Source: Planctomycetota bacterium
GTDB taxonomy: Bacteria > Planctomycetota > Phycisphaerae > UBA1845 > UTPLA1
NCBI GenBank assembly: GCA_003576905.1
Contig: QEVG01000026.1
Span: 1 to 64,000, forward strand
DNA length: 64,000 nt
Direction: 5' to 3'
Positions 1 to 64,000 of the stretch are shown here, one piece after another. Position numbers and translations under genes: made by a program. Positions within the stretch are counted from its first letter, which is position 1. Each line of letters starts with the position of its first letter. Below the pieces are notes generated by a model. The model searched no databases. It was not told the DNA's origin and saw only the letters and a program-made list of their open reading frames with translations.

Positions 1-488
<488 letters not shown>

Positions 489-826
489 ACATTTACCAAT
501 CGCTGCCAGGCCTGCGGCATCCCGGCGCCCGGAATGAACCGGACGGCGAAGTGCCTTGACCATGACATCAACCGGAAAACGTGACAAGTGTCGCCGTCGG
601 CGCTCCATCCACGTCGATCCGCCGCCGCGGCCTCACGGCCGTTTCGGCAAATCCCTGGATGAAGACTCTTGGAAGATCTCATGATGAGATCGTCACATTC
701 CCCAATCTATTCAGTTGTCAAAGAGCACGGCAAACCGGGCCTTTTCAGGGCCGCAGTCTTCCGTTGAAAGTTCGCCGTTTACCGCGGAAAACACTCAACG
801 GAAAACTGTCCGCCGGTCATACTGAC
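489..826 (-). other. tRNA-Ala to 23S rRNA internal spacer
   Basis: This 338-base stretch separates tRNA-Ala from the 23S 5' end within the rRNA transcript. It should hold the processing stem that RNase III cuts around pre-23S, but I did not draw a full pairing. It carries a boxA-like element at 716-727. Open frames here are spurious because the region is a transcribed rRNA spacer. Confidence 0.8.
716..727 (-). promoter_or_regulatory. boxA antitermination element upstream of 23S
   Basis: The minus strand reads TGCTCTTTGACA, one base different from the bacterial boxA consensus TGCTCTTTAACA, about 230 nt before the 23S 5' end. In known rRNA operons boxA loads the NusB-S10 antitermination complex and is also found in the 16S-23S spacer. 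The match is seen; function is inferred. Confidence 0.75.
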
Positions 827-899
827 TGGAGCCGACCGGGATCGAACCGGCAACCCCTAGCTTGCAAAGCTAGTGCTCTCCCAATTGAGCTACGGCCCC
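827..899 (-). tRNA. tRNA-Ala (anticodon TGC)
   Basis: On the minus strand a full cloverleaf is readable. The acceptor stem GGGGCCG pairs with CGGCTCC and includes the G3-U70 pair that marks alanine tRNAs. The D arm is GCTCAATTGGGAGAGC, the anticodon stem CTAGC/GCTAG with loop TTTGCAA, and the T arm carries GGTTCGATCCC. The discriminator base is A and CCA is not encoded. It lies between tRNA-Ile and 23S, the usual order inside a 16S-23S spacer. Confidence 0.97.
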
Positions 900-1135
900 T
901 TGGTCCGGCAGGCCGCCCTGCATCGAACCGGCCATCGCATTATCTGGGAGCCGCGGGTTCGCCTGGCTCCTTCGATCTCGACCGAGCAACGCTCAGCCGA
1001 ATCCTTTCGGGCCTCACCCGCCGCTTCGCACCCGAAGGGCGAGCAGCAGGGCGACGATCCCGATCAATATCAACGCACCCCAGTCCATTTCAACGCCGTT
1101 CGCGACTGCTCGTGCTGTCGCAGGCCGCTCGTTAA

Positions 1136-1209
1136 TGGGCCCGAGTGGACTCGAACCACTGGCCTCGTCCTTATCAGGGACGCGCTCTAACCAACTGAGC
1201 TACGAGCCC
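1136..1209 (-). tRNA. tRNA-Ile (anticodon GAT)
   Basis: The minus strand folds with acceptor stem GGGCTCG/CGGGCCC, D arm GCTCAGTTGGTTAGAGC, anticodon stem CGTCC/GGACG with loop CTGATAA (anticodon GAT), and T arm GGTTCGAGTCC. The discriminator is A and CCA is not encoded. It is the first mature RNA of this operon: no 16S rRNA precedes it, and the promoter at 1439-1466 lies ~230 nt upstream. Confidence 0.97.
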
Positions 1210-1265
1210 TACTCTGGCCAAACTTCTCAAAAAGCCTCGCCCCGGCATCGCGGAAAAATGGGGCG

Positions 1266-1295
1266 AAAAAAACCACCGGCGATTGCCGGTGGTTT
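1266..1295 (-). terminator. Intrinsic terminator inside the rRNA leader
   Basis: On the minus strand ACCACCGGC pairs perfectly with GCCGGTGGT around an AATC loop, flanked by further A-T pairs and followed by a run of seven T. It sits after the likely rRNA promoter (1439-1466) and before tRNA-Ile (1209). It would therefore stop rRNA transcription unless read through, which suggests attenuation or antitermination. On the plus strand the T-run is only three, so the minus-strand reading is better. Confidence 0.8.
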
Positions 1296-1438
1296 GTCGG
1301 TGAACCGATGAACCATCCGTCAGCAATCACGCCGAGGGATCGTATGCAACCGTGCAAGTCCGATGAATCAAACGAGGCCTTTCGGTATCGTTACGCGACC
1401 ATTCGATCGCTGACCGCTTCCTCAACTTGCAGCACAGT

Positions 1439-1466
1439 AATGTAGCAGGGCATGCCGTCCTGTCAA
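1439..1466 (-). promoter_or_regulatory. Sigma-70 type promoter of the tRNA-Ile/tRNA-Ala/23S operon
   Basis: The minus strand shows TTGACA (1466-1461), a 16-base spacer, then TACATT (1444-1439). The start site should fall near 1432. The -35 is perfect and the -10 has four of six consensus bases. It faces the tRNA-Ile gene with no gene between, so this looks like the operon's own promoter. Confidence 0.75.
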
Positions 1467-1506
1467 GCCCCCTAAAGTCAGTTTTGTTGCCAACTTAGCA
1501 CGCGGC

Positions 1507-1518
1507 GTAACCGGTTAC
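1507..1518. promoter_or_regulatory. 12-base perfect palindrome in the divergent rRNA/pyrF control region
   Basis: GTAACCGGTTAC is a perfect palindrome about 40 bases upstream of the rRNA -35 and within the region that must also drive the plus-strand small gene and pyrF. It is followed by an AT-rich stretch. It could be an operator. No regulator can be named. Confidence 0.35.
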
Positions 1519-1748
1519 AAATAATAAGGATAGCGAATACCCGGCGGGGCCCTCGTGATTTTTTTCTCAAATTCCCGCCCGAGCTTGTATGCCTGCCGAG
1601 ACGCAGTCGGGCCTCCCGATTAAACTACCTCACGCGACATTCCCGGCGGAACCCCGTACTGCGGTTGTAGCCGGGCCGATTTCTTGATGTTGTTCGGGCC
1701 CGCTGGGCGGCGCCCGCGAGTCACCCAGGGATTCAGGAGAAACCAGGC

Positions 1749-1922
1749 ATGCGAAAGACGAAGGATATCAAGCGCAAACGAAAACAGGCGGGCCTCGAAT
1801 TCAAGAAGGGCAATACCGCCGAGGCCTACAAGATGTGGAGCGAGGCGAAAAAGGAACTCGACGAACTGCGCGGCCGGAACAAGCCTGCCGCGGCGAAGCC
1901 CGGCGAGCCGGCGGCCGGTTGA
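1749..1922 (+). CDS. Small basic hypothetical protein (57 aa)
   Basis: Not recognised. A 57-residue frame starts at ATG 1749 behind a clear AGGAG site nine bases upstream and stops at 1920-1922. The N-terminus is very rich in Lys and Arg (MRKTKDIKRKRKQAGL). A short amphipathic stretch with EAYKMWSEAKKELDEL follows, then an Ala/Pro-rich tail. There is no signal peptide or membrane segment. It lies directly upstream of pyrF, whose start is 98 bases beyond its stop, so the two are probably co-transcribed. The charge pattern suits nucleic-acid or ribosome binding, but that is only inference. Confidence 0.65.
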   Translation: MRKTKDIKRKRKQAGLEFKKGNTAEAYKMWSEAKKELDELRGRNKPAAAKPGEPAAG

Positions 1923-2020
1923 CACGCCCCTGCGCCCGCGGCGATGGTGACATTTGTGCGGCACTTCGCCGACCGGAGCGATCTGCACGGCGCGGCTGCG
2001 CCGTTTCGGAGAATGGACGC

Positions 2021-2950
2021 GTGGCGGAGCATTTCGCCGATAGGCTCATTTCGGCCGTTTTGGCTCGAGGGGCGCCGTGCGCAGTGGCGCTCGATCCGGT
2101 CTATTCGAGCCTGCCGGCGGAGTTGACCTCGCGCGTCGGCAAGACGGCTCCTGTCGCGGCCGAGCTCTCGGCGATTCTGGAATTCAGCCGGCGTGTCCTG
2201 CGCGTGATCGTGTCTCATGTTCCCGTTGTTAAGATCAACTCCGCCTATTTCGAGCGATATCACGCCGACGGCGTTTCGGCGCTCGACGAGTTGATCGCCG
2301 AAGCCCGGCGCCTGGGACTGTTGGTCCTGGCCGATGTAAAACGCGGGGATGTCGGACACACGGCGGAAATGTACGCCGACGCGTGCCTTGGCTGGGCGAA
2401 GGGGGGCGAGGTTTTTCAGACGGCCGACGCGGTGACGATTAGCGGCTATTTCGGTCGGGACGGGGCTGCGCCGTTCATTGAGTCCGCAAAGCGATCGGGC
2501 AAGGGCGTGTTTGTCCTTGTTCGGACTTCTAATCCATCTGCGGCGCACATCCAGGATGTGCAGGCATTGGACGGTCGAAAAGTGCATGAGATTGTGGCCG
2601 CACAGGTCGCCCAGTGGGCGGACGCCGACGATGCCATAGGGAAATGCGGCTATTCGCTCGTCGGTGCTGTCGTCGCTACGCGCAATGCCGCAGACGCCCG
2701 GCGGCTTCGGGAGATCATGCCGAGATCCATCTTCCTCGTGCCCGGTTACGGCGCGCAGGGCGGACGGCCGGAGGATTTCCAGCCGTATTTCTGCCGTTCA
2801 GGCGGTGGCGCGCTGGTCGTGGCGGGACGCTCGGTGATCTTCGCACACTCCGCGCCTGCCTATCGCGACGAATCTGGAAATTCCTGGGAGGAGTGCGTCG
2901 AGCGGGCATGCCGCGATTTTGTCGCAGATATCTGCCGCGTAGCGGTATAG
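2021..2950 (+). CDS. pyrF: Orotidine 5'-phosphate decarboxylase (type 2 family)
   Basis: PyrF catalyses the last step of de novo UMP synthesis, decarboxylating OMP to UMP in the cytoplasm. The chosen start is GTG 2021, with GGAGA eight bases upstream, giving 309 residues. The catalytic signature DVKRGD is at residues 105-110, preceded by a beta strand ending in VVKIN (69-73) and followed by HTAEMYA. A late phosphate-binding segment carries VPGYGAQGG. The length (~300, not ~240) and motif context fit the longer OMPDC subfamily 2. pyrE for the preceding step is at 60224-60751, well away from this gene. Confidence 0.93.
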   Translation: MAEHFADRLISAVLARGAPCAVALDPVYSSLPAELTSRVGKTAPVAAELSAILEFSRRVLRVIVSHVPVVKINSAYFERYHADGVSALDELIAEARRLGLLVLADVKRGDVGHTAEMYADACLGWAKGGEVFQTADAVTISGYFGRDGAAPFIESAKRSGKGVFVLVRTSNPSAAHIQDVQALDGRKVHEIVAAQVAQWADADDAIGKCGYSLVGAVVATRNAADARRLREIMPRSIFLVPGYGAQGGRPEDFQPYFCRSGGGALVVAGRSVIFAHSAPAYRDESGNSWEECVERACRDFVADICRVAV

Positions 2951-2964
2951 GCGCAGCGCGGCGC

Positions 2965-2985
2965 CAACCCGGACGGGTCGGGTTG
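2965..2985 (+). terminator. Possible terminator after pyrF
   Basis: CAACCCG pairs with CGGGTTG around a seven-base loop just after the pyrF stop. Only a weak T-rich stretch follows, so efficiency is doubtful. The 2951-3256 gap otherwise holds the promoter at 3042-3070 and the leader of the next gene. Confidence 0.35.
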
Positions 2986-3041
2986 TGTCTATAAGCCCAT
3001 GGGGCTTCCTCGCTTATCGCGGTGACCGCCCGCAACATTAT

Positions 3042-3070
3042 TTGACAGCCCCTGGGCTGCGTTCTAGCAT
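3042..3070 (+). promoter_or_regulatory. Sigma-70 type promoter for the PPIase operon
   Basis: TTGACA, a 17-base spacer, then TAGCAT (four of six consensus bases in the -10). The start site should be near 3077, leaving a leader of ~180 bases before the gene at 3257. Confidence 0.65.
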
Positions 3071-3256
3071 GAACGGTTTGGGAATCATCAGGGTCTCGGC
3101 GGGTTGTCCACACTGTGAGGCCGTGAGCATCGCTGGCGACGATTCAGGCAAGACGTATCGGCATGCCGGCGGATTCCCGGCAATGTGCCTGCACAGGTAA
3201 GCAACAATTGTGGTCCGCGTGTCTGCGGTTCCGGTCCAAGAGTACGAGGAAGAAAA

Positions 3257-4357
3257 ATGACTGGTCGAAACGTGGTCGGAATGGTGGCCGGGTTGAGCGT
3301 CTGCATCTTTTCCGGGCTCGTTGCAGCCGACGAGAAAGCAAAAATGAGTGACGAGAAGCCGAAGATCGCGGATCGAGCCTATGTCCGAATGACCACGACC
3401 GAGGGCGATATCGTCCTCGAGCTGAACCGCGAGAAGGCGCCGGTCACGGTCGAGAATTTTCTCGGCTACGTCCAGGATGGCTTTTATGAAGGCACGATGT
3501 TTCATCGAGTCATCAAAAACTTCATGATTCAGGGGGGCGGCATGGAGCCGGGTTACAAGCTCAAACCCACCAAGGCGAAGATCAAGAACGAGGCGAACAA
3601 CGGCCTTCAGAACGTCCGCGGGACTATCGCCATGGCGCGCACCGGCGACCCTCATTCCGCGACGAGCCAGTTCTTCATCAACGTGGTCGACAATGCCATG
3701 CTGAACCACCAGAACGAGTCGGCAGGCGGTTGGGGCTACTGCGTCTTCGGGAAGGTTATCGACGGCATGGACGTGGTGGACAAGATCCGCAACACGCCTG
3801 TTGAAATGGATCCGCAGGCGGACGGTCGCCAGCCGGCGGCTCCCGTTACGCCGATTTTGATCAAGAAGATGACGATTCTGAACATCGAGGAAGTCAAGTC
3901 GCTCGTTGAAGCGGAGCGGAAGCGAGTCGCGGAACTTGAGAAACAGGCACAATTGGAGAAACAGCGAGATATGGATGCAGCAAAGGCACTCGTGCAGTCC
4001 CGCGGCGTCGATCCTTCAAAGGGCGTGACGAAGCCCAGCGGCTTGTGGCATGTGGACGCCGTAGAGGGAACCGGGCCTGCCCCGACCAAGACGACTGATC
4101 GGGTAAAGGTTCACTACACTGGTTGGCTAACGAACGGGAATAAGTTCGACTCCTCGGTGGATCGCGGCGAGCCTATTTCCTTCGGCCTGAACAAGGTGAT
4201 CAAGGGCTGGACCGAAGGCGTGGGAAGCATGAAGGTGGGCGGCAAGCGATTGCTGATAATCCCGCCGGACCTGGCCTACGGCGCGGCCGGTCGACCGGGC
4301 ATTCCCCCCAACTCGACGCTTGTTTTCGAGGTCGAACTCCTCGGAATCAACGAATAG
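3257..4357 (+). CDS. Exported dual-family peptidyl-prolyl isomerase: cyclophilin domain fused to FKBP domain
   Basis: A 366-residue protein with two unrelated prolyl-isomerase folds, expected to assist folding outside the cytoplasm. ATG 3257 follows GAGGAAG. Residues 1-24 look like a signal peptide ending near VAAD. The cyclophilin domain spans ~42-210, with FHRVI (82-86, catalytic-type Arg84), GTIAMAR (123-129), SQFFI (137-141) and [12 protein letters not shown] charged, probably coiled linker (211-245) leads to an FKBP domain (~255-365) with VHYTGWL, FDSS, VIKGW and IIPPDLAYG. Active-site residues of both domains look intact. The next gene starts 10 bases after the stop, so the two form an operon. 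Dual-family immunophilins are known but uncommon. Confidence 0.93.
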
Positions 4358-4367
4358 CTCTTCGCTC

Positions 4368-5174
4368 ATGTCGAGTGCGCTCCGGGCTCAGAAAGTCCTG
4401 ACAGCGATCCAGCGCGAACTCCGCGCCGGCAGGCCGCGCGACGCCGCGCGAATCATTGTGGATGCCGTGGACCGCCGCATCGTCCGAGGTGATTCGGAGT
4501 TGCCTCGGCTGCTGGCCCGCGTGCTGGGAAAGGGCGGATTCACTCGGCTTATTCAGGGATTCGCGACGTATCCCTGCTTTTATTGCGAGCGCGGGTTATT
4601 CAAGTGCCATTTCTGTCGGGGCAAGGGCGCATCGCAAGGGGGCTGGGTATGCGAGCCCTGTTTCGGTCTCGGTGTCGCTCGCTGCGAGTTCTGCGACGGC
4701 GCGGGCTGGGCCACGTACAACTTCGTTCCAGATTCCCTGCGGCTCGCAGTTGCAATCCGTCGTACCTCGATGGCGTCCACATTCCTGAAGGGGGAACTCA
4801 AAAACGTGCGGCTTTCGGCCGGCGCAGCCCGCTCAGGCGTTGCAAAGCACATCCTGGAGCTCAATCGGCTGGCCGGCGTGTTTGAGAATGCAGCGGACAT
4901 CTGTCGGCGGCTGTCCGAATCGGAGCCGAGGTCGCGCGAAGTCCTCCGGCGGATTCGCTCCCGGTGCGCGATCGCTTGGAAGAGCATTCTTCCGAGATTG
5001 AAGGATCTTTCGCTGCAGCTGGCCGAGATAGAGTCGAAAGAGCTTCAGCGTGCCCGCTCGACGGCACAATCGCAGCGGATCGAGCGAAGGGCTCGCTATT
5101 ACGCACGCGCAGCCACGTCGGGCCAGTTTGCGGGTACCTCGCTGGATCACCCCTTCCTTTCGCGCTCTCGATGA
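4368..5174 (+). CDS. DnaJ-type cysteine-rich (zinc) domain protein, function unknown
   Basis: A 268-residue cytoplasmic protein, ATG 4368, ten bases after the prolyl-isomerase gene. Residues 70-112 hold four CxxC pairs (Cys 70/73, 80/83, 95/98, 106/109) with G-rich spacing such as CRGKG, CFGLG and CDGAG, the pattern of the DnaJ zinc domain that binds two zinc ions. No J domain (HPD) is present. The C-terminal half is helical and Arg/Glu-rich with no motif I recognise. Because it pairs with a folding enzyme, a chaperone-like or thiol-related role is a fair guess, not shown. Confidence 0.7.
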   Translation: MSSALRAQKVLTAIQRELRAGRPRDAARIIVDAVDRRIVRGDSELPRLLARVLGKGGFTRLIQGFATYPCFYCERGLFKCHFCRGKGASQGGWVCEPCFGLGVARCEFCDGAGWATYNFVPDSLRLAVAIRRTSMASTFLKGELKNVRLSAGAARSGVAKHILELNRLAGVFENAADICRRLSESEPRSREVLRRIRSRCAIAWKSILPRLKDLSLQLAEIESKELQRARSTAQSQRIERRARYYARAATSGQFAGTSLDHPFLSRSR

Positions 5175-5188
5175 AAATGCGCATGAGA

Positions 5189-7021
5189 TCAGGCCGCTTG
5201 CGTCTGCCCGGTAGGACGCACAAGGGCGACAATCTTGTCCCCGGGCTGAGGTGAAACCGCCTTGTCAAGCGTTTCGAATAACAGCTTGTTCTCGGGGCGG
5301 ATGACGCACAGCGGAAGCGTGTCGGCGCCGTACATCTGATTGAACGCTGCATAGTCAAAGCTCGCCGTCAGGTTGGTCACCTTGACGACATCTCCCCGCG
5401 CCAGCCGCTCCTCGATGTGCGTGTAGGCCGCATGACTGTTGAAGAGCAGCCGCCCCTGGAGGTGCTTGTCGAGATCGTCGCGGCCGGGCGTACGCGTGCG
5501 GGGGACGAACTGATACGCCTCGGACATGCCAAAAACCTTGGAAAACCTCTGAACCGCCAGCACGTTGACGTGGTCATTCGGCGTCATCGCCAGGATCCGG
5601 CCGATCCCCGCCAGGTTGAGGTCGTCGATTGTGCGTTCACCGAGAATGCTGCCGAGGTAGGTCGGAACGCCCGTGAGCCGGGCAGCGGAAATATTCGACG
5701 GGTTGTTGTCGACGACCAGCACCTTGAAGCCTGATTCCATGAGAGCCTTAGCCAGGGCGACCCCGAAAGGGTGAGCACCGAGAAGGAGCGCACCTTGCGG
5801 GTCGCGCTCGGCCAGGCCGAGCCTTCGGGCCAGCGGGGCGGCGGTCAGCCCATAAAGCAGTACGGTGCAGACAATGACGGCGAAGGTCATGGGTATGAGC
5901 AATCGCGCCTGAGAGAAGCCCTTTTGCTCGAGGTCCAGAGCGAAGATGGATGCAACCGAGGCGGCAACGATGCCGCGCGGCGCCATCCACGACAGAAAAA
6001 GACGCTCGCGGAATTGAAGGCTGCTGCCCAGGGTTGAGACAAGCACACACAGCGGCCGCGCGACGAAGATCATTATGAGCACGAAGAGGATCGACTGCGG
6101 GCCGACCGATCTCAGGTCGTCGAGAGTCAGCCGCGCGCTGAGGATAATGAACAGGGCGGCGATGAGGAGGACACGCAGGTTCTCCTTGAACTCCACAATA
6201 TGGCGGATATCGGCCCTTTTTTGATTGCCGAGGACGATTCCCATGATGGTCACCGCGAGAAGGCCGGATTCAGGTTGTACGAGGTTTGCCCCGACAAATG
6301 CAGTGACGACCAGGGTGATGGCGACGGAGTTCTGAAGGTATTGCGGAATCCAGAAATTGATGATGGATGTGGCCAGAAGGCGCGCCGCGACATAACCAAG
6401 GCCGCCCCCGATGACAACAGTCTTCAGCAGACCGATGGCGAAATGCGCCGGCGCATCGCTGAGCCGGCCGCCGAGCAGGACTTCGAAAACGAGTACCGCC
6501 AGGAGGGCGCCGATTGGATCGATGACGATGCCTTCCCATTTCAGGATCGCGCCGACCGGACCCTGGGGCCGGATGTAACGAAGCATCGGCTGAATCACGG
6601 TTGGTCCGGTCACCGTGAGGATCGCTCCAAGCAGCACGGCGAGTTGAAATTCGAGTCCAACGACCAGGTACGCCGCGGCGGCGGCAATGACCCACGTGGC
6701 CAGGAGTCCGAGGGTGACGAGATTGCGGACGACAACGCCCTGTCCGCGCAACTCGGAAAAATCGAGCGAGAGTCCTCCTTCGAACAGGATCAGGGCGACG
6801 GAAATGGCCACGAACGGCCTCAACATGCCGCCGAACATCTCGTCGGGGGAGACGAAGTTCGTGACGGGGCCCGCCACGAATCCACAGATCAGCAGGAGCA
6901 GAATGGACGGCAGGCGCAGCCGCCAGGCAAGCCACTGCGCAGCGCCGCCAAGAACAATGATTCCTGTGAGCCCGATCATGACGGGCTGCGCGGCTGCCAC
7001 GATGTAAGCCGGCTCATTCAT
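5189..7021 (-). CDS. CPA-family cation/proton antiporter with C-terminal TrkA-N (RCK) domain
   Basis: A 610-residue inner-membrane protein that should exchange Na+ or K+ for protons. The first ~390 residues contain about a dozen hydrophobic segments of the Na_H_Exchanger fold, with features such as LILFEGGLSL and FVGANLVQPESGLL. The C-terminal third starts with a Rossmann-like segment (ALLLGAHPFGVALAKALME, then VLVVDNNP) typical of TrkA-N nucleotide-sensing domains, followed by a TrkA-C-like tail. This layout resembles CPA1/CPA2 antiporters gated by NAD(H) or ATP/ADP. ATG 7021 is the first start and its ribosome site is weak. It converges on the zinc-protein gene with a 14-base gap. Confidence 0.88.
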   Translation of the reverse strand: MNEPAYIVAAAQPVMIGLTGIIVLGGAAQWLAWRLRLPSILLLLICGFVAGPVTNFVSPDEMFGGMLRPFVAISVALILFEGGLSLDFSELRGQGVVVRNLVTLGLLATWVIAAAAAYLVVGLEFQLAVLLGAILTVTGPTVIQPMLRYIRPQGPVGAILKWEGIVIDPIGALLAVLVFEVLLGGRLSDAPAHFAIGLLKTVVIGGGLGYVAARLLATSIINFWIPQYLQNSVAITLVVTAFVGANLVQPESGLLAVTIMGIVLGNQKRADIRHIVEFKENLRVLLIAALFIILSARLTLDDLRSVGPQSILFVLIMIFVARPLCVLVSTLGSSLQFRERLFLSWMAPRGIVAASVASIFALDLEQKGFSQARLLIPMTFAVIVCTVLLYGLTAAPLARRLGLAERDPQGALLLGAHPFGVALAKALMESGFKVLVVDNNPSNISAARLTGVPTYLGSILGERTIDDLNLAGIGRILAMTPNDHVNVLAVQRFSKVFGMSEAYQFVPRTRTPGRDDLDKHLQGRLLFNSHAAYTHIEERLARGDVVKVTNLTASFDYAAFNQMYGADTLPLCVIRPENKLLFETLDKAVSPQPGDKIVALVRPTGQTQAA

Positions 7022-7185
7022 TCAAAGCGTGATTCTCGGCGGCGAAGCTCGGTGCGTCCAGCGCCACGGTGCCGCGCAGCGTGGCCCAGAGCAAGGCGAC
7101 TCGCCATTGCTTGCCAACATTGCCGATCATGGCAAGAATGGTCGGGCGGCCAAAGTGCGATGTGTCGTGCCGAACGGGGCGCCTC

Positions 7186-8415
7186 ATGCAGCTGATAATC
7201 TTTGAAGACGCGGGCTTCAGGAACCTGTTGCCGCTGGTGTACAGCCGGTGCACGTTTAATCTGCGATGCGGGTTCAACAACCTCCTCGACAAGATCGAAT
7301 CGGCGATGGGGCGCACCGCCGAGTCCGTTTTTGTGCGAAAGGAACTGGCCGCCGTCATCGCCGAGCGGCAGACGCGACGCGTCAATCAGCCGGCCACGTC
7401 GGATGATCAGCTCTGGGTCAACGGGCGGCTGCTTCTTCGCGAGCGTCTGGATCTGCCGCACGGCGCGGCCGCCTGGCGCGGTGACGCACTCGTTGCCGCC
7501 CGGCTTGATCGCGCGGCGGCGTCGCGCCTGGCCCCGGAACTATTGCTGGACACGGTTAAGCTAAGAGCGGCACTTGCGACCTGTGCGGCGGCCGAAGTGC
7601 CTTCGTCTTTGGGAGACATCATTGAATTCCCCTGGCAGCTCGTTCAGCAAAACTCGGGAGAGATTATGCGCCAGTGCGGGCAAACCGAAATGAGGGTTTC
7701 CGGGGCAGTTGATGCGGGGGCGACGCTCCTCAACCCCGACTCCATCCATATCGGCGAGGGGGTGCGCGTGAAGGCCGGCGCGGTCCTCGACGCGGAATCG
7801 GGTCCAATATATGTCGCAAACAATGTCACGATTCATCCCTGCGCTGTCGTACAGGGGCCGTGCTACATCGGCGAGGGCTGCACAATTCTGCCGGGTACGT
7901 CGTTGCGGGCCGGTTGCAGTGTTGGCATGGTCTGCAAGATCGGCGGCGAGATCGAGGGGACGATCTTCCACGGCTACAGCAACAAGCAACATGACGGGTT
8001 CATCGGCCACTCCTACGTTGGAGAATGGGTCAACCTCGGCGCCGATACCGTTGGAAGCGACCTGAAGAACACATACGGCACGGTGCGCGTTCCGATCAAC
8101 GGCAGGCCGATCGATACGGGCGAGCGATTCGTCGGCGCCTTCATCGGCGATCATACGAAGACCGCGATTCGCACAACGCTTCCGACAGGCTGCGTTATCG
8201 GTTACGCATGCAACGTCGCTGTAAGCGGTTTTGCCCCGACCTTTGTGCCGAGTTTTTCATGGGTGACGGACAAGGGCCGAGCGATCAACGAACCGCAGAA
8301 GGCGCTGGCCGTCGCCCGGACCGTAGTGGCGCGCAGAAACCGCAAATATTCGCCGGCGGAGGAGGCGCTCTTCTTGTCGGTCCAGCGGACGGCGGATGAG
8401 ATTGAAGTCGTTTGA
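7186..8415 (+). CDS. GlmU-like sugar-1-phosphate nucleotidyltransferase/acetyltransferase (alternative bacterial type)
   Basis: A 409-residue cytoplasmic protein, ATG 7186. The N-terminus (IIFEDAGFRNLLPLVYSR) is a divergent nucleotidyltransferase start seen in the alternative GlmU family. From about residue 180 the chain shows left-handed beta-helix hexapeptides, e.g. ILPGTSLRAGC, SIHIGEGVRVKAGA and PIYVANNVTIHPCAVVQGP, as in acyltransferases. The family is thought to make UDP-GlcNAc from glucosamine-1-phosphate for peptidoglycan or surface sugars. The exact substrate is not provable here. The stop is five bases from the convergent mltA stop. The short 7022-7185 gap must hold promoters for both divergent genes. 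Confidence 0.8.
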   Translation: MQLIIFEDAGFRNLLPLVYSRCTFNLRCGFNNLLDKIESAMGRTAESVFVRKELAAVIAERQTRRVNQPATSDDQLWVNGRLLLRERLDLPHGAAAWRGDALVAARLDRAAASRLAPELLLDTVKLRAALATCAAAEVPSSLGDIIEFPWQLVQQNSGEIMRQCGQTEMRVSGAVDAGATLLNPDSIHIGEGVRVKAGAVLDAESGPIYVANNVTIHPCAVVQGPCYIGEGCTILPGTSLRAGCSVGMVCKIGGEIEGTIFHGYSNKQHDGFIGHSYVGEWVNLGADTVGSDLKNTYGTVRVPINGRPIDTGERFVGAFIGDHTKTAIRTTLPTGCVIGYACNVAVSGFAPTFVPSFSWVTDKGRAINEPQKALAVARTVVARRNRKYSPAEEALFLSVQRTADEIEVV

Positions 8416-8420
8416 CTTTT

Positions 8421-9710
8421 CTATTCGCTCGAACTTTCTTCGTACGTCGCCTTCATCGTATCAGTAGACGCCGTGTCGGCCGGCGACGCAGGCCGCGCCT
8501 GTTCGGCCATCATGTCGGGGACCGACGGACCGCCCGTAGTTGACTTGGCAATAAGGTAGTAAAGCTTGCCCTCACTGTAAGTGAAGCCGGCGTGCTTTCC
8601 CGCCTCGTCACCGACTCCCATGTAGATGTCCGTCCGGCCAGGCGCGCGGATGGCCGCACCACGATCCTGGTCGAGCACGAACGCGCGGAAGGGCCGCATG
8701 GACTCGCCAGGCACAAGAGGCACGCGCGTATCAAGAAAGGCAATCGCCGCGCGCGGGAAGATCTCCTTATCCGTGGCGATGCTGTGGTACGGCGTAACGC
8801 GCTCGCCGAGGCATCCGTACGGCCCGCCCTGCGCTTCGTTGAAAAACACATAGCGCTCATTCTGATACAGGTAGGTCTCAAGGTCGTCGGGGTTCTCCTG
8901 GAAATACCGAATCATCGTGTCAAGCGACAGGCGGTTCTTGGCGATCTTGCCGTCGGCGACGAGCATCTTTCCGATCGACTTGTAATCCCTGCCGTTGTGG
9001 CCGGCATAGCCAATCTCGTAGAGTGTTCCGTCGGGCAGTCGAATGAATCCGGAACCCTGGACGGTGAAAACGTACGTCTGGAATCGGTCGCCAAGCCACG
9101 CGATCTCGTTGCCGGCCAGCATCCCGCTCGTTTCAATCTCTTCGCGGGTCGCATAGGCGCCGCCCACCGGGTTGCCCTCTTCATCCTTCTGGAGATCGGG
9201 CGGTAGTTTGTAGAGCGGATACTTGAACTGTTCGGTGGGTTCCTTGCTCCCGTCGAAAATGGGCGAGTAGTAGCCGGTGAAGAGCACGGTGCCTTCGTCG
9301 TCGCACCCAATCGACATGTACACGTCGAAATTGTCGCGAATCAGCTGATCGAGCATCTCCGGCGTGCTGGCCTGATCCAGCGTCTGGTTAAACTGGTTCA
9401 GGCTGGCGAGGACCTGCTCGTGTGTGATCGGACCGAGCGGGTAGTACTTCCGGCTCGACGGCTTGTTCATGTAATTGATGCTCGCGGCAATGGCCTCGCG
9501 CAGGCCCACTCCCTTGGCCTTGTACCACGCGTCCTTGAAATCGGGATATTCGGTCGGGTCCAGCTTTCGCAGGGCGAACTGCCCCGGAGGGAGGGGTCTG
9601 TCATAGTCCTTGGTGATGTCGACGATCGGGATTGGCTCGGGCTTTTCGCAACCCGTGCTGGCGACGGCGACGATCGAGGCAAAAATGAAGAGTGCGAACC
9701 TGGCCGGCAT
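8421..9710 (-). CDS. mltA: MltA-type membrane-bound lytic murein transglycosylase
   Basis: A 429-residue lipoprotein that should cleave peptidoglycan glycan strands to 1,6-anhydromuramyl products in the periplasm. ATG 9710 follows AGGAG by seven bases. The N-terminus is a lipoprotein signal with a Cys in VASTGC near residue 20. The MltA barrel includes GYYSP and GSGFIRLPDG. The C-terminal 3D region shows AFVLDQDRGAAI and GRTDIYMG, carrying the Asp residues expected of this fold and its catalysis. The tail after ~400 is low complexity. An intact murein enzyme is relevant because planctomycetes were long thought to lack peptidoglycan. Confidence 0.9.
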   Translation of the reverse strand: MPARFALFIFASIVAVASTGCEKPEPIPIVDITKDYDRPLPPGQFALRKLDPTEYPDFKDAWYKAKGVGLREAIAASINYMNKPSSRKYYPLGPITHEQVLASLNQFNQTLDQASTPEMLDQLIRDNFDVYMSIGCDDEGTVLFTGYYSPIFDGSKEPTEQFKYPLYKLPPDLQKDEEGNPVGGAYATREEIETSGMLAGNEIAWLGDRFQTYVFTVQGSGFIRLPDGTLYEIGYAGHNGRDYKSIGKMLVADGKIAKNRLSLDTMIRYFQENPDDLETYLYQNERYVFFNEAQGGPYGCLGERVTPYHSIATDKEIFPRAAIAFLDTRVPLVPGESMRPFRAFVLDQDRGAAIRAPGRTDIYMGVGDEAGKHAGFTYSEGKLYYLIAKSTTGGPSVPDMMAEQARPASPADTASTDTMKATYEESSSE

Positions 9711-10059
9711 GTCATGACTCCTTTCAACGCGTGGACCGGATTCCTTCCCGGCCGACTTCGGGGGCGGTCAGCATACCCTTCGCCGAGTGTATCTGGTGAA
9801 TGCCGCCCCTGCAATGAATTTCGGAAGTTTCGGGCATCTGACGCGAGCGCGGTTCGGGGGTCGGGGACTCGCTTCGTTGCGTCGGCAGGTTGAATCCGCA
9901 CGTGCAACGGGCTGGAAGGGCGCCGAAAACCAATGGTTTCCGGCACTTTCCAGCCCGCACGCGACCTTGGTCGCATCTTTCCCCTTCGGAAAGCATCTGT
10001 TGGCGGCCGTTTCCGCTATCCCCCGGACCGGCAGCCGGGGATTGGCATCGTTCAGCGCG
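9711..10059. other. Intergenic region upstream of mltA with strong secondary structure
   Basis: No convincing gene. It holds the ribosome site of mltA, the long imperfect inverted repeat at 9900-9961 and a second small hairpin (CCCCCGG/CCGGGG) near 10020-10040. It may be a structured leader of mltA or an independent small RNA. Confidence 0.5.
9900..9961. repeat. Long imperfect inverted repeat
   Basis: The left arm begins CGTGC(AAC)GGGCTGGAA and the right arm, read backwards, begins CGTGCGGGCTGGAA. Pairing continues with a few mismatches through GCCG and AAACCA to a tiny loop, so the stem is about 26 pairs. There is no T-run on either side, so it is not a typical terminator. Confidence 0.6.
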
Positions 10060-10314
10060 TTACCGACCCGGCGGAGTCGGGCAACTCTTCTCCTGCGTGC
10101 CCGGAATGCTCTGGACAAGCTGGAGCTTTTCAAGATCGCCTCGCATGACGATCAGGCCGCAGGACCGGCACATCTGTCCGGTGATAGCAATGTCGGCGGT
10201 GTGAAAGGTCATGAACTTCACGCCCACCGGACGAAAATGCAGTGTCCCCGTGGACTGCATGGAACCCGGCACAAGATTCGTTTCGCCGCAGGAGGGACAG
10301 GCGATAGGCTTCAT
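10060..10314 (-). CDS. Small zinc-ribbon protein (84 aa), function unknown
   Basis: An 84-residue protein starting at ATG 10314, with GGAG in the preceding bases (the frame opens further upstream but without support). It starts MKPIACPSCGETN and has a second pair CRSC about 45 residues later, so the four cysteines can bind one zinc as in a zinc ribbon. Between them lies a beta-rich stretch with HFRPVGVKFMTFH. There is no signal or membrane segment. Similar tiny zinc-ribbon proteins are common and mostly uncharacterised. Confidence 0.7.
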   Translation of the reverse strand: MKPIACPSCGETNLVPGSMQSTGTLHFRPVGVKFMTFHTADIAITGQMCRSCGLIVMRGDLEKLQLVQSIPGTQEKSCPTPPGR

Positions 10315-10821
10315 GGGTAGCTCCGTCGAAGTTTTTTGCTGTCGCCCCTGGCCGTTCATATCCGAACGATGCTCAGGCGACCGGCACGGCCTCGCGTGGT
10401 CCACTGCGAGTACACGCACGCTAGATCGGTCCGTCTGCGATACGGGTTGAATGGCATCGGTGAATCACGCAAAGACTTTCCCGGGCAGGTCCGCATACAG
10501 GCAGACGCATGGCGGAGGAGTCGGGGTCGGTAATCGGAAGCGAGGCAATCGATCAACACGGGGCGGTCCAAACGGGGCTCTGTCACCCGACGGGAAGGTG
10601 CAAAAAACTGCGATTGGCCGGCTTTTTTCAATGGGGATCGGTTTTTTGCGGCCGATCCTGCCAAGCCGACCAACTTGACTGGCCTCGGCTGTTTCACAAT
10701 ACTTATGAGTACACGCTCGGCAGTGCTTGCGGCTTATGGGGTCCAGGACGGTAAAGGCCCTGCTGCCGGTTCTCCTCGCTATACTGTCTCGCCCGTGCGC
10801 CCTGAAGTGGGAGTAATACCC
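10315..10821. other. Intergenic region between zinc-ribbon gene and matrixin-like gene
   Basis: No gene I can support. It contains the promoter at 10675-10703 for the plus-strand gene. The rest shows no repeat, RNA gene or other clear signal. Confidence 0.5.
10675..10703 (+). promoter_or_regulatory. Sigma-70 type promoter for the matrixin-like lipoprotein
   Basis: TTGACT, 17 bases, AATACT (five of six and four of six consensus bases). The start site would be near 10710, about 110 bases before the TTG start codon. Confidence 0.5.
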
Positions 10822-11907
10822 TTGATTCGACGGTTAAATGTTTCGCTGGCGCTGATGGTCGCACTACCGGGAATCAGCGCTTGTCTTCCAGGTCTGTTCC
10901 CCTCCGACGGCCTGCCCAATGGCGTCCAGATCGGAAACTCATTCGGCTCGGCGCCGATTCTGCCCCTGGATGCTTCCGGCAAGGCATCGTTTTCATCCGC
11001 GATTACCGGCGCCAAGGTGGACATCGTGGACCTCGGTCCGGTTGCGCCGGGCGACCGCATCATTGTTACGGTCAAGCCCTCGGCGGGCAGCATGCTCGAC
11101 CCGGTGGCGGCGCTTTTTGATGCGAGCGAGGAGCTGTTCGCGCTGAATGACGACGTCAATTTCGACCAGGGCCAGATTGACTCGGCGATCGACGATATCG
11201 TCCGAACCGCCAGTTCGAAGATGTATTTCGCAATCATCAAGTTCCCGCTCGGCAATCAGGAGGGGGCCTACGACGCGACCGTCGAGATTCAGCGCGGACA
11301 GGCCATTCCAGCGCCGCAATCACAGATTCTTTACCTGAACTTTGCCGGCGGGTCGGTTACGATTCCCAGCGAGGGAACGATCAACGTCGGCGCATTCGAC
11401 GCCGCGGACATAGATGCGACGTATGCAGGGCAGACGGCCGTCATCAAGACGGCGATCGTAAACACCGTTCGAAATCGCTTCGTCGGCACCAGCCTCCAGG
11501 TTGTCACCAGCGATGAAGTCCCGCCGCCGGGTCCGCCGGGCTGCTTCAGCACCGTCTTGTTCGGCGGCTTCTCCGGGACCAAGTTCGGCGTTGCACAATC
11601 CGTGGATCAAAGCAATCGAGACCGGTGCGACGACGCGATTGTCTTTACCGAGCGATTCAATGAGCCCTTCGCGAGCGATCCGACGCCCGAAGGAATGGGG
11701 CTGGCCATCGGCCATGTCGCCGCTCACGAGGCGGGCCACCTCCTGGGCCTCAATCACGTCGCCGACGTCACCGACCTCATGGACACGACCGGCTCGGCGA
11801 GCACGCTTCTCGTTACTCAGATATTCAAGACATCGCAGCTGGCCGGCAGCGTCTTTCCGATCGGCGTACAGAACGGGCCAGCGATGCTTTCACGCGTGGT
11901 GCCCTGA
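10822..11907 (+). CDS. Matrixin-like (metzincin) zinc metalloprotease lipoprotein
   Basis: The start is probably TTG 10822, because GGGAG lies eight bases upstream and the frame then opens directly with a signal sequence (LIRRLNVSLALMVALPG) ending at a lipobox Cys (ISAC). This gives 361 residues. After an Ala/Gly-rich stretch comes a beta-sandwich resembling pre-peptidase (PPC) domains. The catalytic motif HEAGHLLGLNH lies near residues 302-312, the HExxHxxGxxH zinc site of metzincins. DLMDTTG follows and can supply the Met-turn. It is likely an outer-surface or periplasmic protease. It converges on the small lipoprotein gene with a shared terminator between. Confidence 0.82.
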   Translation: MIRRLNVSLALMVALPGISACLPGLFPSDGLPNGVQIGNSFGSAPILPLDASGKASFSSAITGAKVDIVDLGPVAPGDRIIVTVKPSAGSMLDPVAALFDASEELFALNDDVNFDQGQIDSAIDDIVRTASSKMYFAIIKFPLGNQEGAYDATVEIQRGQAIPAPQSQILYLNFAGGSVTIPSEGTINVGAFDAADIDATYAGQTAVIKTAIVNTVRNRFVGTSLQVVTSDEVPPPGPPGCFSTVLFGGFSGTKFGVAQSVDQSNRDRCDDAIVFTERFNEPFASDPTPEGMGLAIGHVAAHEAGHLLGLNHVADVTDLMDTTGSASTLLVTQIFKTSQLAGSVFPIGVQNGPAMLSRVVP

Positions 11908-11916
11908 GAATACGAA

Positions 11917-11953
11917 AACGCCGACGACGAGCGGTCAACTCGTTGCCGGCGTT
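11917..11953. terminator. Bidirectional terminator between convergent genes
   Basis: A 15-pair stem starting AACGCCG, with G-U-type mismatches, around a seven-base loop. It is preceded by AAAA on the plus strand and so followed by TTTT on the minus strand. It lies in the 84-base gap between the matrixin-like gene and the small lipoprotein and can serve both, best on the minus strand. Confidence 0.7.
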
Positions 11954-11991
11954 CAATTCGATTCGCTCGCTTTGAAACGAACTGGGGTTAT

Positions 11992-12375
11992 TCACATTCC
12001 CGCGCAGCACGCAGCCGAGTCTCCGCAACACGCGGTGGAATTACACTTCATTCGGCAGAGCTTCTGGGTCTTGCCTTCGTGCGTGATTTCAAGGCAGTCG
12101 CCGGTCACCTTGGCCGTGTAGTCGCGCTTCGCATCCTTGGTGCACAAAGTCAGCTTGTCGCCGGTCATCTTGTAGCAGCCCGACATCATATGAGATTTTC
12201 CGCCGCCGTAATCGGCATTGGCCGTAAAGGTGCCGTCATGACAGAACGTGACGCCGGCGATCGGGTGATCGGGACCGGCCGGGCCCGAGGCCTGCCATGT
12301 GCCGGAAAGTGGCCCTCCACAGCCGGCAAGCAATGAAGTCAGAGCCAGGCTGACGACACACATTCGCGTTCGCAT
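11992..12375 (-). CDS. Small cysteine-rich lipoprotein, function unknown
   Basis: A 127-residue protein starting at ATG 12375, with GGAG eight bases upstream (an in-frame TTG two codons earlier is less likely). The signal sequence ends in LLAGC, a standard lipobox. The mature part starts GGPLSGTWQASG and has beta-strand-like segments such as DGTFTAN and GDKLTLC, as in small lipocalin-like domains. The tail is unusual: six of the last 21 residues are Cys (RMKCNSTACCGDSAACCAGM), possibly metal-binding. No known function is recognised. Confidence 0.75.
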   Translation of the reverse strand: MRTRMCVVSLALTSLLAGCGGPLSGTWQASGPAGPDHPIAGVTFCHDGTFTANADYGGGKSHMMSGCYKMTGDKLTLCTKDAKRDYTAKVTGDCLEITHEGKTQKLCRMKCNSTACCGDSAACCAGM

Positions 12376-12439
12376 GTTCAAAACTCCTGCGACAAAGTGA
12401 AATTATGGGTACGCCGGCAGACGCGTCCGGCGGGAATAC

Positions 12440-12467
12440 ATTGTGAAACGTTCATGCATGATGTCAA
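12440..12467 (-). promoter_or_regulatory. Sigma-70 type promoter for the small cysteine-rich lipoprotein
   Basis: The minus strand reads TTGACA (12467-12462), 16 bases, CACAAT (12445-12440). The start would be near 12433, 58 bases before the start codon. It separates this gene from the upstream nuo operon. Confidence 0.6.
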
Positions 12468-12523
12468 GAGAATTGTCGGTCGGATGGCGGCCGCGCGCCG
12501 AGCCAGGGTGCGCCACGCGATTG

Positions 12524-14104
12524 TCAGGGTCTTTCGACGGCGGAAATTGCGCGAGTGGAGACGCCGACTCCGCGGCTTTCCGGCGCGGCCGTCGCCGATC
12601 GGGACTTCGAAAGGAGGCCGGACGGACGGGCAAACACGAACAGCACGAAGATCGAACATACCGCGATGCAGGCCTTCAATGCCGCGCAGGGGGAGGCAAC
12701 CACGCGGCGAGACGCGTCCGAGGCCGGGCGGAGATAACAGGCGCCGACGATGCGCAGATAGTACGCAGCGGCTACCGCGGAATTGAGCACGCCGATGACC
12801 ACCAGGGCGATCATCGCGCCATGGCGGGGCGACTCCGACGCGGCCGATAGTGCCGCACTGAAGACATAAAGCTTGCCGAAAAACCCGCCGGTAGGGGGCA
12901 TTCCCATCAGGCTGAGCACGCAGATCGCAAGACAAAGTGCGGCCCAGGGATGGCGGCTGCCCGCGCCGGCCAGGTCGTCGAGCGTTTCGACCGAGTCTTC
13001 TTCATCCTCGCCGGGCTTTCGGAAGTACGTGATCGCGGCGAAGGCGCCGAGATTCATCACGGCATAGATTGCCATGTAGAAAAGCAGAGCGGAAATGCCA
13101 TCGGAGAGCGGGCCCGTATTCTTGCCGAGCGCCGCGGGACCGGCCACGAGGCCGACCAGCATGTAGCCGGAATGGGCGACGCTGGAGTACGCGAGCATCC
13201 GCTTTACGTTCTGCTGCATCAGGGCAAGCGTGTTGCCGACAATCATCGTGAGCGACGCCATCGCCCATAGAAGCCAGAACAGCCCGTCGCCGAAGTTCCA
13301 GCCGGTGAGCGAGAGGATGCGGATAATGGCGAGAAAGCCGGCAAATTTCGGTACGAAACCGAGCATGCCGGTAACCGGCGATGCCGCTCCCTGGTAGACG
13401 TCGGCGACGTAGAAGTGAAGCGGCACCCCGGCGAGCTTGAATGCAAGGCCGCCGATGGAAAGCAGAAGCCCCAGGATGATGAACTTGTCGGCCGCCTGCG
13501 ATGGAAGCTCGAGATAGTTGGCGATCGAGGTTTCTCCGGTGGCTTGTGCGAAGAGCTGGGTCGTTCCCGCCCCTCCGTATAGAAACGAGAAACCATACAA
13601 CATGATCGCGGCGGCAAATGCGCCGAGGAAAAAGTATTTACCGGTGGCCTCCTGCGCCCGCAGGTCGCGCCGCGACAGGCCGATCAGGATATAGGTTGGG
13701 ACACTGACCAGCTCGAGGGCCAGAAAGAGGAGAATGAGATCGTTGGCCAAACTCACCAGGCTGATGCCGGCGAGCGAAAAGAGCAGCAGGCTGAAGAATT
13801 CCGCACGCTCCTGCGCCTCCGGGACGCTTCGGCAGGACAGCAAGACGAGAAACCCCACGCCGAACGTAACGACGCGGGTGTAATGAACAAGCGTATCGTA
13901 ATGAAGTGAAGGGGCGGAATCGGTCGTCTCGCGCGTCAGGGTCCACCACAGGGCCGCGCCGAGGACCATGAATGCGATGTTTGATGCGGCGTTCGATCCG
14001 CCGGGCGTCCGGCCGAGACCGGTCATCAGGATAACCGCCGCGCCGGTGATCAGAATGATCTCGGGGATCAGGACCTGAAGCATTGCCGCGCCGTCAGGGA
14101 TCAT
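12524..14104 (-). CDS. nuoN: NADH-quinone oxidoreductase subunit N
   Basis: A proton-pumping membrane subunit of respiratory complex I. It has 526 residues with about 14 hydrophobic segments and antiporter-like signatures: LELVSVPTYILIGL, FKLAGVPLHFYVADVYQGA and KRMLAYSSVAHSGYML, including the conserved mid-membrane Lys and Glu. The ATG at 14104 overlaps the nuoM stop (ATGA), so translation is coupled; an internal ATG at 14083 is an alternative. The C-terminus ends in a ~40-residue low-complexity tail. It is the last gene of the nuo run; no terminator with a T-run was seen after it. Confidence 0.95.
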   Translation of the reverse strand: MIPDGAAMLQVLIPEIILITGAAVILMTGLGRTPGGSNAASNIAFMVLGAALWWTLTRETTDSAPSLHYDTLVHYTRVVTFGVGFLVLLSCRSVPEAQERAEFFSLLLFSLAGISLVSLANDLILLFLALELVSVPTYILIGLSRRDLRAQEATGKYFFLGAFAAAIMLYGFSFLYGGAGTTQLFAQATGETSIANYLELPSQAADKFIILGLLLSIGGLAFKLAGVPLHFYVADVYQGAASPVTGMLGFVPKFAGFLAIIRILSLTGWNFGDGLFWLLWAMASLTMIVGNTLALMQQNVKRMLAYSSVAHSGYMLVGLVAGPAALGKNTGPLSDGISALLFYMAIYAVMNLGAFAAITYFRKPGEDEEDSVETLDDLAGAGSRHPWAALCLAICVLSLMGMPPTGGFFGKLYVFSAALSAASESPRHGAMIALVVIGVLNSAVAAAYYLRIVGACYLRPASDASRRVVASPCAALKACIAVCSIFVLFVFARPSGLLSKSRSATAAPESRGVGVSTRAISAVERP

Positions 14105-15960
14105 CGCAGGACCTCCATGGCGGCTTCGGGATTTCCGGTGTCTTCGCGAGCCGGCGAATCAGTCAAAAGGACGGGCACCGTCGCCCTCCGCGGCAGTCTG
14201 TCGTCTTTCGTCCCGGGCAGCACTCCGCGATCGTCGCCGAAGTTCCGCAGGACGTGTGAAGTCCTTCCGATCGGGGCGGTGGGAACGGCAAAGGCCTCGT
14301 CCGGAACCGCCGCGCCGGCCATCGCTGAGCCGGCGGGGGCAAATCGCGCAAGTACGGCGGTGTTCAGTGATGGCTCCATGAGGTTTATCACCGGCTTCGG
14401 AAACACACCCAGCAACAAACACGCGATCGCCAGCGGCGCGAGGATGCCCGCTTCGCGCGGGGTCAGATCCTGCGTCAGTCCTGTTGAATCATCAAACCCG
14501 TGCTCCGGCTCCTTCACCGGCCCGAACAGGACGCTCGCCACCATGTAAAGCATGTAGATCGCGCCGAGCAGGATGCCGGATGCCGCGACGGCGGCAAACG
14601 GTATGCCCAGGGGTCCGCTGAAGCCGTTGGACATCTTGCTTGACGTAAACGTGCCGAGCAGCACCAGGAATTCGCTGACGAATCCATTGAGGCCGGGCAG
14701 GCCGACGCTGGCAAAAGCAAAAACAACGAGGAAGAACGCCATGACCGGCATCTTCCGGGCAAGTCCGCCCAGCTTGTCAATCTCGCGCGTGTGGTATCGC
14801 TCGTAGATCATGCCGACGATGAGGAACAGGGCGCCGGTCGAAAGTCCGTGATTCACCATGTACAGCACGGAGCCCGTCAGGCCCGCCAGCTTCAGGCTGA
14901 ACATGCCGAGCAGGCAGAAGCCCAGATGGGAAACCGAAGAATACGCCACGAGTTTCTTGACGTCGCTCTGGACCCATGCGGCAAGCGCGCCGTAGATGAT
15001 GCCCGCGACCGAAAGCCACCCGATTGCCGGCGCGAGCTCAACCGCGGCAAGAGGGAGCATGGGCAGGCTCAGCCGGAGGAATCCATAGGTACCGAGCTTC
15101 AGCAGGACGGCGGCAAGGATGACGGAGCCGGCGGTCGGTGCCTCGGTGTGCGCCAGTGGGAGCCACGTGTGCAGAGGGAAGAGTGGCACCTTGATCGCGA
15201 AGCCGGCAAAGAACGCGACAAAGAGCCACCACTGAACGTCAAGTGAGAGATGGCCCTGCGCGGCGAGCAGATACAGCCGATCAAGGTCGAAGGTGAACTC
15301 TCGCACGCCCGCTTCGCCAAAGGCTATGGTGGACGCCTTCCAACCGAGGTACAGCACGCCCGCAAACGTGAGCATGCTCCCCGAAAGGGTATAGATAAAG
15401 AACATGTCGGCGGCCTTCTGCCGCTGGGAACCGCCCCAGATTCCGATCAGGAAATAGAGCGGGATTAGCGTGAACTCGAAGAAAACATAAAAAAGCAGCA
15501 GGTCCCGTGCGCAGAACACGCCAAGCATCGCGCCGTGAAGCAGGAGCATCAGCGCGTAATACTCGCGATGCCGCTCCTGAATGCCTGAGAAACTGCCCCA
15601 GATGGCCAGGGGCGTGAGCAGGGCGGTGAGGAGCATCAGCGGCAGACCGATGCCGTCGACCCCGATGTAATACTGGATCCTGAGCGGGACGCTTTCCGCG
15701 TCGCCCACGAGCCAGTCGGCCTTTTCGCTCAGTCGCCAATCGCCGGCCGCGATGCCCGGTTCGTGCGCCTTTGCAAGGTAGAACACGAGAGCAAGGAGGG
15801 CAAAGAACAGCGTCAGGAGCGAGAATCCCAGCGCAAATCGACGGATCGCGTCGGGCTGCCACGCCGTGCGTGAGAACAAAACCGCCGCGCCGACGATCGG
15901 TAGAAAGATGACGATCGACAGGATGTGATCGCCCAGCCATGTGTCAGCGAGATATATCAT
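14101..15960 (-). CDS. nuoM: NADH-quinone oxidoreductase subunit M
   Basis: A 619-residue antiporter-like proton-pumping subunit of complex I. Recognised by FFEFTLIPLYFLIGIWGG (the conserved Glu in the fifth helix), PLFPLHTWLPLAHTEAPT, KKLVAYSSVSHLGFCLLG and VGLPGLNGFVSEFL. It is about 100 residues longer than E. coli NuoM: the last ~90 residues (after PKPVINLMEP) are hydrophilic and Pro/Arg-rich with no known role. It overlaps nuoN by four bases at its 3' end and follows nuoL with a gap of ~50 bases. Confidence 0.96.
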   Translation of the reverse strand: MIYLADTWLGDHILSIVIFLPIVGAAVLFSRTAWQPDAIRRFALGFSLLTLFFALLALVFYLAKAHEPGIAAGDWRLSEKADWLVGDAESVPLRIQYYIGVDGIGLPLMLLTALLTPLAIWGSFSGIQERHREYYALMLLLHGAMLGVFCARDLLLFYVFFEFTLIPLYFLIGIWGGSQRQKAADMFFIYTLSGSMLTFAGVLYLGWKASTIAFGEAGVREFTFDLDRLYLLAAQGHLSLDVQWWLFVAFFAGFAIKVPLFPLHTWLPLAHTEAPTAGSVILAAVLLKLGTYGFLRLSLPMLPLAAVELAPAIGWLSVAGIIYGALAAWVQSDVKKLVAYSSVSHLGFCLLGMFSLKLAGLTGSVLYMVNHGLSTGALFLIVGMIYERYHTREIDKLGGLARKMPVMAFFLVVFAFASVGLPGLNGFVSEFLVLLGTFTSSKMSNGFSGPLGIPFAAVAASGILLGAIYMLYMVASVLFGPVKEPEHGFDDSTGLTQDLTPREAGILAPLAIACLLLGVFPKPVINLMEPSLNTAVLARFAPAGSAMAGAAVPDEAFAVPTAPIGRTSHVLRNFGDDRGVLPGTKDDRLPRRATVPVLLTDSPAREDTGNPEAAMEVLR

Positions 15961-16011
15961 CGGTAACGCAGCAACCCGCCGTCCGCATTCGCGGCACCGG
16001 CAGAATTTCTC

Positions 16012-18012
16012 CTATGCGGCCACCAGCATCCACCACAGAACCACGAGCAACCCTACGACCATGCCGAGCGCGTAACCCTGTATCGCTCCCTGCTGCCAGC
16101 GGCGCAGGCCGAAGCCGATAGACTTGGGAATCAGCGTGATGATCCACAGGATTCCGTTGATGAAGTAGCGGTCCAGGTCGTAGCAGATTTCGCCGAGCTT
16201 ACGCAGGGGCCGGACGAAAACCAGGTCATAGATCTCGTCGACGTAATACTTGTTGTAGAGCAGCCGGTAAACCGGTCCGGTCGCAAGGGCCAGCGCCATG
16301 GGAATCGTGGGCCGTCTGCGATAGAAAAAGTACGCGGTGAAGATTCCGAGGATCGCGATGGCGCTCGACACGTACATGAGCATGTGCCCGCCGAGCAGGC
16401 CGCCGTGCACCGCCTTTTCGGGCTTCGCAAACAGGACGCCGAGCAATTCGTGCAGCTTGCCATGTGGCTCGAAGATGCCGAAGGCGCCCCCGCTGTGAAA
16501 CGCCACGCCGAAATATCCCGCGAAGATTGCTCCGACCGACAGCAGAACAAGCGGCGCCGACATCCAGGCCCCTGATTCGTGGGCGTGCTCGACGCCCTGG
16601 GGCAGCTTCACTTTGCCGTAAAAGGCCAGAAAGATCATGCGAAACGTGTAGAACGCGGTGAGCCAGGCCGTGAGCAACGCCACCCAGGCAAGCCAAGGCA
16701 TGCGGCTTTCGAGCGCCGCGTGGATGATTTCGTCCTTGCTCCAGAATCCGGAAAGCAGCGGAAAACCGGCAAGCGCCAATCCGCCGATGAGGAACGTCCC
16801 ATGCGTGATGGGCATGGCGCGCTTCAGCCCGCCGAATCGGCGAATGTCGATCGTGCCGGCCATGGCGTGCATGACGCTGCCCGCGCCGAGGAACAGGAGG
16901 GCCTTGAAATAGGCGTGTGTAAACAGGTGAAAGATGGCCGAATCAAACGCGCCGACGCCAAGCCCCAGAAACATGTAGCCGAGCTGGCTGAGCGTCGAGT
17001 AGGCCAGGATTCGCTTCATATCGAACTGGGTCAGCGCGATCGTCGCCGCGAAGAACGCCGTCGCCGCACCGAGCGTCGCCACGATCCACATCGCATACTC
17101 TGACGCGGCGAAGATCACATGGCAGCGGGCCACCATGTACACACCGGCCGTCACCATGGTGGCCGCGTGAATCAGCGCGCTGACGGGCGTCGGGCCTTCC
17201 ATGGCGTCCGGCAGCCAAACGTGAAGCGGAAGCTGGGCTGACTTACCGATCGCCCCGCAGAAGAGCAGTAGGGCGATGGTCGTGATTCGCGCGGGTTCAA
17301 GCGCGCCGCCGCCGACGGTCGCCCCGGCGTGAATCATCTGGAACACCTTGGAATACTCCAACGTGCCGAAGGTGAAATAGATGAGCAGGATTCCCAGACC
17401 GAAGCCGAAGTCGCCGATGCGGTTGACGATAAACGCCTTTTTGGCGGCGGCCGCCGCGGCGGGCCGCTCGTAATAAAAGCCGATGAGCAGGTAGCTCGAC
17501 AGGCCGACCAGTTCCCATCCGGCGTAGAGAACAAGGAAATTGCCGGCGAGCACGAGGGTGCACATCGAAAAGACGAAAATTCCCAGGCATGCGAAAAATC
17601 GCTCGTATCCGCGCTCGGCGTGGCCGTGATGATCCCGCATGTATCCGACGGAATAGATGACGACGAGCAGCGAGACCGACAACACGGCGAGCAGCATGAT
17701 GCACGTCAGTGGGTCGACGCGAAACGTGACGTTCAGCCACGTGTTGGATTCGGCCAGCAGCCAGTCATAGACCCTGAAGGAATCGAACATCATTCGCTTA
17801 CCCGCCACGCAGGCAAGCGTGGTCGTCGCGGCGACGTCCTGATAAAGCTTCCACGCCAGGACCAGCGCCGCCGCAACGGGGGTGATGACCAGCCAGTGCG
17901 AGCGCGATCGCAGCAGGGGCAGACCGATCAGGCCGACCAGGACCGCGCCCGCCAGCGGCAGGAGCGGAATCAGTATGGCGAGGGTATGTTGATCCACTTG
18001 GCTTCCACTCAC
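16012..18012 (-). CDS. nuoL: NADH-quinone oxidoreductase subunit L
   Basis: A 666-residue distal proton-pumping subunit of complex I. It shows FLVLYAGWELVGLSSYLLIG, SAQLPLHVWLPDAMEGPTPV (the hallmark of NuoL/Mrp antiporters), KRILAYSTLSQLGYMFLG and a long C-terminal region. That region should include the lateral helix and final anchor (GYALGMVVGLLVVLWWML). Length and motif order are normal for the family. It is translated between nuoK and nuoM in the same operon. Confidence 0.97.
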   Translation of the reverse strand: MSGSQVDQHTLAILIPLLPLAGAVLVGLIGLPLLRSRSHWLVITPVAAALVLAWKLYQDVAATTTLACVAGKRMMFDSFRVYDWLLAESNTWLNVTFRVDPLTCIMLLAVLSVSLLVVIYSVGYMRDHHGHAERGYERFFACLGIFVFSMCTLVLAGNFLVLYAGWELVGLSSYLLIGFYYERPAAAAAAKKAFIVNRIGDFGFGLGILLIYFTFGTLEYSKVFQMIHAGATVGGGALEPARITTIALLLFCGAIGKSAQLPLHVWLPDAMEGPTPVSALIHAATMVTAGVYMVARCHVIFAASEYAMWIVATLGAATAFFAATIALTQFDMKRILAYSTLSQLGYMFLGLGVGAFDSAIFHLFTHAYFKALLFLGAGSVMHAMAGTIDIRRFGGLKRAMPITHGTFLIGGLALAGFPLLSGFWSKDEIIHAALESRMPWLAWVALLTAWLTAFYTFRMIFLAFYGKVKLPQGVEHAHESGAWMSAPLVLLSVGAIFAGYFGVAFHSGGAFGIFEPHGKLHELLGVLFAKPEKAVHGGLLGGHMLMYVSSAIAILGIFTAYFFYRRRPTIPMALALATGPVYRLLYNKYYVDEIYDLVFVRPLRKLGEICYDLDRYFINGILWIITLIPKSIGFGLRRWQQGAIQGYALGMVVGLLVVLWWMLVAA

Positions 18013-18029
18013 TACCTGTCCACGCGGCC

Positions 18030-18332
18030 TCAGCCGCGCATGCCGCGCCAGCTCTCGGCGTCCAGAGTTCCGCGCCGGCGATAGAGCATGACCACAATCG
18101 CAAGCCCCAGACCCGCCTCGACCGCCGCGATCACCAGGACGAACAGACCGAACGCCTGCCCCTGGAGATTCCCCCGGGCCAGGCCCATGGCCACGAAGTT
18201 CATCAGGACGCCCTGAAACATCACCTCGGTGCAGAGGAACATGATGATCAGGTTTCGGCGCGTGAGGAAACCCACCACGCCCAGTCCGAAGAGGGCCGCG
18301 CCAACCACCATCAATGCCGTCGTCGTTGCCAT
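18030..18332 (-). CDS. nuoK: NADH-quinone oxidoreductase subunit K
   Basis: A 100-residue three-helix complex I subunit. The start ATG 18332 gives MATTTALMVVGAALFGLG and fits the family length; the frame stays open upstream into nuoJ but without reason to begin there. The conserved membrane glutamates are in LCTEVMFQG and VIAAVEAGLGLAIV. It sits 19 bases after the nuoJ stop. Confidence 0.95.
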   Translation of the reverse strand: MATTTALMVVGAALFGLGVVGFLTRRNLIIMFLCTEVMFQGVLMNFVAMGLARGNLQGQAFGLFVLVIAAVEAGLGLAIVVMLYRRRGTLDAESWRGMRG

Positions 18333-18351
18333 TCCTGTTCGCTCAACCCCG

Positions 18352-19116
18352 CTAGTACGGCGGTACCCGTTTGCCGATCTCTCCCGGCGGCAGTTCCGGC
18401 TCGCTTTCCGCAAGCTGCGGCAGTTTCTTTTTGGCGAGGGCGATCGCCCCGACCATGGCAACCGTCAGCAGAAGCCCGGCCAGTTCCACGCTGACCGCAA
18501 AGTCGGTCAGCAGGACGCGCCCGATCGCCAAGGTGTTGCCGTCCGAAATGACGGGATCCCAGGGTTCAACGGTCGGCCACTGGTAGCCGACGATGACGCC
18601 GGCGATCGTGCCCACAAGAACAAACCCGGCGAGCACCGCGGCCATCGGCTCGCGCGCGTCGCGGTCATAATCAAGCGCCTGGGCAAACATCCCGCCGCTC
18701 TGGGGCAGCACCTGTTGCGCAAGCATGATGACGAATACGTATGTCACGAGAATCGCGCCGGCGTAAACGATGACCAGGGCCGCCCCGAGAAACTCCGCCC
18801 CGACGAGGAACAGCAACGCGGCGGTGCTTAGGACGACCAGCACAAAGAAAATGGCCGCGAACACCGGGCGCGGATGCGTCACCACCCGCACGGCGCCGCC
18901 AAGTGTCAGCACGCACAGCACATAGAAATAGACGCGCTGCCCGGTCTCTCCCAGGACCTGCGCCAGCAGCATCAGAAGGGCGCCGATGGCCGCCGCGAGC
19001 AGTGTGAACACCACGCCACGGCGCGAAGGCCGGCCCTCCCTGGGAAGGGCGGTATAGACCGCGACCGCGCCTAGGGCGGAAACGGCATACGCGGCATAGA
19101 CGAGACCCTGCTGCAA
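18352..19116 (-). CDS. nuoJ: NADH-quinone oxidoreductase subunit J
   Basis: A membrane subunit of complex I with 254 residues. The conserved helix AALVIVYAGAILVTYVFVIM (the NuoJ pi-bulge helix) and the VRVVTHPRPVFAAIFFV stretch identify it. It is longer than many NuoJ proteins: an N-terminal pair of extra hydrophobic segments (first ~65 residues) precedes the usual start. The C-terminal tail is hydrophilic. Order and strand match the operon. Confidence 0.94.
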   Translation of the reverse strand: MQQGLVYAAYAVSALGAVAVYTALPREGRPSRRGVVFTLLAAAIGALLMLLAQVLGETGQRVYFYVLCVLTLGGAVRVVTHPRPVFAAIFFVLVVLSTAALLFLVGAEFLGAALVIVYAGAILVTYVFVIMLAQQVLPQSGGMFAQALDYDRDAREPMAAVLAGFVLVGTIAGVIVGYQWPTVEPWDPVISDGNTLAIGRVLLTDFAVSVELAGLLLTVAMVGAIALAKKKLPQLAESEPELPPGEIGKRVPPY

Positions 19117-19130
19117 GCGACGGCTCCTTC

Positions 19131-19745
19131 CTAATACCCGGTAATGGCCGGGTTCTTTCGCGGCTTCTCGCCCTTGGTGCGGTCGAAGACCATGAGAAGC
19201 TTCTCCTTGTCGAAGATCATTTCTTCACGGCTTTGTCCGACGAGCTGATATTCCGGAGTCAGCTCGATTGCGTCAACCGGGCACGCCTCCTCGCACATTC
19301 CGCAATAGATGCAGCGAAGCTCGTCAATGTCAAAGCGGATCGGATACTTTTCCCGGTCGGGCCAGGGGCTGTCGGCGCCTTCGATGTGGATGCAGTGTGC
19401 CGGGCACGCGGTCTCACACATGAAGCAGGCGACGCACGCCACACGGCCCTGATCATCGCGATTGAGCCGGTGGACGCCGCGATAGTTTTCCCTTCGTAGG
19501 ACGCGCTTCTGCTCAGGATACTGTACAACCGTCTGGTCGCGCAGCTTTTTCCTGAACATGTGGCGAAGCGTGGTTTTCATCCCCCCGAACACCTGCGGAA
19601 GGTAGAGCCGCTCCGACAGCGAAAGGTCGGGCTGGTCGACGCGGACCACGTCCGTCACGCGCCAGTCGGGTCGCTCCGCCGAGGGACACGCCGCCCTGGC
19701 GCGATCGTCGGCAAAGCTGCGGATGGACGATTCTTCGTTCGACAC
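19131..19745 (-). CDS. nuoI: NADH-quinone oxidoreductase subunit I (two 4Fe-4S clusters)
   Basis: A 204-residue ferredoxin-like subunit that carries clusters N6a and N6b between NuoG and NuoB. The two motifs are CVACFMCETACPAHC and CIYCGMCEEACPVDA, all eight cysteines present. The ~70-residue N-terminal extension before MKTTLRHMF is charged and longer than in E. coli. It is separated from nuoH by a few bases. Confidence 0.96.
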   Translation of the reverse strand: MSNEESSIRSFADDRARAACPSAERPDWRVTDVVRVDQPDLSLSERLYLPQVFGGMKTTLRHMFRKKLRDQTVVQYPEQKRVLRRENYRGVHRLNRDDQGRVACVACFMCETACPAHCIHIEGADSPWPDREKYPIRFDIDELRCIYCGMCEEACPVDAIELTPEYQLVGQSREEMIFDKEKLLMVFDRTKGEKPRKNPAITGY

Positions 19746-19748
19746 GCG

Positions 19749-21047
19749 CTACCTCCACGCCATGGCCTCGCCGCGTGCGCGGCGCAGGCTGTGCTGCCGG
19801 CCGGTGATCCGCTTCCCGGCCAGCACGCTTAACCCGCCCCCGAGCAGCAACAGGGCGGCATTGCAAACGAGGGCCCACCACGGGGAGAGCCGGAAGTAAA
19901 CGATTAGCGTTTGTAACGCCACGAGGGCCATGGTCATCGGTACGAGGGACTTCCATGCCAGTCGCATAAGCTGATCGAAGCGAAATCGCGGCAGCGTCCA
20001 GCGAATCAGCATGTAAAGGCAGATGAACAGGAACACCTTGCCCGCCATGACGCACATTCGGGCGATCATGGCACCCGCGCTGTCGCTCGTGTTGAGCCAA
20101 TCCCAGCCGGGAATAAGGTATCCGCCGAAATAGAGGCAGATGATCAGGGCGCTGCTTGTGATCATGTGTGCGTATTCGGCAAGGAAGAACAGCGCGAGCT
20201 TCATCGCGCTGTATTCGGTGTGATAGCCGCCGACGAGTTCCTGTTCGGACTCGGCCAGGTCGAACGGCATTCGATTGGCTTCCGCGAGCGCCGTGACGAA
20301 GAGGATCAGCGCCGCGATCGGGTGATACAGAAACGTCCAGCCGTGCCGCGCCTGATAGTCGATCATGTCCTCGAGCCGGAGCGTGCCCGAGGCGAGGATC
20401 GCGATGAGCACGGCCATGCCGAGCGGAATCTCATACGAGAGCATCTGCGCGGCGGCGCGCATGGCTCCGTAAAACGAGTACTTGTTGTTGCTCGACCAGC
20501 CACCGAGCACAACGCCGTACACGCCCATCGACGAAACCGCGAGAATGTAGAGCAGCCCGATGTCCACGCTTGCGACTTGCGCAGCCAAAGGCTTTGAATC
20601 CGGGCTCATCCAGGGCCATCGAAAGACGCCTCCCCAGGGAATCACCGCGAATCCGACAAGGCCAACAATGAAGATCATCCACGGCGCCAGCAGAAACAGA
20701 GCCTTGTCCACATTGGCGGGAATCACGTCTTCTTTCAGGAGGAATTTCAAGCCATCGGCGATGGGTTGGAGAACGCCATAAGGTCCGACGCGGTTCGGGC
20801 CATACCGATCCTGCACCCATGCCGAGATCTTGCGCTCGAGCAGAATTGAATAGGCCACCGCCCCCATGATCGCACCGAAAAGGACCAGGGAAAGCAGCAC
20901 GCTGAAATAGAACTGGTCGGCGAGGAACGCCTGAATCGGCTCGCGGTAGTACGACCAGACGATCAGCGCGGCCGCCAATCCGCCCAGGCCCAGGACGAGG
21001 GCCGCGAGCAGAAGCGTCAGGATCGGATGTTCCCTTACAAAGGCCAC
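19749..21047 (-). CDS. nuoH: NADH-quinone oxidoreductase subunit H
   Basis: The quinone-site membrane subunit of complex I. The start chosen is GTG 21047, with AGGAG ten bases upstream formed partly by the nuoG stop region. This gives 432 residues; a longer frame would overlap nuoG. Conserved segments include ERKISAWVQDRYGPNRVGP, LQPIADGLKFLLKED, ADWSSNNKYS-like GGWSSNNKYSFYGAMRA, and DLAESEQELVGGYHTEYS. All are typical of NuoH around the quinone channel. About 60 residues at the N-terminus are extra relative to short homologues. Confidence 0.95.
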   Translation of the reverse strand: MAFVREHPILTLLLAALVLGLGGLAAALIVWSYYREPIQAFLADQFYFSVLLSLVLFGAIMGAVAYSILLERKISAWVQDRYGPNRVGPYGVLQPIADGLKFLLKEDVIPANVDKALFLLAPWMIFIVGLVGFAVIPWGGVFRWPWMSPDSKPLAAQVASVDIGLLYILAVSSMGVYGVVLGGWSSNNKYSFYGAMRAAAQMLSYEIPLGMAVLIAILASGTLRLEDMIDYQARHGWTFLYHPIAALILFVTALAEANRMPFDLAESEQELVGGYHTEYSAMKLALFFLAEYAHMITSSALIICLYFGGYLIPGWDWLNTSDSAGAMIARMCVMAGKVFLFICLYMLIRWTLPRFRFDQLMRLAWKSLVPMTMALVALQTLIVYFRLSPWWALVCNAALLLLGGGLSVLAGKRITGRQHSLRRARGEAMAWR

Positions 21048-21060
21048 TCGCTCATTACTC

Positions 21061-22686
21061 CTAGTGCGCGTGCTCCACGGGCTTCGGGGGTATGTGCAGG
21101 CTGCCAAACGAGGGCAGGGCCGCCGTCATCATTTCGCGAATCCGCGCGGCGTTGTACAGCCCGGTCATTCCATTCAGCGCGGCGAGGTAATTGCCGTCGC
21201 GCTGACACCCCTCGATGGGGGCGATGGCCGCGTCAAACGGCTGAATCTTGCCGTCGACATTGACAAACGTTCCCGCCCGTTCCGCCCAGGAGACGCTCGG
21301 GATCACAACTGTCGCCGCGTCGGTTACCTTGTTCGGGAAGATATCCTGCGCGAACACCAGCTGAATCTTGGCGATCGCCTTCTCGAGGTCCGGCGTGACC
21401 CATGGCTGAGGCGAACCGCCGACGATCCAGGCCGCGGCGAAGTCCCCGGCCGCGGCCTTTTTCGTCCATTCTTCAAAGGTCGATACGGACCCGCCCAGGG
21501 AGGCAAGGATCATCTCAACGCCGCGCTTGTTCGGGCACTTTTCCGATCGAATGGTGAATCGCACGGCGCGGCCGTTGCACTTCGGGAATGTCTCATCCTC
21601 ACCGGAGACCGGCACCGGACCCATTGCCAATGTCGCGGCAGGCGCGAGCTGTCGAATGAAGCGCGCCAGGAGCCACGCCTCTTCGCACGCCATGAAAGGC
21701 GACAAAAGGCATCCGACCTTTGACGGACCTTCGCGTGAAACGACTTCCTCAATGCGAACGCGCGCGATATCCGGAAGCTCGCTCCAGTCGGGCGAACTGA
21801 GTTCTGCTCCACGCCGAACCAGCAGCCGATTAAGCCGCTTCGGATCGTGCACGTATTTCCACCCGAAGCGTCCCTCGTCGCACATCCACCAGTCATTGAC
21901 GCCGGGGTTCCAACGCGGCTTGAGGCGCCAGACCTGACCCTCGTTGTGATCGATTCGAATCGCGCAACCCTGTGAGCAGCCGGGACAGATGCTGCCTGCT
22001 TCCTTAAGGAACCAGACGCGCTGTCGCATCAGGAAGTCTTTGTCGAGCAGCGAACCGACGGGGCAGATGTCCACCACATTGCCCTGGATCTTGTTTTCCA
22101 GTCCATGACCCGGGAACACGTCGATCTCTGCCCGGCTGCCGCGGTTGACGATGCACAGCTCGTTCGTGCCGGCGACTTCGTCGCAGAACCGGACGCAGCG
22201 GGAGCACATCACGCAGCGGTCCTGATACAGAAGCGTTTTGCTGCCAATGTCCTTTTTCGGATTCTTGTTCTTGGCCTCGACCATCCGGCTCGTCGCCTCA
22301 CCGAACTTCAGGCTGTAGTCTTGAAGATAGCACTCGCCCGCCTGGTCGCAGACCGGGCAGTCGAGCGGGTGGTTGAGCAGGAAGTACTCCATGCAGTGCT
22401 TTTGATTCTCCACCACCTTTTCTGACGCGAACCGGACCTCTAGCCCCTCCTTGACCGGGGTCTGGCAGCTTGGAAACAGACGTGGAGCCCAGTCCATTTC
22501 CTTGGTCTTCGGGTTGGGCATCTTCATCTCCATGAGGCACAGCCTGCATGAAGCGACAATGCTCAGGCCCGGGTGGTAGCAATAGTGGGGAACGTCCCAG
22601 CCCGCCTCTAGGGCGGCTTGGAGGACAGGGATTTTATCGCGGCATTCGATGGTCTTGCCGTCGATGGTGATCTTGACCGTTGCCAC
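21061..22686 (-). CDS. nuoG: NADH-quinone oxidoreductase subunit G
   Basis: The peripheral-arm subunit of complex I that holds the N-terminal Fe-S wire. The start chosen is GTG 22686 because AGGGA lies six bases upstream; a GTG seven codons earlier is possible. It has 541 residues. Cys motifs are present for the 2Fe-2S cluster (HYCYHPGLSIVASCRLC and a later SC), the His-ligated 4Fe-4S cluster (HPLDCPVCDQAGEC), a further 4Fe-4S (CVMCSRCVRFC) and the N7-type region (CPGCSQGC). The molybdopterin-like domain is much reduced. It heads the operon; nuoE and nuoF, its usual partners, are not nearby. Confidence 0.95.
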   Translation of the reverse strand: MATVKITIDGKTIECRDKIPVLQAALEAGWDVPHYCYHPGLSIVASCRLCLMEMKMPNPKTKEMDWAPRLFPSCQTPVKEGLEVRFASEKVVENQKHCMEYFLLNHPLDCPVCDQAGECYLQDYSLKFGEATSRMVEAKNKNPKKDIGSKTLLYQDRCVMCSRCVRFCDEVAGTNELCIVNRGSRAEIDVFPGHGLENKIQGNVVDICPVGSLLDKDFLMRQRVWFLKEAGSICPGCSQGCAIRIDHNEGQVWRLKPRWNPGVNDWWMCDEGRFGWKYVHDPKRLNRLLVRRGAELSSPDWSELPDIARVRIEEVVSREGPSKVGCLLSPFMACEEAWLLARFIRQLAPAATLAMGPVPVSGEDETFPKCNGRAVRFTIRSEKCPNKRGVEMILASLGGSVSTFEEWTKKAAAGDFAAAWIVGGSPQPWVTPDLEKAIAKIQLVFAQDIFPNKVTDAATVVIPSVSWAERAGTFVNVDGKIQPFDAAIAPIEGCQRDGNYLAALNGMTGLYNAARIREMMTAALPSFGSLHIPPKPVEHAH

Positions 22687-23022
22687 GCTGCATCCCTGAA
22701 TCGTCACTTATCGGTCCCGGCCCAGATTACCGGAGTCCGGAAACTTTGTGAATCTTATCACGAAGTCTGGCGGGTCGCCACGCCGAAGTCAACGGCCTCG
22801 GGCCCTGCGAACCCTGCGAAGATCGAGAGGCTATCAGATTCTGCGGTCCCGCCCAAGGGCTGCGTAAGCCGTCTCAATCAGCGAAGATGTTTTCCCATTG
22901 AACCGGCATTGAATGCGAGGCGGGTGTATCTGACAGGAATAGTCAAAATCGTGCAGAGCGAAACGACCGTGGCCCGCTCCCGTATGATGGGGCGGGACCA
23001 GATACGTGGATGGAGGCGGACA
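22687..23022. other. Divergent control region between nuoG and the TPR gene
   Basis: No gene. It must contain promoters for both strands. On the minus strand a TGATAAGAT extended -10-like element occurs near 22760, and on the plus strand GGAGG at 23012-23016 is the ribosome site of the next gene. Nothing else stands out. Confidence 0.45.
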
Positions 23023-25131
23023 ATGGTCAGTCGAATGGGTGAACTGTTGGCGCTTGTACTTTCGTTTGCATTGCTAACGTCGGCGGTGGCGCAGGACGAA
23101 TCGGAAGCCCGGTCGGACAAGGCATCGGGGCTACCGGCGATCAACCTGATCGGCATACCCGAGAAGGCCAAAAAGGAGATACAGGAAGCCCACGACGCTG
23201 CGTCGGCCGACGATCGGAACGCCGAAAAGCTGGGTCGCCTCGCTATGCTCTATTATGTGCCCGCCCCGATCAGCGCGGCGGAGGTTTTTCATAAGGCGTC
23301 TGAGGCGGATTCGAAATCGTTTCGGTGGAAATACTACGAGGGGTTAGCCTACGCCTCGGCCTATCGAAGTGATGACGCGATAGCTGCGTTCAGGGCGGCG
23401 CTTGCCCTCGATGACGAATACGCCGCACTTTTGATCCGACTCGGCGATTTGACCGTTTCATCGGACGCGGAGGCCGCGGAGAAATATTACCGGCGTGCAA
23501 GAGACGCCGATCCGAAGGACGCCCGTGCGCCGTTCGGTCTCGGAACGTGTGCAAAAAAACGCGGCGACGCCGGGCAGGCCGTTGCGCATTTCAAGGAGGC
23601 GATCGCGCTGTGCCCGCAGTTCGCGGCCGCCCATGGCGCCTTGGCGGACGTGCTCGAAGCGGAAGGGCAGTTTCAGGAGGCCAAGGCTCATCGCGGGGAA
23701 AGGGACCGGGGCACCGTCCCACCCCCCGGTAAAGACCACCTTTTAATCGAACTTCTTTCGATGGCCAGTGGCGGGACGGAGTTGCTCCAGACTGCGGAAG
23801 GGCTCGCGGGCTCGGGTCAGCACCAGGCGGCCGCAACGCTGCTCCAAAAGGCGCTGGAGCGTGCCCCGGATGACGTAAACGTCCGCCACGCTTATGGCGT
23901 TGTTCTCGACAAGATGGGACGGACCCAGGAGGCGCTCCGGCAGTTCAGCGAAGTGCTGGCGGTATCGCCTTCGCAAATGGAGACACTCATCTATCTCGCC
24001 CAGACTCTGATTCACCTCGGCGAATACCAGCTGGCGGACTCACTCGTCCACGAAGTGCTCCAGGCCGACAAGAGCAACCTTCGCGCCACCCGGCTTTACG
24101 GCGGGTTGCTCCTTCGCATGCGCCGGGCGGAGGACGCCCTGGCCTGTTTTCAACGAATTGTGGACCGCGATCCAAACAGCTACGACGGCCACATGGGAAT
24201 GGCGATCGCCCTAATCTGTCAGGACAAGCTTGACGGAGCCCTCGAAAGTTACAGCAAGGCCCGGAAACTTCAGCCGGCCGCGGCGGACATGTCTAACCGG
24301 CTACTAGCGCACCTTGTGACGCTTGCGGCCGAGCAGAGGCATCCGACACCCGAAACCACGCGCGAGCTGTGCGCCCCGCTGGGCCCGGCGTCCCTCGACG
24401 GACTGGCCCGAGCCCTTTCCGTGGCAAAGTTGACGGACGAATCGGAAGCCCTTCAGCGTTTCCCCGAATTCGTGGTGAAGCGTGTTGCAGCGCTGACTGC
24501 GGCTGCTGAATACGACGACGCGGTGCGCATGGCGATTGCGATGCTGCCGCCCACGGGTGACGTAGCAGCCAGCCCCGTGATGTCGCGTCTGCGAGAGCGC
24601 CTTTCGTCCAGTCCTTCGGACGCGGGGATGCGGCATGTCCTTGCGGTAGTCATGTCCCGCCTGGGCCGATCCGATGAAGCGGTGCAATTGTGGGAGCAAG
24701 CCGCGCGGATCGACCCCAAACTTGAAGTCGTGTATCTCTCCTGGGGAATGGACCTCATGGCGCGGGGAGACTACTCAAAGGCGAATGAGGTGATTCGCCG
24801 CGGAATGGGGCACCTGCCCGAATCCGCGTGGCTGGCGAACGCCCTTGCATGGTCATTGGCGACGGCGCCATCCAAGGAGTTGCGCGACCCGGTGGAGGCC
24901 CTAAAGCTTGCGACACGTGCCGTTGAGAAGACACAGCGCAACGAGCCGGGTGTGCTCGACACCCTCGCCGCGGCCTGGGCCGCGTCGGGCAAGTTCAAGG
25001 AAGCAGTTCAGGCCGAGCAGGACGCCATTCGGCTCGCAAACGAGACATGGCGGTCCGGCGGCGTACCTGGCTACAAGCGAAGGCTTCAACTGTACGAAAA
25101 CGAGATTCCGTACATCGCGGAGAGCAAGTAA
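23023..25131 (+). CDS. Exported TPR-repeat protein, function unknown
   Basis: A 702-residue protein from ATG 23023 with GGAGG six bases upstream. Residues 1-26 are a signal peptide (ELLALVLSFALLTSAVAQ). From about residue 75 on the chain is a run of tetratricopeptide-like helix pairs. Examples are DDAIAAFRAALALDDEYAAL, AEKYYRRARDADPKDARAPF, AVAHFKEAIALCPQFAAAHG, EALRQFSEVLAVSPSQME, and later AVQLWEQAARIDPKLEVVY and the C-terminal VQAEQDAIRLANE. TPR proteins act as scaffolds; the partner is unknown. The frame is open upstream but the ribosome site and signal peptide settle this start. It converges on the Ig-repeat gene 100 bases away. Confidence 0.85.
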   Translation: MVSRMGELLALVLSFALLTSAVAQDESEARSDKASGLPAINLIGIPEKAKKEIQEAHDAASADDRNAEKLGRLAMLYYVPAPISAAEVFHKASEADSKSFRWKYYEGLAYASAYRSDDAIAAFRAALALDDEYAALLIRLGDLTVSSDAEAAEKYYRRARDADPKDARAPFGLGTCAKKRGDAGQAVAHFKEAIALCPQFAAAHGALADVLEAEGQFQEAKAHRGERDRGTVPPPGKDHLLIELLSMASGGTELLQTAEGLAGSGQHQAAATLLQKALERAPDDVNVRHAYGVVLDKMGRTQEALRQFSEVLAVSPSQMETLIYLAQTLIHLGEYQLADSLVHEVLQADKSNLRATRLYGGLLLRMRRAEDALACFQRIVDRDPNSYDGHMGMAIALICQDKLDGALESYSKARKLQPAAADMSNRLLAHLVTLAAEQRHPTPETTRELCAPLGPASLDGLARALSVAKLTDESEALQRFPEFVVKRVAALTAAAEYDDAVRMAIAMLPPTGDVAASPVMSRLRERLSSSPSDAGMRHVLAVVMSRLGRSDEAVQLWEQAARIDPKLEVVYLSWGMDLMARGDYSKANEVIRRGMGHLPESAWLANALAWSLATAPSKELRDPVEALKLATRAVEKTQRNEPGVLDTLAAAWAASGKFKEAVQAEQDAIRLANETWRSGGVPGYKRRLQLYENEIPYIAESK

Positions 25132-25231
25132 GCGTCGTCCGGGCGATGCCCTTGGGGCGGAAGCCATTGCGCGACATTGCGGAGGCCGGCGAATCCGTGG
25201 ATCCCCCGGCCCCGCGCGTTTCGGTTATAGA

Positions 25232-28200
25232 TCAGTGCCAGTCGCGCCGCCGCGACCGCCGTAACACGAACAATCCAAAGATCATCGCGGGCATCACCGC
25301 GGCAGAGCCCTGGGCACAGGCCCCGCAGGCGGGCGTCGCCACCGGCTGCGGGTTCTCGGCCTCGAGGGCCGGGGCGCCCGGCTCGACGATGACGCCATTG
25401 GCGGCGAGGTCGCCATCACCGCGCAGCCCGTCCACGAGTGTCAAACGAACGACATTTCCGATGACTTCCGAACCCGTCGTGCCGTCCCAGAGGAATCGAT
25501 AGAACTGGTCCACCGGAATGATCGGCGTCGGGCCGTACTTGTAGTAGGTGTTCACGGTCGGGTTCGAGTGCATGATGATGTCAACGGTAGCGGTGCCGCC
25601 GACTGGCAACCCATGGACCTCGAACTTGATGAAGCCGATCGGGAACACGACGTCCGGCGGGGGAATGCCGCCGTCGGGCGTGCCGAGCGCCATGACATTC
25701 ATGAGCACTGTGCCCGGCGGCGAAACAATCGTCACGTAGTTACCGAAAATGTCCGGGAACGAGGCGACGTTCGGCTGGAGTTTATCTGGGATGCCGTCGT
25801 TGTTGCCGTCGCCGTTGTTCGGCGCGCCGTCTTCAACGTCCGGATCAATGCCGTTGCCGTCGGCCTGTTGCCAGGTCTTCGTCGCAGTGCACGAGAACGG
25901 AATCCCGTCGATGACGCCCGAGGCCTCGACGGTGTCCGTGCCGGGGCCCGCCGCGCCGGTGTAGGTGAAGCTCGCCTGTCCCGCTGCGTCCGTGATCTGG
26001 TTGTGAACAAGTCCCGTGTTCGGCCCCGACGTAATGTTGAAGTCAACACTGACGCCCGCGGCCGGCGCACCGTCGCGCGTGACCGTCACAGTGACCGTGT
26101 GTTCCGTGCCTACGGTGTTCGTATCGGACGGCGGGGCGAGGCTGCATTGCGGGTCCAGCCACGTCTTGGTCGTCGTGCATTCAAAGGGAACGCCGGAGAT
26201 AGTCCCGCTGGCGCGGATCGTATCGACGCCGGGTGCGCCGTTGCTCGTGTAGAGGAACACGGCCTGTCCCAACCCGTCGGTGACGGCGAAGTCCGCCGTT
26301 CCGGCGTTTGGCCCCGCCGAGACGTTAAACGATACGACGATTCCCGCGGCAGGCACGCCGTTTTGCGTGACGGTGACTGTGGTCGAGTGATCGGTGCCCA
26401 CGAGATTCGTGTCGTCAAGCGGATCCAGCAGGCAGGCCGCGTTGATCCACGTCTTGGTCGCGTTGCAATTGACCGGTACCCCATCCACGACGGTGCTGGC
26501 CATGATGGTGTCGTCGCCCGGAGTGCCGTTGCTCGTGTACTGGAAGGTCGCCTGGCCGTTCACGTCCGTGACGGCCGCGCCCACGACGCCGTTGTTGACG
26601 CCGGTGACCGAGAAATTGACTACCGCGTTGACCGCCGGAGTCGCGGGCGGGTTTGTCCGCAGCACCGTGACCGTAACGGAGTGCTGCGTTCCGACCTGGT
26701 TGGTATCCATGAGCGGCTGAATCATGCAGCCGGACGAGATAAACTCCTTCGTTGCGGTGCAGTTGAATGCCGCGCCTTCCACCGTTCCGGATGCCGTAAT
26801 CGTGTCGACCCCGGGCGTCGCCCCACCCATGTAGGTGAAGTCGGCATTTCCGTTGGCGTCGGTCGCAATAATCTGCGGTGCGACGGCCGCTGCGTTCGGA
26901 CCTGCCGTCACATCAAATGTCACGTTGACTCCGGCCGCAGGCACGCCGGGCCGCCGAAGCAGCGTGATCGTGACTGTATGCGCGGTACTGATCTGATTGA
27001 CCGCCGCCGGAGGGTCGAGCGTGCAGGATGGCTGGACCCACTCTTTGGTGCCGAAACAGTTGGTGGCCATGCCGTCAACGGTGGCACTGGCCGTAATGGT
27101 GTCCACGCCGGGCCCGCCGGTGTTGTTTAGGTTGAAGACGGCGATGCCGCCGGCTGTCATGGCGTTTCCTGCCGTGCCGGCGTCCGGGCCGGCGATGATC
27201 GCAAACTGGACGACTGTGCCGTCCGCCGCAGGTACGCCGGGTGCGCGTTCAACGGTCGCGGCTACCGCCTGCATTCCGCCCGCGGCGCTGGGCGCCATGG
27301 CGGCAATCGAGCAGGCGGGCGTGACAACCCACGACTTCGTCGCGGTGCAGGAGAAGGCCGCGCCGCCGGGACCCGGCACCTCGCCGCTGGCCTCGATTGT
27401 GTCAACGCCGACCTGGCCGTTGCTGGTGTAACTGGCGAGGGCGATGCCCATGGCGTTGGTGAGCGCCGAGGGAATGACCACACCCGTATTGGGTCCGCTG
27501 GTGACGGCGAAGTTAACGAGGATCCCGGCCGCCGGGGCGCCGTTGCTGGTCACCGTGGCGGTCAGGTTGTGCATCGAACCGACCGGGTTCGTGTCATTGG
27601 CCGGCGCGAGCATGCACGCGGCGTTGATCCACTCCTTCGTCGCCATGCACGTAATGGGCACGCCGTCGACACTTGTCGTCGCGGTAATCGTATCCATGCC
27701 CGGCGTGCCGTTGCTTGTGTACTGGAAGGTTGCTTCGCCGTTGGCGTCGGTCACGGCCGCCCCTACGAGGTTGTTCACGCCGGTGACCGAGAAGTTTACG
27801 ATTGCGTTGATCGCGGGCGCGTTCGGGACTGTGGTTCGCAGGACCGTCAGTGTGACCGTGTGCTGTGTTCCGACCTGATTGATGTCGGCCAGCGGCTGGA
27901 TCATGCAGCCGGAATCGATGAACTCCTTGGTGGCTGAGCAATTGAAGGGCACGCCGTCCACCATTCCGTCGCCGCTGATCGTATCGATTCCGGATGTCGC
28001 GCCGCCCATATAGGTGAAGTCGGCGTTGCCCATCGCATCGGTCATGATTACCTGCGGCGCGACGGCGGCGGCGTTCGGGCCGGCCGTAACATCGAACGTC
28101 ACATTCACGCCGGCCGCGGGGACGCCCGGCCTGCGAAGCAGCGTAATGGTCACCGTATGCGGCGTGTTCACTCGGTTCACCGCCACGGGCGGATCGAGCG

Positions 28201-29737
28201 AGCAGGTCGGCTCGATCCACTCCTTGGTCTGGATGCACTCGAATGGAGCGGTGGCGATCGATCCGCTGGCCCGAATCGTGTCAACGCCCGGCCCGCCCGC
28301 GTCGACAAGGTTGAACGACGCGACGCCGGCCACGGTCATCGCATTGGCGACCGTACCTGCGTTCGGCCCCGAAAGCACTTCAAAGGTGACCGCCGTACCA
28401 TCCGGCGCGTCGACGCCGGCCCGTCGTTCCACGTCCACGGTCACCGTCTGCATTCCGCCGGCAGCGGTCGCGGGCATCGCGGCGATGGCACAGGTCGGGC
28501 TGATCCATTCGGCGGTTGCGCTGCACATGAATGTGACGTCGCCGATCGCCCCGCCGGCGTCGATCGTATCGATTCCCGTATTCGGGCCGCCGACATAGAA
28601 GAATGTCGCCTGGCCCGCCGCATTTGTCGTGTCCAGTCCTGCCGCGCCTGCGTTCGGGCCGGCGGAGACCATGAAGTTGACGTCAACTCCCTGAACGGGC
28701 GTCCCCCCGTTCTGCGTGACGGTGCACGTCACGGCGTGCAACGTATTGACGGGCTTGAGCACGCCGGTAGGCACGATGTTGCAGGCGGCCGTGATCCAGC
28801 GAACGTCCACGCTGCCGGTGGCAGCGCCCAGCGTCGCCGAGACGTTGATCAGCGGATCCTCGCCGAGAGGGCTTGTAACGTTGAACGTGCCCTGCCCGCT
28901 CGCATTAAAGGGGGGCGTATTGTCGATCGTGGCCATGTTCGCGCCGGCCGGGGCGACGTCGAGCGACCCATCGGTGAACGTGCGTACGCCGGCGCCGCCC
29001 GAAGCGAGGATGTTGATCGGAAGAGCCGATGCGAAGTTGGCGATCGGGTTATTGCATGCGTCCTCCGCAGTCAGCGTGATGACGATGTTGCTGCCGGGAT
29101 CCTGGGTCAGGGGAACCGCCTCCACCCGGAAGTGGTGAAGATCGGTCGCGTCGTTGACGACGGCGACATTCACGAGAACGGCGTTGGTCGGATCGCGCAC
29201 GGGATTGATGACGCTGACACGAATGTCGTCAGCATCTCCTACGGTCCCCGCGGCGCAGTCAATGGCGCGGAGCTGAATGTTCCCGAAGCGAATGGTCGAC
29301 GCGTTGCCCGCCGTGCTGGCGTTTGCCACCGTGAAATCAATCGTGGTCGCGCCGGGCGCCACCATGACGTCCACTCCCGCGCCGCCGCCAAGGTCGATAT
29401 CACCGGCGTCAATGAACGCCGTCACCAACTGCGTCGTGTTGAACACGAAGTTCGTCGGGGCTGAAATGCGAATGATCGAGTTGTTCGGCCAGTCCGCATC
29501 AGCCGCTTCGGTAATCTGGGGCTCAATAATGAGCGGGTCGAAAGTGCCGTCTACCGCGCTCGATGCGTGCACGTTGAGCGTGCCGACGGTGGTGACCGTC
29601 CCGCCCCGCGCCTCTGAGTGCGCCGCACCCACGATCATTGCCAGGGCTGTCAGTGCAAAGGTAATTCGGCCTGTCGCGCGCACGCCCTCGGCGCGTGTGA
29701 TGCTGGTGCCCGGTTGATGCCGTCGTGTCGTGAACAT
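25232..29737 (-). CDS. Giant secreted protein: ten Ig-like (Big_1-type) repeats, choice-of-anchor-U-like domain and Cys/hydrophobic/Arg C-terminal tail
   Basis: A 1501-residue protein from ATG 29737 (AGGGG site upstream). Residues 1-43 form a signal region (ITFALTALAMIVGAAHSEA). A beta-rich N-terminal region (~45-315) precedes ten repeats of 95-100 residues. Each starts near a Cys and ends with a Cys near a CxATKxW-like motif; repeat starts are ~319, 416, 511, 611, 708, 809, 905, 1004, 1102 and 1198. Each repeat carries GPNAG-, AGVxVxFxV- and GVDTIxASG-like strands, as in invasin-type bacterial Ig domains. Residues ~1293-1455 (GDGNNDGIPDKLQPNVASFP, NTYYKYGPTP, LVDGLRGDGDLAANGVI) match the choice-of-anchor U pattern. 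The tail has CGAC, a hydrophobic stretch and RRSRRR, like MYXO-CTERM/PEP-CTERM sorting tails. A surface adhesin or stalk role is inferred. Confidence 0.85.
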   Translation of the reverse strand: MFTTRRHQPGTSITRAEGVRATGRITFALTALAMIVGAAHSEARGGTVTTVGTLNVHASSAVDGTFDPLIIEPQITEAADADWPNNSIIRISAPTNFVFNTTQLVTAFIDAGDIDLGGGAGVDVMVAPGATTIDFTVANASTAGNASTIRFGNIQLRAIDCAAGTVGDADDIRVSVINPVRDPTNAVLVNVAVVNDATDLHHFRVEAVPLTQDPGSNIVITLTAEDACNNPIANFASALPINILASGGAGVRTFTDGSLDVAPAGANMATIDNTPPFNASGQGTFNVTSPLGEDPLINVSATLGAATGSVDVRWITAACNIVPTGVLKPVNTLHAVTCTVTQNGGTPVQGVDVNFMVSAGPNAGAAGLDTTNAAGQATFFYVGGPNTGIDTIDAGGAIGDVTFMCSATAEWISPTCAIAAMPATAAGGMQTVTVDVERRAGVDAPDGTAVTFEVLSGPNAGTVANAMTVAGVASFNLVDAGGPGVDTIRASGSIATAPFECIQTKEWIEPTCSLDPPVAVNRVNTPHTVTITLLRRPGVPAAGVNVTFDVTAGPNAAAVAPQVIMTDAMGNADFTYMGGATSGIDTISGDGMVDGVPFNCSATKEFIDSGCMIQPLADINQVGTQHTVTLTVLRTTVPNAPAINAIVNFSVTGVNNLVGAAVTDANGEATFQYTSNGTPGMDTITATTSVDGVPITCMATKEWINAACMLAPANDTNPVGSMHNLTATVTSNGAPAAGILVNFAVTSGPNTGVVIPSALTNAMGIALASYTSNGQVGVDTIEASGEVPGPGGAAFSCTATKSWVVTPACSIAAMAPSAAGGMQAVAATVERAPGVPAADGTVVQFAIIAGPDAGTAGNAMTAGGIAVFNLNNTGGPGVDTITASATVDGMATNCFGTKEWVQPSCTLDPPAAVNQISTAHTVTITLLRRPGVPAAGVNVTFDVTAGPNAAAVAPQIIATDANGNADFTYMGGATPGVDTITASGTVEGAAFNCTATKEFISSGCMIQPLMDTNQVGTQHSVTVTVLRTNPPATPAVNAVVNFSVTGVNNGVVGAAVTDVNGQATFQYTSNGTPGDDTIMASTVVDGVPVNCNATKTWINAACLLDPLDDTNLVGTDHSTTVTVTQNGVPAAGIVVSFNVSAGPNAGTADFAVTDGLGQAVFLYTSNGAPGVDTIRASGTISGVPFECTTTKTWLDPQCSLAPPSDTNTVGTEHTVTVTVTRDGAPAAGVSVDFNITSGPNTGLVHNQITDAAGQASFTYTGAAGPGTDTVEASGVIDGIPFSCTATKTWQQADGNGIDPDVEDGAPNNGDGNNDGIPDKLQPNVASFPDIFGNYVTIVSPPGTVLMNVMALGTPDGGIPPPDVVFPIGFIKFEVHGLPVGGTATVDIIMHSNPTVNTYYKYGPTPIIPVDQFYRFLWDGTTGSEVIGNVVRLTLVDGLRGDGDLAANGVIVEPGAPALEAENPQPVATPACGACAQGSAAVMPAMIFGLFVLRRSRRRDWH
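25871..28783 (-). repeat. Ten tandem ~290-base repeats encoding Ig-like domains
   Basis: The ten domain repeats of the 1501-residue protein run without a break across this stretch. Neighbouring units differ at the DNA level but keep the Cys-bounded frame and the GPNAG and GVDTI motifs. Confidence 0.85.
26147..28492 (-). repeat. Tandem duplication of a four-domain block (27314-28492 and 26147-27313)
   Basis: Domains 2-3-4-5 and 6-7-8-9 match pairwise in order. The second and sixth both begin IAAM...AAGGMQ. The third and seventh share HTVTITLLRRPGVPAAGVNV. The fourth and eighth both begin GCMIQPL and keep NQVGTQH. The fifth and ninth lie next in order. The copies have diverged, so this is a real older duplication more than an assembly artefact. 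Confidence 0.75.
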
Positions 29738-30636
29738 TTCAATTGCCCCTTCCGAAAGCGTGTTTAACGGTGAAACGGAAGTCGCCCGCTCCTTCCTCGA
29801 TTGCAGGCGCCGTCTCATGTACCAGCGCTCCGGCGCGGTCGCGCCGCGGTGCCCGTGCGCTGGATCGAGGCGTATCGCTTCCCGCGCGCACGTGTCGCGC
29901 AGGGCCGCATTGCCTCTGAATGAATCACGAGAGTGAAGCTCGTCCCTCCCAGAACCAGGCCGCCGGAAGCGATGCATGGGAAGTGCGGATCATCGCCTCG
30001 CGCGCGTCGTGTCTCGCGTCGCCGATTGAGTACCGATAAGGCCTGGCTTCGGACGCTGAGTCCGAAGCACGGCGGCGCCCTCTCTTCGTTCCCGGACGCC
30101 ATTCTAATCGGCGGTACGCCTTAACTCCAGCGTGGAACAGCATTTTTTAAGGACGTGACGTGGTGGCGAATCTCACCGCGGTGGTGCGCCGTATGTTTAA
30201 CGGAACCGTGTTTGGATCGCGACGTTGGATGAAGCCATCATCGGTGGTCCGGGAATAATTAGCGGTGCCGCAGGACAATTCGATTGCAAAGGACTTCTCG
30301 GATACCGGCCCGCGGCAAACAGGTAGGTTGCGGATAGCGATTGTCGGGTTTGATTGCGGATCATTTCGCATCTGTCAGGGGGCTGGCACGGACCGTCCGG
30401 ACGAATGCTGCGGCGTGTCCCACCGGTTCAAGCATTTCGGCGAATCCAAACCGCACCAGGACGAAGCGTCCCGTAAACATTGACTTTGGACCCGGGTTCT
30501 GGTGTAGTAGTACCCAGGTACGATAACTCCAATCTTGTGATGGGCGGGAAGTTCAGAGTCTGCCATTTCGTCCGCCACGTCATCGGGGGAGTCGCAGGGC
30601 GCTCAGCGCGCCCAGAGGACACGGGAGGAAGGAACC
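29738..30636. other. Long intergenic region (~900 bases)
   Basis: No supportable gene; short frames lack ribosome sites and homology signs. It holds the ribosome site of the Ig gene at the left and, at the right, a possible promoter (30480-30508) plus the GGGAGGAAGG site for the next gene. No RNA gene or repeat was recognised. Confidence 0.5.
30480..30508 (+). promoter_or_regulatory. Possible sigma-70 promoter for the lipoprotein at 30637
   Basis: TTGACT, 17 bases, TGTAGT. The -35 is good and the -10 weak. The distance to the start codon (about 120 bases) is reasonable. Confidence 0.35.
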
Positions 30637-31701
30637 ATGTTCGGGACACGACATCGCCTCGCATATCGGCTGCAATGCGCACTTTGCGCACTCCTCGTAC
30701 TCAATCTGAATTGGGTCAATGGATGCGGGCAGGGAACCCTGGGACTGCCGACCACGGCCGGCGCATTTCAAATCCGCCTGTCGGATTCGCATCCTGTCAC
30801 GCAGGCGCTCCGCGGCAGCGCGTTTCAGGGCGCGGTTCTCATGGAAGTCTATCCCCAGGCTCAGGGATTCCGCCTGATCTATCCGGATGGCGACCGGCAG
30901 GTGTCCGGCGCCTATTCCTATTCCGATGGCGAGTTCGTAATCACCCAGTTCACTTTCAAGAAGGGCGCTGAATCGGCAACGATTACCTTCGATGCGTCGC
31001 GCCAGGTCTCCACGATTACTACGTCCGGCGGCCAGTCGTGGACGCGGCCGGTGGAGCCGGCGTCGCTCCGGAAGGCCTCCGCGGCCGCCGTGCAAAGCTC
31101 CAATCCCTATGTTCTCGCTAATCTCGATCTCGTTGCCGTCGCGGAAGAGGTCGATCAGAACGGCGGGTTGGCCGCGTATCCTTCCGGGAATACCGGCGGA
31201 ACGGGCGGCAGCAGTTCCTCCACGACCGGCGGCGTGACGGGAATCGGCTACAAAAATGGGAACCAGGAAGTGATTCCCAGCGTCGCCGTCGTCCTGGCCC
31301 TCGTCACTGCGATCTGGGCGCCGCTCGCGGGGCTGCTCGGCCCGCTACTTACCATCTTCAGCGTGGCCAGTATCCTCGAAACCACGATGGTGCTTCGCTT
31401 CGATGGAACGTGGCGTGCGAATAACGCTACCAGCAACATGCTCGTTACTATCTCCGGCGGTAAGATTACGAAGCTTGTTGATGAGTCGAGCCAGCAGGAA
31501 CTCGAAGTGTTGAGCACGCGCCTCGACACAATCTCCGGCAATCGCGTCGTCTGGACGGTTCTTGCCAAGGTCCTTGGCCAGTCGACCGAGGTCGAATTCA
31601 CCTTCGATGTGCAGGAACTGGCCGATGGAACGCTGGAAGGAACCTTGACGGCACTGGGCAATACATTCGCGCGCGTCGCGGTGACAATGTCGCGCGCCTA
31701 G
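30637..31701 (+). CDS. Putative exported hypothetical protein with central hydrophobic segment
   Basis: Not recognised. 354 residues from ATG 30637, with GGGAGGAAGG just upstream. The N-terminus is a signal-like stretch (LQCALCALLVLNLNWVNGCG) that could be a lipoprotein signal, though the residues before Cys30 are not ideal. Residues ~45-140 are beta-rich. A Gly/Ser/Thr linker (~190-207, GGTGGSSSSTTGG) leads to a strongly hydrophobic segment (VAVVLALVTAIWAPLAGLLGPLL, read as positions ~218-240). A final ~105-residue beta-rich domain (FDGTWRANN to the end) follows. The layout suggests two exposed domains joined by a membrane-associated part. Confidence 0.7.
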   Translation: MFGTRHRLAYRLQCALCALLVLNLNWVNGCGQGTLGLPTTAGAFQIRLSDSHPVTQALRGSAFQGAVLMEVYPQAQGFRLIYPDGDRQVSGAYSYSDGEFVITQFTFKKGAESATITFDASRQVSTITTSGGQSWTRPVEPASLRKASAAAVQSSNPYVLANLDLVAVAEEVDQNGGLAAYPSGNTGGTGGSSSSTTGGVTGIGYKNGNQEVIPSVAVVLALVTAIWAPLAGLLGPLLTIFSVASILETTMVLRFDGTWRANNATSNMLVTISGGKITKLVDESSQQELEVLSTRLDTISGNRVVWTVLAKVLGQSTEVEFTFDVQELADGTLEGTLTALGNTFARVAVTMSRA

Positions 31702-32080
31702 TGTTCGACAGGATCTCAGTTTGTTTGTTTGGGCAAACGCCTTCGTTCGTGCGAAGTCAGCGTTGGGTGATCGCGGTGGGGCATTGAAGGGATTCGCGCC
31801 GGGCAGCGCGGAAGGAGTAGACTTTTCCGCGCTGCTCGCGTCCGTGCGAATCCGAATGCAGGAAGGGACTCGGGCAGCAACGCGCTGGCGCGCGGGGCCT
31901 CGTCCGCGGGCGGGGCGGTCGAAAGGTTCCACTCTTTAGCGCGCATATCCTGAAGCCGTCTTTCTCCGAAATCCAGGATTTCGGGTCACATCGCGACCGC
32001 GCTCTTCAGACGCACATATTTTCTGAATCTGTTGACAGTGCGCTTGCCGGATCGGGCGGCGGCGCTTCAGGAGTAAGGCC
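31702..32080. other. Intergenic region before the tail-fibre-like gene
   Basis: Nothing gene-like. A TTGACA occurs near 32031 but has no matching -10. AGGAG at 32069-32073 is the ribosome site of the next gene. Confidence 0.4.
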
Positions 32081-35000
32081 ATGAATCGGAAGCTCAGTCC
32101 AGTCGTCTGCTCGCTTATCATTCTCGTTCATATGTCGGGAATTGCGACGGCCTTTCCGCCCGGGCCCGGCGCCGGCTCGGCCATCACGTACCAGGGGCAA
32201 TTGAAGTTCGGCGGCGTCGAGTTGAACGCAAACTGTGACTTTGCCTTCCGACTCTACGACGCCCCCGAAGGTGGCGCACTTGTTGCGGAAGTCGGCTCCG
32301 AGGCGGCGCCTGTCGCCATAGACGTGCAGAAGGGCGTCTTCACGGCCACTCTCGATTTCGGCGACGGCGCCTTCGATGGCGGGGAGCGCTGGCTGGAAGT
32401 GCTTGTGCGTGATTCTGCCCTTGGTGGGGCTTTCTCAACTTTGACTCCACGGCAACAGCTCACTGCCGCGCCCTATGCGCTTCATGCCCTGCACGGCGGC
32501 GATGTGACCAGTCTTGACGAAGCGTACAACAAGGGCGGTCCCGGGGCCGGACGCACAGTGAACACAAACGCAGGGCCGCTTTCGCTCGAAGGACCGGGCG
32601 GACTGTACGTTCAGGGACGTGTGGGAATCGGCGTTGCCGATCCCACCATGGCTCTTGAAGTGAGCGGGGGTATTCGGCTTCGTGACGGATACATCGCATT
32701 CCCCGATGGAACGATCCAGACGACGGCCGCCATTTACGCCGCGCCGGGCACCGAGCAACCGCGCGGCTCCGCTTTCTGGGAGTCCGACGGTATCGGGAAT
32801 CAGACGTCACTTTTCCCCGACCCGATCGACACCTTTGTCGGCATCGGAACCGCCAATCCGGCTTTTCCGCTGCACGTCATTGGCGACATTCTCGCGGATG
32901 GATCCGTGCGGGCGCACGCCTTCGCCGGTGCCAGTCCCTTTGTCGCGGAAGCTCCGGCAGGCGTTTCGCGGCTCTTTATCAGCGAGATCAGCGGCAACAC
33001 GGCGATCGGCCACACGAGCATGCCGATGCAGATCGAGCCTGTCACGCTCCTGCACCTCGCCGACGACCTCGAGGATCCCTATATCACCCTTGAGATCAAC
33101 CCCAACGATAACCCGATCGGCGCGGGCGAGGCGGGAATCCTGCTGCGAACCGGCGCCGCCGGCGGGAGTCTGCTCGGAGACATCTCGGTCGACGAGAACA
33201 TGGCGGACACGCCGCTGCTTGTGAATGCCTTCAGCCTCAACAATGTCGCCCTCGTCCCGAATGGAGGACGCGTGGGCATTGGGACGACGACGCCCTCTGT
33301 CCGGCTCCATCTGCGCGGCACGGAAACATTCCCGATCCTTTTCGAATCGAGTTCCACCGACTCGATGGTGACAACGTTTCGCAACAGCTCCTCCGCGGCG
33401 GCATGGGAATACAGTGTGTCCGGTTCCGTCGGCGCGTTCGGCGGGTTTGTGCCGGCGGGATCGCTTTATATTTACAAGGCCGGTCTGCCCGACACCATCC
33501 CACTGATTGGCGGCGCAGACGGGCGAATCGGCATCGGGTTCCGATTTGACCAGGGACAGGACACGCCGATGGCGACGCTGCATGTGGGCGGCGTACCGGG
33601 CGTGGACGGCATCATGTTTCCGGATGGCACATTGCAGACCACAGCATTTGCCGGAGGGGCGATCGACCACGGATCGCTCATGGGCTTGCTTGATGATGAC
33701 CATCCGCAATACGTCCACATCGACGGGCGGCCGGGCGGACAGGTCGTGGATGGCGGCACGGTCCTGGGCGACACGCTGACCCTTCGCGGGTCGATTGTGG
33801 GCGCCGGGCCGGTGCTGATAAACCCTGCGGGTGATGCAAATGTGTCCATTGGCACGACCCCGACCGTGGCGCGTCTTCAAGTGGGATCGATCGGATTCCT
33901 TGCGCAGGTCCTCGCCAGCACCAGCACGAGCGGAACGTGGCTCGCATTGGACAACAGCGTGGGAGGCGGCACGAACTTTCAATTGATTTCAACGGGCACG
34001 AACAATGGTGAAGAGGAGAGAAAGCTGCTGTTTGGGACCGGTCCTGCACCTAGTACGGTCACGTCGACGATTATGACGCTGGATGCCGACAACAACCACG
34101 TGGGCATCGGGACTGCTTTTCCGGAGCTTCGGCTTCATGTCATTTCCAACAGCGACGTCACCGCTGCGGGCGGCGGATTCATGCAGCTTGGTTCTTCGGC
34201 CGGTGAAAACATCGGCATCGACAACAATGAAATCCAGGCCCGCATCCCCGGCGGAGCGAACGATCTGGCCATCAACCGCGAAGGCGGGAACGTGCGCCTC
34301 GGCGCGGTAAGCTTTGACGTGAATCTCGGCATCGGCCCCGTGGTTCCCATTCGAAGCATCGACGTGAACGACATTCAAGCTGTCATGCGGTTGGATACCG
34401 TCGCACATGGCAACGGCTCCGTGGTAGAGCTGCGAAATGTGACCGCCGGCGTGCCGGCCTTTCTCGGGGCGATCAATTTTCTCAACAACGGCGGCGTCAC
34501 CATCGGCCAGATCGGCTACCTGGGCACGAATGACCTCACCTTCCGCGTGAACGGACTGGAGCGCGTTCGAATCGATCCCGATGGCGACCTCGGCATCGGC
34601 ACCACCACGCCGGGTGAAAAGCTGGACGTGATCGGAAACGGTCGCTTCTCCGTTTCGGTGCTGGCCGACACGCTGAACAGCGACTCCGATCCGGCCGATA
34701 TGGCCCAGGACCTCTCGCTTCAGACAGAAGGCACCACGCACATCTTCATTGAAGCCGACACGGGAAACGTGGGAATCGGGTCCCCGCCGCCAGTCGTGCC
34801 GGAAGAAGCCCTGCATGTCGCCGGCTGCGTCAAGGCGGACTGTTACAAGCTCGCCGGCGAGAAGGCAGTTGAGGTCAGCCCACTGTCAGCCGTGGCCGCC
34901 AGTGCCAATCTGACGATGATCCCGAGCCCGACAGGGACGATGAAGGTCCGCCCGGTTCTGACCGGCGTACAGAACGTGATGGTTCCGATCAACGTCAGCA

Positions 35001-35308
35001 CGTCCCTGCTTGGGACCACGCAGGGACTTGTGCGCGTCCGGGTCTGTTACCGGGTGTCTTCATCGACGACGTTCATTAACAATCTCCGTGCCCGGGCGAC
35101 GCAGGATAACGGCATGTTCGTGAATCTGATCGACGATCCCACGAATCTCAACTCGTCGTCGTGGACCTGCTACGAGACGGCGAATCTCATGCCGGCTGCC
35201 ACGATTGACGGTCCGATGTTCCTTCAGCTTGAACTGAGCGTGGCAGGGACGGGTTCCACCCACGAAATCGAAATTGGACGAATTACGGCATTCGTGATGG
35301 ATATCTGA
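32081..35308 (+). CDS. Large secreted tail-fibre-like protein with GIG(T)xxP repeats
   Basis: A 1075-residue exported protein; ATG 32081 follows AGGAG by seven bases. Residues 1-24 are a signal peptide (SLIILVHMSGIATAF). The N-terminal domain (~30-140) has ITYQGQL, FRLYDAP and RQQLTAAPYALHA, a pattern common in planctomycete and Bacteroidetes surface proteins. The middle ~800 residues repeat the motif V/L-GIG-x-x-x-P-x-x-x-LHV at least seven times, e.g. VGIGVADPTMALEV, VGIGTTTPSVRLHL and LGIGTTTPGEKLDV, with FPDGTxQTTA segments. This is the trimeric tail-fibre/chaperone-of-endosialidase style of protein. The C-terminal ~200 residues are a separate beta domain. It is probably a surface fibre; it heads a unit with the dockerin-like gene. 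Confidence 0.8.
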   Translation: MNRKLSPVVCSLIILVHMSGIATAFPPGPGAGSAITYQGQLKFGGVELNANCDFAFRLYDAPEGGALVAEVGSEAAPVAIDVQKGVFTATLDFGDGAFDGGERWLEVLVRDSALGGAFSTLTPRQQLTAAPYALHALHGGDVTSLDEAYNKGGPGAGRTVNTNAGPLSLEGPGGLYVQGRVGIGVADPTMALEVSGGIRLRDGYIAFPDGTIQTTAAIYAAPGTEQPRGSAFWESDGIGNQTSLFPDPIDTFVGIGTANPAFPLHVIGDILADGSVRAHAFAGASPFVAEAPAGVSRLFISEISGNTAIGHTSMPMQIEPVTLLHLADDLEDPYITLEINPNDNPIGAGEAGILLRTGAAGGSLLGDISVDENMADTPLLVNAFSLNNVALVPNGGRVGIGTTTPSVRLHLRGTETFPILFESSSTDSMVTTFRNSSSAAAWEYSVSGSVGAFGGFVPAGSLYIYKAGLPDTIPLIGGADGRIGIGFRFDQGQDTPMATLHVGGVPGVDGIMFPDGTLQTTAFAGGAIDHGSLMGLLDDDHPQYVHIDGRPGGQVVDGGTVLGDTLTLRGSIVGAGPVLINPAGDANVSIGTTPTVARLQVGSIGFLAQVLASTSTSGTWLALDNSVGGGTNFQLISTGTNNGEEERKLLFGTGPAPSTVTSTIMTLDADNNHVGIGTAFPELRLHVISNSDVTAAGGGFMQLGSSAGENIGIDNNEIQARIPGGANDLAINREGGNVRLGAVSFDVNLGIGPVVPIRSIDVNDIQAVMRLDTVAHGNGSVVELRNVTAGVPAFLGAINFLNNGGVTIGQIGYLGTNDLTFRVNGLERVRIDPDGDLGIGTTTPGEKLDVIGNGRFSVSVLADTLNSDSDPADMAQDLSLQTEGTTHIFIEADTGNVGIGSPPPVVPEEALHVAGCVKADCYKLAGEKAVEVSPLSAVAASANLTMIPSPTGTMKVRPVLTGVQNVMVPINVSTSLLGTTQGLVRVRVCYRVSSSTTFINNLRARATQDNGMFVNLIDDPTNLNSSSWTCYETANLMPAATIDGPMFLQLELSVAGTGSTHEIEIGRITAFVMDI

Positions 35309-35399
35309 TCACTCGCGCAGTAGCCGGATGCGCCTTGCTCAGCAGCGCCGGGCGTGTCAGCGCTCCACATGAATCGGCGAGTTGTCCGGAGGTTTAGAG

Positions 35400-35861
35400 A
35401 TGAGACAGGCATACAGGTCACGCGCAGTGCGGCAGGTTCATCTCGCGTTCGTGTGCGTCGCCCTGTTCATGGTCGCACAGATTCCCGTTGTCGGTCAGGT
35501 CTTTGAAATGGCATGGTACACAGTGGACGGAGGCGGCCTTACGCCGATGGGCGGTGGGGGTTTCACGCTGAATGCGACCACCGCCCAGCCGGACGCCGGC
35601 GTGCTTCGCGCGGGTGAATGGGAACTTACCGGCGGATTCTGGGCGATGGCCCTTCGCGAGTGCCGAAGCCCCGCGGATATGAACGGCGACGGCGAGCGGA
35701 ACAGCCTGGATATTCAGGGATTCGTCGACTGCGTCATCCATGCCGAAGGCGACTGCATCTGCGCACAATTGGACGGCGCGCCGGGACTTGATCTCGAGGA
35801 CCTCGCGATCTTCGTAGAGGGCCTTGTCGTGGAGCCCGCCGCACTTGTCGAAGCCGAGTAG
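35400..35861 (+). CDS. Exported dockerin-like protein
   Basis: 153 residues from ATG 35400 with GGAGG seven bases upstream. A signal segment (LAFVCVALFMVAQIPVVGQ) is followed by a short beta domain (TVDGGGLTPMGGGGFTLN, TGGFWAMA) often found before dockerins in planctomycetes. Residues ~92-145 hold a dockerin-type pair of calcium-loop motifs: DMNGDGERNSLDIQGFVDCV and a second, weaker one with DGAPGLDLEDLAIFVEGLV. Dockerins bind cohesins in cellulosomes, but in planctomycetes their partners are unknown. It lies ~90 bases after the tail-fibre-like gene, most likely in the same transcript, and is followed by a strong terminator. Confidence 0.8.
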   Translation: MRQAYRSRAVRQVHLAFVCVALFMVAQIPVVGQVFEMAWYTVDGGGLTPMGGGGFTLNATTAQPDAGVLRAGEWELTGGFWAMALRECRSPADMNGDGERNSLDIQGFVDCVIHAEGDCICAQLDGAPGLDLEDLAIFVEGLVVEPAALVEAE

Positions 35862-35887
35862 GGGCCGGCGCAACCGGACCAGCCACG

Positions 35888-35936
35888 AAAAAAAAAGCCG
35901 GGAACTCGCGACGCGCGTGTCCGCGAGTTCCCGGCT
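35888..35936. terminator. Strong bidirectional terminator
   Basis: A 14-pair perfect stem (GCCGGGAACTCGCG with its complement) around an 11-base loop. It is preceded by nine A (so T9 on the minus strand) and followed by TTAATT on the plus strand. It separates the dockerin-like gene (+) from glutamate dehydrogenase (-) and works best for the minus strand. Confidence 0.9.
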
Positions 35937-36127
35937 TAATTGGGCCCACTCCACCCTGGAGATCCGGGCCCCTTCTTCCTCCGCTCGAACTTTATGCTAC
36001 CAAGTTCGGCGGTCGAAAGTCAATCCATCGACTGTCCGAAATCGAACGATTGGGCGTCATGCGGACGTCTCGACGGACAAACCAGGCAGCCACCTCCCGG
36101 ACGCACCGGGTGCGCTCCACCGCGGTG

Positions 36128-37522
36128 TTACGGGAAGATTCCTCGTTCCTTATAGACTCTCTCGATCCGGGAGAGCGCCACGGTGTACGCGGCGGTGCGC
36201 CAATCCGTCCCGTACCGATCGGCTGCTTCCTTCACATTGTCGTATGCCGCGAACATCTTCTTGCGCAGCTTGAGATCGACTTCCTCGAGATCCCACGATT
36301 CGCTCCGCTTGTTCTGGAGCCACTCGAAATAGCTCACGATCACGCCGCCGGCGTTGCACAATACGTCGGGGATGACGTCAATGCCGCGGGATCGCAGAAT
36401 CGCGTCGCCCTCCGGTTCGGTCGGGCCGTTGGCCCCTTCGGCTACCAGCCGTACCCGAAGCCACGGTGCAGTCTCCTGCGTGATCTGCCGCTCCATCGCG
36501 GCTGGGATGAAGATGTCCGCTTCCGTGCGCAGGAAGTCAATGTGATCGATCCACTGCGCGCCGGGGAACTTGCGAACGCCGCCGTGTGTGCGCGCGAATT
36601 CGATCAGCGCCTCGGGGTCGAGACCTGCGGGATTGCGGATGGCTCCCGTGATGTCCTCCACGGCAACCAGGTGCGCGCCCAGCCTGCATAAGAGCCTGGC
36701 CGCCCAGGATCCGACGTTGCCAAAACCCTGCACAGTGAACGTCAGGCGATCAAGCGCGATCTGGCGATCCGCGGCCCAGCGCTGAATGCAGTACACGACG
36801 CCCTGGCCCGTAGCCTTGTCGCGTCCCTGGCTGCCGCCGGACTCAATCGGCTTGCCCGTGACGACGTGGATATTCCGATGCCGAACATGGGTCGGGACCG
36901 TTGCCAGATACGTGTCCATCAGCCACGCCATGATCTGTGCATTCGTGTTCACGTCAGGGGCGGGGATGTCGTACTCCGGCCCGATGTTGTCGCCCAGGGC
37001 ATATACGAAACGGCGGCTGATGCGTTCCAGCTCTCCCTTTGAGTATTTCGCTGGGTCCATCTGGATTCCGCCTTTTGCCCCGCCAAAGGGAATCCAGGCG
37101 ATTGCGCACTTCCACGTCATCCACGCGGCGAGGGCCCGCACTTCGTCGATGTCCACGTTTGGGTGAAACCGCAGGCCCCCTTTGAAAGGCCCCAGGGCGT
37201 CGTTGTGCTGGACGCGATAACCCGTGAAAACCTCAACCTCGCGGTTGTCGCGCAGGACCGGGAAATTGACAACGATTTCGTTCTTTGTCTTGGACAGGAT
37301 GCGCCGAATGTTGGGGTCCAATCCCATCAGATCGGCCGCCTTGTTGAACTGAAAAACCACGTTGTCATACAGGCTTCGCTTTCCATGCTGCAGAACCGTT
37401 CCGGGCTGCTCGGCCGTTGGCGGCGGATTGACAGCCGCCTTCTGCTCCGAAGGCCGCTTTGGCGCTTCCTCGGTGCGGTTCAATGGCTTGTCCTGCGGCA
37501 TGAGCTCGCGGCGGTGCGTCAT
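36128..37522 (-). CDS. gdhA: Glutamate dehydrogenase (Glu/Leu/Phe/Val dehydrogenase family)
   Basis: Interconverts glutamate with 2-oxoglutarate and ammonia in the cytoplasm. The start ATG 37522 has AGGGA upstream and gives 464 residues, slightly longer than usual because of a ~50-residue Pro-rich N-terminus; the frame extends 60 codons further without support. Key motifs are GGLRFHPNV, the catalytic-lysine region PFGGAKGGI, TGKPIESGGSQGRDKATGQG and the Rossmann GFGNVGSWAARLL. The C-terminal VLCNAGGVIVSYFEW is typical of hexameric enzymes. Coenzyme preference cannot be fixed from this reading. It sits next to a sigma-54 module, which often handles nitrogen control, but a link is only inferred. 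Confidence 0.94.
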   Translation of the reverse strand: MTHRRELMPQDKPLNRTEEAPKRPSEQKAAVNPPPTAEQPGTVLQHGKRSLYDNVVFQFNKAADLMGLDPNIRRILSKTKNEIVVNFPVLRDNREVEVFTGYRVQHNDALGPFKGGLRFHPNVDIDEVRALAAWMTWKCAIAWIPFGGAKGGIQMDPAKYSKGELERISRRFVYALGDNIGPEYDIPAPDVNTNAQIMAWLMDTYLATVPTHVRHRNIHVVTGKPIESGGSQGRDKATGQGVVYCIQRWAADRQIALDRLTFTVQGFGNVGSWAARLLCRLGAHLVAVEDITGAIRNPAGLDPEALIEFARTHGGVRKFPGAQWIDHIDFLRTEADIFIPAAMERQITQETAPWLRVRLVAEGANGPTEPEGDAILRSRGIDVIPDVLCNAGGVIVSYFEWLQNKRSESWDLEEVDLKLRKKMFAAYDNVKEAADRYGTDWRTAAYTVALSRIERVYKERGIFP

Positions 37523-37733
37523 GACATCCCTGCTTGGTGAGGCAGTCTTCGATGCTCGCGAATCCCTGGAAATTGTACCCGACGCCATGGCTGGTTCTCC
37601 CGGTCGCCACGGCGTTACCTTTCGCGGTGCGAAAGGCCGGTCCCCGTGGCCGTAAGCATAACCAAACTGATCGAACTCGCTCGCACTTTCCTGCGTGGTC
37701 ATCGCGGATTACGTGACGCACTGCGCAGCGCGC

Positions 37734-38150
37734 TCATTCAAACTCCTCACACTGCCAGATTCCGGCCTCACGGCCGGGGAAGGTGCAGGTAGGGGCCTTT
37801 TCGCACGTGGCACACAGTCCCTTGGTTTCGGGTCCTGCCGTCACGGCAGCGTGGACGGGCTGCGACCGGCTGAACCCGGACGGCGTAAGCACGCCCACAA
37901 CGCGCAGTGCGACGGACTTTTCTTCGCCTTGGAACTCCTCACACGCCAGAATCGGGCGTTCCCAGTTGCGAGGAAACGTACAGGTCGGTGCCAAAGCACA
38001 CTGCTGGCACAGTCCCTTGGCGAATACCCGGTCTAAATCGGTGGCCGCGCCGACCGGCACGGACAGTTCCTGCTCCGTCGGCGTGTAAACATGCAATCGA
38101 TCAGAGACTTCGCCAGTGAGCTCCGTGGAGATGTACGCTGAAGCTGTCAT
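37734..38150 (-). CDS. Small protein with two copies of a four-cysteine motif
   Basis: Function unknown. 138 residues from ATG 38150 with GAGGTG upstream. Two copies of one motif are seen: Cys 48/51/57/70 and Cys 113/116/122/134, each of form GLCxxCxxxPTCTFP...CEEF, joined by a ~40-residue linker. This spacing (C-x2-C-x5-C-x11-12-C) can bind one metal per motif, such as zinc or an iron-sulfur cluster. There is no signal peptide. It is preceded by a sigma-54 promoter (38228-38243) and lies downstream of an NtrC-type regulator and its kinase, so it is a probable target of that system. Confidence 0.75.
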   Translation of the reverse strand: MTASAYISTELTGEVSDRLHVYTPTEQELSVPVGAATDLDRVFAKGLCQQCALAPTCTFPRNWERPILACEEFQGEEKSVALRVVGVLTPSGFSRSQPVHAAVTAGPETKGLCATCEKAPTCTFPGREAGIWQCEEFE

Positions 38151-38227
38151 TGGGCACCTCTTCCTGTCTGGGGTGGTACTTTTTTTCGCAGTGACCCGAT
38201 TAGGGTCAACCGACCACACGGAGGTAG

Positions 38228-38243
38228 TGCAATGCCCATGCCC
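38228..38243 (-). promoter_or_regulatory. Sigma-54 (RpoN) promoter of the twin four-cysteine gene
   Basis: The minus strand reads GGGCATGGGCATTGCA. Set against the consensus TGGCAYRNNNNTTGCW it matches all fixed positions but the first, with GG and GC ten bases apart as required. The start site should be ~12 bases beyond the GC, near 38217, about 65 bases before the start codon. The element faces the small gene, and a sigma-54 activator is encoded next door. Confidence 0.75.
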
Positions 38244-38278
38244 GGACGTACTCAGCGGGCTTAACCGCGTTCGGCCTG

Positions 38279-38293
38279 TTTACAAGTTGTATA
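38279..38293. promoter_or_regulatory. Candidate upstream activator site
   Basis: TTTACAAGTTGTATA is a near-perfect dyad (six of seven pairs) ~35 bases upstream of the -24 element, in an AT-rich stretch. This is somewhat closer than typical enhancer sites for NtrC-type activators, which usually lie 80-150 bases upstream. Confidence 0.35.
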
Positions 38294-38375
38294 AGTTTAT
38301 TAAAAGAAATGCTTTACGGTTATTGAGGGCTAGGTTGCAGTCCGCAGAGGCGACCTCAATCAGCCGATGAAAAAC

Positions 38376-38408
38376 GGGGAATTAAGCCCCAGTGGGGTGT
38401 AATTCCCC
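38376..38408 (-). terminator. Nested inverted repeat overlapping the end of the regulator gene
   Basis: GGGGAATTA pairs with TAATTCCCC, and inside it CCCC pairs with GGGG. On the minus strand GTTTTTC follows, so it can terminate the kinase-regulator transcript. It overlaps the TAA stop (38382-38384). It might also bind a protein. Confidence 0.6.
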
Positions 38409-39773
38409 TCTCTCCGAATGCTGCTCATGCGAAGGGTCGTGCTGGCGAAGTTTTTGGCGCAGCGTCTTGCGGTCAATGCCGAGAATCTTGGCCGCGTGGG
38501 TCTTATTTCCCCGGACGCCCGCCAAGACGTTGCGGATATGTTCGGCCTCGACATCCGCCAGTGTCCGTTCAAGCAGGGCGGAGTGCAGGGCGCTGTAGCG
38601 CATGCCCGATGGGAGGTCTGCAACGTCAATATGGCTGGACTCGCCCATGACGATCAGCCGCTGAATGATGTTTTCGAGCTCTCGAACGTTGCCCGGCCAC
38701 GAATAGTCGCGCAGCGCCGCAAGCGCCCGATCCGAGAACGTGGGTACGGTCCGTCCGTTTTCCGCCGCGTACTTCCTGGCGAAATGACGCACCATGAGGA
38801 GTACGTCTTCCCCGCGATCGCGAAGGGGCGGAACCAGGACCTGAATGACATTCAGCCGGAAATAGAGGTCTTCGCGGAACGTTCCCTTGGTGACCATGTG
38901 GTGGAGGTCCTTGTTGGTCGCGGCGATCACGCGAACGTCCACCGTGCGAGGCCTGCTCGTTCCGACCATCTGCACTTCGTTGGACTGAAGCACCCTTAGA
39001 AGCTTGGTCTGCATGGGGAGTGTCAGTTCGCTGATCTCGTCCAGGAAGATCGTTCCGCCGTCTGCCGTTACGAAGAACCCCGCACGCGACGTGACGGCCC
39101 CCGTGAACGCTCCCTTTACGTGCCCGAACAGCTCACTCTCAACCAGGCCCTCGGGTATCCCCCCGCAGTTAACCGGGACAAAAGGCGCCGATGCCCGCGG
39201 GCTGGAGTAGTGAATTGCCCGGGCAATTAATTCCTTTCCCGTTCCGCTTTCGCCGGTGATGAGCACCGTAGCGGTTGAGGATGCGGCCTTTGGCACGAGC
39301 GACAGGGCCTTCCGAAAGACTTCGGAGTCGCCGATGAGGCCGCCGATGGAAATCGCGGGCGCCGGAGATTCGGCGTGGGTGGCCCTTCGGCGGCGCACCT
39401 TTGTCAGGGCCTCGGTCACCGCGCCGAGCAGCTCCTCGTCCGTAAAAGGCTTCGCCAGATAGTTGTCGGCCCCTTCCTGCACAGCGGACACGGCGCTGTC
39501 GATGGAGGCGTAGCCCGTAATCATGATGACGCCGGTATCGCGGTGATTCTGGCGAACGTGCCGCACGAGTTCGAGGCCGCTGGCTCCGGGCATCTTGAGA
39601 TCGGTAATGACCAGATCTACACGGTTCGTGTCGAGAATGCGGATGCCTTCCGCGACGCCGGGCGCGGTAAGGGCGACATAGCCGCGCGAGGCGAGGTTTC
39701 TTTGGATGACTTCGAGAGTCGCCGCTGAGTCGTCAACGACAAGAATGGTTTGGGGTTGTGCACTGGCCGTCAT
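38382..39773 (-). CDS. NtrC-family sigma-54 response regulator
   Basis: 463 residues from ATG 39773, with GGGAG seven bases upstream. The receiver domain (1-125) has the phosphoacceptor Asp58 in LVITDLK and the Lys108 region LAKPF. The AAA+ domain has Walker A GESGTGKE (174-181), the sigma-54-contacting loop GAFTGA (221-226), Walker B GGTIFLDE and [10 protein letters not shown]. The C-terminus is a Fis-type helix-turn-helix ([17 protein letters not shown]). It activates RpoN promoters after phosphorylation, most likely by the kinase encoded two bases upstream. A sigma-54 promoter for the following gene lies 140 bases downstream. Confidence 0.95.
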
Positions 39774-39775
39774 GT

Positions 39776-41539
39776 TTAAACTCCCTTGCCGGTAGACTCT
39801 GCCGCGGTCGGCAGGTTTACGGTGAATGTCGCGCCGTGTCCGGGTTCGCTGGTCACATCAATCGTGCCGCCGTGCGACGTCACGATGCCATGCACCACGG
39901 AAAGCCCCAGTCCCGTACCGACGCCGATTTCCTTGGTCGTAAAGAACGGGTTGAAAATGCGGTCCATGATCTCGGGTTTGATGCCGCAGCCCGTGTCGGA
40001 GACGATGATCTGTGCCGCTCCCCCCAGGTCTTTCGTCTGGACGACGATACGACCGGCGCCGGAGGTGGCTTGCAGGGCGTTTACAACGAGGTTGACGACG
40101 ACCTGGTTGATCTGAACCGGATCCGCGAGGATCACGGGCGAGGGCTCCGCGAGTCTTCGTTCCAGCTTGATTCCCTGCTTGGCGCAGCGCGGCTCCAGAA
40201 ACAGCACGGCGTCATCAACCGCCGCCGAAAGCTCTATTGCCCGCTTTTCCGGGTATGTCTGTCGCGCGAAAAGCATGATCTTCCGCACGATTTCGCGGGC
40301 GCGCAGCGAGGCCGCGATGATCTGTTCGACGTCGGCGGCTGACTGCGGACTGATCTCGCCGGACTTCTGAATGAGCTGGGCGAAGCCCAGAATTCCGCCG
40401 AGCGGCTCGTTGATCTCGTGCGCGACGCCGGCAGCGAACTGTCCGAGAGTGGCGAGGCGGTCGGCGTGGCGAATCTGCTCCTCCATGCGACATCGTTCGA
40501 CGTATGTTTCATGCCGCTCGACGCACAGGGCCAGTTCGCGGGCAACGGCGCCGATCAGCTTTTGTTCCTCGGGCAGGAATGGTCCTTCCGCAAAATCCTC
40601 ATAGCTTTCCGTGTATCCGACTTCGACAAATCCTCGCCGAGTCCCGCCGACGACGATGTCCGCCTGCTGGCGGTAAACAAGCTTTGAGCAGTCGCCCGCT
40701 TCGTTGGAGCGGCCGTCGAGCATGATCTGCGCGGCGGCGATTTCGGGAAATTGCCATGCTTCGGGCAGGAGCGAAACAACCCGCGAGATACGCTGCTCAA
40801 ACGGCACGTCCTCCTGCTCAATGACGTGCGAAATGCGATAGAGGCAGGTAAGTTCCTTGATGCGCTCGCGCAGGGCGGATTGCGCGCGGCGCGTGGCGAT
40901 AGCCATGCCAAGGATCTGGGCCATGCCCTCGAGGGCAGCGATGGCGTCCGGGCTGAATTTGAGTCGCGCCGGCTCTGCCATCAGCACGAGGAGGCCCCGG
41001 GTGTCTTCATCCACTACAAGCGGAATCCACGCGACGGCGGATCCCGCCGGTGAAGAAAGCCGATTGGTCCACCAACTGCCGTTGGAGGTGATATGGATTG
41101 ATGAAACCGGCGTTGCCCCGGCCAGTATGCGCTTCGCGATTTCCGCGACACCGTCGTTCTCATGCGGCTTGCCTTCGCCGACACCCGCGGGCGTGCCCGT
41201 GCGCGCAAAGTCAAAGCGCCCAGTACCGTCGGCATGCGCAATCCAGCGGTAATCGAGCGCCACGTCGCTCAACCAGATTTCGAGTCGATCGCAGCCCGCA
41301 TGCTCGAGAAGGCCCTTGGAAACTTCGCGCAGAAACCGAATGCGCGGGGTCCCCGCATTCGCCAGGCGCAGGATCTGGCGCGACAGGGGGAGGATTCCCG
41401 CCTTCAGTAGCTCAAGCCCGCTTGGAGTTGAGGCGGACGTCGGTTTCATCGCAAGTTCGAGCATTACCGCGCCAGTTGCGGGAAATTCCGCGAAAAGAGC
41501 CCTAATGCGTCCCTTCACGGGGCAATTGGCAAACGGCAT
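39776..41539 (-). CDS. Sensor histidine kinase, GAF-domain type, partner of the NtrC-like regulator
   Basis: 587 residues; start uncertain (41539, or ATG 41464 or 41449), as none has a clear ribosome site. There is no signal peptide or obvious membrane span, so it is likely cytoplasmic. Residues ~60-215 and ~225-345 look like two GAF-type sensor domains. The dimerisation/phosphoacceptor helix has GVAHEINEPLGGILG with His374. The ATPase domain follows with N box NQVVVNLVVNALQA, G1 DTGCGI, FNPFFTTK and G2 GTGLGLSVV. It should phosphorylate the regulator encoded just downstream. The signal sensed is unknown. Confidence 0.92.
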   Translation of the reverse strand: MPFANCPVKGRIRALFAEFPATGAVMLELAMKPTSASTPSGLELLKAGILPLSRQILRLANAGTPRIRFLREVSKGLLEHAGCDRLEIWLSDVALDYRWIAHADGTGRFDFARTGTPAGVGEGKPHENDGVAEIAKRILAGATPVSSIHITSNGSWWTNRLSSPAGSAVAWIPLVVDEDTRGLLVLMAEPARLKFSPDAIAALEGMAQILGMAIATRRAQSALRERIKELTCLYRISHVIEQEDVPFEQRISRVVSLLPEAWQFPEIAAAQIMLDGRSNEAGDCSKLVYRQQADIVVGGTRRGFVEVGYTESYEDFAEGPFLPEEQKLIGAVARELALCVERHETYVERCRMEEQIRHADRLATLGQFAAGVAHEINEPLGGILGFAQLIQKSGEISPQSAADVEQIIAASLRAREIVRKIMLFARQTYPEKRAIELSAAVDDAVLFLEPRCAKQGIKLERRLAEPSPVILADPVQINQVVVNLVVNALQATSGAGRIVVQTKDLGGAAQIIVSDTGCGIKPEIMDRIFNPFFTTKEIGVGTGLGLSVVHGIVTSHGGTIDVTSEPGHGATFTVNLPTAAESTGKGV

Positions 41540-41597
41540 ACCAGCCGGAGAGAATTGTACCGGTTCGCTGGCGATTGATGCTTCCAGAAGCCGAACA

Positions 41598-41635
41598 AAA
41601 GCAGGGGGGCGGGCCCGGACAGCCCACGTCCGGCC
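41598..41635 (-). terminator. Possible terminator after the SAM hydroxide adenosyltransferase gene
   Basis: On the minus strand GGCCGGAC pairs with GTCCGGGCC directly at the stop codon, then C-rich bases and CTTTTG follow. The weak and delayed T-run makes the call uncertain. Confidence 0.4.
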
Positions 41636-42420
41636 TATCTCACGATGACGATTGTCCCGGGAGAGGCCCGCAGGCCGCTGGCTGCATTGCCTTGATTGAT
41701 GGCGATTTCAAGCATGCCCGTGGACCCGATAAGGGCGACGATCTCGCCCGTATTCACGTCACCGTACGTGGTTCGGAGGGGCCCCACACGGAGCGGCCCG
41801 ACATACACATTGAGATCGGGCTGGGGGCCCATAGCGGCCGCGACATCCGCCTCGGAGATGTTGGTGATGAGGTTCCCGAAGTGATCTACATAAAGTACCT
41901 GGCCCTCGATGCCGCCGTTCGGGAGCATGGCGGGGGGGTCAAGATTCAGGATCTCCAGTTGCTCAATCATCGGGCCCACATTTGAAAGGGCCATTCCCCG
42001 CGCAAGATGGCCCGCGACGGGCGCCAGCACATCCCGCCCGTGAAACGTGCTGCTGACTTCCTGTCTGAACAGACGGGCGTTGGCCACCGCACGAAGCTCA
42101 TCCAAGGCGATGTCCCGGTGTATCAGGCTCACCAGTCCGTTGTCTGGGGCGAGCACCAGTTGACCGTCGTACGACGCAGCGATCAGCCGTCGCGACGTTC
42201 CCACGCCGGGGTCCACAACACTCACGTGAATGGTCCCCGGCGGGTAATAGTCGAAGATTTGCCTGAGAACAAATGCGCCGCGGACCACGTCGTGCGGCGG
42301 GATTGTGTGCGTCACGTCGACAATGTGCGCTTCCGGGGCCAGTTGAAGGATGACCCCCTTCATGCAGGCGACGTAATGGTCGGCGTCTCCAAAGTCCGTG
42401 GTCAGCGTGATTACGGGCAT
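41635..42420 (-). CDS. SAM hydroxide adenosyltransferase (DUF62/SAM hydrolase family)
   Basis: 261 residues starting at ATG 42420. The family splits S-adenosylmethionine with water to adenosine and methionine and is related to fluorinase and chlorinase. Family hallmarks: ITLTTDFGDADHYVACMKG at residues 4-22, DVTHTIPPHDVVRGAFVL, VSVVDPGVGTSRR and APDNGLVSLI. The C-terminal domain has VLYVDHFGNLITNI. The conserved Asp-Arg-His triad expected of the hydroxide type is consistent with these motifs, although I did not align it. The cellular role is not known. Its neighbour on the minus strand is the histidine kinase; no operon link is clear. Confidence 0.9.
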   Translation of the reverse strand: MPVITLTTDFGDADHYVACMKGVILQLAPEAHIVDVTHTIPPHDVVRGAFVLRQIFDYYPPGTIHVSVVDPGVGTSRRLIAASYDGQLVLAPDNGLVSLIHRDIALDELRAVANARLFRQEVSSTFHGRDVLAPVAGHLARGMALSNVGPMIEQLEILNLDPPAMLPNGGIEGQVLYVDHFGNLITNISEADVAAAMGPQPDLNVYVGPLRVGPLRTTYGDVNTGEIVALIGSTGMLEIAINQGNAASGLRASPGTIVIVR

Positions 42421-42751
42421 CCCAGCACGGCCATCCTTCCTCGGTAATCTAATCTTCGGCTTCCATGGCCGGCTATTCCGTCAGAGTCCGACGGGTAATT
42501 GTGCGGGCTATGAGGCCGGGAGTTTGGGCCGGGGACTGCGCCGCCGAACGGAATGCTCGCAGGCCACCAGTGCAAGGGTTATCTCCCCGTAATCATAACC
42601 GCAATAAAGGCGGTGCTTTATGTCGCGTCCAGCGAAGCCGCCACTAAGCCCAGACTGCCCCAATGCCCTATTTTCGGACTTCGAACGGCGAGAATAGTCG
42701 TCACGTCCAGTCCCCTCAGAGGCGATATCCCCCATGGAGTATTGGCTTGGT
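42421..42751. other. Intergenic region between two divergent genes
   Basis: No gene is supported. It should contain the promoter of the minus-strand SAM enzyme and, at its right end, leads into the pgpH promoter. Nothing else is visible. Confidence 0.4.
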
Positions 42752-42852
42752 TATAATCCCCTGTCCAACCAGGGGCCTGAGGCCGGGTGGATGCCCGGTT
42801 TGTGCGGCGGTACGTAATCAGCCGCAGCCGGCTCACCGGGTGACATAAAGAA
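42752..42852 (+). promoter_or_regulatory. pgpH promoter -10 and structured 5' leader
   Basis: TATAAT at 42752-42757 is a perfect -10 without a clear -35. The leader that follows has three predicted hairpins: CCCCTG/CAGGGG, CCGGG/CCCGG and GCGGC/GCCGC. They fill most of the ~90 bases before the GTG start. The pattern does not fit the ydaO (c-di-AMP) or GEMM riboswitch consensus as far as I can tell. Confidence 0.4.
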
Positions 42853-45147
42853 GTGGGACTATTCCGTTTCTACAAGAGTTCGGACGCCCGACGCGCTTCC
42901 ATTGAGGGCGTGGTCAGCGGTCGCCCGCGAATCCGGCGTCCGCTGGGCCTGCCGATCTGCGTAGCCGTCGGCTTCTGTGCCTGTGCCTTTCTGATCGTCT
43001 TCTCGGGTCAGGAGCGACTTCCCTATTTCCTGGGTCAATACCTGACCCAGCCGGTGTTCTCGCGCGTTCAGTTTGAGCGGGTCAACCAGGCACGGACGGC
43101 CGAGGTGCGCAAGCAGGCGCAGCAGGATGTTCCCAATCACTTCCGACTGAATCGTGCCCTCCTGGAGTCGATCGAGGCGGAGTTCAGCGATCTGCTTGCA
43201 GCGGTGAATTCAGCGGAGACCTTCGAACAATACGCGTCAAACCCGCAGAATCGCTGGAAGCTCACCCAGGCCGGCTTTGACGCCCTCAATCGAATGACCG
43301 ACGAGAACGGCAGCGCCCAGTACAAGGCCGAGGTCCGGAAGATCATCGAAAAAATCGCCACGCTGGACATGGTTGAGCGGGCCGACGTCGCGCGCGAAAC
43401 GCGGAGCACCGCCGGCTACGTCGAACTCGACCGGGGTGACGGCCGCTTCGAGCGCGTCCCCAAGGAGCGATTGATCTACGCGGTCAACACCGAGCATATC
43501 GACCGGGCGGCAGAACGTGCCGTTAGTCGCACATTGAGCCCGGACATTCGCCCCGTATTCGTCGATGTGGTGCGCAGGGCCATCGCCCCAGCACCTGATG
43601 AAAGCAAGCCCGTCTACGCCTTTGATCAGGACTACACGCGCCAGCAGATCGAGGAGGCCGGTCGACTTGAGCCGGTAAAGGACAGGTACCAGGTCGGTGA
43701 CAGGCTGGTGTCGCCCGGCGAACTCGATGGCGAAGGCCTCGCCCTTCTGACGGCGGAGCACGATGCCTACCTGAGCCAGCGCTCGCACGATCCCCTGCTC
43801 CGGCGGCTGTGGATTCGCGAAACAATCGGCCTTTTCGGTTTGATCGTGCTGCTCAGCGGCGGACTCGCGGTGTTCACGTACTATTGTCAGCCGCGCGTGG
43901 CTCAGAACCCGACGCGGGCCTTCGGTCTCGCCGCCTTGATTCTCCTGATGCTGATGGCCGATCGGCTGCTCCTCCTTGGCATGGGGACTTCGCCCGTCTG
44001 GAGCATCGTCACTATTGCCATGACGGTGACGATTCTCACGATTTCCTACTCGCAGGCGTTTGCAATCGGCGTGACCGCGGTCCTTGCCCTGCTGACGATT
44101 CAGGCGACGGATTCCGATTTTGCCATGTTTATCGTCCACATGACGGTGGCTGCCGTGGCGTCGCTGCTTTTGCAGGACATTCGCACGCGGCTGAAGATGG
44201 TCGAAGTGGGCGGAATCACGGCGCTGGCCGCGGCGATGAGCACCGCGTTCGTCGGGCTCTTCTATCAGCAGTCGCCTGCAACAGTTGCGACCCAGGCCGC
44301 CTTCGCCGCGCTGGCGGCAATGGCCGGTATCAGCATGGTCCTGGTGCTCCTGCCCCTGATTGAGAAGGCCTTCCGCATTACGACCAGCCTGACACTTCTG
44401 GAATGGGCGGATACGAGCAACCCGCTCCTCCGTCACCTGATCGAAAAAGCCCCCGGCACCTGGCAGCACAGCCACCTGCTCGGAAGCATGGCCGAAGCCG
44501 CGGCCGAGGAGATCGGCGCCAACGGGCTTCTCGTCCGCGTCGGGGCGTACTACCACGACATCGGAAAGACCTGCAAGCCCCAGTACTTCGTCGAAAACCA
44601 GTCTGGCAAACTCAGCGCCCATCAGCGACTCGCGCCGACCATGAGCCTGCTTGTCATTCTTGCGCACGTCAAGGATGGCCTGGCCATGGCGAAGGAGCAC
44701 GGCCTGCCGCGTGTATTGCACCAGTTCATCGCCGAACACCACGGCACGACCATTGTCCGGTACTTCCACGCGATGGCCGCACAGGAGGCCAAGGCGAGCG
44801 GTCGCGCCGACCGCGAAGTCAGCGAGTCGGAGTTCCGGTATCCCGGCCCGAAGCCGCGCACACGCGAATCGGCCATTCTCATGTTGTGCGACGGCGTGGA
44901 AGGCGCGGTCCGCGCATTGTCAGAGCCGACCCCGAGCCGGATCGAGTCCGTTGTCCATGAGATTTTCATGCAGCGCCTGATGGACGGGCAGTTCGACGAT
45001 TGCGAGATCACACTGAAGGAACTCTTCAAGGTTGAGCAAAGCCTGGTCAAGAGCCTGTGCGCCTTTCATCATGGGCGCATTGCCTACCCGAAAAGCGGCG
45101 AAAAGCCGGTCGACGCGCCGGTTCCCGCACGCGCACGAACCGCATGA
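42853..45147 (+). CDS. pgpH: PgpH-type 7TM-HD cyclic-di-AMP phosphodiesterase
   Basis: 764 residues from GTG 42853. An N-terminal membrane segment (residues ~33-52) is followed by a large extracytoplasmic HDED-like region (~70-310). Seven membrane helices (~315-500) come next, and then a cytoplasmic HD domain with WQHSHLLGSMAEAAAEEIG and YYHDIGKTCKP, which hold the metal-binding His and His-Asp. This is the layout of PgpH, which breaks down c-di-AMP to pApA. It overlaps ybeY by four bases (ATGA). The pgpH-ybeY-CNNM-recO order is conserved in many bacteria, although phoH, its usual upstream neighbour, is missing here. Confidence 0.92.
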   Translation: MGLFRFYKSSDARRASIEGVVSGRPRIRRPLGLPICVAVGFCACAFLIVFSGQERLPYFLGQYLTQPVFSRVQFERVNQARTAEVRKQAQQDVPNHFRLNRALLESIEAEFSDLLAAVNSAETFEQYASNPQNRWKLTQAGFDALNRMTDENGSAQYKAEVRKIIEKIATLDMVERADVARETRSTAGYVELDRGDGRFERVPKERLIYAVNTEHIDRAAERAVSRTLSPDIRPVFVDVVRRAIAPAPDESKPVYAFDQDYTRQQIEEAGRLEPVKDRYQVGDRLVSPGELDGEGLALLTAEHDAYLSQRSHDPLLRRLWIRETIGLFGLIVLLSGGLAVFTYYCQPRVAQNPTRAFGLAALILLMLMADRLLLLGMGTSPVWSIVTIAMTVTILTISYSQAFAIGVTAVLALLTIQATDSDFAMFIVHMTVAAVASLLLQDIRTRLKMVEVGGITALAAAMSTAFVGLFYQQSPATVATQAAFAALAAMAGISMVLVLLPLIEKAFRITTSLTLLEWADTSNPLLRHLIEKAPGTWQHSHLLGSMAEAAAEEIGANGLLVRVGAYYHDIGKTCKPQYFVENQSGKLSAHQRLAPTMSLLVILAHVKDGLAMAKEHGLPRVLHQFIAEHHGTTIVRYFHAMAAQEAKASGRADREVSESEFRYPGPKPRTRESAILMLCDGVEGAVRALSEPTPSRIESVVHEIFMQRLMDGQFDDCEITLKELFKVEQSLVKSLCAFHHGRIAYPKSGEKPVDAPVPARARTA

Positions 45148-45680
45148 AACGCAGGACCAAGCGAGCCCGTCCACGGAGCCGCCCGCGCACGGCGCCGTCG
45201 CGCGTGACGATCGTCGTGACAGGCGCAGACGCGCCGCTGTCCAACCTGGTGCGCCGCGCGGCCAGGGCCGCCCTCGCGGCGCAGGGAGTTCTGGCCGGGC
45301 GGCTCGAAATCGCGGTCGTTGGAGAAGCGCGGATGCGCGCCGTGCACGCTCAGTGGCTGGCTGATTCCTCGGTCACAGATGTGCTCACCTTCGATTTGTC
45401 CGATGGTCCGGCCAATTCAGTCGTCGACGGACAAGTACTCGTTTGCGCGCCTGTCGCGCGCCGGCGCGCCAGTGAGCGCGGAATAGACTGGCGGCATGAA
45501 CTGCTCCTCTATGTCGTCCACGGATGTCTTCACCTGTGCGGTTTTGACGACCGCCGGAATGCCGATGCGAAGTGCATGCACGTCCGGGAGGACCAGATCC
45601 TTCGCCGGATCGGGGTCGGCCCGGTGTATTACTGCCGAAAAGCGCGCACCAAAGCCGCATCGGCGAAGGGCGGCCGGTGA
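45144..45680 (+). CDS. ybeY: YbeY-like endoribonuclease / rRNA maturation factor (variant metal site)
   Basis: 178 residues from ATG 45144, overlapping pgpH by four bases. The N-terminus is a ~20-residue Arg-rich extension. YbeY is a zinc-dependent RNase for 16S 3' maturation and ribosome quality control. The family signature HGxLHLxGYDH appears as HGCLHLCGFDD (126-136): the first two His ligands (126 and 130) are present, but the third is Asp136. VTDVLTFDLSD (78-88) and the downstream MHVREDQIL match the family. Whether Asp still binds metal is untested. The CNNM/CBS gene starts four bases after its stop. Confidence 0.85.
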   Translation: MKRRTKRARPRSRPRTAPSRVTIVVTGADAPLSNLVRRAARAALAAQGVLAGRLEIAVVGEARMRAVHAQWLADSSVTDVLTFDLSDGPANSVVDGQVLVCAPVARRRASERGIDWRHELLLYVVHGCLHLCGFDDRRNADAKCMHVREDQILRRIGVGPVYYCRKARTKAASAKGGR

Positions 45681-45683
45681 CAC

Positions 45684-46943
45684 GTGTACCTGATCGCCTG
45701 CTGCCTGGTGACGCTCCTGACCCTTTTGACGGGCACCGCCGTCGTGGCGACGCGCACCGCCTCCCGCAGCCGTCTCGCCGAGGCGCTTATGTCCCAAGGC
45801 AGGTCTAACTGGCTCGAATCTTTTGATGCCCATGAGCGGGCGTACGCCGCCACGGCGCTGCTCTACCGCCAGCTTGGCATCGTCCTCTTTGTCATAGCGA
45901 TCAGTCTCCGGATTCCGGTCAGCGATCCGTGGTATCACCAGCCGCTCCAGGTGCTGGGCGTCTCGGCTGCGTGGATCGTGTTTGTCGGCGTGACGATACC
46001 CAATGCGTGGGCGAAGTACGCGGGCGAGGCGTTTCTGGCTCGGTGTATTCCTGCATTGGAGCTCACTCGAAAGGTGTCGCTCCCGGTCATGGCGGCATTG
46101 TACGTGATGGACGAGATCGTCCGCCGGCTGGTCGGGGCACCGCGCTTGCAGCCGAGTGACGACGAAACCGTCGAGCGCGAGATCCTGGATGCCCTGAGCC
46201 AGGCAGAGGTTTCGGGAGAAGTCGGCCAGACAGAGAAAGAGATCATTCGCTCGGCAATGACGCTCGACGAAACCCTGGTGGGGGAGGTGATGACCCCGCG
46301 AACCGATATCGTCGCAATCGAGGCATCGTCCGCATATCAGGACACACGGCGGCTGGTCGTGAGTGCGGGTCATTCGCGCATCCCCGTCTTCGAGCGTGAC
46401 ATCGACCACGTGGTCGGAATTCTTTATGCAAAGGATCTGCTGGCGGTAGAAGGGCCCGAGGGGTTCGACATCCGCAGGATGATGCGTTCGGCGACCGTCA
46501 TTCCCGAGACAAAGGACGTTGCAAGCTGTCTGCGCGAATTCCAGGCAAACCGCGTGCACATCGCGATCGTGCTCGACGAATACGGCGGAACCGCGGGGCT
46601 GGTGACCATTGAAGACCTCCTCGAAGAGCTAGTGGGCGAGATCGCGGACGAACATGACGAGCCGCCGCCGCAGCCGATCCGTCGCCTGGATGAACTTACC
46701 GCGGACGTCGAGGCGCGCGTCCACGTTGAGGAGGTGAACGAAGCGCTCAAGATCGACATTCCCGTGGACGAAGCCTACGACACGGTGGCCGGGTTCGTCC
46801 TTGCCCGAATGGGAAAGATCCCCCGGCCGGGCGAATATGTAACGGAAGGCCGCTATCGCATAGAGGTCATTGAGGCCCGCGATCGCGCGATCAAGCGCCT
46901 GCGCATCCGGATCACCCCGGAGAATCCGGTGCCGGCGCGTTAG
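45684..46943 (+). CDS. CNNM/CBS-domain hemolysin-family transporter-like protein (CorC/TlyC type)
   Basis: 419 residues from GTG 45684. A short CNNM-like membrane domain (about three to four helices, residues ~1-145) leads to a pair of CBS domains. These contain VGEVMTPRTDIVAIEA, GHSRIPVFERDIDHVVGILYAKDLL and VLDEYGGTAGLVTIEDLLEE. A CorC_HlyC C-terminal domain (~330-410, FVLARMGKIPRPGEYV) follows. Proteins of this type are linked to magnesium or cobalt efflux and to signalling; true hemolytic activity is unlikely. It is in the pgpH-ybeY run, four bases behind ybeY and 47 bases before recO. Confidence 0.9.
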   Translation: MYLIACCLVTLLTLLTGTAVVATRTASRSRLAEALMSQGRSNWLESFDAHERAYAATALLYRQLGIVLFVIAISLRIPVSDPWYHQPLQVLGVSAAWIVFVGVTIPNAWAKYAGEAFLARCIPALELTRKVSLPVMAALYVMDEIVRRLVGAPRLQPSDDETVEREILDALSQAEVSGEVGQTEKEIIRSAMTLDETLVGEVMTPRTDIVAIEASSAYQDTRRLVVSAGHSRIPVFERDIDHVVGILYAKDLLAVEGPEGFDIRRMMRSATVIPETKDVASCLREFQANRVHIAIVLDEYGGTAGLVTIEDLLEELVGEIADEHDEPPPQPIRRLDELTADVEARVHVEEVNEALKIDIPVDEAYDTVAGFVLARMGKIPRPGEYVTEGRYRIEVIEARDRAIKRLRIRITPENPVPAR

Positions 46944-46990
46944 ATCGCTTGTTTTTCCCTCGCGGCATCCGTGCGTAAACTTTCCGATAC

Positions 46991-47794
46991 ATGGCACTTA
47001 TCAAGGATACCGCCATTGTCCTTCGCCGGCTCGACTACAGCGAGACCTCGCAGGTGCTCGTCATGTTCACCCGCGCGCACGGCCAGCTTCGCGTCATTGC
47101 CAAGGGGGTCAAGCGGGCCACTCGGAAGAAGGCCTCCACCGGCATCGACCTCCTGGAGATGGGGGGGATTGTCTTCTCGCAACGCCCCGGCTCCGAGGGC
47201 GGCTTGGCGATCATGACCGAATGGCGTCAGATCGAGAACTTCCCGCTGCTTCAGCGAGATCTCTCGCGCCTGTACGCCGCGCAGTATGCGGCCGAGGTCA
47301 CGGCACAATTGACCGAGGTCAACGATCCGCACGTAGGACTTTACGACAGTCTGGCCCGGTTGCTTTCAGATCTGGGCACACGATCCGCCCTTGCTGCGCT
47401 AGTGACATACCTCTGGCAGATGCTGCGGGAGATCGGACTGGTTCCCGAGCTTTCCCGGTGCATGGGTTGCGGGTCGCCGATAGTGCGTGATTCCGTGGTT
47501 TATTTCTCTTCGCGCGAGGGCGGAGCGATCTGTCGCGACTGCGAGCCAAGTACGGTCGAGAAGCGGCGAATCGAGATTCGCGTGTTGACGCTCTTACAGG
47601 GGCTGCGCAACCTCGCCGCGGACGGCGCGCCGCCCTCTGAATTCGCGGACGCCCCGCGGGACGATCGTACCTCCGACCGCGAAGCCGCGCTCAAGAAGGC
47701 GTTTGAACTGCTGGACTATCATCTTACCGAAACGATGGGAAAGCAGGCGCGCCTGCGCGGGCCGCTCATGGTGATCCTGAACGGGGGCCGCTGA
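46991..47794 (+). CDS. recO: DNA repair protein RecO
   Basis: 267 residues from ATG 46991. RecO helps RecR load RecA on gaps during RecF-pathway repair. The N-terminal OB fold starts MALIKDTAIVLRRLDYSETSQVL and includes GVKRATRKKASTGIDLLEMG. The C-terminal half carries a four-cysteine zinc site (CMGCGSP near 157-163 and CRDC near 181-184), followed by the helical tail with LDYHLTETMGKQARLRG. All expected features are present and the length is normal. It converges on prkA with a 60-base gap. Confidence 0.92.
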   Translation: MALIKDTAIVLRRLDYSETSQVLVMFTRAHGQLRVIAKGVKRATRKKASTGIDLLEMGGIVFSQRPGSEGGLAIMTEWRQIENFPLLQRDLSRLYAAQYAAEVTAQLTEVNDPHVGLYDSLARLLSDLGTRSALAALVTYLWQMLREIGLVPELSRCMGCGSPIVRDSVVYFSSREGGAICRDCEPSTVEKRRIEIRVLTLLQGLRNLAADGAPPSEFADAPRDDRTSDREAALKKAFELLDYHLTETMGKQARLRGPLMVILNGGR

Positions 47795-47856
47795 CGGACA
47801 CCCCGGCCATCCGGACGCGCCGGGTTGCGGCAGAGACACGACACCGCAGGTGAGGG

Positions 47857-49917
47857 TCAGTCTTCGCTCTTCGCATCCCCGCGGGCGAAGATGCTTGCAA
47901 CGTAGTTCAGCACGTCGGTCGCGCTCTGCTCGTTATAGCCGAAGTACTTGATCAGTCGCTGCTTGACGACGTCGATCTTCGCCTGCGTTTCGTCGTCAAT
48001 GACGCCCGAGACGACGTTCTTGAGCTTTATCGTGTCGCGCTGATCTTCGAACAGTTTGAGCTCCAGCGCCTTGTGCAGCCTGGCATTGGTCGAGTATTCG
48101 AACTTCTTGCCGTCGAGGGCGAGCGCACCGATGTAGTTCATGATCTCCTGGCGGAAATCGTCCTTACGGCTCTCGGGGATGTCGATCTTGTCCTCAATCG
48201 AGCGCATCAGCCGCTCATCGGGCTCCTCGTCCTTCCCGGTGTACTTGTTGCGGACCTTCTCGCGCTGGGTGTATGCCCGCACGTTCTCGATGTAGTTCGT
48301 GCAGAGGCGGCGGATCGCGTCTTCGTCGGCGGAGATGGCCCTCTGGACCTCGGCCTTGAGGATGTCTTCATACTCCTCGCGGACCACGGCGAGCAGCTCC
48401 TTGTATTGCTTCTTGAGTTCCTCGTCGGAGATCAGCGAGTGATGGGACAACCCGTTTTCCAGTTCGTTCATGACCATGAACGGGTTGATGCCCTTTTCCT
48501 GCATCGCCTGGTCGCTCACCAGGGCATTTGAGATCTTGTCCTGTATGTACCGCGGGCTGATTCCCTGCATCCCCTCGCGCCGGGCTTCTTCGATCAGTTC
48601 CTTGACGCTGTCCTCGGTGTAGCCCGGAATGCTCTTGCCGCTGTACAGCTTGAGCTTCTGAAGTCGGGTCAGGCCAGCCTTTTTCGGCTCCTCCAAGCGC
48701 GTGAGCACGGCCCACATCGCCGCCGTCTCGATCGTGTGGGGAGCGATGTGCATGCCACGAATTTTTTCCTTGTTGAAGTCCTTCTCGTAGATCTTGATCT
48801 CTTCGTCGAGGACGACGTTGTAGGGGACGTCAATCTTGATCGTGCGGTCGCGGAAGGCCTCCATCAACTCGTTGTTCTGGAGCTTTTTGTACTCGGGCTC
48901 GTTGGTGTGGCCGATGATCACCTCGTCAATGTCGGTCTGCGCGAACTTCTTCGGCTTGATCGTGTGCTCCTGCGATGCGCCGAGGAGATCGTACAGGAAC
49001 GCGACGTCCAGCTTGAGCACCTCGATGAATTCGATGATGCCGCGGTTGGCGATGTTCAGCTCGCCGTCGAAGTTGAACGCCCGCGGGTCGGAGTCGGAGC
49101 CATACTCGGCGATTTTGCGGTAGTTGATGTCGCCCGTCAGCTCGGTCGAGTCCTGGTTTTTCTCATCCTTCGGCTGGAAGGTGCCGATGCCGCGCCGATC
49201 CTTCTCGCTGATGATCAGGCGCCGCACCACGACGTGCTCGACCACCTTCTTCCAGTCGCCGTCGTACTGCCGGAGAAAATCGGCGAACGTCTTGCGGCAG
49301 AAGGGGTCCAGGTCGCCCTCGACTGTGATGCGCTGCTCCGCTGGGAGCGTCTCGTTGAGCATCGAAAGCACTTCACGCCGCGCCGCACGGGGGATCAGTT
49401 TCAGCGGCTCTTCGTGCATCGGGCAATCGACGACTTCCGTCTCTCCGTTGGGGCGGGGTATGCGCCATGAAAACGTGTACAGCGCGCCCTCGTCGGTGCG
49501 AGAGTAATACTCAAGGCCCTTCTTGAGCAGCCGGCATATAGTGGACTTTGCGGAGCCGACCGGACCATGCAGCAGCAGGATGCGGCGCTCGGTTCCATAG
49601 CCCTGTGCCGCGGACTTGAAAAAGTCCACGAGCTGCATCAGGGACTTTTCAAGACCGAAGATGGCGTCGTCCCCGTGGCCGATCGGGTCGGTAAAAAACT
49701 TGTACCGCACCTGGTCCTGCCGGAACTTCGTGTACCGTTCGGTGCCGAAGTGCAGGATCATGTCGTAGACGCGCTGGAACGAGTTCCGCGCCACGCGCGG
49801 ATTGCGCGTCACGATGTCCAGGTAGTCATCGAAGGTGCCCTCCCAGTGCTCATCGCGGAACCCCTGGGGATTCTGCCGCTTCGTGATCAATTCGAGGATA
49901 GAGTTCTTGCTGACCAT
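47857..49917 (-). CDS. prkA: PrkA-type serine protein kinase / AAA+ protein
   Basis: 686 residues from ATG 49917, with GGAG seven bases upstream. PrkA is an AAA+ protein originally described as a serine kinase; some members act as proteases. Walker A is GPVGSAKST (118-126). The N-terminus ([20 protein letters not shown]) is the family's PrkA AAA domain. The C-terminal third carries [20 protein letters not shown] and a helical PrkA domain. Usual partners yeaH and spoVR are not adjacent; it stands alone behind its own promoter at 50038-50065. In other bacteria it is tied to starvation or sporulation. Confidence 0.93.
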
Positions 49918-50231
49918 CGATGGGCTCCATGGGCCGGATTCTGCCGGTCCCCGGACAATGGGGCGAGGCCTTCACACATCGAACAGTTGGGCGTCGGCCT
50001 CGCGATTCGGTCCGCCGAATGCGGGAAATCTTACTGAATCCTATCGGTCGCGCCGAGCAAGTCAACCCGTAACCTGTCTTAAAGTCCGACGCCGGAAGCA
50101 GATAGTGCGTCGAACGCCGCGCCGCGGCGCTGCCGGGGTCTGCTGCCGCCGATCGTCAGCGCCGACCGTCAATACGTCGAGAGGGCCAATCGAATGTCAG
50201 TGCAAGATCACGTGCATCCGCGAACGCGGTG
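49918..50231. other. prkA leader and intergenic region
   Basis: No gene seen. The minus-strand half is the ~114-base leader of prkA after its promoter (50038-50065); the rest is the downstream region of the small membrane protein gene. Confidence 0.45.
50038..50065 (-). promoter_or_regulatory. Sigma-70 type promoter of prkA
   Basis: On the minus strand TTGACT (50065-50060), a 16-base spacer, TAGGAT (50043-50038). The start site lies near 50031, giving a ~114-base leader. Confidence 0.6.
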
Positions 50232-50444
50232 CTACTCAACCCGGCTGGGGTGCGCGAAGGCGCTGACGACGGTCATCAGGCCGCCGATACCCAGCGCGGC
50301 CGCCGGGTTGGAAAGGACAAGATCCGCAAGCGGCAGGCTTGCCATGTGATCGCCCAGGTACGTCGGCCCCGCGTAGCACACGAGACCGGACACCGCGGAC
50401 AGGACCACTCCGACACAGAGCATGAACAGTGAAACAAGGGCCAT
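50232..50444 (-). CDS. Small two-helix membrane protein, function unknown
   Basis: 70 residues from ATG 50444, with AGGAG ten bases upstream. The first hydrophobic helix (ALVSLFMLCVGVVLSAVSGL) begins right at the N-terminus. A short loop and a second helix (AAALGIGGLMTVVSAFA) follow, with a basic tail. No known family. It is on the same strand as prkA but has its own ribosome site and is 314 bases upstream. Confidence 0.65.
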   Translation of the reverse strand: MALVSLFMLCVGVVLSAVSGLVCYAGPTYLGDHMASLPLADLVLSNPAAALGIGGLMTVVSAFAHPSRVE

Positions 50445-50781
50445 GGGTTTGCGTCTCCTTTCAACGGGAGTCAGCACACTGCATCCCGTGCGGTGGGGTG
50501 TTCAAGCAATGGCCGTGCCAGCCGGCGCAGGGCGACGCTCGTTTGGCAGGCGGCCGCGAAGAACGCCGTTTTCAATAGTGGCAGGGCCGATTTTCGAGTC
50601 GGACCTCGGCTGTATCGGCGTTTCCAGATATGGGTGGGAAAACCTGCCCGGATTTGGGTTGGGCAGTCCCCGGCCGAGAACGGGTGACTGGGCAACCGGA
50701 GACGATTAAGCGGCGCACGCGGCCCGTCAGCGATTCAGAGGCATGTAATGAATAGGGGACCAGGGAACTTCGGCGAGGGGG
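50445..50781. other. Intergenic region
   Basis: No gene, RNA or repeat was recognised. Short frames on the plus strand lack ribosome sites. It should contain the promoter of the small membrane protein gene. Confidence 0.4.
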
Positions 50782-51495
50782 CTAGTTGCTGCACGAATCC
50801 GGTGGCCAGGCGCGCGGCCGGCAGGCCTTCGCCTGGACTATCTGTACCTGCTCGCCAAGGACCTCGAGCGTTGCGCAAAGACGCTGGGCGCGCTTGGCCA
50901 CGCGCGGCTCTTCAAGAAAGAGTTGTTTCTCGGCCGTGCAGGGCAGTGCGGCGGAGGCGAGGACATCGAGGAGATCGGAAAAGGAAAGGTCCGGGCAATC
51001 AAAGAGACTCAGCCAGTTGGCCTGGCGCGTGAGGTGCTCGAGCGGCGGTTCCGTAAGCAGGCGGCGAAGGTTGGATCGGTACGCACACTCGACTTCGGGC
51101 GCTACAAACTCGGCATCCATGGGTTTCAGTTTGGCGCGGCGGTATTCGAGGGTCTTGTCTTCTGCATTGATGACCGCCCGCGTGACTCCCTGTAGGAGGA
51201 AGTTGTAACGACCGTCCGGCAGACGTTCCTCCTTCATGATGCGTCCCACGCCTACGGTCGGGTGTATCGGCGCGTCGAGCGTGTGATAGAAGGGTTCGTA
51301 CCCCGACCTCAAAAGCGATATTGCGATGAGGCGGTTTCCGGCAAGGGCATGCCGGGTCATGGCCCGGTATCGAGGCTCAAACACGTGGAGCGGGAGGATC
51401 TGGCGTGGCATGAGCACCACGTTCGGCAGGGGGAACACAGGTATCCAGCCCGCCCAATCAATCGACTCGCCGTTACCGTTTTCCTTGGATGCCAT
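50782..51495 (-). CDS. Lon N-terminal (substrate-binding) domain protein
   Basis: 237 residues from ATG 51495; a TTG eight codons earlier is unlikely. It shows the LON/LAN beta-barrel signature VFPLPNVVLMPRQILPLHVFEPRYRAM near residues 20-46, followed by GVGRIMKEERLPDGRYNFLLQGV. There is no ATPase or protease domain. Stand-alone LonN (LAN) proteins are widespread and their role is poorly known. The remaining half is helical with no known motif. No neighbour suggests a function. Confidence 0.88.
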   Translation of the reverse strand: MASKENGNGESIDWAGWIPVFPLPNVVLMPRQILPLHVFEPRYRAMTRHALAGNRLIAISLLRSGYEPFYHTLDAPIHPTVGVGRIMKEERLPDGRYNFLLQGVTRAVINAEDKTLEYRRAKLKPMDAEFVAPEVECAYRSNLRRLLTEPPLEHLTRQANWLSLFDCPDLSFSDLLDVLASAALPCTAEKQLFLEEPRVAKRAQRLCATLEVLGEQVQIVQAKACRPRAWPPDSCSN

Positions 51496-52164
51496 GCGGG
51501 GAGATTGTAGCCATCGCAAACGGCGATGCCATGCGGCCGTGAATCACGGTCGCGCACCCTGAACGCAACCGCTGCGACCTCACGAGAACCCCCGTCACCA
51601 GGGGCTCCCCACGCCGGCCCTTGCTGACCGAGCTTTTTGCTTACTGCGGTGCCCGGTCAGGTCGAAGGCTGCGGACACCGCGAATCGATCAGCCGTCTGT
51701 GCCGCGGCCTCCTAGGCATTGGACAGCGGTTTCGCCCGATCCATAGGCCCTCCGGCAGTATTGGTGGAGAAGGGCCTGGGCTGCCACCCGCATTTTCAAT
51801 CGTGATAGAGCCGATTCCGGCATGAATCCGGCGGAATCGTCGTGAACTGGCCGCGCGAAAAGTGCAAGAACTCTTAACGAAAATCGGCATGTTTCGCTTG
51901 TACGGAATGTGCGGATTGTCCGATGAGAAAAGCCGTTCACCGGGGCAATCGTTCATCGATCTCCTCGGTATTGCGAAGCGATGTGGAAGTCCTTCGATTG
52001 TATTGGCGAGAGCGATCGATGCATCTCGATTCTCGAAGCGGTCGAACACGTGTTCTTGGATATCGGGTGATGGCCTAAGCCGCGCGGGTGTTCCTCGCGG
52101 TGATCTGGATCGGAGCCTCGGCCACCACCATTAGCAAGTTGCCACAGGCAAGGAGTCAGCGACC
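51496..52164. other. Long intergenic region (~670 bases)
   Basis: No gene I can support. Short frames overlap each other on both strands and none has a good ribosome site. At its right end an AAGGAG site serves the gene at 52165. No repeat or RNA gene was recognised. Confidence 0.5.
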
Positions 52165-53565
52165 ATGTTTAATCCTTATGGATTCCAGGGAGGGACGGCG
52201 ACCCTCGATCCCCAGGCTACGGGGATGAACGGCCACGCTCGAATCGCGGAGGCGATGAGCGGCTTCGCCCCGAACATCAGCAATCCACAGAATCTGACCG
52301 GCGTTAACTTCGGACAGCCCGCCACGATGACCGGGCCGACTCCGAACTTCGCGCCGTTCGGTTACGGTTACCCGACGCCCGGCTTATTCACGCCGAACAC
52401 CGGCATTCCGGGTTTTGGCAATGTCCCGATGATGCCGCCGATCCCGTCCTATGCGACGCCATTCGGCTGTGCGACGACACCGGTGAATCCCTGGATTCAG
52501 CCGACGATCAATCCGTTCCTGAACTACGCTCCGACCGGCTGGGTGAATCCGTCGTTTGGCGTCCCGACCGTCAATCCATTCGTGCCCACGACGTTCACGA
52601 ACAGCTTCGGCACTCCGTCGATTCCCTTCGCGGGGTATCCCTTCCCGCAGTCGCCCGCATTCGTGTCCGGCTACAACCCGGCCTGGCCGAATCCGATGCT
52701 CGGTGGTTTCAACGCCATTCCGGCGACGACGCCGCATCCGTTTTACGGCATCGCGACGGTGCCGCAGACGCCGTACATCAACACGATCCCCGGCATTCGA
52801 AGCAACATGGTTTCTCCGGTGGTGAACGGCTGGATCAATCCCCTGGCCGCCGCGTACGGGAACTGCATTCCGACGATGGCGCACCCTTTTTTCTCCCACA
52901 CGGCCGGCCTGTCGGGGCTGGTCAATCCGTTCGTGGCAAGCTCGCCGTTCAACGTTCCGGTCGGAAGCAATCCGGTCGTCGCAAATCCGCTCGTCGTCTC
53001 GCAGCTCGCAAATCAGTGCCTCGCCGCCGGCATTGACCCCGTCACGACCTGCACGATCGTGGCCGCGCAGTGCGGCTGCAGCCCCTCGGCGATCCTGCCG
53101 ACAATCCTCGGCAACATCAATCCGTGCGGTCCGATCGGCACGGTAAGCCCGTACATCTACGGGCGACTCGGCATCCAGAACGCGCTCAACTTCGTGAATC
53201 CGTACTTCGGGTCGCTGTACGGCAACACGTGGGGCGGCACGCCGAACTGGAACAATCCGTTCAGCGCGAACCTCCAAAACAGCACGATGAACCCGCTCTT
53301 CAACAATTTTTCGTCGCCACTGAGCTATTCACTCGCGGCGTTGAACACGTTGAACGCGATTCCCGGTATCTGCGGGCCGCTGGGGTGCACCACGCCCGGC
53401 AGCGTGACACCGTTCGGAATCAGCCCGAACTCCCAGTCCTTCCCGCTCAACGTTCCGTTCTTCGGCGCGCAGGGCTGGAACAGCGGCTTCGGCTCCTGCG
53501 GTTTTAATCCGATCCTGTCCGGCCTGCAGAACACGAACACCTGCGGCCTCTCGTATTGCATCTGA
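52165..53565 (+). CDS. Low-complexity Pro/Asn/Gly/Phe-rich protein with NPF motifs
   Basis: Not recognised. 466 residues from ATG 52165, with an AAGGAG site. Almost the whole chain is rich in Pro, Asn, Gly, Phe and Tyr. It contains four NPF motifs (116-118, 137-139, 254-256 and 364-366) and more than a dozen further NP turns (NPW, NPY, NPL, NPA). Only residues ~270-345 look like an ordinary folded, helical segment; they hold most of the cysteines (CTIVAAQCGC). No signal peptide is obvious, so it is cytoplasmic or non-classically exported. Its neighbour downstream is a peptidase-like protein. The composition suggests a structural or scaffold-like polymer, but this is inference. Confidence 0.7.
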   Translation: MFNPYGFQGGTATLDPQATGMNGHARIAEAMSGFAPNISNPQNLTGVNFGQPATMTGPTPNFAPFGYGYPTPGLFTPNTGIPGFGNVPMMPPIPSYATPFGCATTPVNPWIQPTINPFLNYAPTGWVNPSFGVPTVNPFVPTTFTNSFGTPSIPFAGYPFPQSPAFVSGYNPAWPNPMLGGFNAIPATTPHPFYGIATVPQTPYINTIPGIRSNMVSPVVNGWINPLAAAYGNCIPTMAHPFFSHTAGLSGLVNPFVASSPFNVPVGSNPVVANPLVVSQLANQCLAAGIDPVTTCTIVAAQCGCSPSAILPTILGNINPCGPIGTVSPYIYGRLGIQNALNFVNPYFGSLYGNTWGGTPNWNNPFSANLQNSTMNPLFNNFSSPLSYSLAALNTLNAIPGICGPLGCTTPGSVTPFGISPNSQSFPLNVPFFGAQGWNSGFGSCGFNPILSGLQNTNTCGLSYCI

Positions 53566-53605
53566 TGCACTGCGAACCATGACAATCAGTGAATAAGCGC
53601 GGCGC

Positions 53606-53633
53606 GTGGGATGGGCATGGAGGCCCGTCCCAC
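53606..53633 (+). terminator. Hairpin after the NPF-rich gene
   Basis: An 11-pair stem (GTGGGATGGGC, one G-U) with a six-base loop in the 130-base gap before the next gene. There is no T-run, so it may be a processing or stability element and not a terminator. Confidence 0.4.
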
Positions 53634-53696
53634 CGCCCGTTTGTTCGCGATTCTTCGGGAAAAATTGACGGGTGATGCCCGAGAAGGAATGTCACG

Positions 53697-55259
53697 ATGA
53701 ACTGTATCAGGCAAAAACTGGTCAGCCTGCAAAACCGGGCGCGGCACTTGCAGAACAGCCTTCGGCGCTGGTCGCTGTACGACGACTCGGTCTCGCACGA
53801 GATCAAGGACGAACTCCTCGCGCGGTTCACGCCGGCCGAGGAAACCACGTTTGAATCGGACCTGGAGCTTACCAAGGCTCGCCTGCGGCCGGTCTCGATT
53901 CAGCTCCGAACCTTGTCAAAGTGGTACGATTACGTACAGGAGCAGATCAACGAACAACTTGACCGCGCGCGGGGGCTCCTGGACCAGGGACGGCACCACG
54001 AAGCGCTATTCGTGTTGAATGACGTCGAGGCGCGGATGGTCGTCCCCAACGAAGATACCCTGGGCTTTGTCTTCCGCGCATTCCGCCAGCACACCAGCCA
54101 GGAATTCCATCAGAAGCTCGCGACGATCGACGCGATCATTCGCGACCTCTACTTACCTACCGCGAAACTGGCCCATCAGCGCGGGCTCCTGCCCCGGGAA
54201 AGTCTCTCACGCACGCCGCTGGCCTACATCACCGATGTGCCCGAGGGCCCGAATACCTGGCGGCAGCACCTCCAGCATGCCGTGACTTCAGGTCGGCGCA
54301 TTCCGGTCGCCCTCCTGGCGATTCCACGCCGCCTGGTCGCCCAGCCCTGGAGCCTTGTTGCCATCGGCCACGAGGTGGGGCTGTTCGTCTATTCCGAATT
54401 GGATATCGGCTGGGAGGTCGCCAGCAAGCTGCAAACCGAGGCCGTCAGCGCCGGCGTGAGCCCGCAGACGGCGCAGACCTGGGCGCGGTGGCATCAGACG
54501 CTCTTCGCGGATGTCTTCGCGACGCTGAAGCTCGGACCTGCATACGTAAGCGGGATGATCGAGCTCCTCGGCGGAGATCCCCTCGGTGCGGTGGCCATCA
54601 ATCCGTCGTCGCCCGTTCCCCCTGCCTATCTCCGGTGGAACGTCATGCTCCAGACGCTCGGACTCATGAAGTTCGGCGATCCGGCTCGTGAACTCTTCAA
54701 TCAGGTGCACCTGCTGTGCGGCGATCCCGGGCAGCTTGCGATGAGACTCGGTGCCGGCTGGCATCAGTTCGTGAATGATTGCCGGGCCGTGTCCGGCATC
54801 ATCGCCCTGTCGCCCTGTCAGAAGCTCGGCGGCGCGAGGCTCGTCGATGTGTCCCAGCCGTTCATGGCGGCCGAGTTCAACACCGCCATGAAGGTAAAGG
54901 ACCTTCTCCTGGCCGGGGACGAGTCCTGCGCGTCGGACGACAACTTCATATGGGCCGGACCTCTCCAGAACATTCCGACCGCGACCCATGTCGCTCTGGC
55001 GGGGCTCCGCGCCGCCTTCGACGCGACGGTGGATTACGAAACGTCGCGCCGGCTCTGGATTCGCTTCTGGTGCCTGGAGCAGTATCTGACCGGAAGCACC
55101 GATCAGACGCGCGAGCAGGAAGACCGAGAGTACGCTCCCGGTGATGCCGTGCTCAAGCAGATTGCCATGCACGCCATTCCGGTAACGGCGGTACAGGGCA
55201 TGGCAATTCCCGGAATCGGGGCCATGCCGATTCCGGTGGCTTCGCCCGCGCTCAACTGA
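53697..55259 (+). CDS. Hypothetical protein resembling a degenerate zinc metallopeptidase
   Basis: 520 residues from ATG 53697. The first ~100 residues are helical, with a possible coiled coil (LSKWYDYVQEQINEQLDRAR). The middle has VAIGHEVGLFVYSEL (222-236) and WHQTLFADVFATLKLGPAYV (265-284). In many uncharacterised bacterial proteins this layout reads HExGH...W..E..AD.....GPAY, a zinc-peptidase-like signature. Here the fifth residue of HExxH is Leu and the later Glu is Thr, so a catalytic site looks lost or altered. No signal peptide. It follows the NPF-rich gene on the same strand and ends in a good terminator; the two may form a unit. Function unknown. Confidence 0.65.
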   Translation: MNCIRQKLVSLQNRARHLQNSLRRWSLYDDSVSHEIKDELLARFTPAEETTFESDLELTKARLRPVSIQLRTLSKWYDYVQEQINEQLDRARGLLDQGRHHEALFVLNDVEARMVVPNEDTLGFVFRAFRQHTSQEFHQKLATIDAIIRDLYLPTAKLAHQRGLLPRESLSRTPLAYITDVPEGPNTWRQHLQHAVTSGRRIPVALLAIPRRLVAQPWSLVAIGHEVGLFVYSELDIGWEVASKLQTEAVSAGVSPQTAQTWARWHQTLFADVFATLKLGPAYVSGMIELLGGDPLGAVAINPSSPVPPAYLRWNVMLQTLGLMKFGDPARELFNQVHLLCGDPGQLAMRLGAGWHQFVNDCRAVSGIIALSPCQKLGGARLVDVSQPFMAAEFNTAMKVKDLLLAGDESCASDDNFIWAGPLQNIPTATHVALAGLRAAFDATVDYETSRRLWIRFWCLEQYLTGSTDQTREQEDREYAPGDAVLKQIAMHAIPVTAVQGMAIPGIGAMPIPVASPALN

Positions 55260-55271
55260 CATCACCCACGT

Positions 55272-55318
55272 CCGTGCCGTTTCCTGCGGCGCCGCGTCGC
55301 AAGCGGCACGGGCGTTTT
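55272..55318 (+). terminator. Intrinsic terminator after the peptidase-like gene
   Basis: CCGTGCCG pairs with CGGCACGG, with an inner GCGGCGCCGC palindrome, and is followed by GCGTTTTG. Confidence 0.7.
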
Positions 55319-55455
55319 GATCTCCCGCGATCCCTGCGCATTGAAAGTCGATGTGCGGGGATTCTTTTTTTGGAATTCACAGGGTGATTGCCGGATGATG
55401 CGCCGCGATCCGCTCGGCCCGTTGCATCTGAACTCGAACATGGCATCATGGAGTC

Positions 55456-56427
55456 ATGGATCGCGCGGTGATCATTGCCGGAATCGATGAGGCGGGATAT
55501 GGACCGATCCTTGGTCCGCTCGTCGTAAGCGCGTCGGCCTTTGAAGTGCCGGCGTCCAGGGCGGATTGCTGCCTCTGGTCGCTCCTTGAAGGGTGCGTGG
55601 CAAATACGCCCTTGCCTCGCGACGCGCGCATTCCGATCGTCGACAGCAAGAAGCTGCACAAGCCCCGCGAGGGTTTTTCGCGGCTCGAGCGCACTGTCCT
55701 CGCGTGCGCTGGCGCGTGGCGAGGGTTTCCCCCGAGTCTCAATGGGCTGCTATGCCTCATCGCGCCGGACACGATTCAGAAACTCAGGGATTATGCGTGG
55801 TATGCCGAGGCCGATCCGGAACTACCGGTTCACGCCGATGCGGGCGGCGTGCGCATTGCCGCGAATCTGCTGAAAAGGGAAATGCAGGCCGCCGCTGTCA
55901 GGCCGGCCGGAATCTGGTCGGAGATACTCCCGGAGGGACACTACAACCGCCTCGTCGGAAACACGCAGAACAAGGCCGTTGTTCTCCTGGGTCTGACGCT
56001 CCGCCTGATTCAACGTGTCGGCGACGCCTTTCCCGGCCACGAGATTCGGTTCTTCGTCGACAAGCAGGGTGCACGCGATCACTACGCGCCTCTGCTCATG
56101 CGGGCATTCGAGGACCGGCGCTTGCGGGTGGTGCATGAGGACAGGCAGAGCAGCGAGTACGAAATGGTCGGCGGCGGCGGACCTTGGCGTGTTTCGTTCA
56201 GTGAGTCCGGCGAGTCGCTCCAGATGCCCACGGCCCTCGCGAGCTGCGTCAGCAAGTACCTTCGCGAACTGTTGATGCATTGCTTTAACGCCTGGTGGTC
56301 GGCGCGCGTTCCCCGGCTCTTGCCCACTGCCGGGTATTACTCCGACGGTTTGCGATTCCTGAACGACATTCGGGATCACGCGTCCGCGCTGGGAGTCACC
56401 AAGGACATGCTTGTCCGTTCCCGTTAA
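55456..56427 (+). CDS. Divergent RNase HII-like protein
   Basis: 323 residues from ATG 55456, longer than standard RNase HII (~200). The start GIDEAGYGPILGPLVVSA (9-26) is the RNase HII motif with the catalytic Asp11 and Glu12, and VDSKKLH near residues 62-68 matches the DSKKL motif. A later FFVDKQG near residue ~197 may supply another catalytic Asp. In normal RNase HII the glycine-arginine-glycine motif reads DEAGRG; here Arg is Tyr. RNase HII cuts RNA in DNA-RNA hybrids; substrate choice of this variant is uncertain. The C-terminal part is family-specific. Confidence 0.78.
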   Translation: MDRAVIIAGIDEAGYGPILGPLVVSASAFEVPASRADCCLWSLLEGCVANTPLPRDARIPIVDSKKLHKPREGFSRLERTVLACAGAWRGFPPSLNGLLCLIAPDTIQKLRDYAWYAEADPELPVHADAGGVRIAANLLKREMQAAAVRPAGIWSEILPEGHYNRLVGNTQNKAVVLLGLTLRLIQRVGDAFPGHEIRFFVDKQGARDHYAPLLMRAFEDRRLRVVHEDRQSSEYEMVGGGGPWRVSFSESGESLQMPTALASCVSKYLRELLMHCFNAWWSARVPRLLPTAGYYSDGLRFLNDIRDHASALGVTKDMLVRSR

Positions 56428-56495
56428 GATCATGAGCGGCGACCGGGAACCGCGCCGGGGGAGCCGCCGCCGTGTTCCCTTCAAAGGAGATCAGT

Positions 56496-56804
56496 TTGCC
56501 CGGTTGGCTGTCGAATTGGCTGGAGCGCCACCAGAACCCGGCCTCGTTCTGGCTTCACATGGTCGGCATTCCCATGACGATTGCCGCCGTCGCGCTGGCA
56601 GGCATTCAGCTCTCCCTGTGGCGTTGGGATCTGTGGTGGCGGCCGACGCTCCTGCTCGCGGGCGGGTACTTTTTGCAATGGATCGGCCACGTCATCGAAG
56701 GCAATGACATGGGGGAGGTCATCCTGGTAAAGAAGCTCCTGGGTCGCCCCTATGTCGCGGTATCGCCCCGATACGCGCGCAAGGAGTCGCCGCCCCTACG
56801 CTGA
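56496..56804 (+). CDS. Mpo1-like (DUF962) small membrane protein
   Basis: 102 residues; the start is probably TTG 56496, because AAGGAG lies just upstream (a GTG eight codons earlier is possible). The conserved HQNPASFWLHMVGIP near the N-terminus and the later LQWIGHVIEGNDMGE are the family signature. Two hydrophobic segments are seen. The yeast homologue Mpo1 is a dioxygenase of fatty-acid alpha-oxidation in the ER membrane; bacterial roles are mostly untested. It lies ~70 bases after the RNase HII-like gene on the same strand, likely in one transcript. Confidence 0.82.
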   Translation: MPGWLSNWLERHQNPASFWLHMVGIPMTIAAVALAGIQLSLWRWDLWWRPTLLLAGGYFLQWIGHVIEGNDMGEVILVKKLLGRPYVAVSPRYARKESPPLR

Positions 56805-56947
56805 ACAGCAACGGGTCATTCGGAAATTCACAATGCGTGGCCATGCACGCCCGGCCGCCGTATCATGTACGCTGACGCGTGCATGCGCGCCCACCACCGG
56901 GCGGCGGATTTTCCGGCAGGCAATCGAGGAGCAGGGAGGTGCAGCCC

Positions 56948-58015
56948 GTGAAACCAAGGATCGGAAGCGTCAATCACGCCGACTGCGTGGACGGAATGTC
57001 GGCACTGGAGCCCGGCAGCGTGGACCTGGTTTTCGCCGATCCTCCCTTCAATATCGGCTACGACTACGACGAGTACGACGACCGCAAGGAGCGGGAGCAC
57101 TATCTGGCCTGGTCGCGCGACTGGATGGCCGGCGTGTACCGCGTCCTCAAGCCGGGCGGCACTTTCTGGCTGGCCATCGGCGATGAGTATGCCGCGGAGC
57201 TCAAGCTCATTGCCCAGGGGGCCTATCCCGGTCTGCCGCTGCGGGCCGAAGGCGAGCTTGACCCGGCAAGTGCGCCGCTCGCAAAGAGTTCGGGCAAGCG
57301 CGGCCGCACCAAGGCGCGCCCGACTGTCGAAACGCCCCGCGGGTTCTTCTGCCGAAGCTGGGTCATCTGGTATTACACCTTCGGCGTTCACTGCAAGTTG
57401 AAATTCACGCGCAGCCACGCGCACTTGTTTCACTTCGTCAAGGACCCGAAAAACTTCACGTTCAATATCGACGGCATCCGGGTGCCATCGGCGAGGCAGC
57501 TTGTGTACGCCGACAAGCGCGCCAATCCGACGGGCCGCGTGCCCGACGACACTTGGATGATGCCGGCCGGCAGTCCGACCATGGACGGCTTTGTCCTCCG
57601 GCCTCAGGACATCCCCGACGGCCTCCGGCCGGAATCGGACACGTGGTACTTCTCCCGTGTCGCCGGCACGTTCAAGGAGCGCGAAGGTTGGCACGGCTGC
57701 CAGATGCCCGAACAGCTTCTCGGCAGAATTATCCGCGTTTCTTCCAATAGGGAAGACGTCGTGCTCGATCCCTTTACCGGCAGCGGCACGACGCTGGTCG
57801 TGGCAAAAAAGCTGGGCCGCAATTACGTCGGCTTCGAGCTCTCAAAGCAGTACTTTGATCAGGCCACGAAGCGCGTCAAGGCCGCGAAAGTCGGCGACGC
57901 GCTCGACGGCGCTGAGAATCCGCTGACCAGCGCGCCGCCCACCGTTCGGTCACGCGGGCAGGAGAGGAGTCGACGGCCCAGGGGGCATCCGACGCTCTTC
58001 GCCGTCGAGTCTTGA
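56948..58015 (+). CDS. Orphan DNA methyltransferase, N6-adenine/N4-cytosine, beta-type
   Basis: 355 residues from GTG 56948, with GGGAGG upstream. The N-terminal catalytic motif is DPPFNIGY (31-38), and the SAM-binding motif comes last as [15 protein letters not shown] (~residue 273). This DPPF-before-FxGxG order is the beta class of amino-methyltransferases. A Lys/Arg-rich insert (~115-135) and a large central target region separate the two. The C-terminus has a basic tail. No restriction endonuclease gene is found next to it, so it is probably an orphan or regulatory enzyme. The recognition sequence is unknown. Its stop is close to the convergent truD. Confidence 0.9.
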
Positions 58016-58019
58016 AGCG

Positions 58020-59324
58020 CTACTCGTCGTCGGGTTGTTCGTCGCCTTCGACGTCCGGCTCCTCCGCCAGTCCCTCCAGAAGCGTTTCCTTGCAGATTTC
58101 CCGAAGGACCATTGTCGCATAACAGCCTGCCGCCAGCGTGAAGCGAAGCTCCACGAACGCACCGTACTCGTCCGCGCCCTGCTCCATCGCCATGTCCTCG
58201 ACGCGAAACCGAAGCGGCCGCCGGGCCCCGTGCACCTTCATGCCCTTGATCGCCCGGAAGTCGTCGCAGGTGAGCTGCTCCCCGTCGAGAATGGCCTGTT
58301 CAAGCCCGCCCGGTTCGCCCTCCGCGCGGGTCATGCGCACGCCGAAAATCGGGCCCGTCGGTGAAATCTCAAACGCCGCGGCCCGCGGCGCCTCGGCGGC
58401 AGCATCGACAACGCGAAAAACCGCGCCGTGGTCGTGCTTATAGGCAAGATCGCCCTCGACAACCCGGTCAAGCCGCTGAATCCGCTCGGCCAGGTACCGA
58501 TTGAATAGATGCGACTGGTACGCGCTGACAAAAAACTTCTTGAGCCGCGCGTCAATGGCGTAAAACGCCTTCTTATGCCGTCCCTCCGTCCGCGCCATCA
58601 CCCGGCACACGCGGCTGTTGTCGCGAAAGGCAAACGGCCACGCCTTCGCGGCCTGCTGGAACTTGCCCATCTCATACAAGTGCCGCGCCCGAAGCACTTC
58701 CCCCGTGTCATGCGGGCCGGGCCGCCCCAGCATGAGGTCAATGACGGTCTTGTGATCATGCCGAAGGATCGCCTGTCCGATCTGCCAAGTGTCGCCCCGC
58801 GAGCCGAACCGCTGCTGCCCGAAATAATTCGGCACGCCCCGCGCAGAGAGCACGCGCAACACGGCTTCGATGTCGGCCGTGCGCCCCGGATCCGTCTCGC
58901 GCAGCCTGATGCGAAACCGGTTGCCGCGCAGGTGCCCGATCTTGAGCTTGTTCTTGTGGCGGTCCACCGAAAGCACGCGAATGCGCGGGATCTCAAGCGC
59001 CCGGACCCGGTCGGGGTCCATGTGCTCAATGCTGAGAGTCTGAACCGTGACCGCGCGCGCGTCTTTCAGACCGGCGAGCCCGATCTCACGCGAATGCACA
59101 TTGAGCGCCCGGGCGATGTCATGAACCGCCCGCATCGTGGCCAAGCCCTTTTTCTCGATCGTGAAATAGACGTGATCCCCGCTTCCGCAGGGCAAATAGG
59201 CGGGAATCTCCTCAACGACAAAGTCCTCATAACGGCGCTTTATCGCGCCGGGGATCGGCGCAATGCCCTCGCTCAGAAACGGCAGGTCCAATGCGGGTGC
59301 GGCGGTAGGTGTTTCGGCGGCCAT
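58020..59324 (-). CDS. truD: tRNA pseudouridine(13) synthase TruD
   Basis: 434 residues from ATG 59324. TruD converts U13 of tRNA-Glu to pseudouridine. The N-terminus has RYEDFVVEEIP; the catalytic-loop segment is GLAGLKDARAVTVQ (~83-96), with the expected Asp in LKD. Further family marks are GNRFRIRLRETD and GVPNYFGQQRFGSRGDTWQIG (read in parts), then NRYLAERI and the closing segment. A Glu/Asp-rich tail (DVEGDEQPDDE) is extra. It converges with the methyltransferase and diverges from the RNase III gene. Confidence 0.94.
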   Translation of the reverse strand: MAAETPTAAPALDLPFLSEGIAPIPGAIKRRYEDFVVEEIPAYLPCGSGDHVYFTIEKKGLATMRAVHDIARALNVHSREIGLAGLKDARAVTVQTLSIEHMDPDRVRALEIPRIRVLSVDRHKNKLKIGHLRGNRFRIRLRETDPGRTADIEAVLRVLSARGVPNYFGQQRFGSRGDTWQIGQAILRHDHKTVIDLMLGRPGPHDTGEVLRARHLYEMGKFQQAAKAWPFAFRDNSRVCRVMARTEGRHKKAFYAIDARLKKFFVSAYQSHLFNRYLAERIQRLDRVVEGDLAYKHDHGAVFRVVDAAAEAPRAAAFEISPTGPIFGVRMTRAEGEPGGLEQAILDGEQLTCDDFRAIKGMKVHGARRPLRFRVEDMAMEQGADEYGAFVELRFTLAAGCYATMVLREICKETLLEGLAEEPDVEGDEQPDDE

Positions 59325-59510
59325 GCCCTGAATGTAAGTGGAGTTGACTCAAATGGCTACCGATGAGTATATTGAGATGAGTCGGGTGTGATTTCCGGCC
59401 CGCCGGGGCCGAGCGGCCCGATGAGGCTTATGCCGAAACTCGCCCCTCGTTATGCTTGGCAACGGGCGGCTTTCGACATCGGCCTGAATAACCCGTCGCA
59501 GGTCGATCGT

Positions 59511-60209
59511 ATGAAAGACGAAGCGCTCGAGCGCTGTCAGGCGGCTATCGGCTACCGGTTCAAGGATTCTTCGCTTCTCTCCTACGCACTGACGCACGCC
59601 TCCATCGCCAGCACGCGGCTCGAAAGCAACGAGCGCATGGAGTTCCTCGGCGACGCAGTCCTCGGCCTCGTCGTCTGCCGCTACCTGTACGACAACTACC
59701 AGGAATACCTCGAAGGCGAGCTGACCAAGATCAAGTCGGCAGTCGTGTCGCGCCGGACGTGTAGCGAGATATCCGAGGATCTGGGCCTTCCCCAGTTCCT
59801 GTTCCTGGGAAACGGCATTTCCGCCAGAACGCGGCTGCCGACTTCGCTCTCGGCGGCCGCCTATGAAGCCCTCATCGCGGCGATGTACCTCGACGCCGGG
59901 CTGGATCGAACCGCGGAGTTCATCCTGAAACACATGATCCCGCATATCGAGGCGGCCGTGGCGAGCGAACATCAGAACAATTACAAGTCGCAGCTTCAGC
60001 AGCACGCACAGAAGTCCAGCGGCGATACGCCGGTCTATGAGATTCTCGACGAGAAGGGCCCTGACCACGCCAAATGCTTCGAGGTCGCCGTGCGCATCGG
60101 CCATCGCCGCTTTAGGAGCGCATGGGGGCCGAGCAAGAAAGACGCCGAGCAGAAGGCCGCAATGAACGCTCTGATCGAACTGGATCTCGTGGATCCCGTC
60201 GCGACGTAG
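59511..60209 (+). CDS. rnc: Ribonuclease III
   Basis: The double-stranded RNA endonuclease that matures rRNA precursors and some mRNAs. Start chosen at ATG 59511 (232 residues), the family's usual length; ATG 59421 or GTG 59388 would add 30-41 residues. The RNase III domain has THASIASTRLESNERMEFLGD and its catalytic segment ERMEFLGDAVLG, then AAYEALIAAMYLDAGL. The C-terminal dsRNA-binding domain begins NYKSQLQQHAQ and ends SKKDAEQKAAMNAL. All expected catalytic acidic residues are seen. It faces pyrE across a 14-base gap. Confidence 0.94.
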   Translation: MKDEALERCQAAIGYRFKDSSLLSYALTHASIASTRLESNERMEFLGDAVLGLVVCRYLYDNYQEYLEGELTKIKSAVVSRRTCSEISEDLGLPQFLFLGNGISARTRLPTSLSAAAYEALIAAMYLDAGLDRTAEFILKHMIPHIEAAVASEHQNNYKSQLQQHAQKSSGDTPVYEILDEKGPDHAKCFEVAVRIGHRRFRSAWGPSKKDAEQKAAMNALIELDLVDPVAT

Positions 60210-60223
60210 TGCCGCGCCGGGGG

Positions 60224-60751
60224 CTATGTCGTCGGCAGCCTCAGGTCGGCCGAATCGAACAGCGCCTCGAAGTGATATCCGACATTGCGAATGTTGTGTG
60301 CCGCTCCCTGACCGCGATCGACCACGGCGACAATCTTCTCCACCCGCGCGCCGGCAGCCTCAATCACCTTTGCGGCCTCCAGCACCTGTCCGCCCGTCGT
60401 GGCGATGTCCTCGACGAGAAGCACGACGTCGCCGGCCGCGATCCGGCCCTCGTACATTTTCCCCGTGCCGTAGTCTTTTTTGGCATTGCGAATGATGGCA
60501 AACGGCTTGCCGGCCGACATCGCCGCGGCAGCGGCCAGCGCGACGCCGCCAAGTTCCGCCCCGGCGATCAGGGTGGTGGCGGGCGTCACTTTTTCGGCGA
60601 AGAGCCGGCCCAGTTCCACAAGGATATCCGGCTGTGTCTCGAAGAGATACTTATCCACGTAGAATGTCGACTTCTTGCCGGAACGAAGCGTGAACTCGCC
60701 TTCGAGATAGGCGACTTGGCGAATGCGCTCGGCGAGCTGCGCGTGGGTCAT
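60224..60751 (-). CDS. pyrE: Orotate phosphoribosyltransferase
   Basis: 175 residues from ATG 60751. PyrE makes OMP from orotate and PRPP; PyrF at 2021-2950 takes the next step. The PRPP-binding motif is VVLLVEDIATTGGQ (~108-121), preceded by AIIRNAKKDYGTG. The N-terminal FTLRSGKKSTFYVDK is typical. The stop is 14 bases from rnc, and purB lies 47 bases upstream on the same strand, so the two nucleotide genes likely share a transcript. Confidence 0.93.
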   Translation of the reverse strand: MTHAQLAERIRQVAYLEGEFTLRSGKKSTFYVDKYLFETQPDILVELGRLFAEKVTPATTLIAGAELGGVALAAAAAMSAGKPFAIIRNAKKDYGTGKMYEGRIAAGDVVLLVEDIATTGGQVLEAAKVIEAAGARVEKIVAVVDRGQGAAHNIRNVGYHFEALFDSADLRLPTT

Positions 60752-60797
60752 ATGCGTGCCGTCCCCTTCGATTCACTCACTCGTCACGTGCGGTACC

Positions 60798-62255
60798 CTA
60801 CACTTCGATCCGCGGGCGGGGGCGCAGAATGCCTCGGTAACGGCGCTTCAGCGGCGCAATGACCTGCCTCAGGAATCCGTCGACCTGTCGCGGCGCAAGC
60901 CCGACGTATCGTGCGGGATTCATGATATCCCGAAGCCGGATGCCCGTGAACGCCGGATCGCGTGACAGTCGTTCCAGGAGGTCATTCGGTCGGCCATGCA
61001 GCTTTACCTGCGCCGCCGCGGCCTGCGCATGCACGCGGATGCGCTCATGAAGCGCCTGGCGGTCGCCTCCGGCTGCGGCCGCCGCCATGAGGATATCCTC
61101 CGTGGCGATGAATGGCAGTTCGGCGTCGATCCTCGCGCGAATCACGCGCGGGTAGACAACCATTCCCCGGGCCACGTGCGCCGCGATCTGCAATATGCCG
61201 TCCGTCGCCAGAAAGGCCTCGGGGATGAGCAGCCGCTTGTTGCTGGAATCGTCCAGCGTGCGCTCGAGCCACTGTTCGGCCGCGTTCTGATAGCCCGACT
61301 GCGCGAGGCTGATCACGAAGCGCGATAGACCTGTGGCCCGCTCCGACAGCATGGGATTCCGCTTGTACGCCATGGCGGAACTGCCGACCTGCGCCTTCTC
61401 GAACGGCTCCTCCACCTCCTTGAGGTTAGCGAGCAGCCGCATGTCATTCGCGTACTTGTGGACCCCGGCGGCGATCGTGGCCAGCGTCGAAACCACCTGT
61501 GCGTCCACCTTGCGTGAATAGGTCTGCCCCGTTACGGGTTCGCATGCTGTGAAGCCGAGCTTTCGGGCGACCAGCGCTTCAAGCCGGCGCACCCGGGCCC
61601 CGCCTCCCAGGAGAGTTAGAAAGCTCGCCTGTGTCCCGGTCGCGCCGCGGATCCCCCGGAAACGCAGATCGGCGATCCGTCGTTCAATCTCCTCCAGATC
61701 GCGGACGAAGTCCCAGCACCAGAGCGATATGCGCTTGCCCAGCGTGGTGAGCTGCGCCGGCTGATAATGCGTGAAGCCCAGGCAGGGCAGATCGCGATGC
61801 CGCCGCGCCTGCGCCGCCAGCGCGTCCACCGTCGTCAGCAGCCAGCCGCGAATCCGGTGCAGGGCCTCGCGCAGGATGAGCAAGTCCGCGTTATCGACGA
61901 CGTCCATGCTCGTCGCGCCGAGGTGAAGGATGCCGCGCGCCGATGGAGCGACGTCGGCGTAGGCGTGCAGGTGCGCCATCACATCGTGTCGCAGTCGCTT
62001 CTCATGGGCCGCCGCCGCCGAAAGGTCTATTATCTCCAGCCCGCGGCGAAGTGCCGCGATCTGGCCCGCCCGGATCGGCAAGCCCAGCGAGCGCTGCCCT
62101 TCCGCAAGCGCAAGCCAGATACGCCGCCACGTTCGCACCCGGTGCCGAGGGGAAAAAAGCGCGGCCATTTCCGGCGAGGCGTTTCGCGCGACGAGCGGGC
62201 TGACATACACGTCGGGCGAGGCGGTCGCGTCCTTCGTTTGTTTGCCCCGTGCCAT
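60798..62255 (-). CDS. purB: Adenylosuccinate lyase
   Basis: 485 residues; ATG 62255 (with AAGG eight bases upstream) is preferred to ATG 62270, whose site is too close. PurB splits adenylosuccinate to AMP and SAICAR to AICAR, two steps of purine synthesis. The fumarase/lyase signature is SSAMAYKRNPMLSE (near residues 290-303), and LGATSMDVVDN, GFTHYQPAQLTTLGKR and the ANLKEVEEPF segment match. Length is normal. It is in a minus-strand run with the peptidase-like lipoprotein gene upstream (44 bases) and pyrE downstream (46 bases). Confidence 0.94.
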   Translation of the reverse strand: MARGKQTKDATASPDVYVSPLVARNASPEMAALFSPRHRVRTWRRIWLALAEGQRSLGLPIRAGQIAALRRGLEIIDLSAAAAHEKRLRHDVMAHLHAYADVAPSARGILHLGATSMDVVDNADLLILREALHRIRGWLLTTVDALAAQARRHRDLPCLGFTHYQPAQLTTLGKRISLWCWDFVRDLEEIERRIADLRFRGIRGATGTQASFLTLLGGGARVRRLEALVARKLGFTACEPVTGQTYSRKVDAQVVSTLATIAAGVHKYANDMRLLANLKEVEEPFEKAQVGSSAMAYKRNPMLSERATGLSRFVISLAQSGYQNAAEQWLERTLDDSSNKRLLIPEAFLATDGILQIAAHVARGMVVYPRVIRARIDAELPFIATEDILMAAAAAGGDRQALHERIRVHAQAAAAQVKLHGRPNDLLERLSRDPAFTGIRLRDIMNPARYVGLAPRQVDGFLRQVIAPLKRRYRGILRPRPRIEV

Positions 62256-62299
62256 GGTCAGGACCTTCATTCCCTGAGGATCTTCGGCGCGCCCCGGGC

Positions 62300-63292
62300 T
62301 TACTGCATTTCCAGCAAGCGCGGGAGCCATGCTGTATAGTCCGCGTGGAATCGAACCAGGTCGTCTGTGATGTATGCCCGAAACACGGCCTCGCCGTAAC
62401 TCATCCGGCCGTCCGTGTCGGCCGCCATATAGGCCCGCGCCCGGCGCTCCATGTTGTCGGTGCCGAGTTCCGAGAGCATCTCTAGAAACCCGTCGCGATA
62501 GGCATTGTCCGCCTCACCGCGCATCAGAAACACAATGATCGACCACGCCTGGGCGTAATAGCCCAGCACATCCACCGATCGTTTGTGTATCTCCTGGCCG
62601 GCGTCGGTCGCAAGAATCCGGTCCAGCGGTTGCAGCGTGTTGCGGCTGAACGCGGCGCGAAGGGCGGGAGTCCGGAGCGTGTTTCGCTCCGGAATGAAGA
62701 CCGGCCGGTTGTCGAGTCCCAGGTCGAACGACTCGAAATAACACGCGAGCCCCTCGTTGATCCAGGCAGGGATCGGCTTGCCGTGGGTTACGTCGAGGTA
62801 TTGGTGAAGCCCTTCGTGCGCGAGGATCGACAATGTGCTTCGCCGCGAACCGTAATGCGATACCGTGACGCCGCGCTCCGAATACCCGCCCGAGCGAATC
62901 TGCTTGTACACTGCTGCGCGCGGCCCCGTGAATTCCTCCGTGAAGCGTTCCCACTGCCACCGCGTCTGAAACAGGTACGTGGCAAGAGGTTGGTCCGGCG
63001 TCCGCGTCGGAGGGAGTAGTTCCGAATAGGCCTGCCAGCACGACTCGAGAAACGTCGGCAACGCTTCCACAAACGGACCGGGCTTGCAGGTCGTGAAGAT
63101 GAGATAATGCTCGCTGGTCATCCGTGTGCCGACCGCGCCGCGGTAGGTCCACTCTTCGCTTTGAAAGCTGACCGGCGCGGACGGCGAGCCCGAGCGCGAA
63201 CACCCCGAGAGAAGCGCAACGGCGAGAACAACCCTGCACCAGCGGACTCGGTGCCCTCCGAATCCATCACGTATGATTTGTCGCGCGTCCAT
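62300..63292 (-). CDS. Putative gluzincin-type metallopeptidase lipoprotein
   Basis: 330 residues from ATG 63292. A lipoprotein signal leads to Cys31 in ALLSGC. The mature domain has LAHEGLHQYL with HEGLH at 159-163, and downstream PAWINEGLACYFE with Glu180, the HExxH...NE(G) layout of gluzincin proteases (as in the DUF1570-type family). The two His and Glu180 could bind zinc, with Glu160 as the general base. It has no identifiable substrate. It heads the run with purB and pyrE. Confidence 0.8.
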   Translation of the reverse strand: MDARQIIRDGFGGHRVRWCRVVLAVALLSGCSRSGSPSAPVSFQSEEWTYRGAVGTRMTSEHYLIFTTCKPGPFVEALPTFLESCWQAYSELLPPTRTPDQPLATYLFQTRWQWERFTEEFTGPRAAVYKQIRSGGYSERGVTVSHYGSRRSTLSILAHEGLHQYLDVTHGKPIPAWINEGLACYFESFDLGLDNRPVFIPERNTLRTPALRAAFSRNTLQPLDRILATDAGQEIHKRSVDVLGYYAQAWSIIVFLMRGEADNAYRDGFLEMLSELGTDNMERRARAYMAADTDGRMSYGEAVFRAYITDDLVRFHADYTAWLPRLLEMQ

Positions 63293-63473
63293 GCGGGGCG
63301 TATGCTAGGGGGACTTATTACCGGTTGCAACGTGATTCAGCCGCGGCCGGTGGCACACCGCGCGGCAGGCGCGCGAATCCTTCGCCGGGTCGGGTCATCA
63401 AAGATATGTACCGGCCCTCAAGGCCGCGTGAGAAGAGAGAGCAAGCAGGATTCAGGAGAGGCGGGTCACTTCT

Positions 63474-64000
63474 ATGCCGAATGTCGAAAAGCTGATCATC
63501 ATCGGATCAGGCCCTGCGGGATGGACGGCGGCAATCTACGCCGCGCGGGCCAATCTCAATCCACTCGTTTTTGCCGGGCGGCCCAAGAGCGTGCCCAGCA
63601 CGATTCTCCCCGGCGGGCAGCTCATGCTCACTACCGAAGTTGAAAACTATCCCGGTTTCCCCGAGGGCGTCACCGGGCCGAAACTCATGGCGTACTTCGA
63701 ACAGCAGGCCGTCCGGTTCGGGACGCGCATCGTGACGGATGACGGGCTGAATCCCGACGTGTCCAATCCCGACGACGGACACTCGGCAAAGTACCAAGAC
63801 TGCGCAAGCGTTGATTTTTCAAGGCGTCCGTTCAAGGTCGTTTCGGAGGATGGAACCGCCTATCATGCCCACTCGGTCATCATCGCGACGGGCGCGACCG
63901 CCAACTGGATCGGCCTAGAAAACGAGCAGCGCCTTGCCAGAAGCGGCGGGGGGGTTAGCGCCTGTGCCGTCTGCGACGGCGCCATGCCGATCTTCCGCGG
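63474..64000 (+). CDS. trxB: Thioredoxin-disulfide reductase, 5' part (truncated by window edge)
   Basis: ATG 63474; ~175 residues are visible and the gene runs past 64000. The FAD-binding GSGPAGWTAAIYAARANL (11-28) and TEVENYPGFPEG are typical of TrxB. The redox motif is CAVCDGAMP near residues 163-171 (CxxC present, with Val for the usual Thr). TrxB passes electrons from NADPH to thioredoxin. GGAG lies ~17 bases upstream, a little far, so a start a few codons away is possible. Confidence 0.9.
   Translation, partial: MPNVEKLIIIGSGPAGWTAAIYAARANLNPLVFAGRPKSVPSTILPGGQLMLTTEVENYPGFPEGVTGPKLMAYFEQQAVRFGTRIVTDDGLNPDVSNPDDGHSAKYQDCASVDFSRRPFKVVSEDGTAYHAHSVIIATGATANWIGLENEQRLARSGGGVSACAVCDGAMPIFR

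Follow-up and report, generated by a model that had tools for sequence, protein, structure and literature searches.

A candidate translation-coupled attenuator of a 23S rRNA operon in Planctomycetota

How is 23S rRNA made when a predicted intrinsic terminator lies between its promoter and the genes to be transcribed? The question is raised by the window, the stretch of 64,000 nucleotides analysed here, which is the first part of a contig from a Planctomycetota assembly of 4.7 Mb. All features of the operon are on the minus strand and are listed below in the direction of transcription.

1439–1466, minus strand: promoter TTGACA-16-TACATT, then ACTGTGCTGC; rRNA-type, the sole strong promoter-like site of the tRNA-Ile/tRNA-Ala/23S operon
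1266–1431, minus strand: leader and predicted attenuated transcript, ~166 nt from the predicted start; 156–174 nt in 15 family genomes
1378–1382, minus strand: Shine-Dalgarno-like (SD) AAAGG; the energy of pairing with the anti-SD barely reaches the threshold in this leader and is stronger in most relatives
1327–1371, minus strand: mini-ORF MIHRTCTVAYDPSA, an open frame of 14 codons with TTG start and TGA stop, between promoter and terminator
1296–1326, minus strand: stop-to-terminator segment, a candidate antiterminator able to pair with the terminator 5′ arm (moderate support)
1270–1295, minus strand: terminator stem-loop AAACCACCGGC-AATC-GCCGGTGGTTT, from sequence and conservation
1266–1272, minus strand: terminator T7 tract, six T of which are invariant in 15/15 family genomes
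1223–1236, minus strand: boxA-like GGCTTTTTGAGAAG, 3′ of the terminator; within the family, clearly significant in this genome only
1136–1209, minus strand: tRNA-Ile (GAU)
827–899, minus strand: tRNA-Ala (UGC)
714–727, minus strand: boxA TGCTCTTTGACAAC before 23S; match in 15/15 family genomes
1–488, minus strand: 5′ part of 23S rRNA; the contig ends inside the gene

No 16S gene was found upstream of these genes or in the whole assembly, and one 16S match lies elsewhere in most sister genomes. Because 16S is absent upstream, the operon consists of tRNA-Ile, tRNA-Ala and 23S and is unlinked from 16S. All nine of the family genomes tested, of which two are single contigs, have one 23S 5′ end each. 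An Rfam search returned only tRNA and LSU rRNA above the gathering score, with no T-box, riboswitch, 6S or known sRNA. A plus-strand ORF of the window (1835–2950) carries a DVKRGDVG motif and may encode an orotidine 5′-phosphate decarboxylase. Families are labelled f1, f2 and so on after the search tool, f1 being the family of the window; 15 of its 17 genomes gave a readable leader, with 13 distinct leaders among them. The family belongs to a group of uncultured Planctomycetota of the class Phycisphaerae. The analysis is computational throughout; the genomes compared are mostly metagenome-assembled, and the family members share ancestry and are therefore not independent.

A terminator behind the only strong promoter

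The preliminary description of this locus had placed a perfect nine-pair stem with seven T about 140 bases past the start and before the first tRNA. This description holds. The stem has 11 perfect pairs if all A-U pairs are counted and nine without the outer two, is G+C-rich, and lies ~137 nt past the predicted start, ahead of tRNA-Ile, tRNA-Ala and 23S. Conservation of the stem and T run in relatives had been proposed as a check, and the stem core is indeed invariant in 15/15 family genomes, with wobble and one compensated pair, as are the six T. A generic terminator sequence repeated across the genome was ruled out, since the assembly of 4.7 Mb contains the stem-plus-T pattern a single time. 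With a strict hairpin detector 6 of the 13 distinct family leaders were positive versus 0 in shuffled upstream regions, and a looser detector found the terminator in 13 of the 15 family leaders. The terminator is the only conserved RNA fold in these leaders. Judged by sequence, a real and conserved intrinsic terminator in the leader of the 23S operon is confirmed.

The promoter is equally constant, with an invariant −35 hexamer, a 16-bp spacer and a score of 10/12 in all 15 family genomes; the transcription start, at ~1431, is predicted from its position. In 14 of the 15 genomes no promoter site scoring at least 9/12 occurs from the terminator to the 23S region, and a weak 9/12 site (1093–1066, minus strand) occurs only in the window's genome. 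The distance from the end of the T run to tRNA-Ile is 56 nt in the window and 35–174 nt across the family. The shortest gaps, 35 nt in G005 and ~28 nt in the f2 genomes G182 and G189, are too short for a separate promoter. With one 23S 5′ end per genome and no strong promoter downstream, the only 23S copy seems to lie behind the terminator. These observations, together with the conservation of the hairpin, support the earlier proposal of an attenuator in an rRNA leader.

The order of promoter, leader, terminator and tRNA-Ile is identical in all 15 readable family genomes. Elsewhere in the class, some members of about eight further families share this architecture, namely of f2, f4, f11, f14 (one genome), f18, f20, f22 and f26, the fit of the f14, f18, f20 and f22 leaders being poorer. 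A leader terminator was not seen in f5, in families with a solitary tRNA-Ile under a close promoter of its own (f7, f8, f10, f19, f21, f23), or where 16S, tRNAs and 23S are linked (f6, f9, f15), and the architecture was not seen in other classes of the phylum at up to 16 loci examined. Two of eight matches to the promoter pattern fell outside the group; they lay in apparently coding DNA without tRNAs and were taken as chance.

Variant layouts were also observed. In f17 (L165, L166, L167) a promoter, a short ORF (2/3) and a terminator precede a separate second 23S promoter, so that the layout is the same and the wiring different. In G187 and G188 of f2 (L209, L210) a terminator hairpin and T run end ~14 nt before tRNA-Ile and ~62 nt past the predicted start, and tRNA-Ala was not found downstream of tRNA-Ile in the stretch read. 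Upstream of tRNA-Ile in f18 and f22 (L117–L123), a hairpin and T run are followed directly by boxA TTTTTGTTGCTCTTT; two tandem promoters lie upstream, and the stop of the upstream ORF (uORF) may overlap the second −35.

A short open reading frame in the leader

The mini-ORF at 1371–1327, absent from the preliminary description, reads TTG ATT CAT CGG ACT TGC ACG GTT GCA TAC GAT CCC TCG GCG TGA. Relatives would encode the peptides MNRRTGDTRANRSA, MIRKTCKVALNRSA, MLTQRTGRVTFSSA, MLTRRIGNSARLTA, MERKLENLAQESTA and others. The frames have 9–15 codons, often 14, and stop ~32 nt ahead of the terminator, the position of whose stem tracks the stop. An ORF was scored if it had an ATG, GTG, TTG or CTG start, an SD energy of −3.5 or lower, 9–15 codons and a stop 26–41 nt before the terminator arm; for other families the codon number, distance and SD strength were unchanged and the start position was left free.

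By this rule an ORF is present in 13/13 distinct family leaders, compared with a mean of 0.63 and a maximum of 4 over 1000 dinucleotide shuffles, and in 0 of their reverse complements. The criteria were fixed after viewing f1, and the independent tests are therefore confined to the held-out families and f5. Held-out leaders of f2, f4, f11, f14 and f26 have the ORF in 10 of 12 cases (shuffled mean 0.95, maximum 5), those of f17 in 2 of 3 (null 0.16), and those of f18, f20 and f22 in 5 of 11 (null 0.71, maximum 4), most f18 leaders failing the rule. The exceptions include G157, which fits at relaxed distance only, and G156, which has no ORF. In the sister family f5, where the promoter is present and the terminator absent, 1 of 12 leaders has an ORF, at the chance level of 1.2, versus 13/13 in f1 by the same rule. 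The ORF and the terminator are thus present or absent together.

The leader interior is otherwise poorly conserved; its few invariant or near-invariant columns coincide mostly with the SD, the NTG start and the final codons. Among 24 leaders the start codon is TTG in 17, CTG in 4 and ATG in 3, and the C-terminal residue is A, G, S or T in 18, against a background of 30% (p 8e-6). No run of control codons is shared by the peptides of these 24 leaders, and their sequences are otherwise unlike. Codon-position G+C gave no coding signature in the mini-ORFs, which at 282 codons in all is weak either way. Since the peptides are dissimilar and lack a codon run, the function of the mini-ORF likely rests on the act of translation and not on its product.

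Attenuation and its alternatives

How translation could reach the terminator is suggested by folding. When the leader is folded up to the terminator loop, the main pairing partner of the 5′ arm is the segment that follows the stop codon, and freeing the arm costs 5.9 kcal/mol versus 4.6 kcal/mol with that segment shuffled (Stouffer z 3.7, 24 leaders). Although the arm is sequestered above the shuffled level, the pairing partners are not uniform among leaders. The higher cost is moderately consistent with a post-stop segment selected as an antiterminator, of which G031 has an example of eight pairs. Scored by the duplex alone, the family gives a weak combined z of −2.2. A modelled ribosome at the stop codon sharply lowers the cost of freeing the arm in G186, G031, G022, G177 and G008, and does not free the terminator in G013, G009 and G182; the effect over all leaders is not significant (paired p 0.30).

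We propose, with a probability of roughly 0.6, that the leader of this single-copy tRNA-Ile/tRNA-Ala/23S rRNA operon is a translation-coupled transcription attenuator. RNA polymerase would either stop at the terminator, releasing an RNA of ~165 nt, or continue into the tRNA and 23S genes, in a ratio set by translation of the mini-ORF. When ribosomes are plentiful, a ribosome would reach the stop codon and mask the following segment, so that the terminator forms. If no ribosome initiates at the weak start codon, the post-stop segment would pair with the 5′ arm of the terminator and allow read-through. The result would be a direct negative feedback of translation capacity on 23S synthesis. The direction, from translation to termination, is the least certain step and our preferred guess; it is because the modelled ribosome has no significant effect over all leaders that the direction is held at this strength and the proposal as a whole no higher. 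The mostly non-ATG starts would fit a sensor of initiation capacity. More tentatively, a leader peptide with a weak start may report free translation capacity and set read-through into the sole 23S gene, possibly balancing it with the separately transcribed 16S.

Read-through could instead depend on Nus factors acting at a boxA in the leader, as the preliminary description had suggested. A boxA matrix was built from 16S, 23S and related leaders. Since boxA is found before both 16S and 23S, the Nus machinery is probably present. Yet no significant boxA lies between the start and the terminator in any of the 15 family genomes, all of which match before 23S, and canonical boxA/Nus antitermination therefore does not explain the read-through. 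Where a leader boxA exists (f18, f20, f22, f11 and the window's genome) it sits 3′ of the terminator, and we know of no accepted mechanism by which a boxA so placed can act on that terminator. This version is hardly credible. The adjoining hairpin and boxA of f18, f20 and f22 invite another interpretation, in which the hairpin serves as a boxB-like or processing element and its T run is incidental; we consider it very unlikely, as six T are invariant throughout the family while a clear boxA follows the hairpin in 1 of 15 genomes, and the stem position tracks the ORF stop.

The conserved strong promoter and the terminator at constant spacing could also define a promoter-proximal small RNA of ~165 nt, perhaps with a peptide and with its own leaky terminator, the rRNA being made by unregulated read-through; the similar unit that precedes a separate 23S promoter in f17 would be such an independent transcription unit. 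A separate small RNA had been raised before, and termination may yield one as a by-product, but what is conserved in the leader is an ORF and not an RNA structure beyond the terminator. In addition, the peptides are not conserved, ORF and terminator are jointly absent in f5, and a strong terminator ahead of the only 23S gene would be costly unless regulated. An unregulated small RNA gene is thus an unlikely account, if a serious one. If the rRNA were made from a second, non-consensus promoter between the terminator and tRNA-Ile or in the spacers, the terminator would serve to insulate the upstream unit. Separate downstream promoters occur in f17, in f26 (G177, by eye) and in f11 (between tRNA-Ala and 23S), but the lack of a 9/12 site in 14 of the 15 family genomes and the little room left by the 35-nt gap in G005 and the ~28-nt gaps in two f2 genomes make this explanation improbable.

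The 16S leaders have a promoter and boxA, with no terminator after that promoter, and the same attenuator element before 16S was rejected on this ground. In five family genomes (L036, L038, L040, L032, L035) a second conserved transcription unit of ~125–135 nt, with no Rfam match, was observed within ~600 nt upstream of 16S and just before the 16S promoter. It starts from a promoter of its own, GCTATATT, and pairing of its two ends before the T run is possible (GTCCGG...CTGGCTCCGGTTTTTTT). In this unit, as in most family leaders, GTCG(CC) usually comes after the T run.

It has long been asked how bacteria adjust rRNA synthesis to their translation capacity, and the usual models of rRNA control act on initiation via ppGpp and nucleotides. 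If translation-coupled attenuation holds, a leader peptide gating the elongation of rRNA transcription would be a second and direct route of control, and bacteria with unlinked 16S and 23S genes would have a means to keep both in step. Short ORFs ahead of stable RNA genes are not routinely sought.

Comparison with known systems

The preliminary description knew of no standard rRNA leader with such an element, which was too strong a statement. The leader of E. coli rrnB contains a structure, tL, with reported in vitro pausing and attenuation (PMC3639268, refs 30-31: Kingston and Chamberlin 1981; Zacharias and Wagner 1987), and rRNA leaders with a terminator-like element are therefore not unprecedented. 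Like the present hairpin, tL is a terminator-like structure between the rRNA promoter and the first gene; no translated ORF is described for it in the text consulted (PMC3639268), whereas a mini-ORF is present here. The E. coli leader also has boxA-type antitermination signals, unlike the present leader, where none precede the terminator. With the boxB-boxA-boxC antitermination leaders of rRNA operons (PMC4807359) the operon shares an rRNA leader and a boxA at 23S, but boxA is absent upstream of the terminator.

Regulatory uORFs linked to expression or to premature termination are known from toiL-topAI (PMC12121999) and mdtU (PMC7815308). There, as proposed here, the translation state of a short uORF controls the downstream genes. 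Those systems, however, act on mRNAs via Rho-dependent termination or translational control, whereas an intrinsic terminator and stable RNA genes are concerned here. The literature searched yielded no earlier case of an rRNA operon with a translated leader. As far as that literature goes, the new part would be the translated ORF in an rRNA leader, the control of mRNAs by uORFs being already known.

The trp and his operons of E. coli are biosynthetic operons with ribosome-mediated leader-peptide attenuators. The present leader differs from them in that tRNA and 23S rRNA genes would be controlled instead of enzymes and in its mostly TTG or CTG starts, and from their amino-acid-sensing subgroup in having no run of control codons. 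Without claiming membership of the trp/his type, we suggest that the 23S leader may work like a leader-peptide attenuator, as it shares with trp and his a short ORF with an SD, a stop shortly before an intrinsic terminator, an attenuated transcript of similar length and a candidate antiterminator.
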